Source of the DNA: an uncultured bacterium
GTDB taxonomy: Bacteria; DRYD01
NCBI GenBank assembly: GCA_937139605.1
Contig: CAKZQG010000004.1
Span: 1 to 64,000 of the forward strand
Reading direction: 5' to 3'
DNA: 64,000 nucleotides
Position 1 is the stretch's first letter; every line of letters begins with the position of its first letter. This document shows, piece after piece, positions 1 to 64,000 of the stretch. The notes beneath the pieces were generated by a model. The model was not told the origin of the DNA, searched no databases, and saw only the letters and a list, made by a program, of their open reading frames with translations. The translations under genes and the position numbers were made by a program.

Positions 1-583
1 ATTTACTTACTCCCGTTACTAGCACAAATTTTATATACTCATCTAGTCCTTTTAATACTGAATAAAATTCTTTTAATGTTCTCCTTACCTCTTCTGCTTG
101 AGTTTTATCTTCTATTACATCTAATATCGGCTTGTCATACTCATCTATTAATACCACCACCTGTTTTTTATACTTCTTATTTAATTCTATTATTAACTTT
201 TTAAAATTTCCTGGGATATCTTTTTCTTTATCCATTTCTATTTCATATTTTGTGTAATTTAACTCTAATTCCTCTTTCATCCTTTCGTATATCTTTTTAC
301 TCTCCCTTATATCTACTGAAAAATCTATTCTTATTACTGGATACTTTTCATCCCACTCCCATTTACCCTCTATATACAATCCTTTAAATAGTTCCCTTTT
401 ACCTTCATATATATATCTTATTGTTGATAATAACAACGACTTGCCAAAGCGTCTAGGTCTACTTAAAAACACATACTTTGAACTACTTAATAATTCATAT
501 ATATACTTTGTTTTATCTACATATACATAATTGTTCGTTATTAATTCTTTAAAATCGCTTATCCCTATTGGTAATCTCTTCAT
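1..583 (-). CDS. AAA-ATPase / PD-(D/E)XK nuclease family protein, copy 1 (N-terminal part, runs off window)
   Basis: The minus strand is open from an ATG at 583, with an AGGAGG-type ribosome binding site just upstream, to the window edge. That gives about 194 residues. It carries the family N-terminus (KRLPIGISDF), the Walker A variant RPRRFGKS and the Walker B stretch VVVLIDEYDKP. It ends at VTGVSK, so the C-terminal nuclease-like half lies outside the window. Closest relative here is the intact copy at 29071-30603. The family (AAA-ATPase_like plus PDDEXK_9, formerly DUF1703) is common and often expanded in anaerobes; its function is unknown. No palindromic insert is seen in this portion, unlike copies 2 and 4. 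Confidence 0.88.
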   Translation of the reverse strand, partial: MKRLPIGISDFKELITNNYVYVDKTKYIYELLSSSKYVFLSRPRRFGKSLLLSTIRYIYEGKRELFKGLYIEGKWEWDEKYPVIRIDFSVDIRESKKIYERMKEELELNYTKYEIEMDKEKDIPGNFKKLIIELNKKYKKQVVVLIDEYDKPILDVIEDKTQAEEVRRTLKEFYSVLKGLDEYIKFVLVTGVSK

Positions 584-750
584 TTATTTTCTCCTCCGTT
601 AATATTTTATATAATTAATCTAAAAATTTTTAATACTTTAAATGATATAGTAAAAAAACTGAATATATTCCCAAAAAATAAAATAAAAAAAGAAGATATA
701 ATACTTTCATTAATTAAATTTAAATATTTATTAACTAAATTCCTTTTAGA

Positions 751-2877
751 TTAAAAAAATTGATTTAAATTATCAGGTGCTTTTTTATAAGAATGTAATT
801 CCATGGTAAAGGTAGCTCTACCCTGAGTCAAAGATCTTAAAGAAGTAGAATAACCAAACATTTCTCTTAAAGGTACCAAAGCCAAAATCTTATTAATAAC
901 GATATTAGATAATTGCTGATAAATAGAGATTTCAAGGATCTCAGCGTCTCGAGAATTCAAGTCATTAATAACATTCCCCAAGTATTCTTCATTAACAATA
1001 ATTTCAACTTTCATAACAGGTTCTAATAAAATAGGGTTAGCCTTAAGTAAAGCTATTTTAGTAGCTTCATAAGCAGCTACTTTGAAAGCTAAAGTAGTAG
1101 AAAAATTAGGATCAAATTCCCCATCTATAATTTTTACTTTTAAATTAATACAACTATAACCAGCAACGGGTCCAATAACTAACGCCTCCATTATCCCCTC
1201 TTTTATAAACGGAATAAATCTCTTAGGGATTTTATCTTCATCAACTTCATCATAAATTTTAATTCCATTTTCAATAGGCTGAACCTGTAAAACTACATAA
1301 GCAGTCTGTAATTTATTAGCTATCTGTTTAGAAAACCTATATTCTGCTTGAGCCTTAGTAGTTATAGTTTCTTTATATTCTACTTGAGGCTTACCGGAAT
1401 ATATCCTTAAATTAAAATCCCGCATTAATCTATCTTTTATTATATCCAAATGTAGCTCTCCCATACCAGAGATTATTATCTGGCCAGTTTCTTCATTGAT
1501 TTTATACCTAAAAGTAGGATCCTCTTCAGATAACCTTTCTAAAGCTTTAAATAATTTTTCTTCATCTGCCTTAGATTCAGCTTCTATAGCAGTAAAAATA
1601 ACAGAAGGAGGAATATTTATACTCTCTAAAACTATATTCTCATTAGGATCAGGGGAGTTAAAAATAGTATCTCCAGTAGCAGTTTTCTTTAATCCCATAA
1701 GAGCCCCAATATCCCCCATCTCTAACTTAGAAACATTCTCTATATAATTAGCATGTAATTTTATTATCTTAGTAATCCTTTCGGAAATATTTTTAGTAGT
1801 ATTTTTAATAACCATCCCTTCTTCTAATTTTCCGGAATAAACCCTTATAAAGGAAATTCTACCAACATTAGGTAAATAACTGACTTTAAAACATAATGCT
1901 AAAGTCTTAGAATTATGATGATAATCTAGTAAATTTATTTTTATTTTTTGTTCTTGGAAGTCTTTATCTATTTTATAAGCATCTATTTGAATAAAATCTA
2001 AAGGATTGGGTAAAAAATCGATAACAGCATCTAAAAGTAGCTGAACACCTATATTTTTTAAAGAGCTACCACATAAAACAACAACCCCTAATTTATTAAG
2101 AGTTATATCTCTTAAAGCATTGTAAATATCATCAATAGTATATTTATCTTCTAAATATTTCAACATAAAATCGTCATTTAATTCAGCGATAGTTTCTAAC
2201 ATCAAGCTCCTAATATTTAAAGCTTGTTCTAAATTTTGTTCAGAAATATCTTTAAATTCATAAGAACTACCATCTTCATTTGTCCAATAAACTTCTTTTA
2301 AATTAATTAAATCAATAACTCCTTTGAATTCATTTTCAGAGCCAATAGGGATCTGTATAGGGATAGGTTTAATAAGAAGACGCTCTTTTATAGATTCCAT
2401 TGCATTAAAAAAATTAGCTCCTAATTTATCCATTTTATTGACATAAACAATCCTAGGGATATTATATTTATCAGCTTGTCTCCAGACAGTTTCAGTTTGA
2501 GGCTGAACTCCATTAGCCGCATCTATTATTACAATAATTCCATCTAAAACTCTCATAGATCTTTCAACTTCTATGGTAAAATCCACATGCCCAGGAGTAT
2601 CTATTAAATTAAAGAAATAATCTTTCCAGTAGAAAAAAGTAGCAGCACTAGTTATAGTAATGCCATGCTCTTTTTCTTGAACCATATAATCCATAGTAGC
2701 AGTACCTTCATCAACACTACCAATCTTATAAATTCTTTTAGTATAATAAAGTATTCTTTCGGTAGTAGTAGTTTTACCGGCATCAATATGAGCAACTATC
2801 CCAATATTTCTAGTTTTTAATAATCTATTAAATAACTCTTTATCTTTTAGTTTTTCAACTTCAGATTGAATAGACAT
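751..2877 (-). CDS. fusA: Elongation factor G
   Basis: This translational GTPase catalyses ribosomal translocation in the cytosol. G1 (AHIDAGKT), switch II region (DTPGHVDF) and NKMD are all present near the N-terminus, followed by EF-G domains II-V and the C-terminal motif GRATFTMELHSY. At about 708 residues it is full length. I place the start at the ATG at 2877 because AAGGTGAT lies just upstream; a longer reading from GTG 2886 would start inside that ribosome binding site. The G-domain reads QEKEHGIT where classic EF-G has QEQERGIT, so it may be an EF-G subfamily variant. Its start abuts the stop of the upstream TPR gene, which suggests co-transcription. Confidence 0.95.
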   Translation of the reverse strand: MSIQSEVEKLKDKELFNRLLKTRNIGIVAHIDAGKTTTTERILYYTKRIYKIGSVDEGTATMDYMVQEKEHGITITSAATFFYWKDYFFNLIDTPGHVDFTIEVERSMRVLDGIIVIIDAANGVQPQTETVWRQADKYNIPRIVYVNKMDKLGANFFNAMESIKERLLIKPIPIQIPIGSENEFKGVIDLINLKEVYWTNEDGSSYEFKDISEQNLEQALNIRSLMLETIAELNDDFMLKYLEDKYTIDDIYNALRDITLNKLGVVVLCGSSLKNIGVQLLLDAVIDFLPNPLDFIQIDAYKIDKDFQEQKIKINLLDYHHNSKTLALCFKVSYLPNVGRISFIRVYSGKLEEGMVIKNTTKNISERITKIIKLHANYIENVSKLEMGDIGALMGLKKTATGDTIFNSPDPNENIVLESINIPPSVIFTAIEAESKADEEKLFKALERLSEEDPTFRYKINEETGQIIISGMGELHLDIIKDRLMRDFNLRIYSGKPQVEYKETITTKAQAEYRFSKQIANKLQTAYVVLQVQPIENGIKIYDEVDEDKIPKRFIPFIKEGIMEALVIGPVAGYSCINLKVKIIDGEFDPNFSTTLAFKVAAYEATKIALLKANPILLEPVMKVEIIVNEEYLGNVINDLNSRDAEILEISIYQQLSNIVINKILALVPLREMFGYSTSLRSLTQGRATFTMELHSYKKAPDNLNQFF

Positions 2878-2882
2878 AATTA

Positions 2883-4076
2883 TCACCTTATTTTCTTTAT
2901 TAAATCAGTACCAATAGATTTATTATCATCCAGATTTTGTTTTTTAGCTTCTTCTTGCTTGATATTATAAATATAATCAGAAATAAGTTTTTTTAATGAA
3001 TCAGGAGAAGTATTTAAGGATTTATTAAAATAAATTTCAGCTAAAGCTTTTTTATCCTTTGTTAAATAAAGTTTTCTACCTATCTCCAAATTTAAATAAG
3101 GATCTATATTTAAATAAGAATTAATTTCTGATCTAATTAAAGAAATCTTATTAATTAAGTTTTTGAAATCTTGAAAACCATTACCCTCAAAATCATAATT
3201 AACTACTATATAATCTAACACTTCTTTTAAATCAGAAGAACTTAAAGATTTAACAGAACTAATTAAATAATTTTTTGCTTCTTCTTTCTTATTTAAATTA
3301 ACTAAAACCTGATAATATAAAATAACATCATTTTTGTTAAACTGTAATTTATTTGATTCTTTATATTTAATAACAGTAAATATTTTATCATAAGCTTTCT
3401 CATATTTCTTTTGATCTAAATAAAATTTAGTTAATGCATATTTTATTTCTAAATTCTTATTATATATCTCTTCATAAGAAGTTAATAATTTTTCAGCTTG
3501 TGAATAATTCCCTAAAATAGAATATAAAGAAACTAAAACTTGTAGATTTTTAAAATACTCAGGATTAGAAGGATTAGTGTATTTAAACAATATAATAGAG
3601 TATTCTAAAATATTATTAACATCTTCATTATTTTTAAAGGAATTCTCAAAAAGATACTTAACAATATCTATATTTTTAGGAATTTCAGATTTATTATTCT
3701 TTAGCAATTTATAAGCATCTTTGATATATAAATAGGCGATAGTCTTATCTTTATCTTGATACAAATTAAATAAACTTCTGTATAATTCAACCGAAGGGCC
3801 ACTAGTTTTATACTGTTTAATTAAACTCTGTAAATTATGTTTAAAAACTGCATCTTGAGTAGATTCTTTAGTAGTAAATAAAACTAAAATAGCACTAGAG
3901 AAAAAAATAACTAATATAAAACTATAAGCTAATACTCTAAAAGGATTTAATTTATATTTTTTCTTTATTTCTTCCTGAGTAGATACTTCAGGATTTATTA
4001 ACTTATTTTCTATCTGTTCTTTCTTTTCTTTTGATATTTTAACTTTTTTTTTAGGTTTAACTTTCTTTTTATCCAT
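2883..4076 (-). CDS. Membrane-anchored TPR-like protein
   Basis: 397 residues. A very basic N-terminus (KKKVKPKKKVKISKEKK) leads to one predicted transmembrane helix at about residues 50-67 (FRVLAYSFILVIFFSSAILV). Helical repeats resembling TPRs follow, with spaced Y/L/A residues such as NYSQAEKLLTSYEEIY and KKYEKAYDKIFTVIKY. The likely topology is a cytoplasmic tail plus an exported helical scaffold. It lies between rplI (13 bp upstream) and fusA (abutting), so it is probably in one transcript. No enzymatic motif is visible and no specific function is assigned. Confidence 0.75.
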   Translation of the reverse strand: MDKKKVKPKKKVKISKEKKEQIENKLINPEVSTQEEIKKKYKLNPFRVLAYSFILVIFFSSAILVLFTTKESTQDAVFKHNLQSLIKQYKTSGPSVELYRSLFNLYQDKDKTIAYLYIKDAYKLLKNNKSEIPKNIDIVKYLFENSFKNNEDVNNILEYSIILFKYTNPSNPEYFKNLQVLVSLYSILGNYSQAEKLLTSYEEIYNKNLEIKYALTKFYLDQKKYEKAYDKIFTVIKYKESNKLQFNKNDVILYYQVLVNLNKKEEAKNYLISSVKSLSSSDLKEVLDYIVVNYDFEGNGFQDFKNLINKISLIRSEINSYLNIDPYLNLEIGRKLYLTKDKKALAEIYFNKSLNTSPDSLKKLISDYIYNIKQEEAKKQNLDDNKSIGTDLIKKIR

Positions 4077-4089
4077 AAAACAAAAATTA

Positions 4090-4533
4090 TTAACTAATTA
4101 ATTCTAATTCAATATTAGTTTTAATAAAGCCAGGTAGATTAAGAGTAATATTATAAATTCCGGTAGCTTTAATAGGCTTATCAATTTCTATCCAATGTTT
4201 ATCAAAAGTTTCATTTAATTCTTTAGATAAGATTTCTGCGATTTTTTCTTTAGTTAGAGCTTGATAAAGCTTTCCATCTTTTCCAGCAACAACTTTTATA
4301 GTAAATCTCTTAGAATCTATTTTTTCTTTTAATTTTAATGATTTTTCTTTTAATTTTTGATTGCGTATTTCAATAGATTTTTTGAGATTATCCAATTGTT
4401 TTTGTAGTCCTGGGCTTAAAGGAGTAGCTATCTTTTGGGGTATTAGATAATTCCTAGCGTAACCATCTTTAACATTCACAATTTCCCCAGCTTTTCCTAA
4501 ATAAACATAATCTTTTAACAATAAAACTTTCAT
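4090..4533 (-). CDS. rplI: 50S ribosomal protein L9
   Basis: 147 residues, normal length. The N-terminal L9 signature is clear (MKVLLLKDYVYLGKAGEIVN, then KDGYARNYLIP). A charged central helix (about 45-75) and the C-terminal domain follow. A GGAGG-type ribosome binding site (AAGGAGGGAG) lies upstream of ATG 4533. L9 usually sits with rpsF, ssb and rpsR; here it is followed by the TPR gene and fusA. Confidence 0.95.
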   Translation of the reverse strand: MKVLLLKDYVYLGKAGEIVNVKDGYARNYLIPQKIATPLSPGLQKQLDNLKKSIEIRNQKLKEKSLKLKEKIDSKRFTIKVVAGKDGKLYQALTKEKIAEILSKELNETFDKHWIEIDKPIKATGIYNITLNLPGFIKTNIELELIS

Positions 4534-4563
4534 AAGAACTCCCTCCTTATATTAATATGTTTT

Positions 4564-4845
4564 TTATTCTTCTTTTTGTGTTTTTTTAATTTTTTTAAAT
4601 TGTAAATCAATAAACATAATAATTCCACTAATAGAAAGTCCGAATAAAGCCAATGCAACAACTAAAGCAAAATACTTTAATACCCCCAAAATCTCATAAG
4701 TATGTATATTATAAACAAAATCTTCAAAATCACTAGGAATATTTTTTCTAAAAACAAGAATAAATCCAGTTATGGCAGTAATCATAAAAAAGACAGAAAA
4801 TATAAATCCAACCCATCTATGTATAACTCGTATTAATTTTATCAT
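4564..4845 (-). CDS. Small PepSY-associated-TM-like membrane protein
   Basis: 93 residues with two predicted transmembrane helices, about residues 9-32 and 55-80. The first segment (VIHRWVGFIFSVFFMITAIT) matches the style of PepSY-associated transmembrane proteins, which begin with a His-Arg-Trp motif and a glycine-rich helix. The C-terminus is Lys-rich. ATG 4845 is preceded by GCGGAGGT. Its role is unknown; family members are linked to respiratory or iron-reduction membranes, which is only suggestive here. Confidence 0.6.
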   Translation of the reverse strand: MIKLIRVIHRWVGFIFSVFFMITAITGFILVFRKNIPSDFEDFVYNIHTYEILGVLKYFALVVALALFGLSISGIIMFIDLQFKKIKKTQKEE

Positions 4846-4898
4846 AATTTAAAAAACCTCCGCTATAAAACCTTCAATTATTATATAATTATACCAAA

Positions 4899-4922
4899 AA
4901 GTTATAAAACCTTTTATAACTT
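4899..4922 (-). terminator. A/T-rich intrinsic terminator candidate downstream of marC
   Basis: On the minus strand a 10-bp perfect stem (AAGTTATAAA / TTTATAACTT) with a 4-base loop is followed by TTTTT. It lies about 25 bp past the marC stop. The stem has few G-C pairs, so efficiency is uncertain. Confidence 0.5.
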
Positions 4923-4947
4923 GTCATTATAGTTTTATTATATTCTA

Positions 4948-5583
4948 TTATTTATACCACAAATTTTTAACACCAATTATAATCATTTTAACAGAGATAG
5001 ATAATAAAATAATACCAAGTATTCTAGTAGTGGCATTTATTCCGCTAGTTCCTAATCTATTTAAAATTTTATCAGAAAATATCATAAAATAATATGCTAT
5101 AATTAAGCTAATAATAACGGATAAAACAACAACTACTTTTTCCAAAACACTTTGAGAATTAGATATAAAGATAATGATACTAGACATAGTAGCGGGTCCT
5201 GCTAAAGTAGGGATAGCTAAAGGTACAACCCAAAGTGCTTGCTCTTCAATTAATTTTTCACGGATTTCTTCACGTTCTTCTTTAGTAGTTTTAATATCAG
5301 TTTCATGAGCATTAAGCATATTATAAGCTAAAATAGCTAATAAAATTCCCCCAGCTACCTGAAACGCATTTAGATCTATACCTAAAAACTCCAGAATATA
5401 TTTACCAAACAAAGCAAATAAAAAAACAATAAAAATAGAAAAAACTAGAGCCCTATAAGCTATAATTTTTTTTAATCTTTTAGAAGCTCCAGAAGTAATA
5501 GCTATAAAAATAGGGATAACCCCAACAGGATCTACTATTATAAAAAACGCTACAAAAATCTCTATAATCTTATATAATTCCAT
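4948..5583 (-). CDS. MarC family (UPF0056) integral membrane protein
   Basis: About 211 residues and highly hydrophobic, with roughly six transmembrane helices. Family hallmarks are FFIIVDPVGVIPIFIAIT near the N-terminus, FQVAGGILLAILAYNML in the middle, and VVPLAIPTLAGPATMSSI with the conserved P-x-x-x-GP. The transported substrate, if any, is unknown for the family. I start at ATG 5583 (MELYK); a TTG six bases upstream is possible. No strong ribosome binding site is seen. Confidence 0.88.
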   Translation of the reverse strand: MELYKIIEIFVAFFIIVDPVGVIPIFIAITSGASKRLKKIIAYRALVFSIFIVFLFALFGKYILEFLGIDLNAFQVAGGILLAILAYNMLNAHETDIKTTKEEREEIREKLIEEQALWVVPLAIPTLAGPATMSSIIIFISNSQSVLEKVVVVLSVIISLIIAYYFMIFSDKILNRLGTSGINATTRILGIILLSISVKMIIIGVKNLWYK

Positions 5584-5652
5584 AAACAATTTTAATAACT
5601 TTAAATATTTTATAAATCCACATTTTTTTTAAGTTCTACAAATTCTATAAAT

Positions 5653-7119
5653 CTAATTTAAATTAACAAGATATTCTTTAAAAATAAATTCTAAAATACC
5701 TAAAAAAATTTCAGAATATTTATTTTCATTATCCTTAAAAATTTCTCTAATAAAATCTCTTAAAGAATCAAAATCTTCAATATTACGTAAAATACTATAA
5801 AACTCGTAATTAAATTCATTAAAATGAGTAAATTTAATAAAATCATAAAAATCAATTAATAAATTTTTATTAAATAAATATTCCTTAAACTCAAGAGTAA
5901 AAATATAATTAATAACATCTTGAATATTTTTTATTGAAATATATCTATTATTAAAGATAGTTTTTTTAAAAAAATTATTAACAATAAAATTAAATTTTAG
6001 ATCTATTTTTAATTCTTCATTAAAAGGATCTAAGAAATACAAATTAAAAGCAACATTTAAAAAAAAGAAATACAATTTAATAATAAACTTATAATTATTA
6101 TCATTATAATATTTAATTTTCTCTTTATCAAAAATATCATATAAAATTTTATATAAAATATCACTTAATCTAAAAAAATAAAGGGAAGAATTATAAAAAT
6201 CTTTTATAGCATAATTATAATAAGATATAATTAAAGCTAAAATAAAGGATTTAAAATAATCATTTATTTTAAAATAAAATCTAAAGATTTTTTCATAAAA
6301 AGAAATTCTAAATTCAATAGAACTAAATTGGATAGTTTCTAAAATTCTAATAATAAATTGATCAACGATAGTTAAATACAGTTTATAAAAATCAAAGGGA
6401 TTAGAATAATTCTTATCATTATTTATTGAAATTTCCTTTTTAGCTTCATTATAGAAATTAAATAAATCAGTTAAAAATTGCAAAACTTTAATATTATTGT
6501 ATTTAATTAAATTAAATAACTCAACTAAAAAATCAACAAAGATAGTAATATTTCTTTTAATATGGTATTCATTTGTTAATCCTTCAAAAAAATTTAATCT
6601 AAAAATATATAAAACATCATTTACATTAATTAAATTCAAAGAAAATTGTTCCTTTATATAATTAAGATACTGTTCAATATATTCTATGGAATCATTGGAA
6701 ATATTATATAAACTATATTTATCATTCCTATAATTGTTAAAACTATGTATTAATTCTTTAATTTCAGGAATAACATCTGAATAACTATTAACTATACGGA
6801 TTTCAACAATCGGATTTTTATCAAAAGATAATAATTCATATATTATACTGATTAAAGCTTCTTTTAAATAAGTAAGTTGATATTCTATTAATTTAATATA
6901 TTTATATTGACTAAGAACTGAAATAAGTTCTTTATAGCTTATCCCAGCAATCCAATAATTTTTTTCCTTTAAATTCTCTTTAATTAACATTTCTATTTCA
7001 TTTATTTTATTCAAAATTTCCTCGGTTTTTATTTCAAAAGTATCAGAATCTAAATAATAATCTATGTCTTTTTTTAAATTCCTAATTTTTATATATATCA
7101 AAGGCAAATTGTCAATCAT
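5653..7119 (-). CDS. Hypothetical protein, large helical, Phe/Tyr/Asn/Ile-rich
   Basis: 488 residues, not recognised. The composition is dominated by I, N, F, Y, K and L, as expected for A/T-rich codons, and the pattern suggests many amphipathic helices of TPR or HEAT type. There is no signal peptide, transmembrane segment or catalytic motif. It starts 8 bp after the nuoD stop, so it is probably translated from the nuoD transcript. It may be a fast-evolving lineage-specific gene. Confidence 0.6.
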   Translation of the reverse strand: MIDNLPLIYIKIRNLKKDIDYYLDSDTFEIKTEEILNKINEIEMLIKENLKEKNYWIAGISYKELISVLSQYKYIKLIEYQLTYLKEALISIIYELLSFDKNPIVEIRIVNSYSDVIPEIKELIHSFNNYRNDKYSLYNISNDSIEYIEQYLNYIKEQFSLNLINVNDVLYIFRLNFFEGLTNEYHIKRNITIFVDFLVELFNLIKYNNIKVLQFLTDLFNFYNEAKKEISINNDKNYSNPFDFYKLYLTIVDQFIIRILETIQFSSIEFRISFYEKIFRFYFKINDYFKSFILALIISYYNYAIKDFYNSSLYFFRLSDILYKILYDIFDKEKIKYYNDNNYKFIIKLYFFFLNVAFNLYFLDPFNEELKIDLKFNFIVNNFFKKTIFNNRYISIKNIQDVINYIFTLEFKEYLFNKNLLIDFYDFIKFTHFNEFNYEFYSILRNIEDFDSLRDFIREIFKDNENKYSEIFLGILEFIFKEYLVNLN

Positions 7120-7127
7120 ATTTTTTA

Positions 7128-8345
7128 TTATCTATCAATTTCTCCTAAAACTATATCAAAAGTACCCAAAATAACAATAACGTCTTGTAATAATTGGTTT
7201 TTACATATTTCAGGGAATAAAGACAAATTAGAAAAAGCTCCACTCCTATATTTAACCCTATAAGGTTTTTCATATCCATCAGAAACAACAAATACTCCAT
7301 ATTCTCCCCTAGGAGCTTCAGTTTTTATATATACTTGTCCTTTAGGAACATTAAATCTCCAACCTAACCTAATATCAATATGATTTTGTATCCTAATAGC
7401 TGGGTCCTCTAAGATTTTTACAACCTGCTCAACAATTTTAACACTTTCTTCTAATTCCTTCATTCTTACTAAATATCTTGCCATATTATCAGAAGCGGTT
7501 TCAACAGGTACTTCAAAATCCAATTCATCATAAATTAAATAAGGTTCAGCTCTTCTTAAATCCCATTTAATCCCCGCAGCTCTTAAGATATGTCCAGAAG
7601 CACCATAAGATACCGCTAAATCCCTTGGAATAAATCCCACATCTTCCATCCTTGCTATAAATATAGGATTCTCTGTTAATATTCCATGTAGATCTGGAAT
7701 TTTTCTTTTTAACAATACTATAAAATCTTTTATATCATTTATAACACTATCAGGGATATCATAAGCTACTCCACTGGGTCTAATATAATGTAAAGTTAAT
7801 CTAGCACCAACAAGTTTCTCAAAAATATCTAATACATACTCTCTCAATTCAAAAGCCCATAAGAATGGAGTAATAGCACCAGTATCTAGAGCTATTAATC
7901 CATACCATAGAAGATGGCTAGCTATCCTTTGTAATTCCACTGCTAATACCCTTAAAGCTTGTGCTTTCTTAGATGGCCTTATTCCCGCTAATTCTTCTAC
8001 AGCCAAACATATAGGTAAATTCATTGCCATAGCAGAAATATAATCTTGCCTATCAGTTATATGAATCCCCTGAGTATATGTTAAAGATTCCGCAATCCTT
8101 TCCATACTTCTATGAAGATACCCTATAACCGGTTTAATTTCTAATATTACTTCTCCATCGAGTTTAACTAATAATTGCAGAATCCCGTGAGTAGAAGGAT
8201 GTTGTGGCCCCATAGCTAACCACAATTCCCTTATCTCTATACCCTCTTCTTCTTCTACTAACTCATTAACCAAGATATCCTTATGTAATAAAAAATTCTT
8301 AACTTGAATATCTTCCTTTAGATTAGACTTTAAGTTAGTTTCCAT
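7128..8345 (-). CDS. nuoD: NADH-quinone oxidoreductase subunit D (complex I 49-kDa)
   Basis: 405 residues, full length. The family signature is MGPQHPSTHG, then GYLHRSMERIAE (quinone-site region), YISAMAMNLP, and the C-terminal end FDIVLGEIDR. AAGGAGGAGT lies upstream of ATG 8345. In complex I it forms part of the quinone-reduction cavity with NuoB. Its neighbours are an unknown gene and a cell-wall amidase rather than other nuo genes, so it is an orphan locus. The Ni-binding Cys pairs of related [NiFe] hydrogenase large subunits are absent, which favours NuoD. Confidence 0.93.
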   Translation of the reverse strand: METNLKSNLKEDIQVKNFLLHKDILVNELVEEEEGIEIRELWLAMGPQHPSTHGILQLLVKLDGEVILEIKPVIGYLHRSMERIAESLTYTQGIHITDRQDYISAMAMNLPICLAVEELAGIRPSKKAQALRVLAVELQRIASHLLWYGLIALDTGAITPFLWAFELREYVLDIFEKLVGARLTLHYIRPSGVAYDIPDSVINDIKDFIVLLKRKIPDLHGILTENPIFIARMEDVGFIPRDLAVSYGASGHILRAAGIKWDLRRAEPYLIYDELDFEVPVETASDNMARYLVRMKELEESVKIVEQVVKILEDPAIRIQNHIDIRLGWRFNVPKGQVYIKTEAPRGEYGVFVVSDGYEKPYRVKYRSGAFSNLSLFPEICKNQLLQDVIVILGTFDIVLGEIDR

Positions 8346-8426
8346 AAAATAACTCCTCCTTAAAAATTTATTCTAATTTTAGCTATTTATTTTAATTTCC
8401 ATTAGCTTTAATAAATTTTAATATTA

Positions 8427-10217
8427 TTAACCTTTTTGATTTCTTTTATTTTTTAAATAATTATTTATTCCTTTAGCGATAGCAATAGCTAATTTATTTA
8501 GATTTTCATAACTCATTAATTTTATAGCGTCATTATAATTAGTTATAAACCCAAGTTCTAATAAAACAGCAGGTAATTTATTGTATTTCATTACATAAAA
8601 ATTAGCTTGCCTTATACCTTTATCTTCAAATATATTAGTTTTAACCAACTCACTATGAATATATTCAGCTAAAGGATAATCTATATCTTTATTATAAAAA
8701 GTCATAACTCCATTAGCAAAGGAATAGGTAGAGGCGTTAATATGGACAGACACAAACACTATTGCATTATTTCTATATCCCACATTAACTCTTGCTTGTA
8801 ATTCTTCAGTATCTATAGGGCTTCCCGTTACTTCTTGGTCATTATATCTAGTTAAAACAACTTTATACCCCATTTTTTCTAATTTTTCTTTTAATAACAA
8901 AGATATTTTTAAGGTTAGATCTTTTTCTTTTATACCTAAATTATAATTTACAGCACCGGAATCATTACCCCCATGTCCAGGATCTATAGCTATTACCATC
9001 CCATTATATGAAGCATAAGTTAATTCTTCATCAGTAAATTTTTCTTTAACTTTTTGCTTTACAACAAAAGATAACAGTTTTCCTGTAATATCAACATTAG
9101 CATTAGATAAAATAATATTATAATCATTCTGTGGAGTAAAAGTTACTCTAACTATTGGGAATGGTTCCAATTGATGCTGAGAATATTTTATAGATTTTAA
9201 ATATTCATTGTTAATTTGTAATTCATTATTAGATATAGTTAGAATTGAGTTATAAAAATCAATAAAATATCTTCCATCATCTAATTTATTTACAGAGTAT
9301 TTAGGTTGTTTTTCCGCTTGAATTAATATAGAAATATTATTTCCTGAGTAAGATGGAGTAATCTGATAAATTTTTATTTGCTCTTCATTATTTTCAATTT
9401 TATAATCATATAAACTTTTTTTAGCGTATAAGTCTGGTAATCTATCAGAGAAAATAAACTGTAATTGATTAGGTAAAAATTTAGCGATATTTTTAACTTT
9501 TTGATTCTTTTTTATTTCAATAACTACTCTAGTTATAGCAGGTAGCTCAGAGAATTGAGAAACCCTTACTTGATAAATATATTCATTAGATGACAATATT
9601 TTTTGCCTAAATACATTCGGAGATAATACAGTATCTTGAATATCAATAACATATCTTAGTGGGTTATTTAAATAAAAAGCTTTTTGGATTTTTATTTCTC
9701 TGCTTGAGTTTATAACAACTGCATCTTCCTTTATATCTATATCAGTTATCAAAGGATAGAAATAAACTTTACCTTTTTCATAATCGAATACTGCAGAAAA
9801 TCCTATTTTATCACTTATCAAACTAAATGGAATATATATCTTATCCTCATATACAAGGGGGGAAAAATTTACCTTAAACTTATTCATATCATTTGATATC
9901 AATGTACAATTATTAATATTTTTATGATTATCTTGATTTATAACTATTTGCCAATCAATAAATCCCAAAGATTTCATAAAAGTAACGAAATCGTCTTGAT
10001 TAAAATATATCTCATTTTCAGTTATCATCTGATTATATCTAAAAGGAATAACTTTATTCTTATATATAAAAGTTATCTTTTTATCATTAGAATTTTTATT
10101 AATAATATTTTCCTTAGTAATAACGATATCTTCAGAATAAATAAATCTAAAATAATTAGCAAATACTATTAAAAATAATAACAAAAATATTTTATAATTG
10201 ATGTTAATTTTTTTCAT
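8427..10217 (-). CDS. N-acetylmuramoyl-L-alanine amidase with stalk and AMIN domains
   Basis: About 596 residues. A signal peptide (hydrophobic stretch about residues 9-23) precedes a copper-amine-oxidase-N-like stalk domain (about 45-150), one or two AMIN-type beta domains (about 160-375) and a C-terminal Amidase_3 domain (about 405-590). Zinc and catalytic residues are visible: IDPGHGG (His), GIKEKDLT (Glu), VSVHINA (His) and AVLLELGF (catalytic Glu). It should cleave the amide bond between MurNAc and the stem peptide in the periplasm, and AMIN domains typically target the septum or envelope. ATG 10217 fits the AAGGGGGG ribosome binding site better than ATG 10223, which abuts it. Confidence 0.93.
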   Translation of the reverse strand: MKKININYKIFLLLFLIVFANYFRFIYSEDIVITKENIINKNSNDKKITFIYKNKVIPFRYNQMITENEIYFNQDDFVTFMKSLGFIDWQIVINQDNHKNINNCTLISNDMNKFKVNFSPLVYEDKIYIPFSLISDKIGFSAVFDYEKGKVYFYPLITDIDIKEDAVVINSSREIKIQKAFYLNNPLRYVIDIQDTVLSPNVFRQKILSSNEYIYQVRVSQFSELPAITRVVIEIKKNQKVKNIAKFLPNQLQFIFSDRLPDLYAKKSLYDYKIENNEEQIKIYQITPSYSGNNISILIQAEKQPKYSVNKLDDGRYFIDFYNSILTISNNELQINNEYLKSIKYSQHQLEPFPIVRVTFTPQNDYNIILSNANVDITGKLLSFVVKQKVKEKFTDEELTYASYNGMVIAIDPGHGGNDSGAVNYNLGIKEKDLTLKISLLLKEKLEKMGYKVVLTRYNDQEVTGSPIDTEELQARVNVGYRNNAIVFVSVHINASTYSFANGVMTFYNKDIDYPLAEYIHSELVKTNIFEDKGIRQANFYVMKYNKLPAVLLELGFITNYNDAIKLMSYENLNKLAIAIAKGINNYLKNKRNQKG

Positions 10218-10309
10218 TTTCATCCCCCCTTCCCCTCAAAAAAATATATCCCCTTTACAATTAAAAAACTAAAAAATCAAATAACCTCTTCTTTTTTATT
10301 TTCTATATT

Positions 10310-13300
10310 CTAATTAAGTTTTCCTTTAAAAAAATTATCTTCTAAATAAAACAGATAATAAAAATTAAACGATTTAACAAGTAAATCTTTTCTAATGTTA
10401 AAAATATCTAAAATATTCCTATCAAGTATTTCTGAAATTTTTTTAAAATTATTAAAATTATTAAAATTATCAGAATAATATGAAAATGATAGATAATTTA
10501 ATTTTTCCAGTAAAGAATTATCATCAAAAAGTAATTGTTGAATATAGCTTAAAGGTAAGGGGATTTCAAAAAAAACACTATAAAAAAACCGATTCAAATT
10601 TATTAACTTAATTTTAAAAGCTAGTAGATAATTTATTATTTGCTCTGGCAGATAATAAAAAGCAATATAATCATAATTATCTAAATTTATTATATTTCCT
10701 AATTTTTCATAATTTATAGAATTAGAGAAATAAATATAATTATCGGAATTTAAATCTTCTTGAGAGAAAACAAAAATATAATCAGTTTCCATTAATTTAT
10801 AATAATCAATAAACAATACTTTTTTATTTTGTAATATTTTACCTTTAAATTTAGCTTCAATTTCATTAAGAATTTCTTTGATATCATCGATATTTAACAA
10901 AGAATTTTTTCTTAATAAATAATCAGTTTTATAGAATAAAAAACTAAGAATTATCTTAAGAAATTTTTTAAATTGATTTAAATGATTTACAATTTTTTGT
11001 TTTTGATTAGGTTCTAATTTATCATCAAGTAAAGAATTACTAAGTTTAAACGAAGTATCAGCAAAACTTTTAAATCCTAAAACCTCTAAAAATAACTTAA
11101 AAGAATAGTCATAAAAATCTAAATCATCTATTAATTTTAATATATTTTCAAAAGTAATACTAACATCATTATCCAAATTTAGCGGTTGATTTAAAATAAT
11201 TTTTTCAATTATCCCAATAGGTTCATTTTCCCATATTTTAAGCAAATTAAATTCTTGCTCAATAGAAAACTTAAATAAATCTAAATCAATTCCATAATAA
11301 CATCTTAGCAAAGCCTTAAATATAGCAATAGAAACATTAATAAAACTAAGGCTAAAATCTTGATTTTCAAAATTTATGAATTCAATATCTTCTAAACCAA
11401 TATTCGTTAAATTAATCTCCAAAAAATTAAATTCATTAACAATACTATAAGTCCAAAAAGTATAAGAATGCCTATAAAATAAGTCAATCTTATAAGATCT
11501 ATATAAATATACTCTAAAAACAAGGTTATATTTTATTATCTTATACTTATTTAATGACTCAAAAATATAAAAAACATTCATAGGAATTAATTTAACTCTA
11601 TCAAAGAAGCTAGAATTTTTAGTAGGTAGTTTTTCAGTTAAAATGGTTTCATTTACTATACTAAAAACTTTTCCAAGTGTTAAAATTTTAATAATATCAG
11701 CGTTCTCATTCCAGGCATTATAAATTTTTTTACAAGCCCTATCTATTTCATAAAAAATCTTAAAATATATAGAATATTTTTGAGTTAATTCAAAAGGCAG
11801 TGATTTTATTATTTGTTCAAAATTAGAAAAATCTTTTAATTTTTCTGTAAGTATAAACAGTTCTAATATTTCTGTTTTTTTTATAGATTTATTATATATA
11901 CTTATAACTATTCCTACCCCATCATTTGAATAATTTAAAGACATAGGTTGATAATAATCTATAAATTCTTTTATAGATATATTATTTTTTATTTCACAAT
12001 GATGATCATCCATATGATAAACAATGTAGGGGAAACTTTTCTGAGATAAATCATAAAATTGTAGTTCATTATATAATAATTTATTTATGTACTTTTCATA
12101 GATATTTAAAATTTTATTTTCAAAGTTTATAATTATCTTTTCTGGGGGTAATTTTTTCCAAGTTTGATAATCCTTTGAAATCAATAGATCTTTTTTATAA
12201 AAAGGAATTATCATAGTCTCTGTAGATTGCAACTCCTGGGTTTTCCTTCTTCCTTTTCTTCCTTCTTTTTGAATAAACTCTTTAATATTTAAAGGTAATC
12301 CATAATGAATAACTTTATCAACTTGACCTATATCTATACCAACTGACATAGTTTTAACTGTGATAACAATAGATAAATCCCCATTTTTAAATTTTTGTTC
12401 TATTTCCATTCTTTCTTCTTTTTTAATTTTAGAATGATGGATTGCAATAAAATCAGATAATTTAATATCTTTCCAATTATTATTTATTTCTTCCTCTAAG
12501 CGTTTATATAAAATATTTGCTATATTTATCGAAGGAACAAAAACAATTACCTTGAAAATCCTACCTTTATTTTTTATTTCTCTAATTTGATTTATTATAT
12601 TTATTAAAATATCAATTATTAGAATTTTATTTTCTTTTAATATCTCATGTGCTAAATCATGAAGAATAATTTTGTCAATAAACGCTTCCAGATTTATTTG
12701 TTCATCATTATTTTCAATTATTTTTTCAATTATTTCATTTTTGTTATTTTTATTATCTAACTCTTGGTTTAATTTATTATACACTTCTATTTTAGATAAT
12801 ATTATGTAAGTATTATTTTGTGGTTTATAAGCTTGTCCTGAGATTATTTCAGTATTAGCTATTATTTCCTTTATTAAAAAAGGATTGGAAATAGTAGCAC
12901 TTATTAAAATTATTTGAAAATCAACTCTAAAAATATCCTTTATTTTTTTTATTAAAAACAATAATTTTGTAGAATTAGTACTCCCATAGAAATCGAATTC
13001 ATCTAATACTACTAGCTTTAGATTATAAAAAAATTTCTTTAGCTTATGAGACGCTGAAACTAATACATCAAGTAAAATTTCAGGGTTAGTAAGTAATGTC
13101 AAAGCCTGCTGAATTTCGTAATCATAAATATACCTAGAAACATCTCCATCATACCTTAATAAATCCCCTTTTAATACAATAATATCTTTAGATTTTTTAA
13201 AATTTGAATTAGATTTATAGGATTCTTCTTTCAAAGTAAATCCTGCTTGTAAATAGTATTCTTTTATTCTGTTTAGTTGATCCAAAGCTAGAACTTTTGT

Positions 13301-13606
13301 TGGATATACAACTAAAGTTTTAAAATTTTTATTTTTTAACTGATTTGATATTGTGTAAAAAGTCCAAATCTCTGTTTTACCAGAACCTGTTTGAGCATTT
13401 ATTATTAAATTCTTACCTTGAATTAAACATTTTATAGCTTCTTCCTGATGACAATACATCTCAAAATTAGAAAACTTAATCTCATAAATATTTTCTAAAA
13501 TATCACAAAATCTATTTTTACTTTTATTTACATTTCTTTCAGGTTCGTTATAATATAAATATCTTAAATTTAAATCATTTAATATTTTTTTAAAACTAAA
13601 ATCCAT
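10310..13606 (-). CDS. Large DExD/H-box superfamily 2 helicase
   Basis: 1,098 residues. The helicase core covers about the first 460: motif I INAQTGSGKTE (about 69-79), Ia VVYPTKVLALDQ, II VVLDEFDF, III LISATIS, IV VFVPSINIA, V TVKTMSVGIDIG, VI QKEGRKGRRK. The layout resembles Cas3-like and other defence helicases. The remaining roughly 600 residues are hydrophobic/aromatic-rich and match nothing I recognise; no HD or nuclease motif is evident. It lies 23 bp downstream of a coiled-coil plus Mrr_N winged-helix gene in the same direction, which suggests a two-gene nucleic-acid-acting module. There are no cas genes or CRISPR repeats nearby. Confidence 0.85.
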   Translation of the reverse strand: MDFSFKKILNDLNLRYLYYNEPERNVNKSKNRFCDILENIYEIKFSNFEMYCHQEEAIKCLIQGKNLIINAQTGSGKTEIWTFYTISNQLKNKNFKTLVVYPTKVLALDQLNRIKEYYLQAGFTLKEESYKSNSNFKKSKDIIVLKGDLLRYDGDVSRYIYDYEIQQALTLLTNPEILLDVLVSASHKLKKFFYNLKLVVLDEFDFYGSTNSTKLLFLIKKIKDIFRVDFQIILISATISNPFLIKEIIANTEIISGQAYKPQNNTYIILSKIEVYNKLNQELDNKNNKNEIIEKIIENNDEQINLEAFIDKIILHDLAHEILKENKILIIDILINIINQIREIKNKGRIFKVIVFVPSINIANILYKRLEEEINNNWKDIKLSDFIAIHHSKIKKEERMEIEQKFKNGDLSIVITVKTMSVGIDIGQVDKVIHYGLPLNIKEFIQKEGRKGRRKTQELQSTETMIIPFYKKDLLISKDYQTWKKLPPEKIIINFENKILNIYEKYINKLLYNELQFYDLSQKSFPYIVYHMDDHHCEIKNNISIKEFIDYYQPMSLNYSNDGVGIVISIYNKSIKKTEILELFILTEKLKDFSNFEQIIKSLPFELTQKYSIYFKIFYEIDRACKKIYNAWNENADIIKILTLGKVFSIVNETILTEKLPTKNSSFFDRVKLIPMNVFYIFESLNKYKIIKYNLVFRVYLYRSYKIDLFYRHSYTFWTYSIVNEFNFLEINLTNIGLEDIEFINFENQDFSLSFINVSIAIFKALLRCYYGIDLDLFKFSIEQEFNLLKIWENEPIGIIEKIILNQPLNLDNDVSITFENILKLIDDLDFYDYSFKLFLEVLGFKSFADTSFKLSNSLLDDKLEPNQKQKIVNHLNQFKKFLKIILSFLFYKTDYLLRKNSLLNIDDIKEILNEIEAKFKGKILQNKKVLFIDYYKLMETDYIFVFSQEDLNSDNYIYFSNSINYEKLGNIINLDNYDYIAFYYLPEQIINYLLAFKIKLINLNRFFYSVFFEIPLPLSYIQQLLFDDNSLLEKLNYLSFSYYSDNFNNFNNFKKISEILDRNILDIFNIRKDLLVKSFNFYYLFYLEDNFFKGKLN

Positions 13607-13628
13607 ATTAACTTAATAATATTTTTAA

Positions 13629-14230
13629 TTACAAAATTTCATTATTTTTCATTTTACTTTTCTGTAAATAATTGATCCCTTTTTCGGTTATCTCCCATAT
13701 TCCATAAGGAGAATTTTTATTTAAAAGTCCTTGAATAACCATATCATTTCTTGCCCATTTAGCATTATTTCGCCACCTTGGCTCACCATTTGATTCTAAT
13801 TCATCTAAATCCCTACTAGTTAATTTATCTTTAACTTTTAGATAAACTTTTTCCAGTATTTTTCTTACTTTTGCTTTACCTCCCAATTCTAATAACACTT
13901 CTAAAATTGGAATTATATACTCATTTTTTGGGGTTATTCTATTTTCTTTTTCTTTTTTTAATAATAAATATTCATTAACATTTTCATTAATATTTTTATT
14001 TTCAATTAAACCATTTTGAAAAAATAATTTATTATATTCTTGTTGAATTTCTTCAATTTTTTTATAAACTCTATTAATTTTCCTATTTTTTCATTAATAT
14101 TTTCTAACTGTAAATGATTTTTATTTTCTATATTTAGAGACATATATTCATTTAATGACTTAATATTTTCTTTAAATATTTCAATTAATATTTCAAAAGC
14201 TATATTTACTTCATCTTGTTTTATGAGCAA
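13629..14230 (-). pseudogene. Coiled-coil plus Mrr N-terminal winged-helix protein, interrupted in an A7 tract
   Basis: Two overlapping frames make one gene. Frame one starts at TTG 14230 behind a strong GGAGGTG and runs through a coiled coil to IEFIKK. At an A7 tract near 14057-14063 the product continues only in the next frame: IEEIQQEYNK, then a helical linker, then IPILEVLLELGGKAKVRK and EPRWRNNAKWARN...GIWEITEKG. The last part is the classic Mrr_N winged-helix pattern. With one extra A the span is 603 bases, exactly 200 codons plus stop. Read as annotated, only an 89-residue winged helix and a 74-residue fragment would be made. It could be a true pseudogene, transcriptional slippage or a sequence error. 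Confidence 0.75.
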
Positions 14231-14394
14231 ATTTCACCACCTCCATGATATTAATAAAAAATTAAACTATCTTTTTATTATATTTTAAACTTTTAGTAAA
14301 AAAATCCTATTACAAAAGAAAAATGAATTAATTATATAGTAAATAGGAATTTATAAAAAACATTTTTTATATTTCACACCAGTTTAATTATAAA

Positions 14395-15933
14395 TCAGAG
14401 GATTTCCAGATAATCAGAAGAAAGAAGTTTTGATTTTTTAGTGAATTTAGGGCTAAAAATATAGGCTTTTGTATCAACTAAAATAGGTACAACATAAAAA
14501 GTTTGTATAAGTTTTTCTTGTAAATCAATCAAATATTGTTTTTGATCATAAGAATACCCTGCCATTATCTTATTAACTAAATCATCATCTATATTAAATC
14601 TGTAAAAATTATAAACTCCATTACTACTATAAATTTTTGAATAATTAAAATAAGGTTTTAAATTAATAGAAATAATTATAAAATCATATTTATCTAAATT
14701 GAAATAATTTTCAAGAGAAAAACCAGAATCTTCTTGCTCTAAATTAAATAAAGTTTCAGAAAAATTGAATTTATCTTTTAAAACTTCAGTAATAAGATTA
14801 GCAATAATTTTTTCAGAAAAATTCCTATATATAATTATCCCTTTAACTTCCTTTTTAGATAATTTATATTTAAAACTTTGTTCAGATTTTATTACCTTAT
14901 CGGTATCATACAAAGCAAAATGATTATAAAGTAAATAATAAGAATAAACAGAATAATTAATAGGTAATTTATTGAGAATATTTTTTCTTAAAGCATAATA
15001 AATACTTTTTCTATTTTCAATAGTTAAATTTGGATTAAAAAAAATAAAAAAAACATTTTGATTAGGTAAAATTTTAACTTGAAAATCCTGTGGAACTTTA
15101 ATTAAATTAACTAATTTAGGATCCAATTTAATTAAATCTAACTTAGAGATCTCCTTACTAAGATTTTCATAATCCTTAAAACCAATAAATTCTATTAGCC
15201 TATTATTTTTTTGATTATATATAGTAAAAATATTTTTATATTCTAAGGATTTTATACTAACTAATTTATAGAATTCAGAATCTTTTAGATTTGAGGAGTA
15301 TGGTCTTAAAAAATCAAAATTAACTTTATCTTTGTAAATAAAATCCATTATCTGCTGTTGATAATTAGGTAAATATTTACTAATTAATATAGTAGGATAA
15401 GGGAAATAAGGTAAAGAATAAGAATCATTATACTCAATATTTAAAGAATCTTGGAAAATTGTCATCTTATTTATAACAAAATTTTGCCTATATATCCACT
15501 TTTTTGATAGCAACTCAATAGAAAACAAAGAAGGAGTTTGCAAAATATCATTTAGATTAATTAAATTAACATCACTCTTAAAATCTCCTTTACTTATAAT
15601 TATAGCACTTTTTAAAGAATCATTATTTTTAATAGAATACATTTTTTTATTATCCAAAGAAGGAATATCCTTTAAGATTTTAGATTTAGGCAAATAGTTA
15701 TCATCATAATAAAATAAAGACGGACAAACTAAATTAAGAATATTCATTGTTAAAAAGTTGGGTTCATCTATATAGTTTAAATTAATATTATCATCTAATA
15801 ATGCTACCCTTAAATATGGTTTCAATCCTAAATTACAAGAATTAAAAAATAAAATTAAAACACTACTAAAAATAATAACAGCTAAAAAGAATCCTATCTT
15901 TTTTAAATTATTACTAGTGATGCTGTTATTCAT
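14395..15933 (-). CDS. Lipoprotein, probable divergent family-5 solute-binding protein
   Basis: 512 residues. The N-terminus has a transmembrane-type signal and a lipobox-like LFFNSC at about residues 27-32, so it is probably a lipoprotein matured by Lgt, which is encoded in this window. The body resembles oligopeptide-binding proteins (SBP_bac_5): DEPNFLTMNILNLVCPSLFY near the start and FFNPNLTIENRKSIYYALRK later, which match the usual LDP...VYEGL and NP...VRQAL positions. No permease or ATPase genes are adjacent. The family assignment is moderate because conservation is low. Confidence 0.6.
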   Translation of the reverse strand: MNNSITSNNLKKIGFFLAVIIFSSVLILFFNSCNLGLKPYLRVALLDDNINLNYIDEPNFLTMNILNLVCPSLFYYDDNYLPKSKILKDIPSLDNKKMYSIKNNDSLKSAIIISKGDFKSDVNLINLNDILQTPSLFSIELLSKKWIYRQNFVINKMTIFQDSLNIEYNDSYSLPYFPYPTILISKYLPNYQQQIMDFIYKDKVNFDFLRPYSSNLKDSEFYKLVSIKSLEYKNIFTIYNQKNNRLIEFIGFKDYENLSKEISKLDLIKLDPKLVNLIKVPQDFQVKILPNQNVFFIFFNPNLTIENRKSIYYALRKNILNKLPINYSVYSYYLLYNHFALYDTDKVIKSEQSFKYKLSKKEVKGIIIYRNFSEKIIANLITEVLKDKFNFSETLFNLEQEDSGFSLENYFNLDKYDFIIISINLKPYFNYSKIYSSNGVYNFYRFNIDDDLVNKIMAGYSYDQKQYLIDLQEKLIQTFYVVPILVDTKAYIFSPKFTKKSKLLSSDYLEIL

Positions 15934-15955
15934 AAATTAAAATAACTAATTTATT

Positions 15956-16507
15956 TTAATCAAAGTAATAATCCATGGTAATTATATCAATCAATTTCCC
16001 ATGATAATAAATTCTCTTAGGTAATCTTGCAACTTCTCTAAAACCCATTTTCTTATATAAATTAATAGCAATAGTATTAGTTTCAAAGACATCTAAAGTC
16101 AGAACTTTAATATCTTTATCGTTTTTAGAAATATGGATAGCTTTATTAAGTAAAAATTTAGCCAAACCTTGGTTCCTGAATTCCTTATCCACAGCAATAG
16201 CTAATACCGCTACATGAGAAGCCCTATAACCTAATTTATTAACTTCTAAATTTGCTACCAACTTATTTCCATAAAAAACACATATACAATGTAATTTATT
16301 AGATTCTATTTTTTTTATTATACTTTTTAACCAATCTTTTTCTTCTTCTATAGTTACTTTTTCATTCTTCGTAATCTGAGCTTCTTCTTGTACTAACGAA
16401 TTAAAAAAACTCACAAATGAATATACATCCTCCATTTTAGGAAATCTTATAATAAATTCTTTATTATTTATAATAACCTTTTCCTCTTTACATAATAAAT
16501 AACACAT
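15956..16507 (-). CDS. GNAT family N-acetyltransferase (RimI-like)
   Basis: 183 residues. Acetyl-CoA-binding motif A is visible as VAVLAIAVDKEFRNQGLAKF (the Q-x-x-G-x-A/G pattern). It is followed by LTLDVFETNTIAINLYKKMG with the conserved N-x-x-A-I-x-L-Y-x-K-x-G, typical of RimI-like enzymes. The substrate may be a protein N-terminus or a small amine. It lies between the lipoprotein and the broken glycosyltransferase, closely spaced on the same strand. No clear ribosome binding site precedes the chosen ATG, so the true start may lie slightly downstream. Confidence 0.85.
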   Translation of the reverse strand: MCYLLCKEEKVIINNKEFIIRFPKMEDVYSFVSFFNSLVQEEAQITKNEKVTIEEEKDWLKSIIKKIESNKLHCICVFYGNKLVANLEVNKLGYRASHVAVLAIAVDKEFRNQGLAKFLLNKAIHISKNDKDIKVLTLDVFETNTIAINLYKKMGFREVARLPKRIYYHGKLIDIITMDYYFD

Positions 16508-16524
16508 AAATTCTTAATATTCAG

Positions 16525-17330
16525 TTATTGTTTGTAATTTTTTAAATTAAGTTTTATAATAAATAATTCAAGCAATACTTTAAATATAAATTTAATAGTT
16601 TTAAAAATGTTAAAAGTAGAATATTTTTCAGTATGTTTATCAAAAATAGGAAAAATATTATAAATTTTAAAATTATTAAATACCGCATATAACAGTAATT
16701 CCAATTGAATTAAAGAAGTATTAGATAAAAAATTTTTGTCTTTAATAAAATAAAAGAACTTATTATTAAAAGCTTTAAATCCGCCAACAAAATCATCAAT
16801 CCCTTTTATTTTTCTAAAGAATAATATTTTAATAATATAAATTAAAGTTTTATGCATAATTTTTCTAAAAAATGATACATCATAAGAATCTTTTAACTTA
16901 GTTCTATCAATATTAATCAAATCATAATGCATTAGTTTATCTATTGATAAATCGATAATAGACAATTCAAAAGGTAGATCAAAATCCATTATAAAGAAGA
17001 GATTATTTTTATTAATAAACATAGGCTTATTATAAATATTTTTTAATTTACTAAGTGCAAACTTAATAGCATAACCTGTCCCCCTATTCTTATCATAACT
17101 AAAATAATAAATAAAAATCTTGGTATTATTTAATTTAAAGTTAGCATAATATTTTTTTAAAAATGATTTTAAAATTTCTAAAGTTTTATCAGTACTCCCA
17201 TCATTAATAATAAAAATAAAAAAAAAATATCTTTATATAAAATATTATTGAGATAACTAATTAATTTATCCAAAGAAGAATAGATAATATTTTCTGAATT
17301 ATAAACAGGTAATATAAAAATTAAATTCAT
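16525..17330 (-). pseudogene. Family 2 glycosyltransferase interrupted at a T10 tract
   Basis: A GT2 protein is encoded in two frames. ATG 17330 (MNLIFILPVYNSENIIYSSL) reads as a standard GT2 N-terminus until a run of ten T on the coding strand (near 17218-17227). The continuation IINDGSTDKT, then DKNRGTGYAIKFAL, then FFIMDFDLPF (DxD-like metal/UDP site) lies in the next frame and joins the 165-residue ORF ending at 16525. Adding one T gives 807 bases, 268 codons plus stop, with all GT2 motifs in order. It is most like dolichyl-phosphate-type transferases. It starts 5 bp after glyS stops. Slippage, decay and sequence error are all possible. Confidence 0.75.
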
Positions 17331-17335
17331 ATTTT

Positions 17336-19573
17336 TTATAAAGATAATTGAGAAAAATCGGCAAATTTTATAGTTAATAAGAATGCATAATAAAGAGAAA
17401 GTATTCTATTTAATCTTTTTTCTTTATTTTCAACCATTATCATTACATTATTAAAATAATTATCAACAATTTTAGCTAATCCTTTAATAAATTCAAAAGC
17501 TTCAGTATAATTAGACTTAATTATACTCTTTATATAAGATTCTTTATTATTTTCAATATAATCAATCAATTCAAATTCAAAATTATTATCAAATAACTCT
17601 TTATTTACTTTAATAAAATCCACTTCTTCTGGGTAATCTATTATATCTATATTACTATATTTTCGATAAATATATTTAAAAATAGAATCTTCTTTTATTT
17701 CAATATTCTTAAAATAATCTAAAAAGATAATATTTTTTAGCCTTTTAGAAAGAAAAGCAACAGTTTTTATCATTTCAAAATCTTTATCAGAAATCCCAGT
17801 AATAAATTCTAAAATTTCAATTCCTTGTTTATAATTATGAAACAATATATGTAAAACACTTCTAATATAATCATATTTAAAATTTTCTAGCTTCAAATTT
17901 TCTTCTACTCTACTAAAGAAAAACTCTTTTAAATCTTTTAAAATTGTGCTAAAAGGTACAATTACTTCAATTTTATCTGAATAATTCTTATCTCTTAATA
18001 AAGAATAAGAATATTTAAAAATATTTTCAAGATTTAAAGGTAATCTAAAGTGATGTAATAATAAAATAAGTTGAGCAAAAGTTCTTTTAAGAGCAAAAGG
18101 ATCTTTTGAAGCTGAGATCTTAAACCCAATAGAATAAAATGCTATAAGAGTATCAATTCTATCAGAAATTCCAACAATAATTCCTGGATAATCCGAAGGG
18201 AATTTAGGATTTTCTAAAGAATCAGGCAAATAATGCTCATATATAGCATTAGCTACTGATTCTTCTTCCCCTTGCTTTAAAGCAATATATTTACCAATAA
18301 CCCCTTGTAAATTAGGGAATTCAAAAACAATTTTAGTATCCCTATCAGCTTTACATAAATGCGCAGCCTTTATTATATTATCCTTAATTTTATTATCACT
18401 TATTAACAAATCAGAAATATATATTGCAATATTTTTTATTCTTATAGTTTTATCATACAAAGATCCCAATTTTTCATAAAAAGCTATATTTTTTAACTTA
18501 GGTACTCTTGAAGCTAATGGAATTTTTTCATCTTCTTCTAATAGATGTAAAGAATCCCTAAACCTTGCTTCTACAACTTTTTTATAATTATAACTTAATA
18601 TTTCCTTATCTTCTATAAACCCTTCTTTAAAAACTAAAAAGGAATTAATTATATTTTCGTCCTTTTTAAGTGGAATAAATTTTTGTTGATTAACTATAAC
18701 ATTAAGAATAATTTCATTAGGTAATTCCAGATAATCTTCATCAAAACTGCTATCTACCAAAACAGGATACTCATACATATAAACCAATAAATCTATAAAA
18801 TCTTCATCAAAAATAGCATTAACTTCATTTTTTAATTCGTATTTATTTATACTATCAAGGATAATATTCTTTCTTTCATGTGGAAAAACAATAACCCCCG
18901 CTTCTCTTAAAATTTCATTATATTTACTAACATCCCTAATCCTTAAAGGCTTATTATTAAATATCCTATGCCCATAAGTATTATAAGTAGTTTTTAAATT
19001 TAAGATATTAAACTCAATTAATTCATTATCTAATATAACTACAACCCATCTAATAGGTCTTATAAATCTAACTTTTTTATCATACCAATACATTGATTTT
19101 TCAAACCTAAAAGAATTAATAAATTTATTAACTAATTCACTTAAAATTTCTTTAATATGTTTAGATTCTTGTTCTAATTTATAAAAAACATATTCTTTAT
19201 CAGCTATTTTTTTTATTTCTATTCCTTCTATTTCTTTTAAAATAATATCTTTATTATTATAGTTTAAAGTATTAAAATCAATGCCTACACTTTTCAAGAA
19301 TCCAATTAATTCATTAGTAATATTTCCGTTAACATCGAAAGCTCTACTAAGAGGAGGTCCTTTTTTTTCTATGAAAAACTTCTCCTGATACTCACTAACA
19401 TTACCCAATATAAATCCTATTCTCCTGTTTGTTAATATATAATCTATATCTTTATAAACTAAACGATATTCTTTTAATAAGCTTGGTAGAAAATTCAGCA
19501 TCTGATTATATATATCCTTACATTGACTAGCAGGTAAATCTTCTACTCCTATTTCTACTAATAAATTTCTCAT
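17336..19573 (-). CDS. glyS: Glycine-tRNA ligase beta subunit
   Basis: 745 residues, slightly long for the family. It begins MRNLLVEIGVEDLPASQCKD, the usual LLVEIGTEELP start. FEFPNLQGVIGKYIALKQGE and SDYPGIIVGISDRIDTL are strong GlyS motifs, and KDPFALKRTFAQLILL follows. It forms an alpha2beta2 enzyme with GlyQ that charges tRNA-Gly. glyQ, normally just upstream, is not here; metK is there instead, 98 bp away. Confidence 0.95.
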   Translation of the reverse strand: MRNLLVEIGVEDLPASQCKDIYNQMLNFLPSLLKEYRLVYKDIDYILTNRRIGFILGNVSEYQEKFFIEKKGPPLSRAFDVNGNITNELIGFLKSVGIDFNTLNYNNKDIILKEIEGIEIKKIADKEYVFYKLEQESKHIKEILSELVNKFINSFRFEKSMYWYDKKVRFIRPIRWVVVILDNELIEFNILNLKTTYNTYGHRIFNNKPLRIRDVSKYNEILREAGVIVFPHERKNIILDSINKYELKNEVNAIFDEDFIDLLVYMYEYPVLVDSSFDEDYLELPNEIILNVIVNQQKFIPLKKDENIINSFLVFKEGFIEDKEILSYNYKKVVEARFRDSLHLLEEDEKIPLASRVPKLKNIAFYEKLGSLYDKTIRIKNIAIYISDLLISDNKIKDNIIKAAHLCKADRDTKIVFEFPNLQGVIGKYIALKQGEEESVANAIYEHYLPDSLENPKFPSDYPGIIVGISDRIDTLIAFYSIGFKISASKDPFALKRTFAQLILLLHHFRLPLNLENIFKYSYSLLRDKNYSDKIEVIVPFSTILKDLKEFFFSRVEENLKLENFKYDYIRSVLHILFHNYKQGIEILEFITGISDKDFEMIKTVAFLSKRLKNIIFLDYFKNIEIKEDSIFKYIYRKYSNIDIIDYPEEVDFIKVNKELFDNNFEFELIDYIENNKESYIKSIIKSNYTEAFEFIKGLAKIVDNYFNNVMIMVENKEKRLNRILSLYYAFLLTIKFADFSQLSL

Positions 19574-19671
19574 AATAAAATCTAATGGATTCCTTTACTT
19601 ATTAACTATTATTGATTTTCTACTTTTTTAATAATAATTTTTTTTATAAGATAGAGATTTTTTGTACTTTT

Positions 19672-20919
19672 TTAAACACTATTTTTTATACTAAAAAAAT
19701 CTTTTAATTTTTCACTTAAATCGATTTTCTCCCAATTAAGATTTAAATCTTTTCTACCAAAATGCCCATAAGCAGATAATGGAGTATATTCAACGTTAAA
19801 TAAATCAAAATTCTTTATAATACCTCCAGGGGTTAAATCACATAACTCTTTAATAGCTTGTACTATTTTAGATTCCTCTAAAGTAGAAGTATTAAAAGTA
19901 TTAATATAAATAGATACGGGATTTTCTTCACCAATAACATAAGCTAATTGGACTTCTACTTTTTTAGCTAAATTAGATTTAACAATATTTTTAGCAATAT
20001 AGCGCGCCATATAAGCTCCACTTCTATCAACTTTAGTAGGATCTTTACCAGAAAAAGAGCCTCCACCATGTGCATAACCACCATAAGTATCTACAATAAC
20101 CTTTCTACCAGTTAATCCACTATCAGCTCTAGGACCACCTATAACAAATCTTCCAGTAGGATTTATATGAATTCTCGTTTTATCTTTATCAAAAAAGTTT
20201 TTATTTAATTGATTTTCTTGAATAAATTCATCTAAAACAGGTTCTATAACAACAGAAATTATATCATCAACTAAAACCTTATAAGGAATCCCATCTTTAT
20301 GTTGAGAAGATAAAACAATATCAGTAAGAAAAGTTGGTTTATTATCTTGATAGTATATACTTACTTGAGTTTTTCCATCGGGTCCCAAGTAATCTAATAT
20401 TTTTTGTTTTCTTACCTGAGATAACCTATAAGCCAATCTATGGGCTAATAAAATAGGAGCAGGCATTAGTTCTTTAGTTTCATTACAAGCAAAACCAAAC
20501 ATCATTCCCTGATCTCCAGCTCCAAAGCGAGTATCATCAGATATATCCTCTTTATCTCTAATTTCTTTAGGATTTTCAACACCTATTGATATATCAGGAG
20601 ATTGCGGATCTATTGAAGTAATGACTGCTATATAATCTGGATCATATCCCCAAGTAATATCATATCCTATATCCTTAATAGTATTTCTAACAACTAATGG
20701 AATATTAACAAAAGATTTGGAAGTAATCTGACCTACTAAAAGGCAGCCACCAGTGAATACTATAGTTTCAACAGCTACTCTTGAAAATTCCTTATATTTT
20801 CTATTATTTTTTCTATCTTCTTGTAAGTAAGCATCTAAAATTGCATCAGATATTCTATCAGCTACCTTATCAGGATGTCCTTCAGTAACTGATTCTGAAG
20901 TAAAAACATATTCTTTCAT
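19672..20919 (-). CDS. metK: S-adenosylmethionine synthase
   Basis: 415 residues, slightly longer than the usual 380-400. Signatures: FTSESVTEGHPDKVADRISD at the N-terminus (ATP/Mg site), GAGDQGMMFGFACNET (methionine loop), and GGYAHGGGSFSGKDPTKVDR (P-loop-like glycine-rich motif). It makes SAM from ATP and methionine, which supplies prmA and pcm also encoded in this window. AAGGAGAAGT is present upstream of ATG 20919. Confidence 0.97.
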   Translation of the reverse strand: MKEYVFTSESVTEGHPDKVADRISDAILDAYLQEDRKNNRKYKEFSRVAVETIVFTGGCLLVGQITSKSFVNIPLVVRNTIKDIGYDITWGYDPDYIAVITSIDPQSPDISIGVENPKEIRDKEDISDDTRFGAGDQGMMFGFACNETKELMPAPILLAHRLAYRLSQVRKQKILDYLGPDGKTQVSIYYQDNKPTFLTDIVLSSQHKDGIPYKVLVDDIISVVIEPVLDEFIQENQLNKNFFDKDKTRIHINPTGRFVIGGPRADSGLTGRKVIVDTYGGYAHGGGSFSGKDPTKVDRSGAYMARYIAKNIVKSNLAKKVEVQLAYVIGEENPVSIYINTFNTSTLEESKIVQAIKELCDLTPGGIIKNFDLFNVEYTPLSAYGHFGRKDLNLNWEKIDLSEKLKDFFSIKNSV

Positions 20920-21007
20920 TTCTCACTTCTCCTTCCAATTAGTTTATTTAATAATATTATTTATTATATACTTCAACAAAAATAAGAAAAATCCCTTTAA
21001 ATAATAT

Positions 21008-21433
21008 CTAGCTACCATTTTTAGGATTTTTATTATCTGATTTTAAGTTTTTAGTATCAGAAGATTTAACCATTTTTTTTACAAAATCAACTATAACAAA
21101 AATAGAATTAGAAGCTATTTTTTGGGTATTATCGATTAATAATCTTATATTTTTAGTAACAAAATTAATATCTTCTGTGATATTACCAACATTATTAGTT
21201 ATTCTCTTAGCGTTAGAAGTGACTTCAGTTATATTATATAATATAGGCTTTGAATTTTCCATAATTTCTTGTAGTTTTTTTAAAGTATTATTAGTTTCAT
21301 CAACAACTGTTATTAACTTATCTAACTTTGAATTCAAATTATTTATAAAATTAACAATAACAAAGATCAAAAATATTAAAGGTATAATAATAATAAGTGA
21401 AATTATTAAAATAATTGTAGTATTAATATCCAT
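21008..21433 (-). CDS. Membrane-anchored coiled-coil protein (DUF948-like)
   Basis: 141 residues. A single N-terminal transmembrane helix (about residues 6-29, Ile/Leu-rich) is followed by a coiled coil with repeated T/N residues (LDKLITVVDETNNTLKKLQE, then TSNAKRITNNVGNITEDINF). This is the layout of DUF948-type proteins. The tail is Lys/Asn/Ser-rich. The function is unknown. Confidence 0.7.
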   Translation of the reverse strand: MDINTTIILIISLIIIIPLIFLIFVIVNFINNLNSKLDKLITVVDETNNTLKKLQEIMENSKPILYNITEVTSNAKRITNNVGNITEDINFVTKNIRLLIDNTQKIASNSIFVIVDFVKKMVKSSDTKNLKSDNKNPKNGS

Positions 21434-21514
21434 TTAAAATTACACTCCTTTTTATAATTAATTAAAATTTTATTGATTTTTTTAAATTTATTTTGAATTA
21501 TTAAGATTTTTAAA

Positions 21515-22075
21515 TTACCATTCATCTTCTTCATCGTATTTTTTATATATTTTTGAATATTCTTCAAAATTTTCAAATTCTGTTATAGGTAATCCGCAAC
21601 TTGGGCATTCTTCTAGTCTTTTTAATCTCTCAATTTCAATAATTTCTCCACAATTAGGGCATAATACTAAATCATCCTCACTAACTAAATATTCTTCATT
21701 TTCAGAAAACATATCATCAGTTGAATCTTCTTCTTCTAAATCCAATTCATATATATCTTCCATTTCTAAATCATCTAAACTAAACTCTTCTTCTTGGAAT
21801 TCATCCTCATCAGTTTTTTTAGATGTATTTTTTTTAGAGTTTATATTTTTTGTATTTTCAATAGTTTCTTGCTCAATTTCCCCTTTTTTTCTATTTTTTT
21901 TAGAATTATTAAAATTATTGTTTTTTATATCTGAGAACTCTTGAGTTTGTAAAATATCGTTATTTTCTAATTCTTCTGGATTTTCAGATATTTTTTTGTC
22001 AGTATTTTGTTTAATAGATTTCTTTTTAAGTTTTCCATTATTATTATCGTGAGTTAATTTACTTTTTTTAGGCAT
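21515..22075 (-). CDS. Acidic protein with C-terminal zinc ribbon
   Basis: 186 residues. The N-terminal half is basic and low-complexity (Lys/Asn/Ser), the middle is very acidic (EEEFSLDDLEMEDIYELD), and the C-terminus has a two-knuckle zinc ribbon CPNCG-x16-CPSCG (about residues 138-161). It lacks enzymatic motifs and could bind nucleic acid or a polymerase-type partner. An AAGGGGGAGA ribosome binding site precedes the ATG. It lies 31 bp downstream of rpe. Confidence 0.7.
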   Translation of the reverse strand: MPKKSKLTHDNNNGKLKKKSIKQNTDKKISENPEELENNDILQTQEFSDIKNNNFNNSKKNRKKGEIEQETIENTKNINSKKNTSKKTDEDEFQEEEFSLDDLEMEDIYELDLEEEDSTDDMFSENEEYLVSEDDLVLCPNCGEIIEIERLKRLEECPSCGLPITEFENFEEYSKIYKKYDEEDEW

Positions 22076-22106
22076 TTAAAATCTCCCCCTTACCTACTAA
22101 AATTAA

Positions 22107-22784
22107 TTAATATTTTATTTTATTAATTATTCTTTTTATTTTTTCAACATTTTGAATAATATTTCCTTTATATAAAAAAGAAGAAATAACTATATAATTA
22201 GCCCCAGCTTTTATTATTTTTTCTATATTTTCATCATTAACTCCTCCATCTACACTTATAAATACATCCCCCCAATCTTTTATTATTTCTTTTACTAATG
22301 ATATTTTAAATAGCATATTTTCAATAAATTTTTGTCCAAAGAACCCCGGATCTACTGTCATAACTAAAACGTTATCAATATACCCCTTTAAATATTTTAG
22401 AAATCCAACATCAGTTACAGGATTCACAGCTACCCCTACTTTAACATCCAAATTCTTACTATATATAATATTCTTTATATTTTCTATAAACCTAAAAGGA
22501 AACTTAATAACCTCTATGTGAAAATTTATCATATTTATATATTCAATAATTTCTTCTATATAAATTTCAGGATTATTAACCATTAAATGAACATCTAATG
22601 GTAATTTAGTTATATTCTTTATTTTTTTAACAATAGATGTTCCAAAAGTTATATTAGGTACAAAATTCCCATCCATAACATCTAAATGTAAATAATCAAT
22701 ATCTGATTTCTCGGTTTCCTTTATCAATTTTTCAAGATTATAAAAATCCCCCGCTATTATTGAAGCACTTAATTTAATACCCAT
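22107..22784 (-). CDS. rpe: Ribulose-phosphate 3-epimerase
   Basis: 225 residues, a TIM barrel of normal length. Motifs: LSASIIAGDFYNLEKLI (start), YLHLDVMDGNFVPNITFG (metal His and catalytic Asp), VHLMVNNP, VLVMTVDPGFFGQKFI, and VDGGVNDENI (second Asp). It interconverts Ru5P and Xu5P in the pentose phosphate pathway, the same pathway as the transaldolase at 55398. Confidence 0.96.
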   Translation of the reverse strand: MGIKLSASIIAGDFYNLEKLIKETEKSDIDYLHLDVMDGNFVPNITFGTSIVKKIKNITKLPLDVHLMVNNPEIYIEEIIEYINMINFHIEVIKFPFRFIENIKNIIYSKNLDVKVGVAVNPVTDVGFLKYLKGYIDNVLVMTVDPGFFGQKFIENMLFKISLVKEIIKDWGDVFISVDGGVNDENIEKIIKAGANYIVISSFLYKGNIIQNVEKIKRIINKIKY

Positions 22785-23006
22785 AATTCTTTAAAATTCT
22801 ATTTTAATTAAAATTTGTTTAACCAGCTTTTAACTCTTGGTTTTAATATTTTTATTTAAAAATATTAAAAATCCTTCTAAAAATTTCTTATAAATAAAAT
22901 TTTATTCATAAATTAACAATCTATTAACATTATTTTTACATTTTATTAATATTTTTCAATTAAATTAAAATAAAAAAGAAGATATTATTTAAAGTGAGGT
23001 AAAAAT
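22785..23006. promoter_or_regulatory. Divergent intergenic region between rpe and the M15 peptidase gene
   Basis: 222 bp of very A/T-rich DNA separating divergent starts, so it must hold promoters for both directions. AGTGAGGT serves as the ribosome binding site for the plus-strand gene. I see no confident -35/-10 pair because the base composition makes TATAAT-like strings common. Confidence 0.35.
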
Positions 23007-23555
23007 ATGAGAGAAATTTCCAATAAAATAGAAAATAAAATAAATATTATTAATCAAAAATTTGAAAATATAAATAACAAAATGTCAGAAATAGATACCA
23101 AATTTGAATCAATATTCAATAAAGTAGTAAATCAAAATCAAAATAATACGAAAACCCAAAATGATATAGAGAGCTTATTAAGAATGCTAAACACAAATAA
23201 TAATTCAGTTTTTAGTAGTTCTCTAAATAATTTTAGGAATGATAGTATAATAGAATTTAGAGGTTTTAAAATGAGAGCAGATGTTGCAGCAAAGTTTATA
23301 AAATTAGAGGAAATGATAAAACAAGAGTTCCCAGGTAGGCAAATAATAATAACATCTGGGATGGATGGGCAGCATATGCCAGGTAGTAAACACTATGAAG
23401 GAAAAGCTATAGATTTTGTTGTAGAACCATTAACTATTGAAGAATCAAAAAAAATAGAAGAATTAGCTAAAAAAGCAGGTTTTGATGTATATAATGAATA
23501 TATATACGATAGTCCATATAAAACAGGCCCACATATGCACATCCAAATCCCATAA
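23007..23555 (+). CDS. Coiled-coil protein with peptidase M15-like domain
   Basis: 182 residues on the plus strand. An N-terminal coiled coil (about 1-55, Lys/Asn/Ile/Glu heptads) is followed by an Asn-rich linker and a D,D-carboxypeptidase-like domain (about 80-182). Zinc ligands are visible: HYEGKAIDF (H-x6-D type) and GPHMHIQ near the C-terminus, with ITSGMDGQH before them. M15-type enzymes cleave peptidoglycan cross-bridges. There is no signal peptide, so the protein would need a holin, a secretion system or lysis to reach the wall; phage-endolysin-like or flagellum-associated roles are possible. Confidence 0.75.
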   Translation: MREISNKIENKINIINQKFENINNKMSEIDTKFESIFNKVVNQNQNNTKTQNDIESLLRMLNTNNNSVFSSSLNNFRNDSIIEFRGFKMRADVAAKFIKLEEMIKQEFPGRQIIITSGMDGQHMPGSKHYEGKAIDFVVEPLTIEESKKIEELAKKAGFDVYNEYIYDSPYKTGPHMHIQIP

Positions 23556-23870
23556 TATATATAAAAAACAAAACACTCGGATAATTTCTAATATTAACAC
23601 CATTATCTGTGTTGTATATCTTTTAATTACTTCTTCTACTTTAGCTGTTATAATTGAAAATAATAGTTTTAAATGGCGTTATTACTTCTTCTACCAAAAT
23701 AATTTATATTAACACAGGCAAAATTTATAATTCTAATTTCTAAAAAATCAATTTTATTTATTTTATATTTATTTTATAATCTCATATTGAAAATTAACTA
23801 AATTTTTATTGTTTTTATCAAACTCTATTCCTAATAAATATATTTTTTCATAACTTAAATATTTTTTATA

Positions 23871-23906
23871 TTTACATACAACTTCGGAAATACTTTCCTC
23901 GTTGTA
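23871..23906 (-). repeat. Palindromic element E1 (in AAA/PDDEXK copy 2)
   Basis: Read on the minus strand: outer stem TACAAC/GTTGTA, inner stem GGAAA-GTA-TTTCC flanked by GA and GAA. The outer stem differs from the consensus TATAAC/GTTATA at one pair, compensated on both sides. It adds about 12 in-frame residues (NEESISEVVCKY) relative to the intact paralogue. Confidence 0.8.
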
Positions 23907-23978
23907 GTATTCTTTTTCTTTAATTTGTTTTAAAGCTTTCCCTTTTTCTCTTTCATTCTCTAACACCTTAAACTCCAT

Positions 23979-24003
23979 TATAACGAAAGTTATATGAAAT
24001 ATA
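23979..24003 (+). repeat. Palindromic element E2 (minimal form, copy 2)
   Basis: TATAAC-GAAA-GTTATA with the tail TGAAATATA and no inner stem. It adds about 7 in-frame residues within the PD-(D/E)XK core, between the VVY and EFK parts of the motif. Confidence 0.8.
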
Positions 24004-24609
24004 TACACTACTTTTTTATCCACTACCATTGTTAAATCTATCCTCCCTTTTGATGTATTATCCTCTATTATTACATTCAATCCCGTTGTATATATCATAC
24101 TAAATACCGCTATTACATAACTATATTCTTCTTTTAAATACATATAACTTATTGCACTTATTAATATCTCTATTTGCTCTTTTAACTCCTCTATCTTTTC
24201 TGTTTTTAATATCTCTATTATTTTCTCTGCTATTACATTTACCTTTGATTTCTGTTTTACTAAATTATACAATATATCTCTATTAAATGATACTCTTACT
24301 TCTTTATTCGGAAATCCTAACTCAAACAATATCCCATTTTCACTTACCTTATAATCCTTTATCGTTAAGTACCCACTTTGAAACATTATTGCTTCTATCT
24401 CTATTTCTTCTACATCAAATTTATTTAATAAACTCTCATCTGCTTTTATCCCTTCTAATTCCACTATATTATACTCCTTTTGTTTTATTAACTTTATTAA
24501 AAAACTTGGTGTTCCCGTTTCATACCAGTAATTCCTTATCTCTTTTTTATCTAAATATAACAACACATCAAACGGATTATACACTTTATTAGATAAAAAA
24601 TATATCCGT

Positions 24610-24682
24610 TATAACGAAACGCAGTATGCGTGAGTTATATGAAATATAACGAACACAGTATGTGTGAGTTATATGAAATATA
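24610..24682 (+). repeat. Tandem pair of palindromic elements E3a/E3b (copy 2)
   Basis: Two units share a TATA boundary. E3a: TATAAC, inner stem ACGCA-GTA-TGCGT, GTTATA, TGAAATA. E3b is the same with inner stem ACACA-GTA-TGTGT, a G-C to A-T compensatory change. Insertion is into the TATA of the codons for EWYNGY. Total insert is 69 nt with an in-frame TAA on the coding strand. Confidence 0.85.
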
Positions 24683-25353
24683 CCATTCTTTTATTTCTTC
24701 TAAATTTACATCTTTTAAATACTCTTTAAAATAATATTCTAATTCTTCTTGTGTATATCCACATATATCTCCATACCTCCTATCTAATGATATATCCTTT
24801 AGCTGATTTAATCCGCTAAACAGTGATACTTTTGCAAATTTTGAAACCCCCGTTACCAGCACAAATCTTATATATTTATCTAAAGCTTTTAATACTGAAT
24901 AAAATCCTTTTAATATCTCTCTTACCTCATATACTCCTTTCTTATCTATTAAATCCAATATCGGTTTATCGTACTCATCTATTAATATTACTACCTGCTT
25001 TCCTATTTTCTTAGCTATATGTTCTATCAAGAATCTCCAATTTATATATACACTTAAATTCCTTTTTATTTTATAGTCATATATCTCTGAATACTTTAAT
25101 ATTACTGAATATATTTGCTCTTTTAGTAAATTCTTATTTAATATTTGAATTTCTCCAAAATCTACTCTTACTACTGGATACCTTTCACTCCAATCCCATT
25201 TATCCTCTATGTATAATCCTTTAAATAATTCCTTTTTCCCTTCATATAAATATTCTATTGTTGATAATAATAACGACTTCCCGAATCGTCTTGGCCTACT
25301 TAAAAATATATATTTACAACTACTTAATAATTCATATATATACTTTGTTTTAT

Positions 25354-25390
25354 CTATAACGAAGGCGTAAGCCTAATGTTATATGAAATA
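25354..25390 (+). repeat. Palindromic element E4 (copy 2)
   Basis: TATAAC, inner stem AGGC-GTAA-GCCT, GTTATA, TGAAATA. It adds 34 nt after the codons for NNYIYV, shifting the frame and creating a stop about 20 residues into the gene. Confidence 0.82.
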
Positions 25391-25579
25391 CATATATGTA
25401 ATTGTTTGTTATTAATTTCTTAAAATCACTAATACCAATTGGTAATCTCTTCATAAAAACCCCCTTTTAAATAAGCATTTTCTAAATTAATATTTAAATT
25501 AATTTAAAATATAATCCTGTTTTTTCTTAGGAATTTTCAGGAATTAGAAGAAAATCTATAAAAAATATAAAAAAAATAT

Positions 25580-25598
25580 AGGGGCATTAATGGCCCCT
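25580..25598 (-). terminator. Intrinsic terminator of the pilin-like gene
   Basis: On the minus strand AGGGGC / GCCCCT forms a 6-bp G-C stem with a 7-base loop, followed by a long T-rich tract (ATATTTTTTTTATATTTTTT). It lies about 60 bp past the stop of the 25656-28955 gene. It stands out as one of the few G-C stems in the window. Confidence 0.8.
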
Positions 25599-25655
25599 TA
25601 TTTCTTGTTTTATTTCCTTTTGTTTTTTATTATAAAATCTTTTTTATTATAAAAT

Positions 25656-28600
25656 CTATTTACTTATGACGCTTTCTTGTCTATATAAAACAGGCACTAA
25701 AGTTATTACACTACCTGCTAATAAATTTACATCTATACTATTCAAATCAAAGAAAAATGTAGTATTTTTAACACCTTTTATATTAACATTACCACTATTA
25801 GTTATCTTAGTGTTTCCTACAATTAGATTTCCTTGAAACAATAAATTATTAGTAGTTCCAGTTTTAGCTTTTAGATTATTCCCCACGAATACCATACCTT
25901 GCAACTTCACATCCCTTTCACTAAACCCACTTGATGCTAATAAAGAGGAAGTTATACTAGGGCTATCTTTAAGATTATTTAGTGCACCGGAATAACTAGC
26001 TCGATTAGGATTATTACCGACAAAATTTTTATACAAAAATGGAAAATAATTTGAATTTGGTTGAGGATTATCAGAAATTGGTAAGTTATTATTCCATCCC
26101 TTTTGATTTAAAACATTTAAATAAGAATTATATAATCCATCTAACCTACCCTTAGCAAAATCTTTTGATTTTGTATAAACTCCATCTCTATTTGTAACAG
26201 TATCCCAAATCTTATTACTTCCAATAACATCTTCTATAATTTTGGGATCTTTTTGAAGAAAAGCTGTTGTTATCCATGCCAACTTTGCCATAGTAAAATT
26301 CTCACTACCATCATTAGCAGTACCATCAATAGAATCAAGTAATACTAAAGCAGCATCTTTATTCATTGTTAGAGTTGATGAGTAATTAGCTCCATTTCCG
26401 CTAACAATCAAAGTAACATCTGATGTACTATCGTCCTTTTTTTTTCCATATAATTTTATTGTATATCCATTTACATTGTAAAATATCAACAAATGGGAAT
26501 TAGTATAATCATCATATTGTGGATTTCCATCCCATAATCCATAACTAGAACTAGGGGGATTATTAGGATCTATATTTTTCCCTTTATATCTATATATTTG
26601 TCCATTTAATTTGTTATCTCCCCATTTACTATTTATAATAGCTTTATAATTATCTTTTATTTTAAATTTTATTTTAAATCTATTAGTACTCGAGTTAGCT
26701 CCCCACATAATATCAAAATTCAATACTTCTTCTTCCCCCCAAAAAGAACTAATTTCAGTTTCAGAATCCCATTTTTTGCGATCGAATAGATATTGAAAAG
26801 CAGTATTGTATTTATTATTACTAATTTGATTATTATTACCTTTTGTTATTCTTATATTAGGAGTATTATTTGTAGAACCAGTAGCCCAATTTACCAAAGA
26901 ATAAGCCAACATTTGATCAAACCAATTTAAATCCTGTATATTATAGCTAAGCGGATTTATATAAAGATCATTATCAACAATCAAAGCTAATTTATTATCA
27001 GAAGATTTCACTTGATCAAATCTTACCACCATAGAACCAGATTTTAAAGTATTAGTATCTAAAATTGATATATCATTACCATTATAATTTACCCATTTAT
27101 AAATAACGGTTCCAGTAGTAGGATCAGTAAAACCATATCTATAAGGATAAAAAGCATCGCCATTGTTGGTATAATCTACGGTATAATCTACTGCAAAAGC
27201 ATTACTAACTGTTGAAGGATTAGAAGGATCATCATTAAGGATAGCAAAAGTTCCTTGTCCCTTAATCACCCCATCAATAGCAACAACTAGGTTTTCACCA
27301 TACACAATAGAACCCTGATTACCTCCTAAAAATATTTGAACATTTTTATTAGCAAAATATTTCTCGGAATCGCTATCATTAACTTTTCCAAAGCTACTTA
27401 CAAAAAAGAAATTATTATTGCCAGTTGAGTCTGAAATTATTTTAACGTTATTATTTATTTTTATTTGATATTCATCTATATTTATATCATTTGGAAAAGA
27501 GTATCCTGGTGGTAAAGTCACACCTGGATTTATTCCATCACTAAGACTACTTACATTAATGCTATCTAAAGCATTTTGTACGTCTGTAATACTCATAGTA
27601 GAAGGAAAATAAACAACTTTCTTAGAATCTACAAATATATAATATCCAGCCGGCAAGGTTACATAATTATTAGGATCACTAAATTTACTTTTAACTAAAT
27701 TAGCTAAAGAATCCCTAATTTTGGAAGTATTAGCATTCTTATCTTTAAAAGAAACATCAGCTTTTATAGCACTTTCAACTGTATTTTCTCTACCTTGACC
27801 CAACAGAGAATTATTAGGATCTTGAGGATCGTTTATTTTTGTATAATTAGTACCGTCAAAAGATAATCCATTTCCACTATCCTGTTTTACAATTAACGAT
27901 CCATTTATAGGAGCATCTTGGTTATTAGTCAATTTAAAAAGGGTTTGTTTAGATGGATTATTTTGAGAATCCCTTAGTGTTATATTAAAATTTTTAGCAA
28001 TTAACTTATTAGTAGTAGCATTATCAGAAATAGAAAAAATATTATTTGTAGTATCAATAGTCATAGTTCCATTAGCATAAGCAGAAGCACTTAATAAGCC
28101 TCCATTAGTTAGTTTTTGATCAACATATCTAACTACATACCTATTAGTATTAGGAACTTTAGAATAACCCATTGCCATTAACAACACCGTATATTTATTA
28201 GCATTCCTATACCCATTTATACCCGTTATATCAACATCATTATTAGCATTATTAACTGACGTATACAGCGGATAACTAATACCACTAATATTTGGATAAT
28301 TTACATTATTACTAAAATTAAAATTTATTCTATTATTATTAAAATAATTAAAATTTATTCTATTATTATTAAAATAATTAAAATTTATTCTATTATTATT
28401 AAAATTAACAGCTACTGCATTAGCATCATCTTTTTTATAAGTATTAGAAGAACCAGTATTATTACCAAAGAAAAGAATAGCACCGCTATCTGTTAAATTC
28501 CTATTCCTCGGACTTATCACCAACGCCACCATAATTTTACTCGGAGAACCAACAACATTGAAATATCTATTAAAATTATTATTAATAGTTGAATCATTAC

Positions 28601-28955
28601 TTATTACAATTTTATCTTTCAAATTCAATACACATATCCTATAATTATTACTATTAATCCTTTTTACTATATTAGTATTATTATCAGCAGATAAACTACC
28701 TAAATTAACTCCATCAGAATTAATAGTTAGTAAGCTTGGTTGAGAAGCGATAATAAACGAAGCAATGTTAATCGCAGATTCCGCATTATTTATTGCCTCA
28801 TTTTCCGAATAAAAAGATTTCATATCAGCATAGTTAGCTCTCGTTAAAGCAAAAAGAGCTACTGACATCATTATCAACACTAACACAAAAAATAACGTAC
28901 TTATTAACAATATCCCCCGCTTATTAACTTTAACTCTATCTTTTAAATCATTCAT
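25656..28955 (-). CDS. Very large PilX-like pilin-type surface protein
   Basis: 1,099 residues from ATG 28955, chosen because GGAGGTGAT lies directly upstream. The N-terminus (KRGILLISTLFFVLVLIMMS) is a PilX/minor-pilin-type hydrophobic helix after a short basic leader, followed by AESAINIA-like residues common in PilX proteins. The rest is a long Asn/Ser/Asp/Gly-rich extracellular region, suggestive of beta structure. Near residue 200 three 10-residue repeats (NNNRINFNYF) are encoded by 30-bp direct repeats. It may be an adhesin-like pilus component. No other pil genes are adjacent; it is flanked by AAA/PDDEXK copies 2 and 3 and ends at a G-C terminator. Confidence 0.75.
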   Translation of the reverse strand: MNDLKDRVKVNKRGILLISTLFFVLVLIMMSVALFALTRANYADMKSFYSENEAINNAESAINIASFIIASQPSLLTINSDGVNLGSLSADNNTNIVKRINSNNYRICVLNLKDKIVISNDSTINNNFNRYFNVVGSPSKIMVALVISPRNRNLTDSGAILFFGNNTGSSNTYKKDDANAVAVNFNNNRINFNYFNNNRINFNYFNNNRINFNFSNNVNYPNISGISYPLYTSVNNANNDVDITGINGYRNANKYTVLLMAMGYSKVPNTNRYVVRYVDQKLTNGGLLSASAYANGTMTIDTTNNIFSISDNATTNKLIAKNFNITLRDSQNNPSKQTLFKLTNNQDAPINGSLIVKQDSGNGLSFDGTNYTKINDPQDPNNSLLGQGRENTVESAIKADVSFKDKNANTSKIRDSLANLVKSKFSDPNNYVTLPAGYYIFVDSKKVVYFPSTMSITDVQNALDSINVSSLSDGINPGVTLPPGYSFPNDINIDEYQIKINNNVKIISDSTGNNNFFFVSSFGKVNDSDSEKYFANKNVQIFLGGNQGSIVYGENLVVAIDGVIKGQGTFAILNDDPSNPSTVSNAFAVDYTVDYTNNGDAFYPYRYGFTDPTTGTVIYKWVNYNGNDISILDTNTLKSGSMVVRFDQVKSSDNKLALIVDNDLYINPLSYNIQDLNWFDQMLAYSLVNWATGSTNNTPNIRITKGNNNQISNNKYNTAFQYLFDRKKWDSETEISSFWGEEEVLNFDIMWGANSSTNRFKIKFKIKDNYKAIINSKWGDNKLNGQIYRYKGKNIDPNNPPSSSYGLWDGNPQYDDYTNSHLLIFYNVNGYTIKLYGKKKDDSTSDVTLIVSGNGANYSSTLTMNKDAALVLLDSIDGTANDGSENFTMAKLAWITTAFLQKDPKIIEDVIGSNKIWDTVTNRDGVYTKSKDFAKGRLDGLYNSYLNVLNQKGWNNNLPISDNPQPNSNYFPFLYKNFVGNNPNRASYSGALNNLKDSPSITSSLLASSGFSERDVKLQGMVFVGNNLKAKTGTTNNLLFQGNLIVGNTKITNSGNVNIKGVKNTTFFFDLNSIDVNLLAGSVITLVPVLYRQESVISK
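28321..28404. repeat. 30-bp tandem direct repeat inside the pilin-like gene
   Basis: Units 28321-28350 and 28351-28380 are identical, and a third unit (28381-28404) is 24 bases long before diverging. Each encodes about ten residues. Identity without synonymous drift points to recent slippage or expansion. Confidence 0.9.
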
Positions 28956-29070
28956 ATAATCACCTCCATTTATTATATTAAAAAAAAATCCCAAAAACTC
29001 CTACATACTTTTTTACAATTTTAAAATTTATATAACAATTTTAAAATCTATATAACAAATAGAAAAATAA

Positions 29071-30603
29071 CTAAGTCCCCTTCCTAATTACCTCATACTC
29101 AAAATTAACTAAATTTTTATTTACCTTATCAAACTCTATCCCTACTAAATATATCTTCTCATAATTCAGATATTTTCTATAGTACTCTTTTTCTTTAATT
29201 TGTTTCAAAGCTTTTCCTTTTTCTTCTTCTCTCTCTAGTACCTTAAACTCTATTACATATACCACCCTTTTATCCACTACTATTGTTAAATCTATTCTCC
29301 CCTTGGATGTATTATCCTCTATTACTACATTATATCCCGTTGCATATACTAATCCATATATCGCTGCTGCATATACATACTCGTTCTTTAACACCTCATA
29401 ACTTATTGTACTTATAAATATCTCTATCTGCTTTCTTATCTCTTCTATATTTTCTTTTTTAAATGCTAAGCTTATTAATGTTGTCTTATCTACTTGGTAA
29501 TCTCCTGTTATATAAAATAATATCTCACTATTAAATGATTTTCTTACCTCTTTATTCGGATAATCTAATGAATATAATACCTCCTCATTTTCATACTTAT
29601 ATTCTTCTTTTATTGTTAAATATCCAGTTTGGAACATCAACGCCTCTATACTTATATATTCTATGTCAAATTTCTCTAATATTTCACTTGTATAATATCT
29701 CTTATGCAAATATGGTAATTCAAAGTTTCTTTGTTTTATTATTTTAAATAAAAACTCTGTTCTTCCTGTCTCATACCAATAATTCCTTATCTCTTTCTTT
29801 CTTAAATATAATAACACATCAAACGGATTATATACTTTATTTGCTAAAAAATTATACCCATTATACCATTCCTTTACTTCTTCTATATTCACTCCTTCTA
29901 AATACTCCTTAAAATAATTCTCTAATTCTTCTTGGGTATACCCACATATATCTCCATACCTCTTATCTAATGATATATCCTCTAATTGATTTAATCCACT
30001 AAACAATGATACTTTCGCAAATTTACTTACTCCCGTTACTAACACAAATCTTATATACTCATCCATCCCTTTTAATACTGAATAAAATTCTTTTAATATT
30101 CTTCTTACTTCTTCTGCTTGTTTTTTGTCTTCTATTAGATCTAATATCGGCTTATCATATTCATCTATTAATACCACTACCTGCTTCTTATACTTCTTAT
30201 TCAATTCTATTATCAACTTTTTAAAATTTCCGGGGATATCTTTTTCTTTATCCATTTCTATTTCATACCTTGCATAATTTAACTCCAATTCCTCTTTTAT
30301 CCTCTCGTATATCTTTTTACCTTCTCTTATATCTACTGAAAAATCTATTTTAATAACTGGATACCTTTCTTCCCAATCCCATTTATCCTCTATATACAAT
30401 CCTTTAAATAGATCCCTTTTACCTTCATATATATATCTTATTGTTGATAATAATAAAGATTTCCCGAAGCGTCTAGGTCTGCTTAAAAATACATACTTTG
30501 AACTACTTACTAACTCGTATATATACTTCGTCTTATCTACATACACATAATTTCCCTTTACTAACTCTCTAAAATCACTTATTCCTATAGGCAATCTCTT
30601 CAT
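29071..30603 (-). CDS. AAA-ATPase / PD-(D/E)XK nuclease family protein, copy 3 (intact)
   Basis: 510 residues and the reference copy here. N-terminal AAA-like ATPase: RPRRFGKS (Walker A, residues 42-49) and VVVLIDEYDKP (Walker B, about 140-150). C-terminal PD-(D/E)XK-like domain: GRIDLTIVVDKRVVYVIEFK, with D...E-x-K spacing typical of the nuclease fold. The family is AAA-ATPase_like/PDDEXK_9 (formerly DUF1703); its biological role is unknown, with mobile-element or defence roles suspected. No palindromic element is inside. Its ATG overlaps the TGA of copy 4 (ATGA), so the two are translationally coupled. Confidence 0.92.
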   Translation of the reverse strand: MKRLPIGISDFRELVKGNYVYVDKTKYIYELVSSSKYVFLSRPRRFGKSLLLSTIRYIYEGKRDLFKGLYIEDKWDWEERYPVIKIDFSVDIREGKKIYERIKEELELNYARYEIEMDKEKDIPGNFKKLIIELNKKYKKQVVVLIDEYDKPILDLIEDKKQAEEVRRILKEFYSVLKGMDEYIRFVLVTGVSKFAKVSLFSGLNQLEDISLDKRYGDICGYTQEELENYFKEYLEGVNIEEVKEWYNGYNFLANKVYNPFDVLLYLRKKEIRNYWYETGRTEFLFKIIKQRNFELPYLHKRYYTSEILEKFDIEYISIEALMFQTGYLTIKEEYKYENEEVLYSLDYPNKEVRKSFNSEILFYITGDYQVDKTTLISLAFKKENIEEIRKQIEIFISTISYEVLKNEYVYAAAIYGLVYATGYNVVIEDNTSKGRIDLTIVVDKRVVYVIEFKVLEREEEKGKALKQIKEKEYYRKYLNYEKIYLVGIEFDKVNKNLVNFEYEVIRKGT

Positions 30604-30785
30604 TTTCCAACACCACCTATTACTTCATACTCAAAATTAACTAACTCCTTTTTTACCTTATCAAACTCTATCCCCACTAAGTAAATTTTTTCATAATTTA
30701 AATATTTTTTAAAGTACTCTTTTTCTTTTATCTGCTTTAATGCTTTCCCTTTTTCTTTTTGATTCTCTAACACCTTAAACTCCAT

Positions 30786-30810
30786 TATAACGAAAGTTAT
30801 ATGAAATATA
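30786..30810 (+). repeat. Palindromic element E5 (minimal form, copy 4)
   Basis: TATAAC-GAAA-GTTATA plus TGAAATATA, at the same codon position as E2 in copy 2 and in frame. Confidence 0.8.
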
Positions 30811-31214
30811 TATACTACTTTTTTATCCACTACTATTGTTAAATCTATTCTTCCTTTTGATGTATTGTCTTCTATTATCGCATTATATCCTGTAGAATAT
30901 ATTAGCCCATATACTGCTGCAGAATAAACATATTCATTCTTTAACACCTCATAACTTATTGTACTTATAAATATCTCTATCTGCTTCTTTATCTCTTCTA
31001 CCTCTTCTTTTATTAATGCTAATTCTAATGGCTTTGTTATATATTGTTTATAATCTCTCGTTATATAAAACAATAACTCATTGTTAAATGCTTCTCTTAC
31101 TTCTCTATTTGGATAATCTAATGTATACAAAACCTCTTCATTTTCATATTTATACTCTTCTTTTATAGTTAAATACCCAATTTGAAGCATTAATGCTTCT
31201 ATGCTTATATATTC

Positions 31215-31252
31215 TATAACGAGAGATGTATTCTCGAAGTTATATGATAATA
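31215..31252 (+). repeat. Palindromic element E6 (copy 4)
   Basis: TATAAC, inner stem GAGA/TCTC, GTTATA and tail TGATAATA. It adds about 12 in-frame residues (LSYNFENTSLVI) between KFD and IEYISIE relative to copy 3. Confidence 0.8.
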
Positions 31253-31450
31253 TGTCAAATTTCTCTAATATTTCACTTGTGTAATACCTCTTATACAAAT
31301 ATGGTAAATCAAAGTTCTTTTGTTTTATTATTTTAAATAAAAACTCCGTTCTCCCTGTCTCATACCAATAGTTCCTTATTTCCTTCTTATCTAAATATAA
31401 CAACATATCAAATGGATTATATACTTTATTGCCTAAAAAATTATATCCGT

Positions 31451-31522
31451 TATAACGAAGGCAGTATGCGTGAGTTATATGAAATATAACGAACACAGTA
31501 TGTGTGAGTTATATGAAATATA
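31451..31522 (+). repeat. Tandem pair of palindromic elements E7a/E7b (copy 4)
   Basis: Same site as E3a/E3b. The first unit has AGGCA-GTA-TGCGT (one mismatch from a C to G change) and is one base shorter; the second is ACACA-GTA-TGTGT as in E3b. The combined insert is 68 nt, so it shifts frame, unlike the 69-nt pair of copy 2. Confidence 0.85.
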
Positions 31523-31660
31523 CCACTCCTTTACCTCTTCTATATTTACTCCTTCTAAATACTCCTTAAAATAATTCTCTAATTCCTCTTGGGTATACCC
31601 ACATATATCTCCATACCTCTTATCTAATGATATATCCTCTAATTGATTTAATCCACTAAA

Positions 31661-31696
31661 TATTTTCATATAACTTCGGTATACTACCTCGTTATA
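31661..31696 (-). repeat. Palindromic element E8 (copy 4)
   Basis: Read on the minus strand: TATAAC, inner stem GGTA-GTA-TACC, GTTATA, tail TGAAAATA. Its orientation is opposite to E2-E7 and matches E1. It lies in the KVSLFSG codons, with no counterpart in copy 2. Confidence 0.8.
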
Positions 31697-32405
31697 GTGA
31701 TACTTTTGCAAATTTTTAAACCCCTGTTACTATCACAAACTTTATATATTCATCTATTCCTTTTAATACTGAATAAAATTCTTTTAATGTTTTTCTTACT
31801 TCTTCTGCTTGTTTCTTATCTTCTATTACATCTAATATCGGCTTATCATATTCATCTATTAACACTACTACCTGTTTTTTATATTTCTCATTTAATTGCA
31901 TTACTAATTCTTCTAACAGATATCCCCCATCTTCTTCTTTTTTCCCCATTTTTATTTCATACTTCTTATAATTCTTTTTTAATTCATAATATATCTTCTT
32001 CTTTAATTCTTCTTTATTTTCTATATCCTTTGCAAAATTTATCTTTATTACAGGATATTTTTCATTCCAATCCCATTTATTTTCTATGTATAATCCTTTA
32101 AATAATTCTCTTTGACCTTCATGTAAATATTCTATTGTAGATAATAACAGTGATTTTCCAAAACGTTTTGGCCTACTTAAAAATATATATCCTCCATTAC
32201 TTATCAACTCATATATATACTTTGTTTTATCAACATATATATAATTATTTGTTATTAATTTCTTAAAATCACTAATACCAATTGGTAATTTCTTCATAAA
32301 AAACCCCTCTTTTAAATAATTAATTTCTAAATTAATATTTAAATTAAATAAAAACAAAACCCTGTTTTTAAAAATTTCAGAAACTTTAATTTATAGAGAA
32401 ATACA

Positions 32406-33179
32406 TTATAATCTTTTATAAAATTTAGTTTTAGCAAAAAGTATAATGATACCAAAGCTAAACATAAAAGCAGCAAAAATTTGACCAATATTAAAATAAA
32501 AAATAACAGGAGTACCTTCCCTATAAAACTCAACAAAAAACCTAATTAATCCATATAACATAAAAAATAAAGCAGAAATCTTACCTTTATTATTATCTAA
32601 TTCATTATTTTTTATTAATTTATTAAAATAAAAATAAATAATAAAAAAAGCGACCAAATTCAAAAGAGATTCCATAAGTTGTGTGGGATATCTAACAGCA
32701 TTATGTAAATATATTCCATATTCGCAATTACAAACTTTTCCATAGCAACAACCCGCCAATAAACACCCAATTCTACCAATAAATATACTAAAAGGAGCAA
32801 CTATAGAAAAATTATCTAACAAACTCCAAAAATTTATTTTAAAATAACGAGATATAAAAACTAAAGAAATAGTAGAAAAAATAATAGCCCCTTGAATAGC
32901 TAAACCTGCATAAAAAAAAGCTATAAACAAATTACTAAAAAATTCCAATAAATTTCCTTTATAATATTCATAAAAATGACTAAAAATATACCCTATTTTT
33001 CCTCCGACTATTAAAGCAATAATATTAATAACAAATATCCTAAAAGCTAATTCAGCATCTATTTTAAAATATTTTGAAAACTTAATAAACAAATACAAAG
33101 AAACCAATAAATCTAAAGCCAAAATAGTACCATAAGAATATACTGTAAAATCCCCTATCTTAAATAATACAGGATACAT
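32406..33179 (-). CDS. lgt: Prolipoprotein diacylglyceryl transferase
   Basis: 257 residues, multi-pass membrane enzyme. The Lgt signature IGRIGCLLAGCCYG is present with RYPTQLMESLLNL after it, and GGKIGYIFSHFYEYY (H-containing loop) before it. It transfers diacylglycerol from phosphatidylglycerol to the lipobox Cys of prolipoproteins such as the 14395-15933 product. It sits just upstream of copy 4 on the same strand. Confidence 0.94.
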   Translation of the reverse strand: MYPVLFKIGDFTVYSYGTILALDLLVSLYLFIKFSKYFKIDAELAFRIFVINIIALIVGGKIGYIFSHFYEYYKGNLLEFFSNLFIAFFYAGLAIQGAIIFSTISLVFISRYFKINFWSLLDNFSIVAPFSIFIGRIGCLLAGCCYGKVCNCEYGIYLHNAVRYPTQLMESLLNLVAFFIIYFYFNKLIKNNELDNNKGKISALFFMLYGLIRFFVEFYREGTPVIFYFNIGQIFAAFMFSFGIIILFAKTKFYKRL

Positions 33180-33231
33180 TTAATTTAAAACTTGATTAAT
33201 TTTATAATATATTTTAAATTAAGTATATTCC

Positions 33232-34803
33232 TCAATCTGTTTGAGTTAAATATTTATCATGTTTTTGGTCTTTAAAGTATTTATTAACCTTAGATTTAGA
33301 TAGTAGTTCTTTATTAACTATATAAGTTATTTGAGATTCAGAAGGCTCAATTCTTTTAATAGTTTCTATTAATATACCATTATCTTTTAATTTTTCAATG
33401 ATTTTATCTAAATCTTTACACCAGTTTTTAGCTACTTCAAAATCCATTTGTCTTTCATAATCTGTTAAATTATCAATATCTTTTTGAGTTTCAAAAACCT
33501 TAACTAATCTAAGAGAAAGCTTCCCCTCACTAAATTTAGCTTGCACTTTATAATTTGAACCATAAATAGTATCTATATAAATAACCTCACCTTTATAAAA
33601 CTTTTCAATTAATTCCTGCTCAATTACAGAATAACCAATATCTCTTAAAATATCATTTAATCTAAATTTAAGAGTATCTTTTATATATTCCAATTCTATG
33701 CTTTTTTCTATTAAGGAAACTGTATCTAAAAATTCTTTTTCTATATCCAATGCTTCCTGTTTTGTAATATATTTTTGATTTAAAATATCAGTTAATTTAG
33801 TTTTGATTTTCTCAAAAATAGCTTCATAATAAGGATAATATTTTTTAAAATTAATATCAGTTTTATAAACATTTTCCAAACTATCTAATATATTTAAATA
33901 TCCTTGAATTCTTTCTTTATAAGCATCTGTGTAAATAATATTATTTAATAAATTATAATATTCTAACGAGATTTGATCTTTTATTAACGTTAAATTATTA
34001 ATATCTTGAATATCATCAAGATTATCTAATTTAGTTTTTATTTCATAAGAATCATCTAATTGTTTTATTTTTTGAATAAAGTTATCAATGTGTTTTAGTA
34101 ATTGTTTTTTTTGTTCTTCTTGATAAAATTCTTTTTTAAGATTATCAACAGCTACAATTTCCACTTTAGAAATATTTTTAATTAATTCTTGCTCTTTTAA
34201 TTTATAAGTAATTTCTAATCCAATTTTTTCAATATCTTCTGATAACTTTTCCAATTCATAAAGATTACAAGATTTTAAATCCTTGTTTAAAATATTACTT
34301 AAATTAATATTTTTATCAATTTTTTTTAGATCATTAATTTTTTCTTGAACTTGATTAAATATATTTTGATATTGAGTTAAATAAACTTGATTTTGAGATT
34401 TAAGATCATTGAAAATGTTAGTAATATTTTTAACAGAATTTTGTAAAGTTTGAAGATAATCTAATTCAGATAAATTACTAAAAATATCAGAATTAACAAG
34501 ATTATCTATTTCATTTAATAATCTATTTTTTTGATTTTCTAATTCTTGCACTACATTCATATTGCTAACTATTTGTCTTAGTTGTATCAATTGACTTTTG
34601 ATAATATTTCTAGCATTTTGGACATAATCATTAATGGTATTACATTGTGTAGAAAATAATTCATTAATTATTTGAGATTCATTTTTATATGAAGAAATAT
34701 TATAGATAGCAGTAGAAGCACCAGTACAAGCAGAAATTAACCCTGCACTAGAAGCTAAAATTCCCCCTAATAAAAATAACGCACCTATTGAAACTATACT
34801 CAT
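33232..34803 (-). CDS. Large coiled-coil protein with N-terminal membrane segment
   Basis: 523 residues, not recognised. A small-residue-rich hydrophobic N-terminus (VSIGALFLLGGILASSAGLI) could be a signal or transmembrane helix. About 400 residues of coiled coil follow, rich in N, K, E, L and I, then a C-terminal globular part (about 400-523) with VIYIDTIYGSNYKVQAKF. No known domain was identified. Confidence 0.6.
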   Translation of the reverse strand: MSIVSIGALFLLGGILASSAGLISACTGASTAIYNISSYKNESQIINELFSTQCNTINDYVQNARNIIKSQLIQLRQIVSNMNVVQELENQKNRLLNEIDNLVNSDIFSNLSELDYLQTLQNSVKNITNIFNDLKSQNQVYLTQYQNIFNQVQEKINDLKKIDKNINLSNILNKDLKSCNLYELEKLSEDIEKIGLEITYKLKEQELIKNISKVEIVAVDNLKKEFYQEEQKKQLLKHIDNFIQKIKQLDDSYEIKTKLDNLDDIQDINNLTLIKDQISLEYYNLLNNIIYTDAYKERIQGYLNILDSLENVYKTDINFKKYYPYYEAIFEKIKTKLTDILNQKYITKQEALDIEKEFLDTVSLIEKSIELEYIKDTLKFRLNDILRDIGYSVIEQELIEKFYKGEVIYIDTIYGSNYKVQAKFSEGKLSLRLVKVFETQKDIDNLTDYERQMDFEVAKNWCKDLDKIIEKLKDNGILIETIKRIEPSESQITYIVNKELLSKSKVNKYFKDQKHDKYLTQTD

Positions 34804-34891
34804 TTCTTAACAAAAAAATATTTCATAAAATAATAATTGAACTACCTACCTTCATATATTAAAAATAATATACTTTTTAGTTAAATATTAA

Positions 34892-36226
34892 TTAATAAAC
34901 ATATAGATATTTTTCTAATTCCCATTCAGTGACAAAAGTGGAATAATCTTTCCATTCCTGTTCTTTAGCTTGTAAAAAGTTATAATAAATATGTTCTCCT
35001 AGGGTTTCTTTAACTAAAGGATCTTTTTTCATTTCCTGTAAAGCTTCATATAAACTACCTGGTAAGCTATCTATTTGGAATTTTTGCTTAGTTTGTTCAT
35101 CTAATTCATAAACATTACCTTCAAAAGGTTTAGGAGGATTAATTTTATTAATAATACCATCTAAACCGCTGTTAATAATAACAGCAAAAGCTAAATAAGG
35201 ATTACAAGAAGGATCCGGACTTCTTAGCTCTATTCTAGTAGAGTTTCCTCTTTTAGCAGGCACTCTTATTAAAGGACTCCTATTATGTTCTCCCCAAGAG
35301 ATATAAACAGGTGCTTCATAACCTGGTACCAATCTTTTATAAGAATTAACTAATGGATTAGTAACAGCGCTAAAAGATTTAACATGAGAAAATATCCCAC
35401 CAACATAATTCAATAACAAATTACTTAAGCCATTAGGAGCTTCTTTATCATAGAAAGCATTAATTTCACCCTTAAATAAAGATTGATGCATATGCATACC
35501 AGAACCATTAATCCCTTTAACAGGTTTAGGCATAAAAGTAGCATGTAAGTTATGTTTTAAAGCAATAGTTTTAACTATTATTTTAAATAATAATAATTTA
35601 TCAGCAGTTTTAAGGGCATCAGAATATTTAAAATCTATTTCGTGTTGAGAAGGAGCAACCTCATGATGCAAAGCCTCAACTTCAAAACCAAATTCTTCTA
35701 GCTTTGTTAAAATATCTCTCTTAACCTCTTCTGCAGCATCCAAAGAAAGCATATCAAAATATCCACCCTTATCAGTATAACTTATATAAGGTTTATAGAG
35801 ATATTCATTATCATAAGCTTCAATAGGGAATAAAAAGAATTCAGCTTCAACCCCTACCATAGGAATATATCCCATTTTACTACATTTTTCCATAACTAAT
35901 TGTAATCTATATCTAGGATCTCCTTCAAATCTATTACCATTAGGATAATAAACATCACAGATAACAAAAGCTTCATTATATCCTTTTAAATCAGCTACAA
36001 CAAAAGTAGATAAATCAGGAACTAATTTCATATCAGATTCTTCTATTCTAACAAACCCCTTAATAGAAGAACCATCAAATAAAATCTCACCATTTAACAT
36101 CTTCTTAACCTGACTAACAGGAATCTGAACACTTTTAGGAATTCCTAAAATATCAGTAAACATCATCCTTATACTTTTTACTTTCTTTTCATTTAAAATA
36201 GATATAACATCCTGAGTTTGTAACAT
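34892..36226 (-). CDS. glnA: Type I glutamine synthetase
   Basis: 444 residues, GSI-alpha length. Motifs: ILFDGSSIKGFVRIEESDM, VGVEAEFFLF, LHHEVAPSQHEIDF, NGSGMHMHQSLF, and RIELRSPDPSCNPYLAFAV. It makes glutamine from glutamate, ammonia and ATP. The Tyr adenylylation motif of GSI-beta enzymes (NLY) is absent, and the length also favours feedback-type regulation, although that is inferred. GGGGGGTGAATT serves as the ribosome binding site. Confidence 0.96.
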   Translation of the reverse strand: MLQTQDVISILNEKKVKSIRMMFTDILGIPKSVQIPVSQVKKMLNGEILFDGSSIKGFVRIEESDMKLVPDLSTFVVADLKGYNEAFVICDVYYPNGNRFEGDPRYRLQLVMEKCSKMGYIPMVGVEAEFFLFPIEAYDNEYLYKPYISYTDKGGYFDMLSLDAAEEVKRDILTKLEEFGFEVEALHHEVAPSQHEIDFKYSDALKTADKLLLFKIIVKTIALKHNLHATFMPKPVKGINGSGMHMHQSLFKGEINAFYDKEAPNGLSNLLLNYVGGIFSHVKSFSAVTNPLVNSYKRLVPGYEAPVYISWGEHNRSPLIRVPAKRGNSTRIELRSPDPSCNPYLAFAVIINSGLDGIINKINPPKPFEGNVYELDEQTKQKFQIDSLPGSLYEALQEMKKDPLVKETLGEHIYYNFLQAKEQEWKDYSTFVTEWELEKYLYVY

Positions 36227-36285
36227 ACCAATTCACCCCCCTAACTAATATTATTAAAATTACTTTTATTATTAAAATTACTTAA

Positions 36286-36996
36286 TCATTTTATTAAAAA
36301 TCCTTCTTCTGAAGTTTGTAAATCTTTTTGAATGAGTTTATCAAGAATAACGCTAACTCTAACGTTAGAAATAAATTCTTGATTATTATTAGTTAATTTA
36401 GCTTTAACTTCAGTTTCGACATCAGATTTAAGTAAAGCTCCATAATCAACAGAAAATAAAGTAGTTCCTTTAGATACCAAAGATTGTTCAACATCATTCA
36501 TACTGTTTTCCCATTTATCACTAGACACTTCAATAACAACTGCATCCAAATTTTTAACCTTTTCAAATCCTTTAGCAGTATAATAATAATTTAATTCAAT
36601 AGGAGAGCCTTCAGCTAACCTTAAAGTAGTCTTAGATATCCAAGTCTCTCCTATATTAACAGGTTTATCAGGAAAAGAAGGGCTACTAACAGGGCTATCC
36701 ATTGTACTACTTATAACTTTACCTTTTTTATCCATAACCATCTTCATAGTTTGAGTAGGAATAGCAATCTCTTGAGGAGCACTATTCCTTAAAAAAGAAA
36801 TAGGATCTATCTCTATTTCTAATTCAAATTCCCCATTAGGTAAAACTTTACTAACTTTTTGAGTTAATTTCATTTTAATTTCATCAACTTCTTTTTCTTC
36901 ATTATTAGAATCCCTAAATATTTTAATATTATTAACAATAACATCATATAAATAAACTTGTCCTTCTTTCATTTTATATTCTAAATTAATAGACAT
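36286..36996 (-). CDS. Hypothetical beta-rich protein (DUF6263-like)
   Basis: 236 residues. There is no signal peptide or lipobox, and alternating hydrophobic/charged strands suggest a beta sandwich. SFPDKPVNIGETWISKTTL and the motif QTMKMVMDKKGKVISSTM resemble DUF6263-type proteins. It lies upstream of glnA (60 bp) behind AAGGAGGTA. Resemblance is by pattern only. Confidence 0.5.
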   Translation of the reverse strand: MSINLEYKMKEGQVYLYDVIVNNIKIFRDSNNEEKEVDEIKMKLTQKVSKVLPNGEFELEIEIDPISFLRNSAPQEIAIPTQTMKMVMDKKGKVISSTMDSPVSSPSFPDKPVNIGETWISKTTLRLAEGSPIELNYYYTAKGFEKVKNLDAVVIEVSSDKWENSMNDVEQSLVSKGTTLFSVDYGALLKSDVETEVKAKLTNNNQEFISNVRVSVILDKLIQKDLQTSEEGFLIK

Positions 36997-37025
36997 AGTT
37001 TTTACCTCCTTTTATCTATTTTTAC

Positions 37026-37529
37026 TTACTTTACTTTTATATTAACTTTTTTTAGTTCAGATCTAGTAGATTCAGTATTCTCAACCTTCTTAACCCCTAC
37101 CTTATTAGCCTCTAAATTTAATTCTATATTTTTCTTAGTATTAGCTACAAAATTTAATAATTTTTTAAGTTCTTCCTCAAAATTAATCATGATTTTATAT
37201 ACATATTTTTCAGCTTCATCTATTATATTCTGAGCTTCTTCGTTAGCTTGATTCTTTATTTTATTTGCATATTCATAAGCTTGCATAACTATCTCATTAT
37301 TATTTAAAATATCATTAGTTAATAACTGTAATTGTTTTTCTTTTTCTTCTAATTCCCTTCTTAATTTATTGACTTCATCAATAGATACAAAATTTTTATC
37401 TATAGTAGTTCTTAACTTAGATATTAAACTTAAAAATTCTTTAGTATTAATTATAGAAGAACCAAAAAATTTCTTAGAAGTTCTTAGCATTTTTTCTAAT
37501 TTATCTAATAATAACCTAATTTCTTCCAT
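37026..37529 (-). CDS. DivIVA/ATP-synthase-b-like coiled-coil protein
   Basis: 167 residues, cytoplasmic, almost wholly coiled coil. EVNKLRRELEEKEKQLQLLT and AQNIIDEAEKYVYKIMINF are the main stretches. Proteins of this build occur near division or coenzyme A genes in low-GC bacteria. The specific role is unknown. AAGGGGGGAT precedes the ATG. Confidence 0.55.
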   Translation of the reverse strand: MEEIRLLLDKLEKMLRTSKKFFGSSIINTKEFLSLISKLRTTIDKNFVSIDEVNKLRRELEEKEKQLQLLTNDILNNNEIVMQAYEYANKIKNQANEEAQNIIDEAEKYVYKIMINFEEELKKLLNFVANTKKNIELNLEANKVGVKKVENTESTRSELKKVNIKVK

Positions 37530-37554
37530 ATAATCCCCCCTTTCTTATCAAAAT

Positions 37555-38214
37555 TTATAAAAAAGAAAATATATTTTTAACAAACTGAAAATTATCAAAT
37601 TTAACTAAACTAAAATTATCCCAAAACACACAACTTCCAAAAGCTAAAATTTTCCCATTATTATTATTAAAAGCACCTTTTACTAAAGAAACTCCATCCT
37701 CAGATAAAAGTAAATCTATATATTTAATATCATTTTTTTGCTTTAACAAATTATCAAAAACACTAATAGAAGAACTACAAGCAAAAAATACCTTACTAAC
37801 ATTAGCTTTTAATAACTCACCTACTTTTGAAGTAATTAATAAATACTTATCATTTTCTAAATTATTTTTTTCATCAACAACTTCATCGTAATTTATATTT
37901 AATCCAACTTTATTCAAAACTTTATTACATATTTTAGAACTATTATCTTCATTATTATAATAAGATAAAAACAAAATAGTTTTACCTTGATAAAATAATT
38001 CTAAAATTTTTTGTACCTCAAAATCATTAAATTCAATCTCTGGATAATTAAATACCAAAATATCTATATTATTATTAAAAATATCTTCAAAACAAGTAGG
38101 TATATATAAATTATATTCTCTTAATAAAAAAGAATATAATTTAGAAAAATAATAATGATCAAAAACGACAAATTCCCCTTTAGTATAAGACCATATTATA
38201 CTCTTTGTTGACAT
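37555..38214 (-). CDS. Hypothetical protein, possible GATase-like (DUF4350-like) fold
   Basis: 219 residues. Alternating beta strands and helices with DILVFNYPEIEFNDFEVQKI and GKTILFLSYYNN, then GKILAFGSCVFWDNF, look like a class-I glutamine-amidotransferase-like fold used in DUF4350-type proteins. There is no catalytic Cys-His-Glu triad. It is followed by a YqeG-like gene with a 33-bp gap. Confidence 0.4.
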   Translation of the reverse strand: MSTKSIIWSYTKGEFVVFDHYYFSKLYSFLLREYNLYIPTCFEDIFNNNIDILVFNYPEIEFNDFEVQKILELFYQGKTILFLSYYNNEDNSSKICNKVLNKVGLNINYDEVVDEKNNLENDKYLLITSKVGELLKANVSKVFFACSSSISVFDNLLKQKNDIKYIDLLLSEDGVSLVKGAFNNNNGKILAFGSCVFWDNFSLVKFDNFQFVKNIFSFL

Positions 38215-38247
38215 ATCTTTAAAAGATATCCTTTCTTATTTTTTAAA

Positions 38248-38871
38248 CTACTTTAAATAAATTTTTTTATCTTTTGGATAAAAATTATAATTTTCAATTT
38301 CCTTATGTTTTATAATTTTTATTTTATTTTTATTTATGAGATATCTTAGAATTTTTTTTTCAATAATTCTAATGAATTTAGTAGTAATTAGTTCTACTTT
38401 AGCTAAAGGCTTAACTAAAATAGTAGTTAAACCTAATCTATTACCTGCTAAAATATCAGTAAATATTTGATCCCCAATAATAACAGTGTTTTCCGGTTTA
38501 GAGTTAAGCATTCTAAGAGCTTTGACTATAGATCTAGTAGAAGGCTTAATAGCATTTGATATAAACGGAAATCCTAAATCTTTACTAATTCTTTTCACTC
38601 TGATAGATAAACCATTAGATATTATACATACTTTAAAATTCGCCGATTTTAGTTTATTTAACCAATTATATATTTCAGGATCAATATAATTGTTATACCA
38701 GGGAACTAATGTATTATCTAAATCTAATAGAACAGTATCAATATTATTCTTTTTTAATTTATTTAAATCTATATCAGTTATTTTTTCAAAATAAAATTTA
38801 GGAGCTAAATAATTAAGGATATTTTTTAAAACCTTTTTTATCTTAGGTTTTATAAGTTTTACAAATTTCAT
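38248..38871 (-). CDS. YqeG family HAD-IIIA phosphatase
   Basis: 207 residues. HAD motif I is VLLDLDNTLVPW (DxDxT variant), motif II region VCIISNG, and motif IV VIIGDQIFTDILAGN. The pattern VLLDLDNTL followed by FKVCIISNGLS and GDQIFTDI is the YqeG family rather than a sugar phosphatase. It probably acts on a phosphorylated metabolite such as a phosphatidylglycerophosphate-type substrate, an inference only. Confidence 0.88.
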   Translation of the reverse strand: MKFVKLIKPKIKKVLKNILNYLAPKFYFEKITDIDLNKLKKNNIDTVLLDLDNTLVPWYNNYIDPEIYNWLNKLKSANFKVCIISNGLSIRVKRISKDLGFPFISNAIKPSTRSIVKALRMLNSKPENTVIIGDQIFTDILAGNRLGLTTILVKPLAKVELITTKFIRIIEKKILRYLINKNKIKIIKHKEIENYNFYPKDKKIYLK

Positions 38872-38892
38872 AAATTATATATTTTTTATATA

Positions 38893-39762
38893 TTAATTTT
38901 TTTCTTTTTTCTTACCTTTGAAATCAATTTCAACTTTAACTTGTGGAGTAACAACCATAGTATTATTAATCCAGTATATACTAAAGCTCTTTTTTTCACC
39001 AGGTTTTAAAGAAGGATATTTAAAGGTTTCCTCATATAGAGTTTCATTACCTGGTGAAACTACCTTAACCTTAACAACCACATCTTTTATTATATCGTTA
39101 TAACTATTTATTATAGCAGCTTGATACCTTAGTTCCCCTCGATTATTTCTATCATCATATTGTTTATTCTCATCTACTAATTTAATTGCATCTTCTGGAA
39201 TTTCCTCAGCTTTTTCTCCTACCTGAATATTCTTTTTATCATATACCTCATTCTTAGTATTATAAACATTATCTTTATTATAAATTACTTCTTTAGTATA
39301 TGTTTCCTGATAAACTTGCTCAACTTTTTTAGGATCATAATAATCAACAATACCTGTTTCTTTATTATAATCTACTTTCGAATTAGTTAGATAAGCCAAT
39401 TCAAATAAATCAACATAAATAATATTATCTTTTAATAAAACATATTTTAAAGGAGTAGTATTATAATAAACTAGGGAAGTAAAGTTAGCAGGCGGTACTA
39501 TATTAGTTTTACTTAATACATAATAATTCCCAGTTTTATAATATTTTATATTAGTTAGTTTAATAAAATCTTCTAATTTTACATAAATTCTATTCCCTTG
39601 TAAAAAATAATTCCCATTATAAGGTTTATTATGAATGTATATATAAAGTTCATTATCAGCTATAACAATATTTTTATTAACATATAAAATATTTAAAACT
39701 AACAAAAACAATATACTAATAAAAAATAAAATAAATAAGACTTTATTTTGTTTTTTTTGCAT
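38893..39762 (-). CDS. Exported stalk-domain protein (copper-amine-oxidase-N-like) with FxLYD-like C-terminus
   Basis: 289 residues. An N-terminal signal/anchor helix (about 8-28) is followed by a stalk domain (about 40-150) of the type seen in the amidase at 8427: PYNGNYFLQGNRIYVKLEDF and VYVDLFELAYLT-like strands. The C-terminal part (QAAIINSYNDIIKDVVVKVK, then SLKPGEKKSFSIYW) looks like an FxLYD-type beta domain. It is probably surface or periplasm located. Confidence 0.7.
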   Translation of the reverse strand: MQKKQNKVLFILFFISILFLLVLNILYVNKNIVIADNELYIYIHNKPYNGNYFLQGNRIYVKLEDFIKLTNIKYYKTGNYYVLSKTNIVPPANFTSLVYYNTTPLKYVLLKDNIIYVDLFELAYLTNSKVDYNKETGIVDYYDPKKVEQVYQETYTKEVIYNKDNVYNTKNEVYDKKNIQVGEKAEEIPEDAIKLVDENKQYDDRNNRGELRYQAAIINSYNDIIKDVVVKVKVVSPGNETLYEETFKYPSLKPGEKKSFSIYWINNTMVVTPQVKVEIDFKGKKKEKN

Positions 39763-39805
39763 AATTATATCCTCCTTTTTAAAAATAATATATACTTAAA
39801 AGATA

Positions 39806-40444
39806 TTATACATTAATTTTAATTTTATCAAGTAATTTATCAAAAAGAACAGCATTATATACAGTATCTTTAATATTTTTAGATCTTAAAATTTCGATGA
39901 TTTTAAAAGCTAATAAGAAAGTAGTAGCAGGACCTTGCGAAGTTATCACATTATTATCAACTACAACCAACTCGTCAATATAATTATCATATTGTTCTTT
40001 TAAAGTAGGATAAGAAGTAATTTTGATATTTTTAATATCAATACTTTCTTTTAATACAAGTGGCCCTGCACATATAGCAGAAACATATTTATTCAAATTA
40101 TAAAAATAATTAATAATTTCCTTAACTTTAGGATTATTTTTTAGATTTTCAACTCCTACAGATCCCCCAGGAATATATACCAAATCATAACTACTATAAT
40201 CATTTAAATCATTTATATTTTTATCCGCAACTAATTTGACATTCCTAGAACAATTAATTATATTATCATTTTCTTTAATAGAAACAATATCCACATTAAT
40301 TCCTGCTCTTCTTAATAAATCAACAAAAATAACTACTTCCATTTCTTCACTGCCATCAGCAACTAATACTAAAACATTCTTTTTTTCTCCTTTATTTTCT
40401 AAACTTTTCATCTTATTTTCAGACTTACTTAAATTATTATCCAT
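39806..40444 (-). CDS. DJ-1/PfpI family protein
   Basis: 212 residues. VLVLVADGSEEMEVVIFVDL is the family N-terminal strand with the conserved Glu. YVSAICAGPLVL carries the nucleophile Cys in an elbow, and YIPGGSVGVENL precedes it. The family includes deglycase and chaperone roles that are disputed. No operon clue. Confidence 0.9.
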   Translation of the reverse strand: MDNNLSKSENKMKSLENKGEKKNVLVLVADGSEEMEVVIFVDLLRRAGINVDIVSIKENDNIINCSRNVKLVADKNINDLNDYSSYDLVYIPGGSVGVENLKNNPKVKEIINYFYNLNKYVSAICAGPLVLKESIDIKNIKITSYPTLKEQYDNYIDELVVVDNNVITSQGPATTFLLAFKIIEILRSKNIKDTVYNAVLFDKLLDKIKINV

Positions 40445-40564
40445 AATTTAATATTACCTCCATTTTTTATTCTATAAACTAAAAGCATTATCCTTTTTAA
40501 AATTTCTTTATTTTAATAACAAAATCCTGCTAATAAATTATATTATATTTAAATATATTATATT

Positions 40565-41542
40565 TTATTTAACCAAGACATTTTCAAGTAAATCTTCTAA
40601 AGAATAAACAGGAATATTAATATTTTTAAATCCTTTGTTAATTAAATTAGTAAGTATTTTATTAGGTAAAAGCTCTAAAAAAATAAAATCATCATACTTT
40701 TTAACAATATTTTCAATAGTATTTATCCAATTAACAGAACTTATCATCTGATTTAACATTAAATTCTTAATAACATCTTTGTCATTATATTCATTAGAAT
40801 CAATAGAAATAAAAACAGGTTTAACAGGATTGTTAAAATTAGTTTTTGAAATCTCTTGTTTAAATAATTCATTTGCTTGACTAACTAAAGGACTATGAAA
40901 AGCCCCAGAAACTTTTAATGGAATAATTTTTATATTTTTAAATTCTCTTTTAATTTGATCTTTCAAATCTTCTAAAATATTTATAGAACAAGATACTATT
41001 AATTGACTATAAGAATTAAAATTAGCAATAACAGCATTAAATTTTTTAACAATCTCATTTAATTGATTAATAGAATCATTATCAAAATTATAGATAAGAG
41101 CAAACATAGTGCCTTCCTTAGAGTAATTATACATAAAATATCCTCTTTTAACTACTAAAGACACAGCATCAAATAAATCTAAAGCTTGAAAAGCTGTCAA
41201 TAAAGTATATTCCCCTAAGCTATGCCCAGCACCAGTTAAAATATTATCCCAATCCAAATAATCCCTTAAAAAATAAAATGAACTTATACTAACACTAAAA
41301 ATAGATACTTGACTATATTTAGTTAAATCCAACTTATCTTTATTTTCCTCATTTTCTATTAACTCTTTCAAATCTACATCAATAAAATCAGATAAATTTT
41401 GCTTTATATAATCATTTATTTTATCAAAAACTTGCTTATAAGTATCAAAAGAATCATATAATTTTTTACCCATCTTAATATATTGACTAGCTTGTCCAGG
41501 AAAAAGTAAAACAACTTTTTTATTTTTTATTATATCCAACAT
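40565..41542 (-). CDS. fabD: Malonyl-CoA:ACP transacylase
   Basis: About 325 residues. LFPGQASQYIKMGKKL is the N-terminal signature, GAGHSLGEYTLLTAFQ holds the catalytic Ser (GHSLGE), and GAFHSPLV supplies the catalytic His. It loads malonyl onto ACP for fatty acid synthesis. No other fab genes are adjacent. ATG 41542 is chosen over GTG 41548; neither has a strong ribosome binding site. A stable hairpin (41557-41582) ends 15 bp upstream, so leader control is possible. Confidence 0.93.
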   Translation of the reverse strand: MLDIIKNKKVVLLFPGQASQYIKMGKKLYDSFDTYKQVFDKINDYIKQNLSDFIDVDLKELIENEENKDKLDLTKYSQVSIFSVSISSFYFLRDYLDWDNILTGAGHSLGEYTLLTAFQALDLFDAVSLVVKRGYFMYNYSKEGTMFALIYNFDNDSINQLNEIVKKFNAVIANFNSYSQLIVSCSINILEDLKDQIKREFKNIKIIPLKVSGAFHSPLVSQANELFKQEISKTNFNNPVKPVFISIDSNEYNDKDVIKNLMLNQMISSVNWINTIENIVKKYDDFIFLELLPNKILTNLINKGFKNINIPVYSLEDLLENVLVK

Positions 41543-41556
41543 AATCACTCATTAAT

Positions 41557-41659
41557 AAAGGTGTATAGTCTTATACACCTTTAGCAGACCTATTTGTATT
41601 CCGCCAATTGATATTATATCAAGTTAGCCTTATGGTCTGCAGGCGGTATTAGGCTAACT
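41557..41659 (-). ncRNA. GC-rich, pseudoknot-like structured element upstream of fabD
   Basis: On the minus strand, in order: a perfect 9-bp stem AGTTAGCCT/AGGCTAACT enclosing a 20-base loop; a short TTGATAT/ATATCAA hairpin; then GGCGG and GGTCTGC, complementary to CCGCC and GCAGACC in the 20-base loop; then an 11-bp stem AAAGGTGTATA/TATACACCTTT with a 4-base loop. The two loop pairings are not nested with each other, so they imply a pseudoknot or alternative states. In such A/T-rich DNA this density of exact G-C complementarity is unlikely by chance. It matches no riboswitch, tmRNA, SRP RNA or RNase P RNA that I know. Confidence 0.55.
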
Positions 41660-41874
41660 ATGAACCTTGCACCAAGCACAAAACCTAAATTTAAACTCCC
41701 TTAACAACTCTTTAAAAAGTTTTTTTAATACTCTCTCCTTACAAGTTCCTTCACTAATTGCCTTGATCTTGGGTCTTATATTTACTGTTAACGTTATTGT
41801 ATCTTTAGTCTTTTTAATTTTATATCTCTCTATATCCTCATACGCTTTTTAATAGTTTTTACCAACTGTTTCAA
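41654..41874 (-). pseudogene. Small ORF interrupted at an A5 tract
   Basis: Behind AAGGAGG lies a TTG start (41874, or a second TTG at 41865), reading LKQLVKTIKK, then a stop soon after an A5 run at about 41846-41850. One more A gives an uninterrupted frame: AYEDIERYKIKK...LTVNIRPKIKAISEG...FKFRFCAWCKVHS, 222 bases in total. The stop codon lies inside the 9-bp stem of the adjacent structured element. I do not recognise the family; a CxxC pair sits near the C-terminus. Confidence 0.4.
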
Positions 41875-41911
41875 TCCTCCTTATTTTGTAAAATTTATTA
41901 TTTTGTAAAAC

Positions 41912-42595
41912 TTATAACAACTTATAATTAAAGCTATATAAGATAAAAACTAACCTACCGGAAATAGAACTAACTTTAATTACATTATTTTTAGTATAAT
42001 TAGAAATACCTAAGGAAGAAAGAAAAGGGATATCATATTGTCCATAATATTTAAATCCATTTAAAAATACCTTAGAAAAAGGGATATTAAAAGCTAAGAC
42101 CGAAGCTCTTGTATTAATATCAACCTCTAAATTAAGTTCATTATTATCTTTTATTAAAAATAAAACAGATTCTAAATCATAAATAATAACATTTTCTATA
42201 GATTCCTTAATATATAAATTAAATAAAGAATTAATGTTAGCTAAAGTATGATCAAATCTATTACCAATAACACCAAAACAATAAACACATTTAATTAAAT
42301 CATCCATATTGTTTATATAATTTACTCCCAATTCTAAATCACTAAAATCTTTATCTTTAGGAAAACTAATAATTTTTTTGTGTAAGTTATTTAAAACATC
42401 TTTATTTTTAAGAGATTTCCTTATTTTTTTAGAATCCAAATCTCCTATGATAATATCAGGAAAAATATTTAATTTAATTAATTTATTACTTCCCCCATTA
42501 ACAGCAATTATTTTTTTAATATCCTTTTGATAGATAAAATTATTAGAAAGTATTTTATTATTTACTTTGCCGTTAGCAACCAATAATATATTCAT
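41912..42595 (-). CDS. thiN: Thiamine pyrophosphokinase
   Basis: 227 residues. IIAVNGGSNKLIKLNIFPDI, then IIGDLDSKK (GDxDS substrate motif), FPKDKDFSDLELGVNYI (DxTD variant, here DFSD) and FGVIGNRFDHTLANINSL are all present. It makes thiamine diphosphate, the cofactor needed by the 2-oxoacid oxidoreductase at 62836 (established for that family). The ATG overlaps the fliQ stop by one base (TAATG), so it is probably translationally coupled to the flagellar genes. Confidence 0.9.
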   Translation of the reverse strand: MNILLVANGKVNNKILSNNFIYQKDIKKIIAVNGGSNKLIKLNIFPDIIIGDLDSKKIRKSLKNKDVLNNLHKKIISFPKDKDFSDLELGVNYINNMDDLIKCVYCFGVIGNRFDHTLANINSLFNLYIKESIENVIIYDLESVLFLIKDNNELNLEVDINTRASVLAFNIPFSKVFLNGFKYYGQYDIPFLSSLGISNYTKNNVIKVSSISGRLVFILYSFNYKLL

Positions 42596-42861
42596 TATTT
42601 TATATTAGAAATATATTTAAAAACCTCAACAGCGAAAGTATAAAGAGAGCTAGCAACCCAACCAGCAGTTAAAGCAATAACAATAAAAGTAGCAACCATC
42701 TTAGGAACAAAACTTAAAGTTTGCTCTTGAATCTGAGTAACAGCTTGTAACAAACTAATAATTAAACCAACTATCATAGCAGTGAGTAAAACTGGAGCAC
42801 TTAAAACTACTATTAAATATAAAGCTTGAACTATAAAATTGTTTATATCAAATCCACTCAT
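42595..42861 (-). CDS. fliQ: Flagellar export apparatus protein FliQ
   Basis: 88 residues with two transmembrane helices. The family pattern (ALYLIVVLSAPVLLTAMIVG, then AVTQIQEQTLSFVPKMVAT) is clear. It forms the export-gate core with FliP and FliR. It lies 44 bp after fliP and overlaps thiN; fliR does not follow. Confidence 0.95.
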   Translation of the reverse strand: MSGFDINNFIVQALYLIVVLSAPVLLTAMIVGLIISLLQAVTQIQEQTLSFVPKMVATFIVIALTAGWVASSLYTFAVEVFKYISNIK

Positions 42862-42905
42862 TTAATAAACTTTATTTTATTTTTTAAAGTTATTTTTTTT
42901 AATTT

Positions 42906-43724
42906 TTAAGGATAATAGCTTTTAATAAGTCCCTCAGTTATTAATTTCCATCCATCTATACTAACAAACAAAAGTAATTTAAAAGGTAAAGAAACAGTCA
43001 TAGGGGACATCATAAACATCCCCATAGCCATTAAAACCGAGCCAACAATCATATCTATAACCAAAAATGGCAAATATATTAAAAAACCAATTATAAAAGC
43101 AACTTTTAACTCAGATAATATATAAGCAGGAATAACAACAGTTAAAGGTAAATCCTCTAATTTTTCAGGTTTCTTAATTTTTGAGTAATTTATAAAAAAT
43201 ACCAAATCTTCAGATTTAGTATGTTTAATCATAAATTTTTTATATTCTTTAACAACGCGAGAAATAAATTCTTCTTGAGTTATTTTTTTATTAAGATAAG
43301 GTTGTAAAGCATTTTCATTAATCTTAATTAAAACAGGATTTAAAACATAAAGAGTAACAAAAAAAGAGAAAGCAATAATAACTTGATTAGGAGGTGTTTG
43401 TTGAGTTCCCAAAGCACTTCTTAACATAGAAAATACTATAACAATCCTTATATAAGGAGTCATCATTATAAGAATATAAGGAGCTAAAGATAAAACAGTT
43501 ATTAAACCAATAGCTTTTAAAGGAGTAGCAACAGGATCAGCTGTCTGTTTTCCATTAATCTCAATAGATACATTAGGAAGATCTATCTTAGGAGTCTCTG
43601 CAGCATAAACCCCATATAATAAAAATACCCCCAAAAATAAATATAATAAATAAACAAAAATTTTATAATTAAATTTATAATTGTAATTAAATTTGTAATT
43701 AAGATAATGAAATAATTTTGTCAT
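42906..43724 (-). CDS. fliP: Flagellar export apparatus protein FliP
   Basis: About 272 residues, a gate-forming membrane protein. YIRIVIVFSMLRSALGTQQTP is the central signature, and the C-terminal block MIVGSVLMAMGMFMMSPMTV is conserved. A cleavable-type N-terminal signal segment is present, as in other FliP. The leader carries a Tyr/Asn/Lys repeat (KFNYNYKFNYK) from short duplicated bases. ATG 43724 follows GAGGTGG. Confidence 0.96.
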   Translation of the reverse strand: MTKLFHYLNYKFNYNYKFNYKIFVYLLYLFLGVFLLYGVYAAETPKIDLPNVSIEINGKQTADPVATPLKAIGLITVLSLAPYILIMMTPYIRIVIVFSMLRSALGTQQTPPNQVIIAFSFFVTLYVLNPVLIKINENALQPYLNKKITQEEFISRVVKEYKKFMIKHTKSEDLVFFINYSKIKKPEKLEDLPLTVVIPAYILSELKVAFIIGFLIYLPFLVIDMIVGSVLMAMGMFMMSPMTVSLPFKLLLFVSIDGWKLITEGLIKSYYP

Positions 43725-43770
43725 TATAAAAACCACCTCACCTAATTTAACATAACTTATTTATATAAAA

Positions 43771-44073
43771 TTATTTATCTTTGGTAGGAGAATTTTTAAT
43801 ATTATTTAATTCATTTTCAATCTCAGCTAAATCAAATTCTTTAAGTAGATTAATATTATTATCAGCAATAGATATCATATATATTTTTTTAGCGATTTTA
43901 ATAAAAATAATTCCTTTATTAGGTGCTAAATAAATCCTATCAACTATTTGAGCAATCTTAATATTATATGGATTTTGAATTCTATTAAAGAATTTTACGA
44001 CAAAATATCCTACTCCTCCAATAACTATTGCATATATAATAAAAACTATCCCTAAATTAAATAATGGATCCAT
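43771..44073 (-). CDS. fliO: Flagellar protein FliO
   Basis: 100 residues. One N-terminal transmembrane helix, then IAQIVDRIYLAPNKGIIFIK, the FliO pattern for a small beta domain on the cytosolic side. Its place between fliN and fliP is the usual one. FliO helps assemble FliP. Confidence 0.8.
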   Translation of the reverse strand: MDPLFNLGIVFIIYAIVIGGVGYFVVKFFNRIQNPYNIKIAQIVDRIYLAPNKGIIFIKIAKKIYMISIADNNINLLKEFDLAEIENELNNIKNSPTKDK

Positions 44074-44109
44074 TAAAATAATCTCCTTTATATTATCTAA
44101 TATTTTATT

Positions 44110-44409
44110 TTATCTAACTATTTCAAGGATCCTAACACCAAAGTTTTCATTAACAGCAATAACTTCACCTTTAGCTATAACTTTTCCATTTACAAGTATA
44201 TCAACAGGTTCTCCTGCTAATTTATCTAATTCAATAACAGATCCAACAGTAAGTTTAAGAATATCTTTTACAAGCATCTTAGCACGTCCAATTTCAACAG
44301 TAATAGTTAAAGGAACATCTTGTAATATATCTAAATTAGATTCCTCACTAGAGACATTAGTTTTCTCTAATTGAGGTAAATTAAATTTTGAGATATTTTC
44401 TTTATCCAT
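44110..44409 (-). CDS. fliN: Flagellar motor switch protein FliN
   Basis: 99 residues with a single SpoA domain: PLTITVEIGRAKMLVKDILK, then VGSVIELDKLAGEPVDILVN and ENFGVRILEI. It is part of the C-ring that reverses rotor direction. Short compared with longer FliY-type proteins. It lies 27 bp downstream of fliM. Confidence 0.95.
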   Translation of the reverse strand: MDKENISKFNLPQLEKTNVSSEESNLDILQDVPLTITVEIGRAKMLVKDILKLTVGSVIELDKLAGEPVDILVNGKVIAKGEVIAVNENFGVRILEIVR

Positions 44410-44436
44410 TAATTTTTACCTCCCTTTATTAATTAA

Positions 44437-45435
44437 CTATTGATATTCTTCTGCTTCTTGATCAGTTAAAACCTTAGTTATTTTAACACCTATTTTATTT
44501 CCTACCATTCCTAATGTTCCTAAGAATTTAGTTTTTCCTTCTATTTTTATCATCACAGGATCAGTTAATTTATTATCAAGAGTAATAATATCGCCAGGTT
44601 CTATAGTAAGCAAATCTTGAAAAAGTACTTCAGTTTTACCTAATATTGCAATAACATCAACTTTACTTAAACTTAAATTTTTTTCACTTAATATCTTCTC
44701 TTTATCTTTAAGAATTTTATTAAGAATATCAGGATTAACAGTAGTAGTGATAGTAGCCTTTTGTTCTGGGATTATTTCTCTTAAATAATTAAAAGGGAAA
44801 ACAATAGTTTTCATAGATTCTAGTGATTCTATTCTAATAATAGTATTAATTTTAGCGATATAGGAAGTATAAGGAATAGCTAAAGCGCTAGCAGGCTCAG
44901 AAGATATCTTTTCTAATTTAAGATAAGTTTTTTTATCACTATCATTTAAAGCCCCTAAAATATTATTAAATTCATTTATAAATTCTTCAATAATAAACTG
45001 TTGTAATAATTTATTTTCTAATTTAGTTAATTCTCTGATATAAGTAGGAGCTTCTCCTTTACTACCTAACAATAAATTTAAAAGAATAAAAGCAATATAA
45101 GGATCAATTACTATCAAAGCTTTAGGAGCAGAAATAATAGTTCCTTCTATATCTATCCTTACTATTATACTAGGATTAGGGAGAAAATCAATAAAATCAG
45201 AAAACTGTAAAACATCTAACGAAGATAATTCCACTATTATTTTCTTTTGGATTACGTCAGACAACTTTATTGAAATCTTCTCAACATAATTCTTAAAAAA
45301 ATTAATTAAAAATTTTTGCTCATAAGAAGTAAATTGAGGTTTAGTTAAAGAGAAATCTTTCTTAGAAGTAATAGATTTATCCTCTGGTAATTTTGATCTA
45401 GCTATATACTTTTCAAACGGATTACTACTTCCCAT
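44437..45435 (-). CDS. fliM: Flagellar motor switch protein FliM
   Basis: 332 residues. A CheC-like middle domain (about 60-230) has FIDFLPNPSIIVRIDIEGTI and EFNNILGALNDSDKKTYLKL; the C-terminal SpoA domain is TEVLFQDLLTIEPGDIITLD. The N-terminal LSQ/EIDALL CheY-binding motif of classical FliM is not recognisable; the protein starts GSSNPFEKYIARSKLPED instead. That may mean altered response-regulator coupling. Confidence 0.92.
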   Translation of the reverse strand: MGSSNPFEKYIARSKLPEDKSITSKKDFSLTKPQFTSYEQKFLINFFKNYVEKISIKLSDVIQKKIIVELSSLDVLQFSDFIDFLPNPSIIVRIDIEGTIISAPKALIVIDPYIAFILLNLLLGSKGEAPTYIRELTKLENKLLQQFIIEEFINEFNNILGALNDSDKKTYLKLEKISSEPASALAIPYTSYIAKINTIIRIESLESMKTIVFPFNYLREIIPEQKATITTTVNPDILNKILKDKEKILSEKNLSLSKVDVIAILGKTEVLFQDLLTIEPGDIITLDNKLTDPVMIKIEGKTKFLGTLGMVGNKIGVKITKVLTDQEAEEYQ

Positions 45436-45495
45436 ATCTATTCTTTAATTCTATACCAAAATAAACCTACCTTTTAATATAATTTAAATAAAAAT

Positions 45496-47145
45496 CTAAG
45501 ATTTTCTTTTTTTTAGTAGATTTATAAAAAAAGTGAATAATTTATTAGGTCTAAAAACGCGAGAATTAAATTCTGGATGAAACTGAACTCCAAAATAAAA
45601 CGGATGATTAACATACTCCATAATTTCTACCACATTAAGCTCTTCATTTATACCACTAACTATAAATCCCTTAGATTCTAATAAATCCAAGTATTCATTA
45701 TTTATTTCATAACGATGTCTATGCCTTTCAACTATTTCATTTTGTTGATATATCTTAAAAGCTAAAGTATTTTCAATTATTTTACATTTATAATTCCCTA
45801 ACCTCATTGTCCCCCCAACTAATTTAATATACTTTTGATCTTCCATTAATTTAACCACATATATATATCTATCATCATCTTTAAGAGTATTATTTTTATC
45901 TAATATAAACTCTTGAGAAGTAGCTTCTTTAATATTTAACACATTTTGAAAAAATTCTATTACCATTAATTGTAGTCCTAAGCATATTCCTAAAGTAGGA
46001 ATTCCTTTTTCTCGTAAGTATTTCAATATATTAATTTTTCCCTGTATTCCTCTAGTTCCAAACCCCCCAGCTATTATAAAACCATCTATATACTGTAATT
46101 CTTTTTTAATAATTCTATTTTCATGTTTAGTAGAATCTATTAACTTTATATTAATTTTAGCTTTATTTTCAATAGAAGAATGTCTTAAAGCTTCTATTAA
46201 GCTTTTATAGGAATCCTTTAAATTAGTATATTTTCCAATAATTGCTATATTAATAACATTTGATTGCCTTTCTATTTTCTTTATAATTATATTTAAATCA
46301 ACCCATTTACTTCTCTCTTTTAAATCATTTTTTCTTTTATTATTAAATAAGAAATTACTAATATTTTGATTTAAAAGGAGTAATGGTACTTGATAAACAT
46401 TAGATAAATTAGGGATATTTATAACATATTTGGGTAATAAATTAGAAAAAAGTGCAATTTTATTTTTAATTTCCTGGGTAATGGGGATATCTGACCTAAC
46501 TATAACTAAATCTGGTTGAATTCCTGATTCCTGGAGCTTTTTTATAGAATGTTGGGAAGGTTTAGTTTTAAGTTCTCCAGTATGCTTTAAAAAAGGTACA
46601 AAAGTTATATGTATAAATTTCACTTTATTTTTATATTCTATAGCCATTTGTCTAATAGCTTCTAAAAAAGGTAATCCTTCAATGTCACCGACAGTTCCTC
46701 CAACTTCTACTAATATAAAATCAAAACCATCAGATAACTTTAATATTTTTTCTTTTATTTCATTAGTTAAGTGAGGTACAACTTGAATAGTCTTTCCTAA
46801 AAATACTCCTTCCCTTTCTTTTGTTATCAAATCCATATATATCTTACCAGCAGTTATATTATTATTTTTACTAAAAAGTATATTAGTAAATCTTTCGTAA
46901 TGTCCAATATCTAGATCAGTTTCTCCACCATCAAAAGTTATAAAAACCTCCCCATGTTCATAAGGGTTCATAGTACCCGCATCCACATTTAAATATGGAT
47001 CTAATTTTATTATATTAACTTTATAATTAAGTTCTTCAATTAATGAAGCTAAAGAAGCAGTTATTATTCCTTTACCTAAGGATGATACAACACCACCAGT
47101 TATAAATATAAAATTACTTTTAAAATTAGCTTTAAAATTAGTCAT
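45496..47145 (-). CDS. pyrG: CTP synthase
   Basis: 549 residues. An N-terminal synthetase domain (FIFITGGVVSSLGKGIITAS, then NVDAGTMNPYEHGEVFITFD) is joined to a C-terminal glutamine amidotransferase with GIPTLGICLGLQLMVIEF (nucleophile Cys) and VQFHPEF. It makes CTP from UTP and Gln. A short repeat (FKANFKSNF) sits just before the start of the domain. Confidence 0.97.
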   Translation of the reverse strand: MTNFKANFKSNFIFITGGVVSSLGKGIITASLASLIEELNYKVNIIKLDPYLNVDAGTMNPYEHGEVFITFDGGETDLDIGHYERFTNILFSKNNNITAGKIYMDLITKEREGVFLGKTIQVVPHLTNEIKEKILKLSDGFDFILVEVGGTVGDIEGLPFLEAIRQMAIEYKNKVKFIHITFVPFLKHTGELKTKPSQHSIKKLQESGIQPDLVIVRSDIPITQEIKNKIALFSNLLPKYVINIPNLSNVYQVPLLLLNQNISNFLFNNKRKNDLKERSKWVDLNIIIKKIERQSNVINIAIIGKYTNLKDSYKSLIEALRHSSIENKAKINIKLIDSTKHENRIIKKELQYIDGFIIAGGFGTRGIQGKINILKYLREKGIPTLGICLGLQLMVIEFFQNVLNIKEATSQEFILDKNNTLKDDDRYIYVVKLMEDQKYIKLVGGTMRLGNYKCKIIENTLAFKIYQQNEIVERHRHRYEINNEYLDLLESKGFIVSGINEELNVVEIMEYVNHPFYFGVQFHPEFNSRVFRPNKLFTFFINLLKKRKS

Positions 47146-47163
47146 AACTAATTTTTATTGATT

Positions 47164-48093
47164 TTAAGATTTAGTTTGAATAATTTTAATTCCACCAATA
47201 TTTTTATCATTTTTATAAAGTATATATAACTTATTAACCCATTTAAAAACATTTAAAATAGTGAATTTATTTTTTTCAAAAAACGGAGTTATTTTTTCTA
47301 AAATCCTTTCCCTATTTGCAATATAAATTTCAGTATCTGAAATTAAATAAATTAAATCCTTTTCATCTATATATATTCTATTTATTTTGGAAATATCAAT
47401 AGAGTAATTATTATAGCTAATGAAATTAGCATTACTATCAAAAACTTGGATTCTGTTATTATTTTTATCTAATACATAAATAAACCCTTTAGTATCTATT
47501 GCAACGTCTACAGGATTATCAAATTGAGAAGGTTCTTTCCCCATCTTCCCAAATAACATTAAAAAATTACCATCTAAATCATACTTAACGATCCTATTAT
47601 TTTTAGTATCAGCGATATAGATATATCCTAATTTATCTAGGCCAATTCCTAAAGGGTTTGCAAAGTTAGTTTCATTATTCCCGAATTTCCCTACCTCCCA
47701 AATAACCTTTCCATTATTATCCATTTTTGTAAGCTTTGAAAGATAAGAATCTAATATATAAATAAAATTATTTTTATCTACTTCAATATCACAAGGTTCT
47801 CTAAACTGCCCCCTATCATTCCCATATCTACCTATTGAATCAATATACTTTATATTAAATTCATCCACGGAATATTTCTTTATTAAGCCTTTTAAATCAG
47901 TTACATACGCTGTTTTTAATAAGCTATCATAAGCAATAGAAGTAGGACTAAGATCATTAAATTCAAAATAAGAAGTTTTAGGTAATTCAATAGGGATTGT
48001 GCCTTTAAAAATAACTATATATATATACCCGCCTCCAATTAAAATTAATAAAAAAATAACTGCTATTAATAGCCAATAAAATCTTGTTATCAT
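47164..48093 (-). CDS. Membrane-anchored NHL-repeat beta-propeller protein
   Basis: 309 residues. An N-terminal transmembrane helix (about 7-30) is followed by NHL repeats: GNDRGQFREPCDIEVDKNNF, GNNETNFANPLGIGLDKLGY and KEPSQFDNPVDVAIDTKGFI, each with YI-type strands and D-N-R-I turns. It is probably a periplasmic propeller binding protein or glycan. Function not assignable. Confidence 0.85.
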   Translation of the reverse strand: MITRFYWLLIAVIFLLILIGGGYIYIVIFKGTIPIELPKTSYFEFNDLSPTSIAYDSLLKTAYVTDLKGLIKKYSVDEFNIKYIDSIGRYGNDRGQFREPCDIEVDKNNFIYILDSYLSKLTKMDNNGKVIWEVGKFGNNETNFANPLGIGLDKLGYIYIADTKNNRIVKYDLDGNFLMLFGKMGKEPSQFDNPVDVAIDTKGFIYVLDKNNNRIQVFDSNANFISYNNYSIDISKINRIYIDEKDLIYLISDTEIYIANRERILEKITPFFEKNKFTILNVFKWVNKLYILYKNDKNIGGIKIIQTKS

Positions 48094-48142
48094 AATAAAA
48101 TTATTCTACAAAAATTTTATCCTACTTGCTATATTATATTTC

Positions 48143-48796
48143 TTAATTTTCCTTAGCTAAAACAAAAGAAACAAATGAGATAAAACTTTCTTTAATTTCT
48201 TTATTATCTAGCTTTATGTACTTCATTAATTTCTGATACTCGTTATTAGTAATAATAGGAGCAATAATAATCCCATTATAAGATAATTTATTAAATAAAA
48301 ACTCTGGGATTTTTGAAACAGCAGCAGAAAATACAACCTTATCCACCTTATCTAATTTTTCTATAAACTCCTTAGCTTTAAAAATATTTAAATTATGAAA
48401 TTCTATTTTTTTATAAAGTAATTCAAAATCTGGATAACTTTGTATAAAATTTTTAATATTATTTATCCCTAAACTAAGGATATCTTTATCAACTTCGAAA
48501 GTAATAACTTTAAAAGAGAAAAAAGCTAACAAAAGGGTTTGCCAACCTGAACCTGTACCAATTTCTAAAACAACATCATTAGAATCTAATTGTAATTCAT
48601 CAATAATATTAGCAATAACGAGTGGTTGGGAAGTAGTTTGCCCCTTAATAAATGGTAGAGCTTCATTTTCATAAGCTAAATTTTTATACTCTTTTAAAAC
48701 AAAATATTCTCTTTTTATTAAAGCTATAGCTTTTAATACTTTCTCACTAATCCCCTCTTTTTTTAATTCTTTTATTAGCTGATCTAAAGTTTTCAT
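48143..48796 (-). CDS. pcm: Protein-L-isoaspartate O-methyltransferase family protein
   Basis: 217 residues. PFIKGQTTSQPLVIANIIDE matches the pcm motif GQTISQP with one change, and VVLEIGTGSGWQTLLLAF is the SAM-binding motif I. It repairs isoaspartyl residues using SAM. It lies 6 bp downstream of pdxT. Confidence 0.85.
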   Translation of the reverse strand: MKTLDQLIKELKKEGISEKVLKAIALIKREYFVLKEYKNLAYENEALPFIKGQTTSQPLVIANIIDELQLDSNDVVLEIGTGSGWQTLLLAFFSFKVITFEVDKDILSLGINNIKNFIQSYPDFELLYKKIEFHNLNIFKAKEFIEKLDKVDKVVFSAAVSKIPEFLFNKLSYNGIIIAPIITNNEYQKLMKYIKLDNKEIKESFISFVSFVLAKEN

Positions 48797-48802
48797 TAAA
48801 AA

Positions 48803-49402
48803 TTAACTCAATTTATGTTTATATTGATTAACCATATTAAGAAAGTAAGAATGGACTACAGGATTAGCAGATAATTCGGGATGAAAGGTAGAAACTAAAA
48901 CATTATCTTCTTGAACTAAAACGGGTAGCTCTTCAAAGGATGCTAATTCTTTAACTTTAGGGCCAATTTTAGTTATTTCTGGAGCTCTTATAAAAACTGC
49001 TCTAATATAGGAATCAAACAAATTAATAACAGCACTAAAGCTATCCTTTTGTCTTCCATAAGCATTTCTTTTTACTTCTATATCAATTAATCCAAGCGGA
49101 GATTGAAAATTAGTACCATCTATAATCCTTTTAGCTAAAATAATAGCGCCAGCACACGTTCCAAAAATAGGCAACCCGTTTTTTGCTTTTTCCACTAGCT
49201 TAGCTCTAAAATCATCATCCATTAATATACTCATAGTAGTACTTTCCCCACCAGGAACTATTAACCCATCTATATCATCTAACTCATCTTCATACTTTAC
49301 TAATTTGGTATTAACCTTTAAAGCAGATAATATATGTTGATGTTCTAAAAAATCTCCCTGAAAAGCTAATATTCCTATAGTTAATTGCCTATTAGTATTC
49401 AT
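48803..49402 (-). CDS. pdxT: Pyridoxal 5'-phosphate synthase glutaminase subunit
   Basis: About 199 residues from ATG 49402 (MNTNRQLTIGILAFQGDF), behind GGATGGAGG. Two further ATGs upstream (49456, 49468) would add a poorly conserved extension; the one at 49456 also has GGAGG. Motifs: LIVPGGESTTM, FGTCAGAIILA (nucleophile Cys), and STFHPEL. It supplies ammonia to PdxS. pdxS is not in the window, although the two genes are commonly adjacent. Confidence 0.93.
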   Translation of the reverse strand: MNTNRQLTIGILAFQGDFLEHQHILSALKVNTKLVKYEDELDDIDGLIVPGGESTTMSILMDDDFRAKLVEKAKNGLPIFGTCAGAIILAKRIIDGTNFQSPLGLIDIEVKRNAYGRQKDSFSAVINLFDSYIRAVFIRAPEITKIGPKVKELASFEELPVLVQEDNVLVSTFHPELSANPVVHSYFLNMVNQYKHKLS

Positions 49403-49534
49403 TTTCTTTTCCTCCATCCTTTTTTTATATATATTAGGTACTCTTATTTCACTCATTTTTTCCTCCATAAAGCCAATTAAAAAATAACATTCCTTTTAGA
49501 TATAATTAAATAAAATCCAATATAAATCCTTTAA

Positions 49535-50536
49535 TTAGATTTTAATAAATAAAGAAATGATTTTATAAAAGATAAAAGACAAAGTAGCAGAAGCAGGGAT
49601 AGTAAAGAGCCATGCGGTTAAAATAGTAAAAGCTAAAGACCATTTAATAGCGTTCAATTTTTTAGCAACTCCAACCCCCATAATAGAAGAGGTAATAACA
49701 TAAGTAGTGCTAATAGGCATACCAAAATGAGAGGCTAACATGATAGTAGTAGCTGCAGAAGTTTCAGCACTAAATCCATCTATTGGTCTTAATTTAGTTA
49801 ATTTCATTCCCATTGTTTTAATAATTCTCCAACCTCCTGCCAAAGTTCCTAAAGCAATAGCAACAGCTGCAGATATCTTAACCCACATAGGCACAGTAAA
49901 TTCACTATAAATATTAGCAGCAACTAAAGCCATGGAAATAAGCCCCATAGTTTTTTGAGCATCATTAGCTCCATGACTTAACGCCATAAAAGAAGCTGAA
50001 AATAACTGTAAATACCTAAATAATTTATTAACTACATAAGCTTTTAGTTTAGAAGCAACCATATAAGAAATAAATAAAAAAAATATCCCCCCAAGTATCC
50101 CGAAAATAGGAGCAAAAATAGAAGGAAAAAATACTTTATTAATAAAATTATAGAAATTAACTACACTAAAATCATAATGAGCGATAGCACCACCTATAAT
50201 AGCTCCTATTAAAGCATGACTAGAACTAGTAGGTAATCCAAAATACCAAGTTATTAAATTCCAGATAATAGCTCCTAAAGTGATAGCTAACATAGTAGTA
50301 ATATCTAGTAATTTGGGTTCAACCAATCCTTTACCAACAGTAGTAGCAACTTCAACAGAAATAAGTGCTCCTAATAAATTAAATACTGCAGCTAAAATAA
50401 CAGCAAACTTCGGAGTTAATACCCTAGTAGAAACAACAGTAGCTATCGCATTAGCAGCATCATGAAAACCATTAGTATAATCAAAAAATAACGCTAAAAT
50501 TACTACCAATATCAATAAAACTAATACTATATCCAT
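49535..50536 (-). CDS. PiT family inorganic phosphate transporter
   Basis: 333 residues, about 10 transmembrane segments. Both PiT signature repeats are seen: FDYTNGFHDAANAIATVVST at the N-terminus and SASFMALSHGANDAQKTMGL later (GAND). GLPTSSSHALIGAIIGGAIA is also conserved. It is a cation-coupled phosphate symporter. No phoU partner lies next to it. Confidence 0.95.
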   Translation of the reverse strand: MDIVLVLLILVVILALFFDYTNGFHDAANAIATVVSTRVLTPKFAVILAAVFNLLGALISVEVATTVGKGLVEPKLLDITTMLAITLGAIIWNLITWYFGLPTSSSHALIGAIIGGAIAHYDFSVVNFYNFINKVFFPSIFAPIFGILGGIFFLFISYMVASKLKAYVVNKLFRYLQLFSASFMALSHGANDAQKTMGLISMALVAANIYSEFTVPMWVKISAAVAIALGTLAGGWRIIKTMGMKLTKLRPIDGFSAETSAATTIMLASHFGMPISTTYVITSSIMGVGVAKKLNAIKWSLAFTILTAWLFTIPASATLSFIFYKIISLFIKI

Positions 50537-50626
50537 ACAATTATCTTTTTCAACCTAAAGCAAAATTAACCTCCCTAAAACAAACTATCTTCAACTTTGT
50601 TTTTAGAAAGCAAAAACTTCCAATTA

Positions 50627-51169
50627 TCATAAGCTTATCTTTAAGGAATTAATCTGGATATTAAGAATTTGTTCTATCTGTTTATTCATATCTAAAATCG
50701 TTTCAAAAGATATATCTGTATCTTTATTGATATTAAATAAATTACCATAGCCTAAAAAAACTAAATAATAATTAATAAACTTTAATAAATTATTGTAAAT
50801 TTTAGTTTCAATTTCTTCATTTTCAAGAAAATTTAAAAACCTAACAAACATATTAAAAATTTTAGCTTCAGGAAAATCAAAATCTATTGTCTTATCTATT
50901 AACTCAATTAAATACATAGCTATTAATGTTTTTATATAGTTAGTTCTTATTTTTATAAAATAATTTTCAACTATATAGTTTTGAAGATAAAACTTATTTC
51001 TATAAGTTGTAATATTAATATTCAAAAGATTTAATTTATCTAAATTAATATTTTTGATATTAAATTTATAATAAGTTTCAATTTTTCCTAATTTATCGGT
51101 AAATAATTTTAATTTATTTCCGGTTAATATTTTTTTTCTATCAATAACTATAGCTTTACATTTGTACAT
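50627..51169 (-). CDS. recO: RecO-like DNA repair protein, short
   Basis: 180 residues against about 240 usual. The N-terminal OB-fold start is typical (KCKAIVIDRKKILTGNKLKL, then FTDKLGKIETYYK). The helical domain is present, and the Cys4 zinc region is not evident, so the C-terminus is shortened or diverged. RecO loads RecA with RecR. Moderate confidence because conservation is low. Confidence 0.65.
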   Translation of the reverse strand: MYKCKAIVIDRKKILTGNKLKLFTDKLGKIETYYKFNIKNINLDKLNLLNINITTYRNKFYLQNYIVENYFIKIRTNYIKTLIAMYLIELIDKTIDFDFPEAKIFNMFVRFLNFLENEEIETKIYNNLLKFINYYLVFLGYGNLFNINKDTDISFETILDMNKQIEQILNIQINSLKISL

Positions 51170-51207
51170 AAAAATTTAAATAAAAATTTATTATAATTAA
51201 ATTATAA

Positions 51208-52329
51208 CTAACTACTTAGAAATACGGATTTAGAGATTATATCAAAAATTCTTTTAGAAGCCAACCCATCACCATAAGGATTTGGTTTATTAGATTTTAT
51301 TAATTCCTGTTTTTTATTGAAATTTTGTAATACAGTATTTACTATTTTATTTTTATTATTAGAGGCGATAAAAATAAAGCCTTCTTTGATTCCTTCAGGT
51401 CTTTCAGTTACATTTCTTACAACAAAAACAGGGGTTTTAAAAGTAGGTGCTTCTTCCTGAATTCCTCCAGAATCTGTTATTATTAATTTAGCATTTTTTA
51501 TAAACGCCAACATTGTTAAATAATCAACGGGCTCTATTAAATAAACTAATTCTTTAAGTTCAGATAACACTTTAAAAGCTACATTTCTAACATTTGGATT
51601 ATAGTGAACAGGAAATATAATTTTAACATTTGCTTTAATAGCTATTTCTTTTATAGCTTCCATTATATCGATCATAGGTTGTCCAAAAGATTCTCTTCTA
51701 TGGACTTCTACTAATATAAACTCATTTTCTTTTACGTTATATTTAGATAAATCTACATTATTTATTTTATCTTGAATGGAAATCAAAGCATCAACAACAG
51801 TATTACCAGTAATAAAGACATTTTGTTTTATACCTTCGTTATATAGGTTTTGAGCGCTTAAAGTTGTAGGTGCAAAGTGATAATCCGCTATATGAGAAAT
51901 TAGTTTTCTATTGATTTCTTCAGGAAACGGTTGGTATTTATCAAAAGATCTTAAACCCGCTTCTACATGTGCTATTTTTATATTTTTATTAATATAGAAA
52001 GCAGCTAAAGCAACCAAAAAAGCCGTACTTGTATCCCCTTGAATAAATAAAAATTCAATATCATTATTATTTAAAAAATCCTTTATTTTAGATAAAACGT
52101 TAATAGAAATATCAAACAAATCTTGATTAGGTTGCATTATATCTAAATCTATATCAAATTCAATATTAAAAACTTTGTTAGCCATATATAGGAGTTCTTT
52201 ATGTTGAGAAGTAGATAGAACTAAAGTTTTAAAGTGATTATTTTTAAATTGTTTAATAACGGGTGCCATTTTAATTAACTCAGGTCTTGTACCTACTACA
52301 AAAACAAAATATTTATCTAAATTATTCAT
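51208..52329 (-). CDS. wecB: UDP-N-acetylglucosamine 2-epimerase (non-hydrolysing)
   Basis: 373 residues. VVGTRPELIKMAPVIKQF, VQGDTST-like FIQGDTSTAFLVALAAFYIN, HVEAGLRSFDKYQPFPEEIN, LVEVHRRESFGQPM and ITDSGGIQEEAPTF all match. It converts UDP-GlcNAc to UDP-ManNAc for surface polysaccharide. Its ATG overlaps the stop of the sugar transferase gene. Confidence 0.95.
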   Translation of the reverse strand: MNNLDKYFVFVVGTRPELIKMAPVIKQFKNNHFKTLVLSTSQHKELLYMANKVFNIEFDIDLDIMQPNQDLFDISINVLSKIKDFLNNNDIEFLFIQGDTSTAFLVALAAFYINKNIKIAHVEAGLRSFDKYQPFPEEINRKLISHIADYHFAPTTLSAQNLYNEGIKQNVFITGNTVVDALISIQDKINNVDLSKYNVKENEFILVEVHRRESFGQPMIDIMEAIKEIAIKANVKIIFPVHYNPNVRNVAFKVLSELKELVYLIEPVDYLTMLAFIKNAKLIITDSGGIQEEAPTFKTPVFVVRNVTERPEGIKEGFIFIASNNKNKIVNTVLQNFNKKQELIKSNKPNPYGDGLASKRIFDIISKSVFLSS

Positions 52330-52940
52330 TTTTCATACACTCCTTCCCCACTAAATACTATAAAAATAGTCTTATATAATATCCACATATCAAGTAATAG
52401 ATTGTAATTTTTAATATAGATTAAATCGTAATTAATTCGTTCTTCCCATTTTATTTTATTTCTTCCATTAATTTGAGCTAACCCTGTTATACCAGGCTTA
52501 ACTAAATATCTTTGTTTTTGAATATCGTTTAGTTCTTTATATTGGAAGGGTAAATTAGGTCTAGGGCCAATAAAGCTCATCTCTCCTTTTAAAATATTTA
52601 TCAACTGCGGAAGCTCATCTAAGGAATACCTTCTTATAATACTTCCTATCCTTGAAATCCGAGGATCTTTACTATAAGTATAAACATTACTTAAATCTAC
52701 ATTTTTTCTAAAACTCCTAAATTTATACATTTTAAAAATTTTTCCGTTTAGTCCTACTCTTTCTTGAATAAAAAAAACAGGAAACCCATCTTCTAATATT
52801 ATTAGCAATGAAATAATAAAAAACACCGGTAATAACAAAACAATAAAAATAAAAGCAAAAATCCTATCAAAAAAATATTTTATTAATATTTGAAATTTCT
52901 GAAAATTAGTTAATTTTATATACCCTATATTATTATCCAT
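52326..52940 (-). CDS. Undecaprenyl-phosphate sugar phosphotransferase (bacterial sugar transferase family)
   Basis: 204 residues. A membrane hairpin (about 19-50) is followed by PVFFIQERVGLNGKIFKMYK, YSLDELPQLINILKGEMSFI and GPRP-x-LPFQY, then PGITGLAQINGRN. This is the catalytic region of WbaP/WcaJ-type enzymes that start glycan assembly on undecaprenyl phosphate. The N-terminal membrane part is short (monotopic PglC-like). It overlaps wecB by 4 bp, forming a surface-glycan pair. Confidence 0.93.
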   Translation of the reverse strand: MDNNIGYIKLTNFQKFQILIKYFFDRIFAFIFIVLLLPVFFIISLLIILEDGFPVFFIQERVGLNGKIFKMYKFRSFRKNVDLSNVYTYSKDPRISRIGSIIRRYSLDELPQLINILKGEMSFIGPRPNLPFQYKELNDIQKQRYLVKPGITGLAQINGRNKIKWEERINYDLIYIKNYNLLLDMWILYKTIFIVFSGEGVYEK

Positions 52941-53064
52941 TCTATTTTATTTTTAAAAGAAATCAAAAATAATCCTTTGTATTTCATAGGTAGAAAAATA
53001 AGAAATATATTAATAAAAATATAAGGAGGATAAAAATAGATTATGTAGAAGTAGAAAATAGAGA

Positions 53065-53139
53065 GCGCCTGTAGCTCAGTAGGATTAGAGCATGGGATTT
53101 CTAATCCCAGGGTCGCAGGTTCGAATCCTGCCAGGCGCG
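53065..53139 (+). tRNA. tRNA-Arg (anticodon TCT)
   Basis: Acceptor stem GCGCCTG/CAGGCGC, D-stem GCTC/GAGC, anticodon stem TGGGA/TCCCA with loop TTTCTAA (TCT reads AGA/AGG), T-arm GGTTCGAATCC. CCA is not encoded. It is the 5' member of the plus-strand tRNA-gene-tRNA cluster. Confidence 0.95.
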
Positions 53140-53203
53140 GTTTAATTAAAAAAGCATTAAATATCAAAAATCATTAAAGATAAAAACAGGAGGTAGGAAA
53201 CAA

Positions 53204-53353
53204 ATGGAAAATAAATGTTGTTGTTGTGAAAAATGCGAATGCAATTGCTGTAAGGATAGTTGCTGCTCATGTTGTAAAGAAGAAAAGACTCTTTGCTGCT
53301 CAGAGTGTAAATGTAGTGAATGCTGTGATACTGAAAATTGTGAATGCCGTTAA
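53204..53353 (+). CDS. Metallothionein-like cysteine-cluster protein
   Basis: 49 residues, too short for most ORF callers. 20 of 49 residues are Cys, in CCCC, CxC, CC and CxxC patterns with no His and no aromatic residue; the rest are mostly Lys, Glu, Ser and Asn. AGGAGG sits 10 bases before the ATG. This is the composition of metallothioneins, which bind Zn, Cu or Cd through thiolates, but the CC-rich pattern does not match SmtA/BmtA families that I know. Cys codons are about half TGC, richer in C than the neighbouring genes. It lies between tRNA-Arg and tRNA-Gln without a terminator that I can see, so it may be released from a tRNA-mRNA precursor. Confidence 0.8.
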   Translation: MENKCCCCEKCECNCCKDSCCSCCKEEKTLCCSECKCSECCDTENCECR

Positions 53354-53386
53354 TAGGAATTAAATTATAAAAAGGATTAATATAGT

Positions 53387-53457
53387 TGGCGGGTCGTCTA
53401 GTGGTAGGACATGGGACTTTGGATCCCATCGCGAGGGTTCGAATCCTTCCCCGCCAG
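53387..53457 (+). tRNA. tRNA-Gln (anticodon TTG)
   Basis: Acceptor stem TGGCGGG/CCCGCCA, anticodon stem TGGGA/TCCCA with loop CTTTGGA (TTG reads CAA), T-arm GGTTCGAATCC. CCA is not encoded. It lies 33 bp after the metallothionein-like gene. Confidence 0.94.
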
Positions 53458-53892
53458 CTTCTCCCTCCCTAAAAAATCTCTTAAAAATCTTTTAAAGAAT
53501 AATTCTCCTTAACATTTTAAAAACTTTTTTAAATTAAAATTAAATTAAAATTAAAAACATTCTTGATAAATTCCAAAAATAATATAAAAAATATACTGCC
53601 CAATACTTCTGATTATCTTAATAATGTACAAAACTAAAATTCAAACATTAAAAATACAACAACTTTGGTAGTAAAGTTTTTAAACAGTTTTTAAAAAACT
53701 TCCAAAATAGTAGTATTATAATATGTAAGAACATATATAAATCAAAATTGAAAATAATCCTAATTAACTAAGCTACTAATTCTAATCAGTAATAACTTTA
53801 ATACTCAATATTTATTTTTTATTTTATTTTCTTTCATTTTTTATATAAGCATATATCTCCTTTTTATATTTTTTTTACTTTTTAATTAATTT
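53458..53892 (+). other. Intergenic, A/T-rich, no gene seen
   Basis: About 435 bases after tRNA-Gln with no convincing ORF on either strand and no conserved RNA that I recognise. Short A/T direct repeats (TTAAAATTAAA) occur near 53530. Confidence 0.5.
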
Positions 53893-53920
53893 TTGGCAGC
53901 TTTTGACTCAAAAGTATAAC
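53893..53920 (+). promoter_or_regulatory. Sigma-70-type promoter for the mini-gene at 53954
   Basis: TTGGCA (53893-53898) and TATAAC (53915-53920) are separated by 16 bases. Each differs from consensus at one position. They lie 33 bp before a strong ribosome binding site (GGAGGTG, 53940-53946). Confidence 0.5.
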
Positions 53921-53953
53921 TAAATACCATTTATTTAATGGAGGTGTTAGGAA

Positions 53954-54170
53954 ATGAATTCAATAAATAAATATAAAAATTTCCTTATTCCCATTGGTTA
54001 CTCTAAAAGATATAAATGATGTAGTAGATTTAATAAAGAAAAGTTTAGAACCTATTGCTAAATCTATAGTAGTTAAAGATATAAAATATACCCCAACTAA
54101 AGTTTATATAACTACTTGTTTTACTTTTCAAAATAAAGTAAATAAAAATTCAATTTTTTTATATTTTTAA
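53954..54170 (+). pseudogene. Strongly signalled mini-gene with +1 frame break
   Basis: ATG 53954 follows GGAGGTG and a good promoter, but the frame closes after 21 residues (MNSINKYKNFLIPIGYSKRYK, TGA at 54017-54019). In the +1 frame, from CCA within ATT CCC ATT, an ORF runs 58 residues (LVTLKDINDVVDLIKKSLEP and onward) to TAA 54170. Skipping one C at the CCC joins them into 71 residues. CCC is a known +1 slip-prone codon, so programmed frameshifting is possible; decay or a sequence error is equally possible. The family is not recognised. Confidence 0.4.
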
Positions 54171-54286
54171 CATTTTTTTTAAATTAAAAACAAAAATTTT
54201 AAATATAAACGAACATAAATAAATATAAAGATATGAAAATATTAAGGTAAAATTTTTAAAATAAAAGAAATAAAAGGTGGATATAA

Positions 54287-55348
54287 ATGAGGATAAAAGA
54301 ACCTATAAGCTATTTATATAACTTAAGTAATTTTGATTTCAATAATATTATTGAAAATTCTAAAGAATCATATTTAAAGTATAACGACATAGTAGCATTA
54401 TTACTAAGTAATTACAAAGATATAAAAATTTTTATAATAAAAAAGCTCCAAGATTTCTTATCATCAGATTTTGAAAATAAACTAAATTATATAGACATAT
54501 TTTTTAGTACCTATTCTTTATTAATGGATTTAGAAAAAGAAAATCAAATAATAAAAATACTTATCTTAGAAAATATTGAAATTTTCTTAGATAACTACAT
54601 CAAAATAAAAAATAAAACAAATACTAAACAAATAGATACAATAAATCAAATTTACTACAAATCTTTAATAATTCTATTAAAAGGGATTAAAAATAAAAAT
54701 AAAGATGTATCCTTAAAATCATTCTTAATTATAAATAAATTTATAAATCTATTAGATTATAAAGATAAAGAAATACTGTTTAGATTTTTGGATTTAAAAG
54801 ACAAAATAAGATTAATAAGAAATAATAAACTACCATTATCATTTTTTATGAATCTAAACCAATATATCTTAACCAAAAAAGAACAAAAATTAATAATCTT
54901 AAATATAATAGATAATATCGATTTAAATAAAACAGATTTTTCAGAAATAATAAGTTTTTATTTAAAATATAATGATAAATTTAGAAACGAATTAAATAAA
55001 TTATTAGAAAAATATATAAATCATATAAAAATAGATATGCTAATAAACATAATAAAAAATTTAAACAAAGAAATAAAACAAACAATTTGGGTTATAAAAT
55101 ACTTAATATTAAAAAGGTTAATAAATGAAATAGAAAAAGATTCAGAATTATTAAAAGATTCAAAAATAATAAGTTTTTTAAAAGATTTGTCATTAGATGA
55201 AAACTCAATAATAAGGAAATTAATAATAAATACTCCTATTTTACCTTATTATTTAAGAATAAATGCTTATAAAAAAAGACAAATAAAACTAAAACTAAGC
55301 GAAAGCCTTAGTATAAATTACATCTTTCAAAATATACAAAATAGATAA
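54287..55348 (+). CDS. Hypothetical all-helical protein
   Basis: 353 residues, plus strand, preceded by GGTGGA. Leu/Ile/Lys/Asn-rich, with regularly spaced helices (LLSNYKDIKIFIIKKL, IINKFINLLDYKDKEILFRF) suggestive of a HEAT/ARM-type solenoid. No transmembrane segment, no catalytic motif, no recognised family. It is one of the few plus-strand genes. Confidence 0.6.
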   Translation: MRIKEPISYLYNLSNFDFNNIIENSKESYLKYNDIVALLLSNYKDIKIFIIKKLQDFLSSDFENKLNYIDIFFSTYSLLMDLEKENQIIKILILENIEIFLDNYIKIKNKTNTKQIDTINQIYYKSLIILLKGIKNKNKDVSLKSFLIINKFINLLDYKDKEILFRFLDLKDKIRLIRNNKLPLSFFMNLNQYILTKKEQKLIILNIIDNIDLNKTDFSEIISFYLKYNDKFRNELNKLLEKYINHIKIDMLINIIKNLNKEIKQTIWVIKYLILKRLINEIEKDSELLKDSKIISFLKDLSLDENSIIRKLIINTPILPYYLRINAYKKRQIKLKLSESLSINYIFQNIQNR

Positions 55349-55397
55349 TAACACCTAAAAAATAAAACAAAATTTTAAAATAATTATTTTAATTTAA

Positions 55398-56519
55398 TTA
55401 TTTTAAATTAATTAACTCTAAAGTGTTAATAATATTATATAATATTTCGTTATAAGATTCAGAAAAGAGAGTTACTCCTTTATATTGTAATTCATTTAAA
55501 ACCCAATCAAAATTTATATATTTATTTAACTCTTTTATCTCATTTAATATATAATCTTCATTTAATTTTTCATTATTTATTCTAAAAAACTCTTCTTTAA
55601 TATTATTATTAAGTTCTTCATTTATGAGTAAATTAAGAGTTTCATAAGGGATAGTATTAATAGAACTATCAAGGAATAATTCATAAACATATTTTAAAGG
55701 ATGATAATTAGGGTTTTTAGTAGAAGTGCTAGCCCATAATATCCTTTGATACTTTCCCCCTTTTGATACTATTAATTTAAAATCATTTTCAAAATATCTT
55801 TTATATTGAATGTAAGCTAAATAAGAGTTAAGTACAGCTAATTTCCCTAAAAATCTCTGATTTAATGAATGATTATTTATTTTTAATAAGATGTTATCAA
55901 CTGAAGTATCAACTCGACTAACAAAAAACGAAGCAACTGAAACTATATTCTTTATATCCATATTCTCTTGTAATCTTTTAGTTAAAGCATTAACATAACA
56001 TTTTAAAACTTGTTTATAATTTTCAATGCTAAAGAGCAATGTAATATTTACATTTATTCCTCTATATAACAGAGTTTCAATAGCTTTTAAACCTTCTAAA
56101 GTACCTGGAACTTTTATCATAATATTAGGCATAGATATCTCATTAAATATTTTAATTGCTTTATCAATAGTAGCTTGATAATCATATGCTATATATGGTG
56201 GTACTTCTATACTAACCAATCCATCATAACCATCTGTTTGTTCATAAATTTTTAGCAATTTTTGAGCAGCATATTTCACATCCTCTATCATCAACTTCTC
56301 TATTATCTCATAATAATTCCCCAATTTTAATTCATTTATCTTATTTTTATAATAATTAACAGAAGATATGGCTTTATTAAAAATAGTAGGATTAGTAGTT
56401 ATTCCAAAAATATATCCCTTATTTATTAATTCTTCTAATTTAGTTTCTATTAGTTCTCTATCTAAGTAATCTAACCATATACTGTAATTATATTTTTCTT
56501 TTATAGATTTAATCCCCAT
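55398..56519 (-). CDS. tal: Transaldolase
   Basis: 373 residues. SIWLDYLDRELIETKLEELI, then ITTNPTIFNKAI; PNIMIKVPGTLEGLKAIETL carries the Schiff-base Lys (IKVPGT). VASFFVSRVDTSVDNIL is also conserved. Long-form enzyme of the pentose phosphate pathway, working with rpe in this window. Confidence 0.93.
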   Translation of the reverse strand: MGIKSIKEKYNYSIWLDYLDRELIETKLEELINKGYIFGITTNPTIFNKAISSVNYYKNKINELKLGNYYEIIEKLMIEDVKYAAQKLLKIYEQTDGYDGLVSIEVPPYIAYDYQATIDKAIKIFNEISMPNIMIKVPGTLEGLKAIETLLYRGINVNITLLFSIENYKQVLKCYVNALTKRLQENMDIKNIVSVASFFVSRVDTSVDNILLKINNHSLNQRFLGKLAVLNSYLAYIQYKRYFENDFKLIVSKGGKYQRILWASTSTKNPNYHPLKYVYELFLDSSINTIPYETLNLLINEELNNNIKEEFFRINNEKLNEDYILNEIKELNKYINFDWVLNELQYKGVTLFSESYNEILYNIINTLELINLK

Positions 56520-56879
56520 AAATACCCCCTATTTTAATTATTCATTTAACAATTTACATTATTAAATTTTTATACAAATTTTAGCAACTCCTTTTTTAAA
56601 CTACCCCAATTATTAAGTATTGGTTTCAAGTAATAGATGCTTTATATAACAAACCAAAGTTCATTTTAGCTATATTCCAAGCTTTATATGAATCCTAAAT
56701 TTTTTCTTACCTATTTAAATATTCATACTTATTTTCTAAACAAGATTTATACTTATACTTAAACAAATTTTCTTTAAACAAAATTTCAATTGGTATATTG
56801 TCTCTTATTTAGAGAAATCTTTATCTCTTTACAAAGTGATTCCACTTTTGATTTATAAAGCTTAATTCACATTGTAAAT
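56520..56879. repeat. Intergenic stretch holding a decayed element (repeat A)
   Basis: No intact gene. On the minus strand, short frames such as AKMNFGLLYKASIT and NQYLIIGVV are split by stops. The run around 56597-56650 shares a pattern with 61577-61630 (AACTACCCCA, TTAAGTATT, TTATATA). This is probably an insertion-sequence or gene remnant. Confidence 0.4.
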
Positions 56880-58115
56880 TTAGTTAATATATTTTTTAAG
56901 GAATTCATTAAATGAGATTGCTTGAGAATTCCACGAATCATATAGTTTTTTCAATTTATATGTAGTAGCTTGTAGATATTTTTTATCATCTAATATTTCC
57001 ATAATTTTTTTAGCTAAATTATGTGGATAAATATCATCAATATATTCTTTAACAATTTCTTCATTAGCTATCATATTAGGTAAAGCTATAAATCTTTTTT
57101 TAGTTTTAACAAAAGAGTTAATATAATTTTTAACAAAGATCCCTTTAATTTTTTTTCCGATACTTCCAAGGAAATCAAACCAACCAGCTATCCCCCATAT
57201 AGGAATATATTCGGGTTTTTGAGTAGGAAGTATAACTAACATAGGAGTGGAAATATATCCAACTTCGTTAGTCTTAGAACCAGGAATAGTTATAACCAAC
57301 TCATTACTATAAATCTTTTTATATCTACTTTCATCATCAAAAATAAACTCAATATACTCATATAGCAAATCAATCTTCTTATTACTTCTTTTTAAATAAT
57401 CTATAATTTTATTTTTCAAATCATCACTAAATAAAATAAAATCTTTTCTATTATAAATTAAAGATATATCCTGATTTAAGATATCTACTAAAATAAAAGG
57501 AGAAACATAAAAATAAAATCTATAATCTATAAGATCATATTCATTAATTAAGATTTCAATAGAATCATAATATATATCATAAAGATTTAAGAATTCAATT
57601 AATCTACTACCTAACATAAACCCTATCGATTTTTCTTTAAACAATAAAGAAAAATCTATTTTATCTATTTTATAAAATGCCAAATCTTTTATTTTAATTA
57701 TTTTATTTATATCTAAATTTCGCTTTAATAATTTATTAAAATAATATTGATTAGGTACAAGGTATAAATTATAATATTTATCTAATTTTTTAGTTCCCCA
57801 AGCGTATGAAATTAAAATATTATTATTATTTTTAAATTTAGTAGAATACCAGATATCTCCACCCATATGAAAAAATAAATTATAATCTGTTTTTTTATTA
57901 AATAAAATCTTAAAAATAGTTTCCTTAGGTTTAAAAATATTATCAAATAAATTCATATAATAAATTAAATAATACTCATTATTAGAAGCAAACATACAAG
58001 GAGTTAAATATAAATCAAAATGAGTTAAATTAAAGGTATCTTTAATAATATAGGAAGCAGGGATAACCCAAGTATATATTTCCCCAGGACTATTGGATAA
58101 AATTCCTATCTTCAT
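56880..58115 (-). CDS. LpxB-like lipid-A-disaccharide synthase-related glycosyltransferase
   Basis: 411 residues. GILSNSPGEIYTWVIPASYI at the N-terminus (GxxSGE-like), VITIPGSKTNEVGYISTPML (donor-binding loop) and IWGIAGWFDFLGSIGK, then FIALPNMIANEEIVKEYI match the style of LpxB-related proteins of the cyanobacterial type. No lpxA/C/D/K genes are in the window, so a true lipid A role is unproven; a related glycosyltransferase is the alternative. Confidence 0.65.
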   Translation of the reverse strand: MKIGILSNSPGEIYTWVIPASYIIKDTFNLTHFDLYLTPCMFASNNEYYLIYYMNLFDNIFKPKETIFKILFNKKTDYNLFFHMGGDIWYSTKFKNNNNILISYAWGTKKLDKYYNLYLVPNQYYFNKLLKRNLDINKIIKIKDLAFYKIDKIDFSLLFKEKSIGFMLGSRLIEFLNLYDIYYDSIEILINEYDLIDYRFYFYVSPFILVDILNQDISLIYNRKDFILFSDDLKNKIIDYLKRSNKKIDLLYEYIEFIFDDESRYKKIYSNELVITIPGSKTNEVGYISTPMLVILPTQKPEYIPIWGIAGWFDFLGSIGKKIKGIFVKNYINSFVKTKKRFIALPNMIANEEIVKEYIDDIYPHNLAKKIMEILDDKKYLQATTYKLKKLYDSWNSQAISFNEFLKKYIN

Positions 58116-58142
58116 AATATCTTTTTATTTTAAATATATTTA

Positions 58143-59261
58143 CTAATCTACCAGTTTCCATTTATTTAGTTTTTGTTGTTTTAAAACCAATAAATTTAGA
58201 TTATTAACTAAAGCTAATAAGAAGGTAGTGATAATAAGGTTAGTTCCTCCATAGCTTAGTAAAGGTAAAGGTAGCCCTGTTACAGGGGTTGCCATAACAC
58301 ACATCCCCATATTCTCAAAAGATTGTAAAAATATTAAACTACTAACATAAATAATAATTAATTTTAAATCATCATTTTTTAAGTTTAAATAAGTTATAAG
58401 CATGCTAAAAAGTAATAATAAAAAAGATAATATAATCAATGTATTTCCAATCAATCCGAATTCTTCAGCTATAAAAGAAAATATAAAATCAGTATCATTT
58501 TCAGGTAGGAACCCTATTTTAGATAGTTCTGCTTTATTAAAGCCTAACCCAAATATCCCCCCATTTATTATTGTATTAACACTATTAATAACCTGCCAGC
58601 CAGAACCCAACGGATCTCTATATGGATCTAAAAAAGTCAGTAATCTCTCCAATTGATAAGGTTTTATAAAAAATTTAGCTAAAAAGATCATAAGAATTAA
58701 TGTAATTAAGGGAAAAACGGGATTAATTTTTAAGCCTAAATTAGTTAGCAAGAAAGTAAAAAACAAAAGAGCACTAAAACCTAAATCCGGCTGAATAACT
58801 ATAAAAAACACTAAAAATAAAGTAATTAATCCAGTCAAAATGAAAAATAATACCTGAAAATAAAAGGAATTTCTTTGATTAGTATCAACGTTTTCTTTAA
58901 GGTACTTATAGATAGTATAATATCCAAAAAGCAAAGCTATTTTAGATAGTTCTGCTGGTTGAAAAGAGAATCCCCCTATATATATCCATCCCTTAGCACC
59001 ATTAACAACCTGCCCAATAAATAAATTTAAAATCAAAATAAATACAGTAAATATATAAAACCAGATACTAATTTTCTCTATATACTCTAATCTAAATTTA
59101 AAAGAGACAAAATAATACAAAACAATAGATATAATAACAAAAGTAATTTGTTTATAAACTTTTATATAAAAGAAATCATTAGCACTAAATATAGCCAAAG
59201 TCCCTAAAGCTAACAAAAACAATATAACTACATTATATAACACTACATTAAAAACCAACAT
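58143..59261 (-). CDS. rodA: SEDS family peptidoglycan glycosyltransferase (RodA-like)
   Basis: 372 residues, about 10 transmembrane helices. IGGFSFQPAELSKIALLFGY, GSGWQVINSVNTIINGGIFG, FLPENDTDFIFSFIAEEFGL and PLPLLSYGGTNLI are SEDS signatures. RodA polymerises glycan strands in cell elongation; the DTDFIF segment and PLLSYGG favour RodA over FtsW only moderately. Confidence 0.85.
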   Translation of the reverse strand: MLVFNVVLYNVVILFLLALGTLAIFSANDFFYIKVYKQITFVIISIVLYYFVSFKFRLEYIEKISIWFYIFTVFILILNLFIGQVVNGAKGWIYIGGFSFQPAELSKIALLFGYYTIYKYLKENVDTNQRNSFYFQVLFFILTGLITLFLVFFIVIQPDLGFSALLFFTFLLTNLGLKINPVFPLITLILMIFLAKFFIKPYQLERLLTFLDPYRDPLGSGWQVINSVNTIINGGIFGLGFNKAELSKIGFLPENDTDFIFSFIAEEFGLIGNTLIILSFLLLLFSMLITYLNLKNDDLKLIIIYVSSLIFLQSFENMGMCVMATPVTGLPLPLLSYGGTNLIITTFLLALVNNLNLLVLKQQKLNKWKLVD

Positions 59262-59338
59262 AATTTATCAAAACATTTTTATCTATTATAAGAATTCTCT
59301 TAAAATGATAAATATCTTTTTAAATGTATTTTTTATTT

Positions 59339-59766
59339 TTAAACATGTTTTTTAACATTAATAAAGATAAAATGATTTTTAGCAAATTCTTTTAATCTAT
59401 TAATATTATTTAATTTAAAGCAATTTCTAAAATTTTTTTTAAAATTATAAACAAGAATCTTATTTATAAATCGTTTTATATAATTTCTTTTATTAGATTT
59501 CCCTATTTTTTTAGAAATAGAGATAGTATAATAAAGGAATATTGCGTTTTTATACTTAAAAAAATCTGCTTTAAAAACATCTAAATTAGGAATATCTGGA
59601 ACCTTAAAAATTATAAAACTAAATAATAAATAATCTTTGATTTTTTTTAAATATATTTTCTTTTTTAATTTAAATAATACAATAGAATTAGAATTACTAA
59701 AAAAAAATCTATCTGCTTAGTAGATAGATTTTTAATATAAAATTTACTATCAATTTTAAATTTCAT
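59339..59766 (-). pseudogene. rnpA: RNase P protein component, frame broken at a T9 tract
   Basis: Two frames from ATG 59766 build one RnpA. Frame one reads KFKIDSKFYIKNLSTKQIDF and closes after about 33 residues. After a T9 run (59699-59707) the other frame reads TISISKKIGKSNKRNYIKRF, the RnpA signature (SVSKKVG...RNRIKR), and on to TAA at 59339. One extra T gives 429 bases, 142 codons plus stop. Directly 5' of the T run a perfect stem AAAATCTATCT / AGATAGATTTT with a 7-base loop is followed by T9, like an intrinsic terminator. RnpA is normally essential, so full-length product is probably made by slippage, or a base is missing in the sequence. It lies 2 bp after the ICMT-like gene. Confidence 0.8.
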
Positions 59767-59768
59767 AA

Positions 59769-60497
59769 CTAAATTTTAATTATATTTGATTTTAATAAAA
59801 TAGTGATATACAATAATATAATAAAGAACCAAGTCCAGGGCTCAGTTTTAATAACTGGTAAGAATCTAAATCTCCCATATTCCTTTTCTAAGGGTTTAAA
59901 ATTTATCAGCCACTTAGGAACAGCTTTTTTATATTCTATATACTTATCCTTAAATTTAGATTCAAGGAATTCTTCTTCAGCAGGGATAACAAAATAATTA
60001 TAATAAAGTATATAGTAAAGGGTAGTAAAAATAGCAGCTAATAATGAGTAAAGTATGCCATATTCCCCAGTAGCTAAAATAGAGAATCCCAAAGCAATAA
60101 AAGTATTAGCAATATAAACAGGGTTCCTAGAATATCGGTATGGTCCAGTAGTTATTAAATTAGCTATCATAGGTTCTTCTCCCCTACTCTTAACCCCTAA
60201 ATACCCTAAACATATAACCCTTAAAACAGAACCCAATATAATAAATATACTCCCAATTATAATTGATAAAACATTAGCTTTAGCTATAATCAAAAAAAAT
60301 ATAACCAAAGGTATAGGAAATAACGCCCTATATCTAAATCCAATTAAAGCAAAAAGATTCCTTTTTTTATCACTTTTTTTATCATCTTTTTTATCGTTAT
60401 TATATAACTTACTAGCTATTAAATTATCATTTACAGATTGATTAACATTATCAACTTGATTAACAAAATCTTTATCCTTTATATCTTCATTTTGCAT
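59769..60497 (-). CDS. ICMT/PEMT-type membrane methyltransferase
   Basis: 242 residues. Hydrophilic N-terminus (about 1-45, charged), then four or so transmembrane helices. GPYRYSRNPVYIANTFIALG and the E-rich motif VIPAEEEFLESKFKDKYIEY followed by YKKAVPKWL are typical of isoprenylcysteine-carboxyl- or phospholipid-methyltransferase-like proteins. Substrate unknown. Confidence 0.85.
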   Translation of the reverse strand: MQNEDIKDKDFVNQVDNVNQSVNDNLIASKLYNNDKKDDKKSDKKRNLFALIGFRYRALFPIPLVIFFLIIAKANVLSIIIGSIFIILGSVLRVICLGYLGVKSRGEEPMIANLITTGPYRYSRNPVYIANTFIALGFSILATGEYGILYSLLAAIFTTLYYILYYNYFVIPAEEEFLESKFKDKYIEYKKAVPKWLINFKPLEKEYGRFRFLPVIKTEPWTWFFIILLYITILLKSNIIKI

Positions 60498-60523
60498 AAT
60501 AAAAGTTTCTCCTTTAATATTAA

Positions 60524-61546
60524 TTAATATATTATTCTATTCTTATTAGTTCCAATAAAACTTATCCAATTGTTATAAAAATTCGGTTCTAGTTCATAAG
60601 ATAATTCCAATTTTTTATAAAAACTATCAAATTTAAATTTTTCAAAATTTCCAATAATCCCTGATATTATAAAAAAATCATAACTAAAACTAAATAAATT
60701 TTCTAAAACTCTAATAGGTACATTAGCTAACAAAATTATACAATAATTATTATTTAAAAAATTTCTTAAAAAAAATAAATTAGAATTACAAATAAAATAA
60801 TTTTTAAAATAATATTTTGTTAAATTATTTAAATTTAGATAAATATTTTTTTTAGTTTCTAAACAAGCATAAAAATCTAAATCAATAGAAATAATATTAA
60901 TTTCTTTAATAATGTTTAGTTCTTTTAATAGGTAATAAATAACTTTAGAAATAGCGATAGATAATATCCCTGTTCCACTGCCATAATCTACTATAATTAC
61001 TTTCTTATTATTATTTAACAAAAGCTCTTTTAATTTATTAATAGATTTATATATATTATTAAGCATTAATTTAGTAGAAGTATGAGCACCTGTTCCTTCA
61101 GAAAAACTCTTAAAAAGTGATAAATTTATATTAATTTCATTTAAATTTTCACTTAGATTAAAAACATCTGTATTATCCCTAATTATATTAAAAATATCTT
61201 GTTTTATATTTTCTTCAGAAGATAAAATTAGCTTATCAAGAAAATCTTTAGTAATATATCCATAAAAGATTTTAATAAAAAAATCTGTTCTATATTTAAA
61301 TTTATCTATAAATTTTAATAAATCCAAAAAGAGTTGTTTTGTTTTAGAAATATTTTTAAGGAATTCAAAATCTTTAAAAATAACTATTAAAACCCCATAA
61401 TTAACAAACCCTACATAATAAGTTTTGTACAATAAAAAAAAAGTAATAAAAGATTTATAAATATAAGGTAATTCTTGATTTTTAGAATAAAAATATTCTT
61501 TATTTTTAGGCTCTAAATAAAAAAACAAAACCTTTATTCTATTCAT
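60524..61546 (-). CDS. prmA: Ribosomal protein L11 methyltransferase
   Basis: 340 residues. FSEGTGAHTSTKLMLNNIYK is the pre-motif (FGTGTHPTT in others), VIIVDYGSGTGILSIAISKV is SAM motif I, and IILLANVPIRVL matches the LANI motif. It methylates L11. The N-terminal region is long and diverged. Confidence 0.8.
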   Translation of the reverse strand: MNRIKVLFFYLEPKNKEYFYSKNQELPYIYKSFITFFLLYKTYYVGFVNYGVLIVIFKDFEFLKNISKTKQLFLDLLKFIDKFKYRTDFFIKIFYGYITKDFLDKLILSSEENIKQDIFNIIRDNTDVFNLSENLNEININLSLFKSFSEGTGAHTSTKLMLNNIYKSINKLKELLLNNNKKVIIVDYGSGTGILSIAISKVIYYLLKELNIIKEINIISIDLDFYACLETKKNIYLNLNNLTKYYFKNYFICNSNLFFLRNFLNNNYCIILLANVPIRVLENLFSFSYDFFIISGIIGNFEKFKFDSFYKKLELSYELEPNFYNNWISFIGTNKNRIIY

Positions 61547-61800
61547 TTTGAATTTTATTATTTCAATTAGTTTTGATAACTACCCCACTTCTTAAGTATT
61601 AGCTTTAGCTAAGAAATCTGGATACCTTATATACCTAATTGAATTTCATTTTAGCAAAATTTTTACCTTTATAACAATTATAAACTTTCTCATTCTTAAT
61701 GCTTCTTAAACAACCAATCCTTATTAAAGATTCATCTATATATTATTAAGAGATAAATACTTCTTGCTAATTATTTATTCAATTTATTAATTTAAGAATT
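61547..61800. repeat. Intergenic with decayed element (repeat B)
   Basis: Shares sequence with 56597-56650: AACTACCCCACTTCTTAAGT here and AACTACCCCAATTATTAAGT there, plus a shared TTATATA and CATTTTAGC. Reading minus-strand frames gives AKMKFN and YKVS where repeat A gives AKMNFG and YKAS. Likely remnants of one element type. Confidence 0.4.
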
Positions 61801-62757
61801 TTAAGTATTAGCAGTAGTTTTAAGGGAAGAGATATATTCGAAAGCAGTGATAGCAGCTATTGCGCCATCAGCTGCAGAAGTAACTAATTGTTTATCACTA
61901 CCAGATCTAACATCCCCAACAGCAAACACTCCATTAGTTTTTGTTCTCATCCTTTCATCAGTTTTTATAAAACCGTATTCATCTATTTCAACTAATTCTT
62001 TAAAGATATCTATTTTAGTTTGAAAACCAATAAAAATAAAAACTCCATCTACTTTTAGTTCTTTATATTCCCCAGTTTTAACATTTTTTAATAATAATTT
62101 TTCTAATTTCTTATCACCTATCATTTTTTCTACGACAGTATCTAAAATTAATTCCACATTAGGTAAAGATAATACTCTATCTTGGAGATATTTAAAAGCT
62201 CTAAATTTATCTCTTCTATGGATTAAATATACTTTATTAACGATATTAGCTAAGAATGGGGTTTCTTGGAGTGCGCTATTTCCGCCCCCAACAACTGCTA
62301 CATCCTTTCCCTTAAAGAAAGCTCCATCACATAATGCACAATAAGAAACTCCTTTACCTGCGAATTTATCTTCACCTTCTACTCCCAGCTTTTTATGAGT
62401 CATTCCTGCCGCTATTATTAAAACATTTGAATAATAAGTTCCATTAGAAGTTCTTACAATTTTTAAAGGATTTTCTTTATCTTGGGTATAATCGAGTTCA
62501 ATTTTTTCAACTTCTTCTAGAGTTTTAATTATAGCTCCAGCAATTTCTGCTTGTTTTGTCATAATATTAGCTAATTCTGGACCACTAACTTTAATATATC
62601 CTGGATAGTTCTCTATTAAATCTGTTAATAACAGTTGTCCTCCAGGGAACTGTTTATCAAATATAATTGTTTTGAGTCCTAATCTGGAGGCATAAATAGC
62701 AGCAGTTAAGCCTGCTGCCCCAGCACCCACTATTATTACATCATAATAATTATCCAT
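61801..62757 (-). CDS. trxB: Thioredoxin reductase
   Basis: 318 residues. FAD-binding GAGAAGLTAAIYASRLGLKT, redox motif YCALCDGAFF (CALC, usual CATC), NADPH-binding VAVVGGGNSALQETPFLANI, and the C-terminal FAVGDVRSGSDKQLVTSAAD. It passes electrons from NADPH to thioredoxin. Confidence 0.95.
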   Translation of the reverse strand: MDNYYDVIIVGAGAAGLTAAIYASRLGLKTIIFDKQFPGGQLLLTDLIENYPGYIKVSGPELANIMTKQAEIAGAIIKTLEEVEKIELDYTQDKENPLKIVRTSNGTYYSNVLIIAAGMTHKKLGVEGEDKFAGKGVSYCALCDGAFFKGKDVAVVGGGNSALQETPFLANIVNKVYLIHRRDKFRAFKYLQDRVLSLPNVELILDTVVEKMIGDKKLEKLLLKNVKTGEYKELKVDGVFIFIGFQTKIDIFKELVEIDEYGFIKTDERMRTKTNGVFAVGDVRSGSDKQLVTSAADGAIAAITAFEYISSLKTTANT

Positions 62758-62835
62758 ATTTTACATCCCCTTCCAATTATTAAACTTTTTAATAAAAAAT
62801 TTTACAAAAAAATTATAAATAATGAAAAAATTATA

Positions 62836-64000
62836 TTAAACACCAGCTTCTAGAACTATTCTTTCTTTTTCTAAATTAATGGAATCTATAATTGCTTTTT
62901 TAATTTCAGTTCTGGAAATAGGTCTTCCATTAAACTTTACAATTTTTTTACTTATGTTAATCCCCGTTTGCTTTCTTATTAATTTAGCTAATTGTCCAGA
63001 ATAATTCATTTCAACATCTATAATAACCTTAGCTTTATTTAAGATATTAGCTACTTCAGTAGGAAAAGGATTTAACAGAATTATTTGTAAGAACGCTAAT
63101 TTATAATATTGGTTTAATTCATCTAGTATATCCAATACAGGGCCCTTAACGCTACCCCATCCAACTATAAGATATTCAAAATCTTGAGGTCCATAGAGTT
63201 TATATTTTAATTCTGTTGGGATTTCTCTTAAAGCAGTCTCTAATTTTCTCATTCTTTTATCAAACATTTTATTTCTATTAACTGGATCTTCAGAGATATG
63301 GCCTAGTTCATCATGTTCATCACCTGTATTCCAGAAGACTACATCTTGCCCCAAAACAGCCCTTGGGGAAATCCCGTTTTCAGTAAATAGGAATCTTTTA
63401 TAAACTTTTCCATTGTTTAAAATTTCTTTTATATCATTATCGGATAACAAGTTTCCTCTATCTATTTTAACACCACTTAAATCAAATGGCTTAACAGTTT
63501 GGATACTATTAGCTATAGCTTTATCAGATAAGAATATAACAGGTAACTGATATTTATCAGCTAGATTAAATGCCTCAATAGTTAAATAGAAGCTTTCTTC
63601 AATATCTCCGGGGCTTAAAACTATTCTAGGGAATTCACTATGTCCAGCATGTAAAGCAAATTCTAAATCTCCTTGTTCATGTCTAGTAGGCAATCCAGTG
63701 GATGGTCCTCCTCTTTGATAATTAAAAATAACGACAGGTACTTCATTATTTCCAGCCCATCCTTGAGCTTCAGCCATTAAACTAAATCCAGGGCCAGAAG
63801 TAGAAGTAGCAGACCTAACGCCAGCTAGCGATGCACCAATAGCCATACATATTGCTGCTATTTCATCTTCAGTTTGAATAGTAATAACTCCATATTCTGG
63901 ATGAGCTTCTAAGTATTCACTTTCATCAGACGCAGGAGTTATTGGATAATAGGTTTGGAATCTACAACCAGCTGCTATTTTTCCTATAGCAGTAGCAGTA
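62836..64000 (-). CDS. 2-oxoacid:acceptor (ferredoxin) oxidoreductase subunit alpha (partial at window edge)
   Basis: The frame runs through an internal ATG to the window edge, so its 5' end lies beyond. TYYPITPASDESEYLEAHPE, TEDEIAAICMAIGASLAG and TSGPGFSLMAEAQGWAG are classic for the alpha subunit; NYQRGGPSTGLPTRHEQGDL follows. The enzyme, using TPP and CoA, oxidises pyruvate, 2-oxoglutarate or a similar acid to reduce ferredoxin or an equivalent. A beta subunit gene would be expected beside it, outside the window or elsewhere. Confidence 0.9.
   Translation of the reverse strand, partial: TATAIGKIAAGCRFQTYYPITPASDESEYLEAHPEYGVITIQTEDEIAAICMAIGASLAGVRSATSTSGPGFSLMAEAQGWAGNNEVPVVIFNYQRGGPSTGLPTRHEQGDLEFALHAGHSEFPRIVLSPGDIEESFYLTIEAFNLADKYQLPVIFLSDKAIANSIQTVKPFDLSGVKIDRGNLLSDNDIKEILNNGKVYKRFLFTENGISPRAVLGQDVVFWNTGDEHDELGHISEDPVNRNKMFDKRMRKLETALREIPTELKYKLYGPQDFEYLIVGWGSVKGPVLDILDELNQYYKLAFLQIILLNPFPTEVANILNKAKVIIDVEMNYSGQLAKLIRKQTGINISKKIVKFNGRPISRTEIKKAIIDSINLEKERIVLEAGV

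Follow-up and report, generated by a model that had tools for sequence, protein, structure and literature searches.

How does a bacterium obtain the protein of its RNase P if the gene for it, rnpA, is divided between two reading frames? This question is raised by a locus in the 64,000-nucleotide stretch of DNA analysed here (the window; Table 1). The break may be an error of the assembly, a sign of decay or part of the way in which the gene is expressed. The analysed genome (G000) was compared with the other species of its genus (G001), a genome of another genus (G004) and a genome of the same order (G006).

Table 1. Positions in the window of the split genes, their T runs and neighbouring features
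Feature	Position	Strand	Basis or remark
rnpA, RNase P protein gene in two frames	59339..59766	minus	ORFs and same split in G001
rnpA 5' ORF in frame 0, with a stop after 22 conserved and 11 unconserved residues	59665..59766	minus	ORF and alignment
rnpA 3' part, -1 frame, 122 codons, without start codon	59339..59707	minus	translation
rnpA putative slip site T9; zero-frame codons GAT TTT TTT TTA	59699..59707	minus	exactly T9; G001 also T9
Hairpin, 12 bp, overlapping five Ts of T9	59703..59733	minus	rnpA of this species only
Isoprenylcysteine-methyltransferase-like membrane protein, upstream neighbour of rnpA, also in G001	59769..60497	minus	named from sequence
GT2 glycosyltransferase gene, in frame 0 for 34 codons and in frame -1 for 230	16525..17330	minus	within window; split
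GT2 putative slip site T10	17218..17227	minus	run read in both species; T10 in G001 too

The rnpA start codon, an ATG, lies 2 bases past the stop of the methyltransferase-like gene. The 33-aa ORF that it opens translates as MKFKIDSKFYIKNLSTKQIDFF followed by LVILILLYYLN and a stop. The -1 frame reads FFFSNSNSIVLFK...ISISKKIGKSNKRNYIKRFINK...FIFINVKKHV and a stop, and ATG, GTG and TTG are all absent from it. One extra T at the run joins the two frames. The preliminary description of this DNA had reported RnpA motifs across two frames that meet at T9 with a deficit of one base, and had proposed a recoding which in effect adds that base. Both are supported. The -1 frame contains KRNYIKR (the RN..KR motif of RnpA), and the presence of the same break in G001 speaks against chance.

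The protein reads as a diverged RnpA. Compared with Pfam PF00825, the -1 frame reaches an E value of 2e-4 and 21.8 bits, just under the cut-off of 22.3, and a Pfam scan picked up no rnpA in G000 or G001. In a profile-to-profile comparison with the RnpA of relatives (four genomes of the same family and one of the same order), the joined protein is aligned from residue 1 with an E value of 8e-7. The AlphaFold model of the -1 part was too poor to use (pLDDT 43.6). RNase P RNA (RF00010) scores above cut-off in both species, and a second rnpA copy was not found elsewhere in the G000 genome. In genomes of the same family rnpA is found in a single frame of 113-118 aa at another location, behind tsaD. 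In G006 (L035, 2173-3402) a single ORF of 409 aa, followed by yidD, yidC and jag, apparently combines RnpA with a methyltransferase-like domain.

In G001 rnpA has the same neighbour gene and lacks one base at the same T9, which makes an assembly slip at this gene very unlikely. The joined RnpA proteins of the two species share 58% identity. A contig scan returned the contig of G001 (JAPYWL010000067.1) and distant methyltransferases, nothing else.

Long A/T runs at frame junctions were scanned over 1.69 Mb of the 1.88-Mb G000 genome. Five genes besides rnpA are broken at sense-T runs, each of them one base short. The total of six is a lower bound, as the codon-score filter of the survey missed rnpA and the Wzx-like gene, which were found separately. 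The genes for a Wzx-like flippase and a DUF58-like protein (a weak match, E 0.3) are broken at T9, and so is tilS, just 3' of its SGGPDS motif; run length and deficit are the same in G001 for all three. The fourth gene encodes a GT2 glycosyltransferase (Table 1), and its deficit, too, is the same in G001. The fifth, recF, is broken at T10 between the Walker A part and the remainder; its counterpart in G001 was matched from coordinates by open-frame length only, being 288 aa long from the same start point as compared to 366-379 aa in relatives. The names tilS and recF are our own reading of the sequences; second copies of either gene were likewise not found in G000. Wherever orthologues of the split genes were found in other genera they are in one frame, with the exception of tilS of G004 (L216), a single low-quality genome, which carries T11 at the same site as G000 and G001 and is broken in the opposite direction.

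Several candidates were discarded. On inspection mobA (A9) and several A7/A8 and T7/T8 candidates proved to be neighbouring genes or to have a start of their own; a kinase-like gene that carries C8 T9 is intact. Apart from the six, dnaX (G000:C37:114803-114812, outside the window) has an A10 near its 3' end and a 56-aa tail in the -1 frame; the tail is present right behind dnaX in G001 too (E 2.5e-6), which matches the arrangement of known dnaX slippage genes. A DpnII-like restriction gene (G000:C24:3976-3985, minus strand) has a break of the opposite direction (+1) at A10, and an LhgO-like FAD oxidoreductase gene (G000:C7:104516-104522, minus strand) has one of the -1 direction at T7 and then A6. 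Within the window, a winged-helix-like gene has a possible -1 break at A7 (14057-14063, minus strand); no orthologue was found in the part of G001 that was read. Between 24635 and 32357 lie several decayed AAA-ATPase/nuclease-like paralogues. They are interrupted by short palindromes, ATTTCATATAAC...GTTATA, which look like small mobile repeats. An ORF of repeated VISEPSGIE units in the region of G000:C36:13595 is probably a CRISPR array.

Selection evidently sees the joined proteins. For rnpA, tilS and the Wzx-like, DUF58-like and GT2 genes, the five whose sequences were read in G000 and G001 alike, mismatches between the two species at codon positions 1/2/3 number 77/47/118 in the frame-0 part that precedes the run and 287/165/462 in the part in frame -1 that follows it, and from this bias on both sides we conclude that the two frames are maintained as one protein. 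To the part before the run rnpA contributes only 19 codons, and the case there rests mainly on the other genes. The joint excess at third positions also bears on the view that rnpA is a decaying pseudogene and that RNase P either dispenses with its protein or uses a substitute for it. The divergence of RnpA to just below the Pfam cut-off would fit such decay. The -1 frame, however, is open over about 120 codons in both species with the identity and codon bias given above, and five further genes have the same pattern; we consider decay almost inconceivable.

The runs themselves are conserved as well. From G000 to G001 the run is still at least nine bases long in all five broken genes, as compared to none of ten nine-base runs within intact genes that could be traced into G001 (p 3e-4); since the genome is AT-rich, part of the TTT retention would be expected anyway. 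Coding DNA is depleted of runs of at least nine bases (p 1e-10 in G000, 0.01 in G001), which is also the case in genomes prone to slippage, and such depletion has been read as selection against slippage (PMC1088944). The broken genes combine protein-level constraint on both frames with a conserved A/T run, at least nine long, where the frames meet.

Could the missing bases still be undercalls, the true runs being T10 or T11 and one base having been lost in both assemblies? All six deficits amount to one base, which is the direction of homopolymer undercalling, and both G000 and G001 are draft MAGs that were judged from their assemblies. Run lengths, however, are identical in the two species; independent errors arriving at equal length five times are, as we read the sequences, not credible. 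Moreover, 6 of 30 sense-T runs of at least nine are broken as compared to 0 of 57 sense-A runs (p 0.001; p 0.018 with dnaX and the A10 restriction gene included among the broken; p 0.015 or 0.10 in the narrower test on runs of at least ten). Since sequencing error is blind to the sense strand, this bias counts against error. Intact runs of 10 and longer do occur, and frameshifts are nearly absent elsewhere: among 215 orthologues outside the set there were 3 frame-change signals, one of them at an N-terminus next to a tRNA-like end and the other two in multicopy genes that have decayed. Assembly error, named by the preliminary description as its own counter-case, is thus very unlikely, given the break in a second species and in five more genes.

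We therefore turn to expression. Very probably the cell makes the proteins of the split genes by RNA polymerase (or the ribosome) slipping on the run. According to the model that we favour and regard as likely, conserved transcriptional slippage that adds one U yields RnpA and the other proteins. In this model rnpA would be functional, its one-base deficit at T9 having become fixed. RNA polymerase would slip on the run and insert one extra U into part of the transcripts; slipped mRNA would be translated normally into full-length RnpA of about 142 aa, unslipped mRNA into the 33-aa peptide. The same one-base-short arrangement, common to both species, would serve tilS, recF and the Wzx-like, DUF58-like and GT2 genes. 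We infer both that the slip occurs in transcription rather than in translation and how efficient it is. Retention of runs of at least nine, depletion at exactly nine and the opposite-direction break of tilS in G004 argue for slippage. Precedents exist in Shigella mxiE (PMC1088944) and in endosymbionts with 12-50% corrected transcripts (PMC3017870, PMC5009743). Against it, slippage normally produces several run lengths, so its yield may be low, and all six breaks have one direction, as -1 ribosomal frameshifting also predicts.

Such frameshifting, a one-base slip back on U_UUU_UUU or U_UUU_UUA in the run with mRNA length unchanged, leads to the same product. A slippery zero-frame heptamer (X_XXY_YYZ) is present at all six T sites, every one of which needs a -1 shift, and U_UU.U_UU.U and U_UU.U_UU.C are among the heptamers that are prone to shift in E. 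coli without a stimulator (PMC4066793). The U_UUA tetramer is a poor shifter in E. coli (PMC4066793). No consistent downstream structure was found: z is 1.4 and 0.0 at rnpA, and only wzx of G000 (-2.3) and dnaX (-2.1) stand out. Seven Ts would suffice for frameshifting, yet nine or ten are kept, and it leaves unexplained both the depletion at exactly nine and the tilS break of G004. We regard it as unlikely, but as the strongest competitor of slippage.

Slippage of the replication machinery could alternatively switch the DNA between T9 (off) and T10 (on), the assemblies showing the off state. Long homopolymers mutate readily, and the Wzx-like and GT2 genes are surface genes, a kind that is subject to phase variation. 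Genes expected to be essential such as rnpA and tilS, however, cannot be off in the majority of cells, and the same off length in both species for every gene would be an improbable coincidence. Phase variation has, in our judgement, only a slim chance of being correct.

The preliminary description had further reported a perfect 11-bp stem directly before the T run, a layout described for stem-loop-stimulated slippage. The stem is real, with the arms AAAAATCTATCT and AGATAGATTTTT (59733-59703, -10.4 kcal/mol, z -5.1); it comprises 12 bp, and its 3' arm takes up five of the nine Ts rather than ending before them. The hairpin is not supported as the key signal. The fold at the rnpA T9 of G001 is weak and non-significant (z -0.4), and no significant upstream stem was found at the other sites. 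Being neither conserved nor more than weak or absent elsewhere, it was ruled out as a general signal. Stem-loop-stimulated slippage of the Roseiflexus IS type would require a stable stem, conserved and immediately 5' of the slip motif, whereas here a stem is present at rnpA of G000 only. The signal common to all slip sites is the T run. The rnpA hairpin, which is stable for its composition, may modulate slippage or end some transcripts in this species.

Under transcriptional slippage, the out-of-frame T9 or T10 might itself be a fixed and selected part of expression, by which slippage holds the output of RnpA, TilS, RecF and others at a low and possibly regulated level and the out-of-frame length is maintained across species. 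We put this forward tentatively, as a possibility that is less likely than not. These proteins are presumably of low abundance and able to bear a reduced output. The two sister species provide a setting in which to ask whether the broken state is under selection or reflects drift that is tolerated.

Genes of this type are missed by annotation or called pseudogenes. As the Pfam scan finds no rnpA in either species, claims of gene absence in AT-rich uncultured lineages may be wrong. Homopolymer slippage that rescues frameshifted core genes is already known from Buchnera and Blochmannia, where genes are frameshifted at poly(A)/poly(T) tracts and some breaks are shared between species (PMC3017870 and works cited there; PMC5009743). 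Judged from the open-access literature, what is new is the gene set, together with a poly(T) deficit that is uniform and has been conserved in a lineage that is flagellated and not reduced; no reports of tilS or rnpA slippage of this kind were found there. Slippage-dependent expression of core genes would thereby be extended beyond insect endosymbionts.

The genomes studied here resemble those of Buchnera and Blochmannia in being AT-rich and in having core genes that are out of frame at long homopolymers and otherwise intact. Those endosymbionts have reduced genomes of about 0.16-0.8 Mb, whereas the present genome has 1.88 Mb, with flagellar and respiratory genes in the window. Their tracts are mostly poly(A), whereas all six described here are sense poly(T) and one base short, and no gene was found here to be broken in one congener only. 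As in Shigella mxiE with its T9, a plasmid regulator (PMC1088944), rnpA has two overlapping ORFs that one base inserted at a U run would join; here, however, housekeeping genes are concerned. In dnaX slippage genes (Thermus; GeneTack cluster, PMC3711429) a homopolymer slip site, A9/A10, is likewise kept in evolution, and dnaX of G000 also has an A10 with a conserved -1-frame tail. Those dnaX genes give two useful products, whereas the unslipped products of the split genes look useless. Slippage that a stem-loop stimulates in a Roseiflexus IS (Penno 2015, described in PMC5009743) has in common with rnpA of G000 a hairpin beside the slip site; according to the same account it involves a GC stem and T5C5, as compared to the AU-rich stem that overlaps the run at one site only in the present genome.
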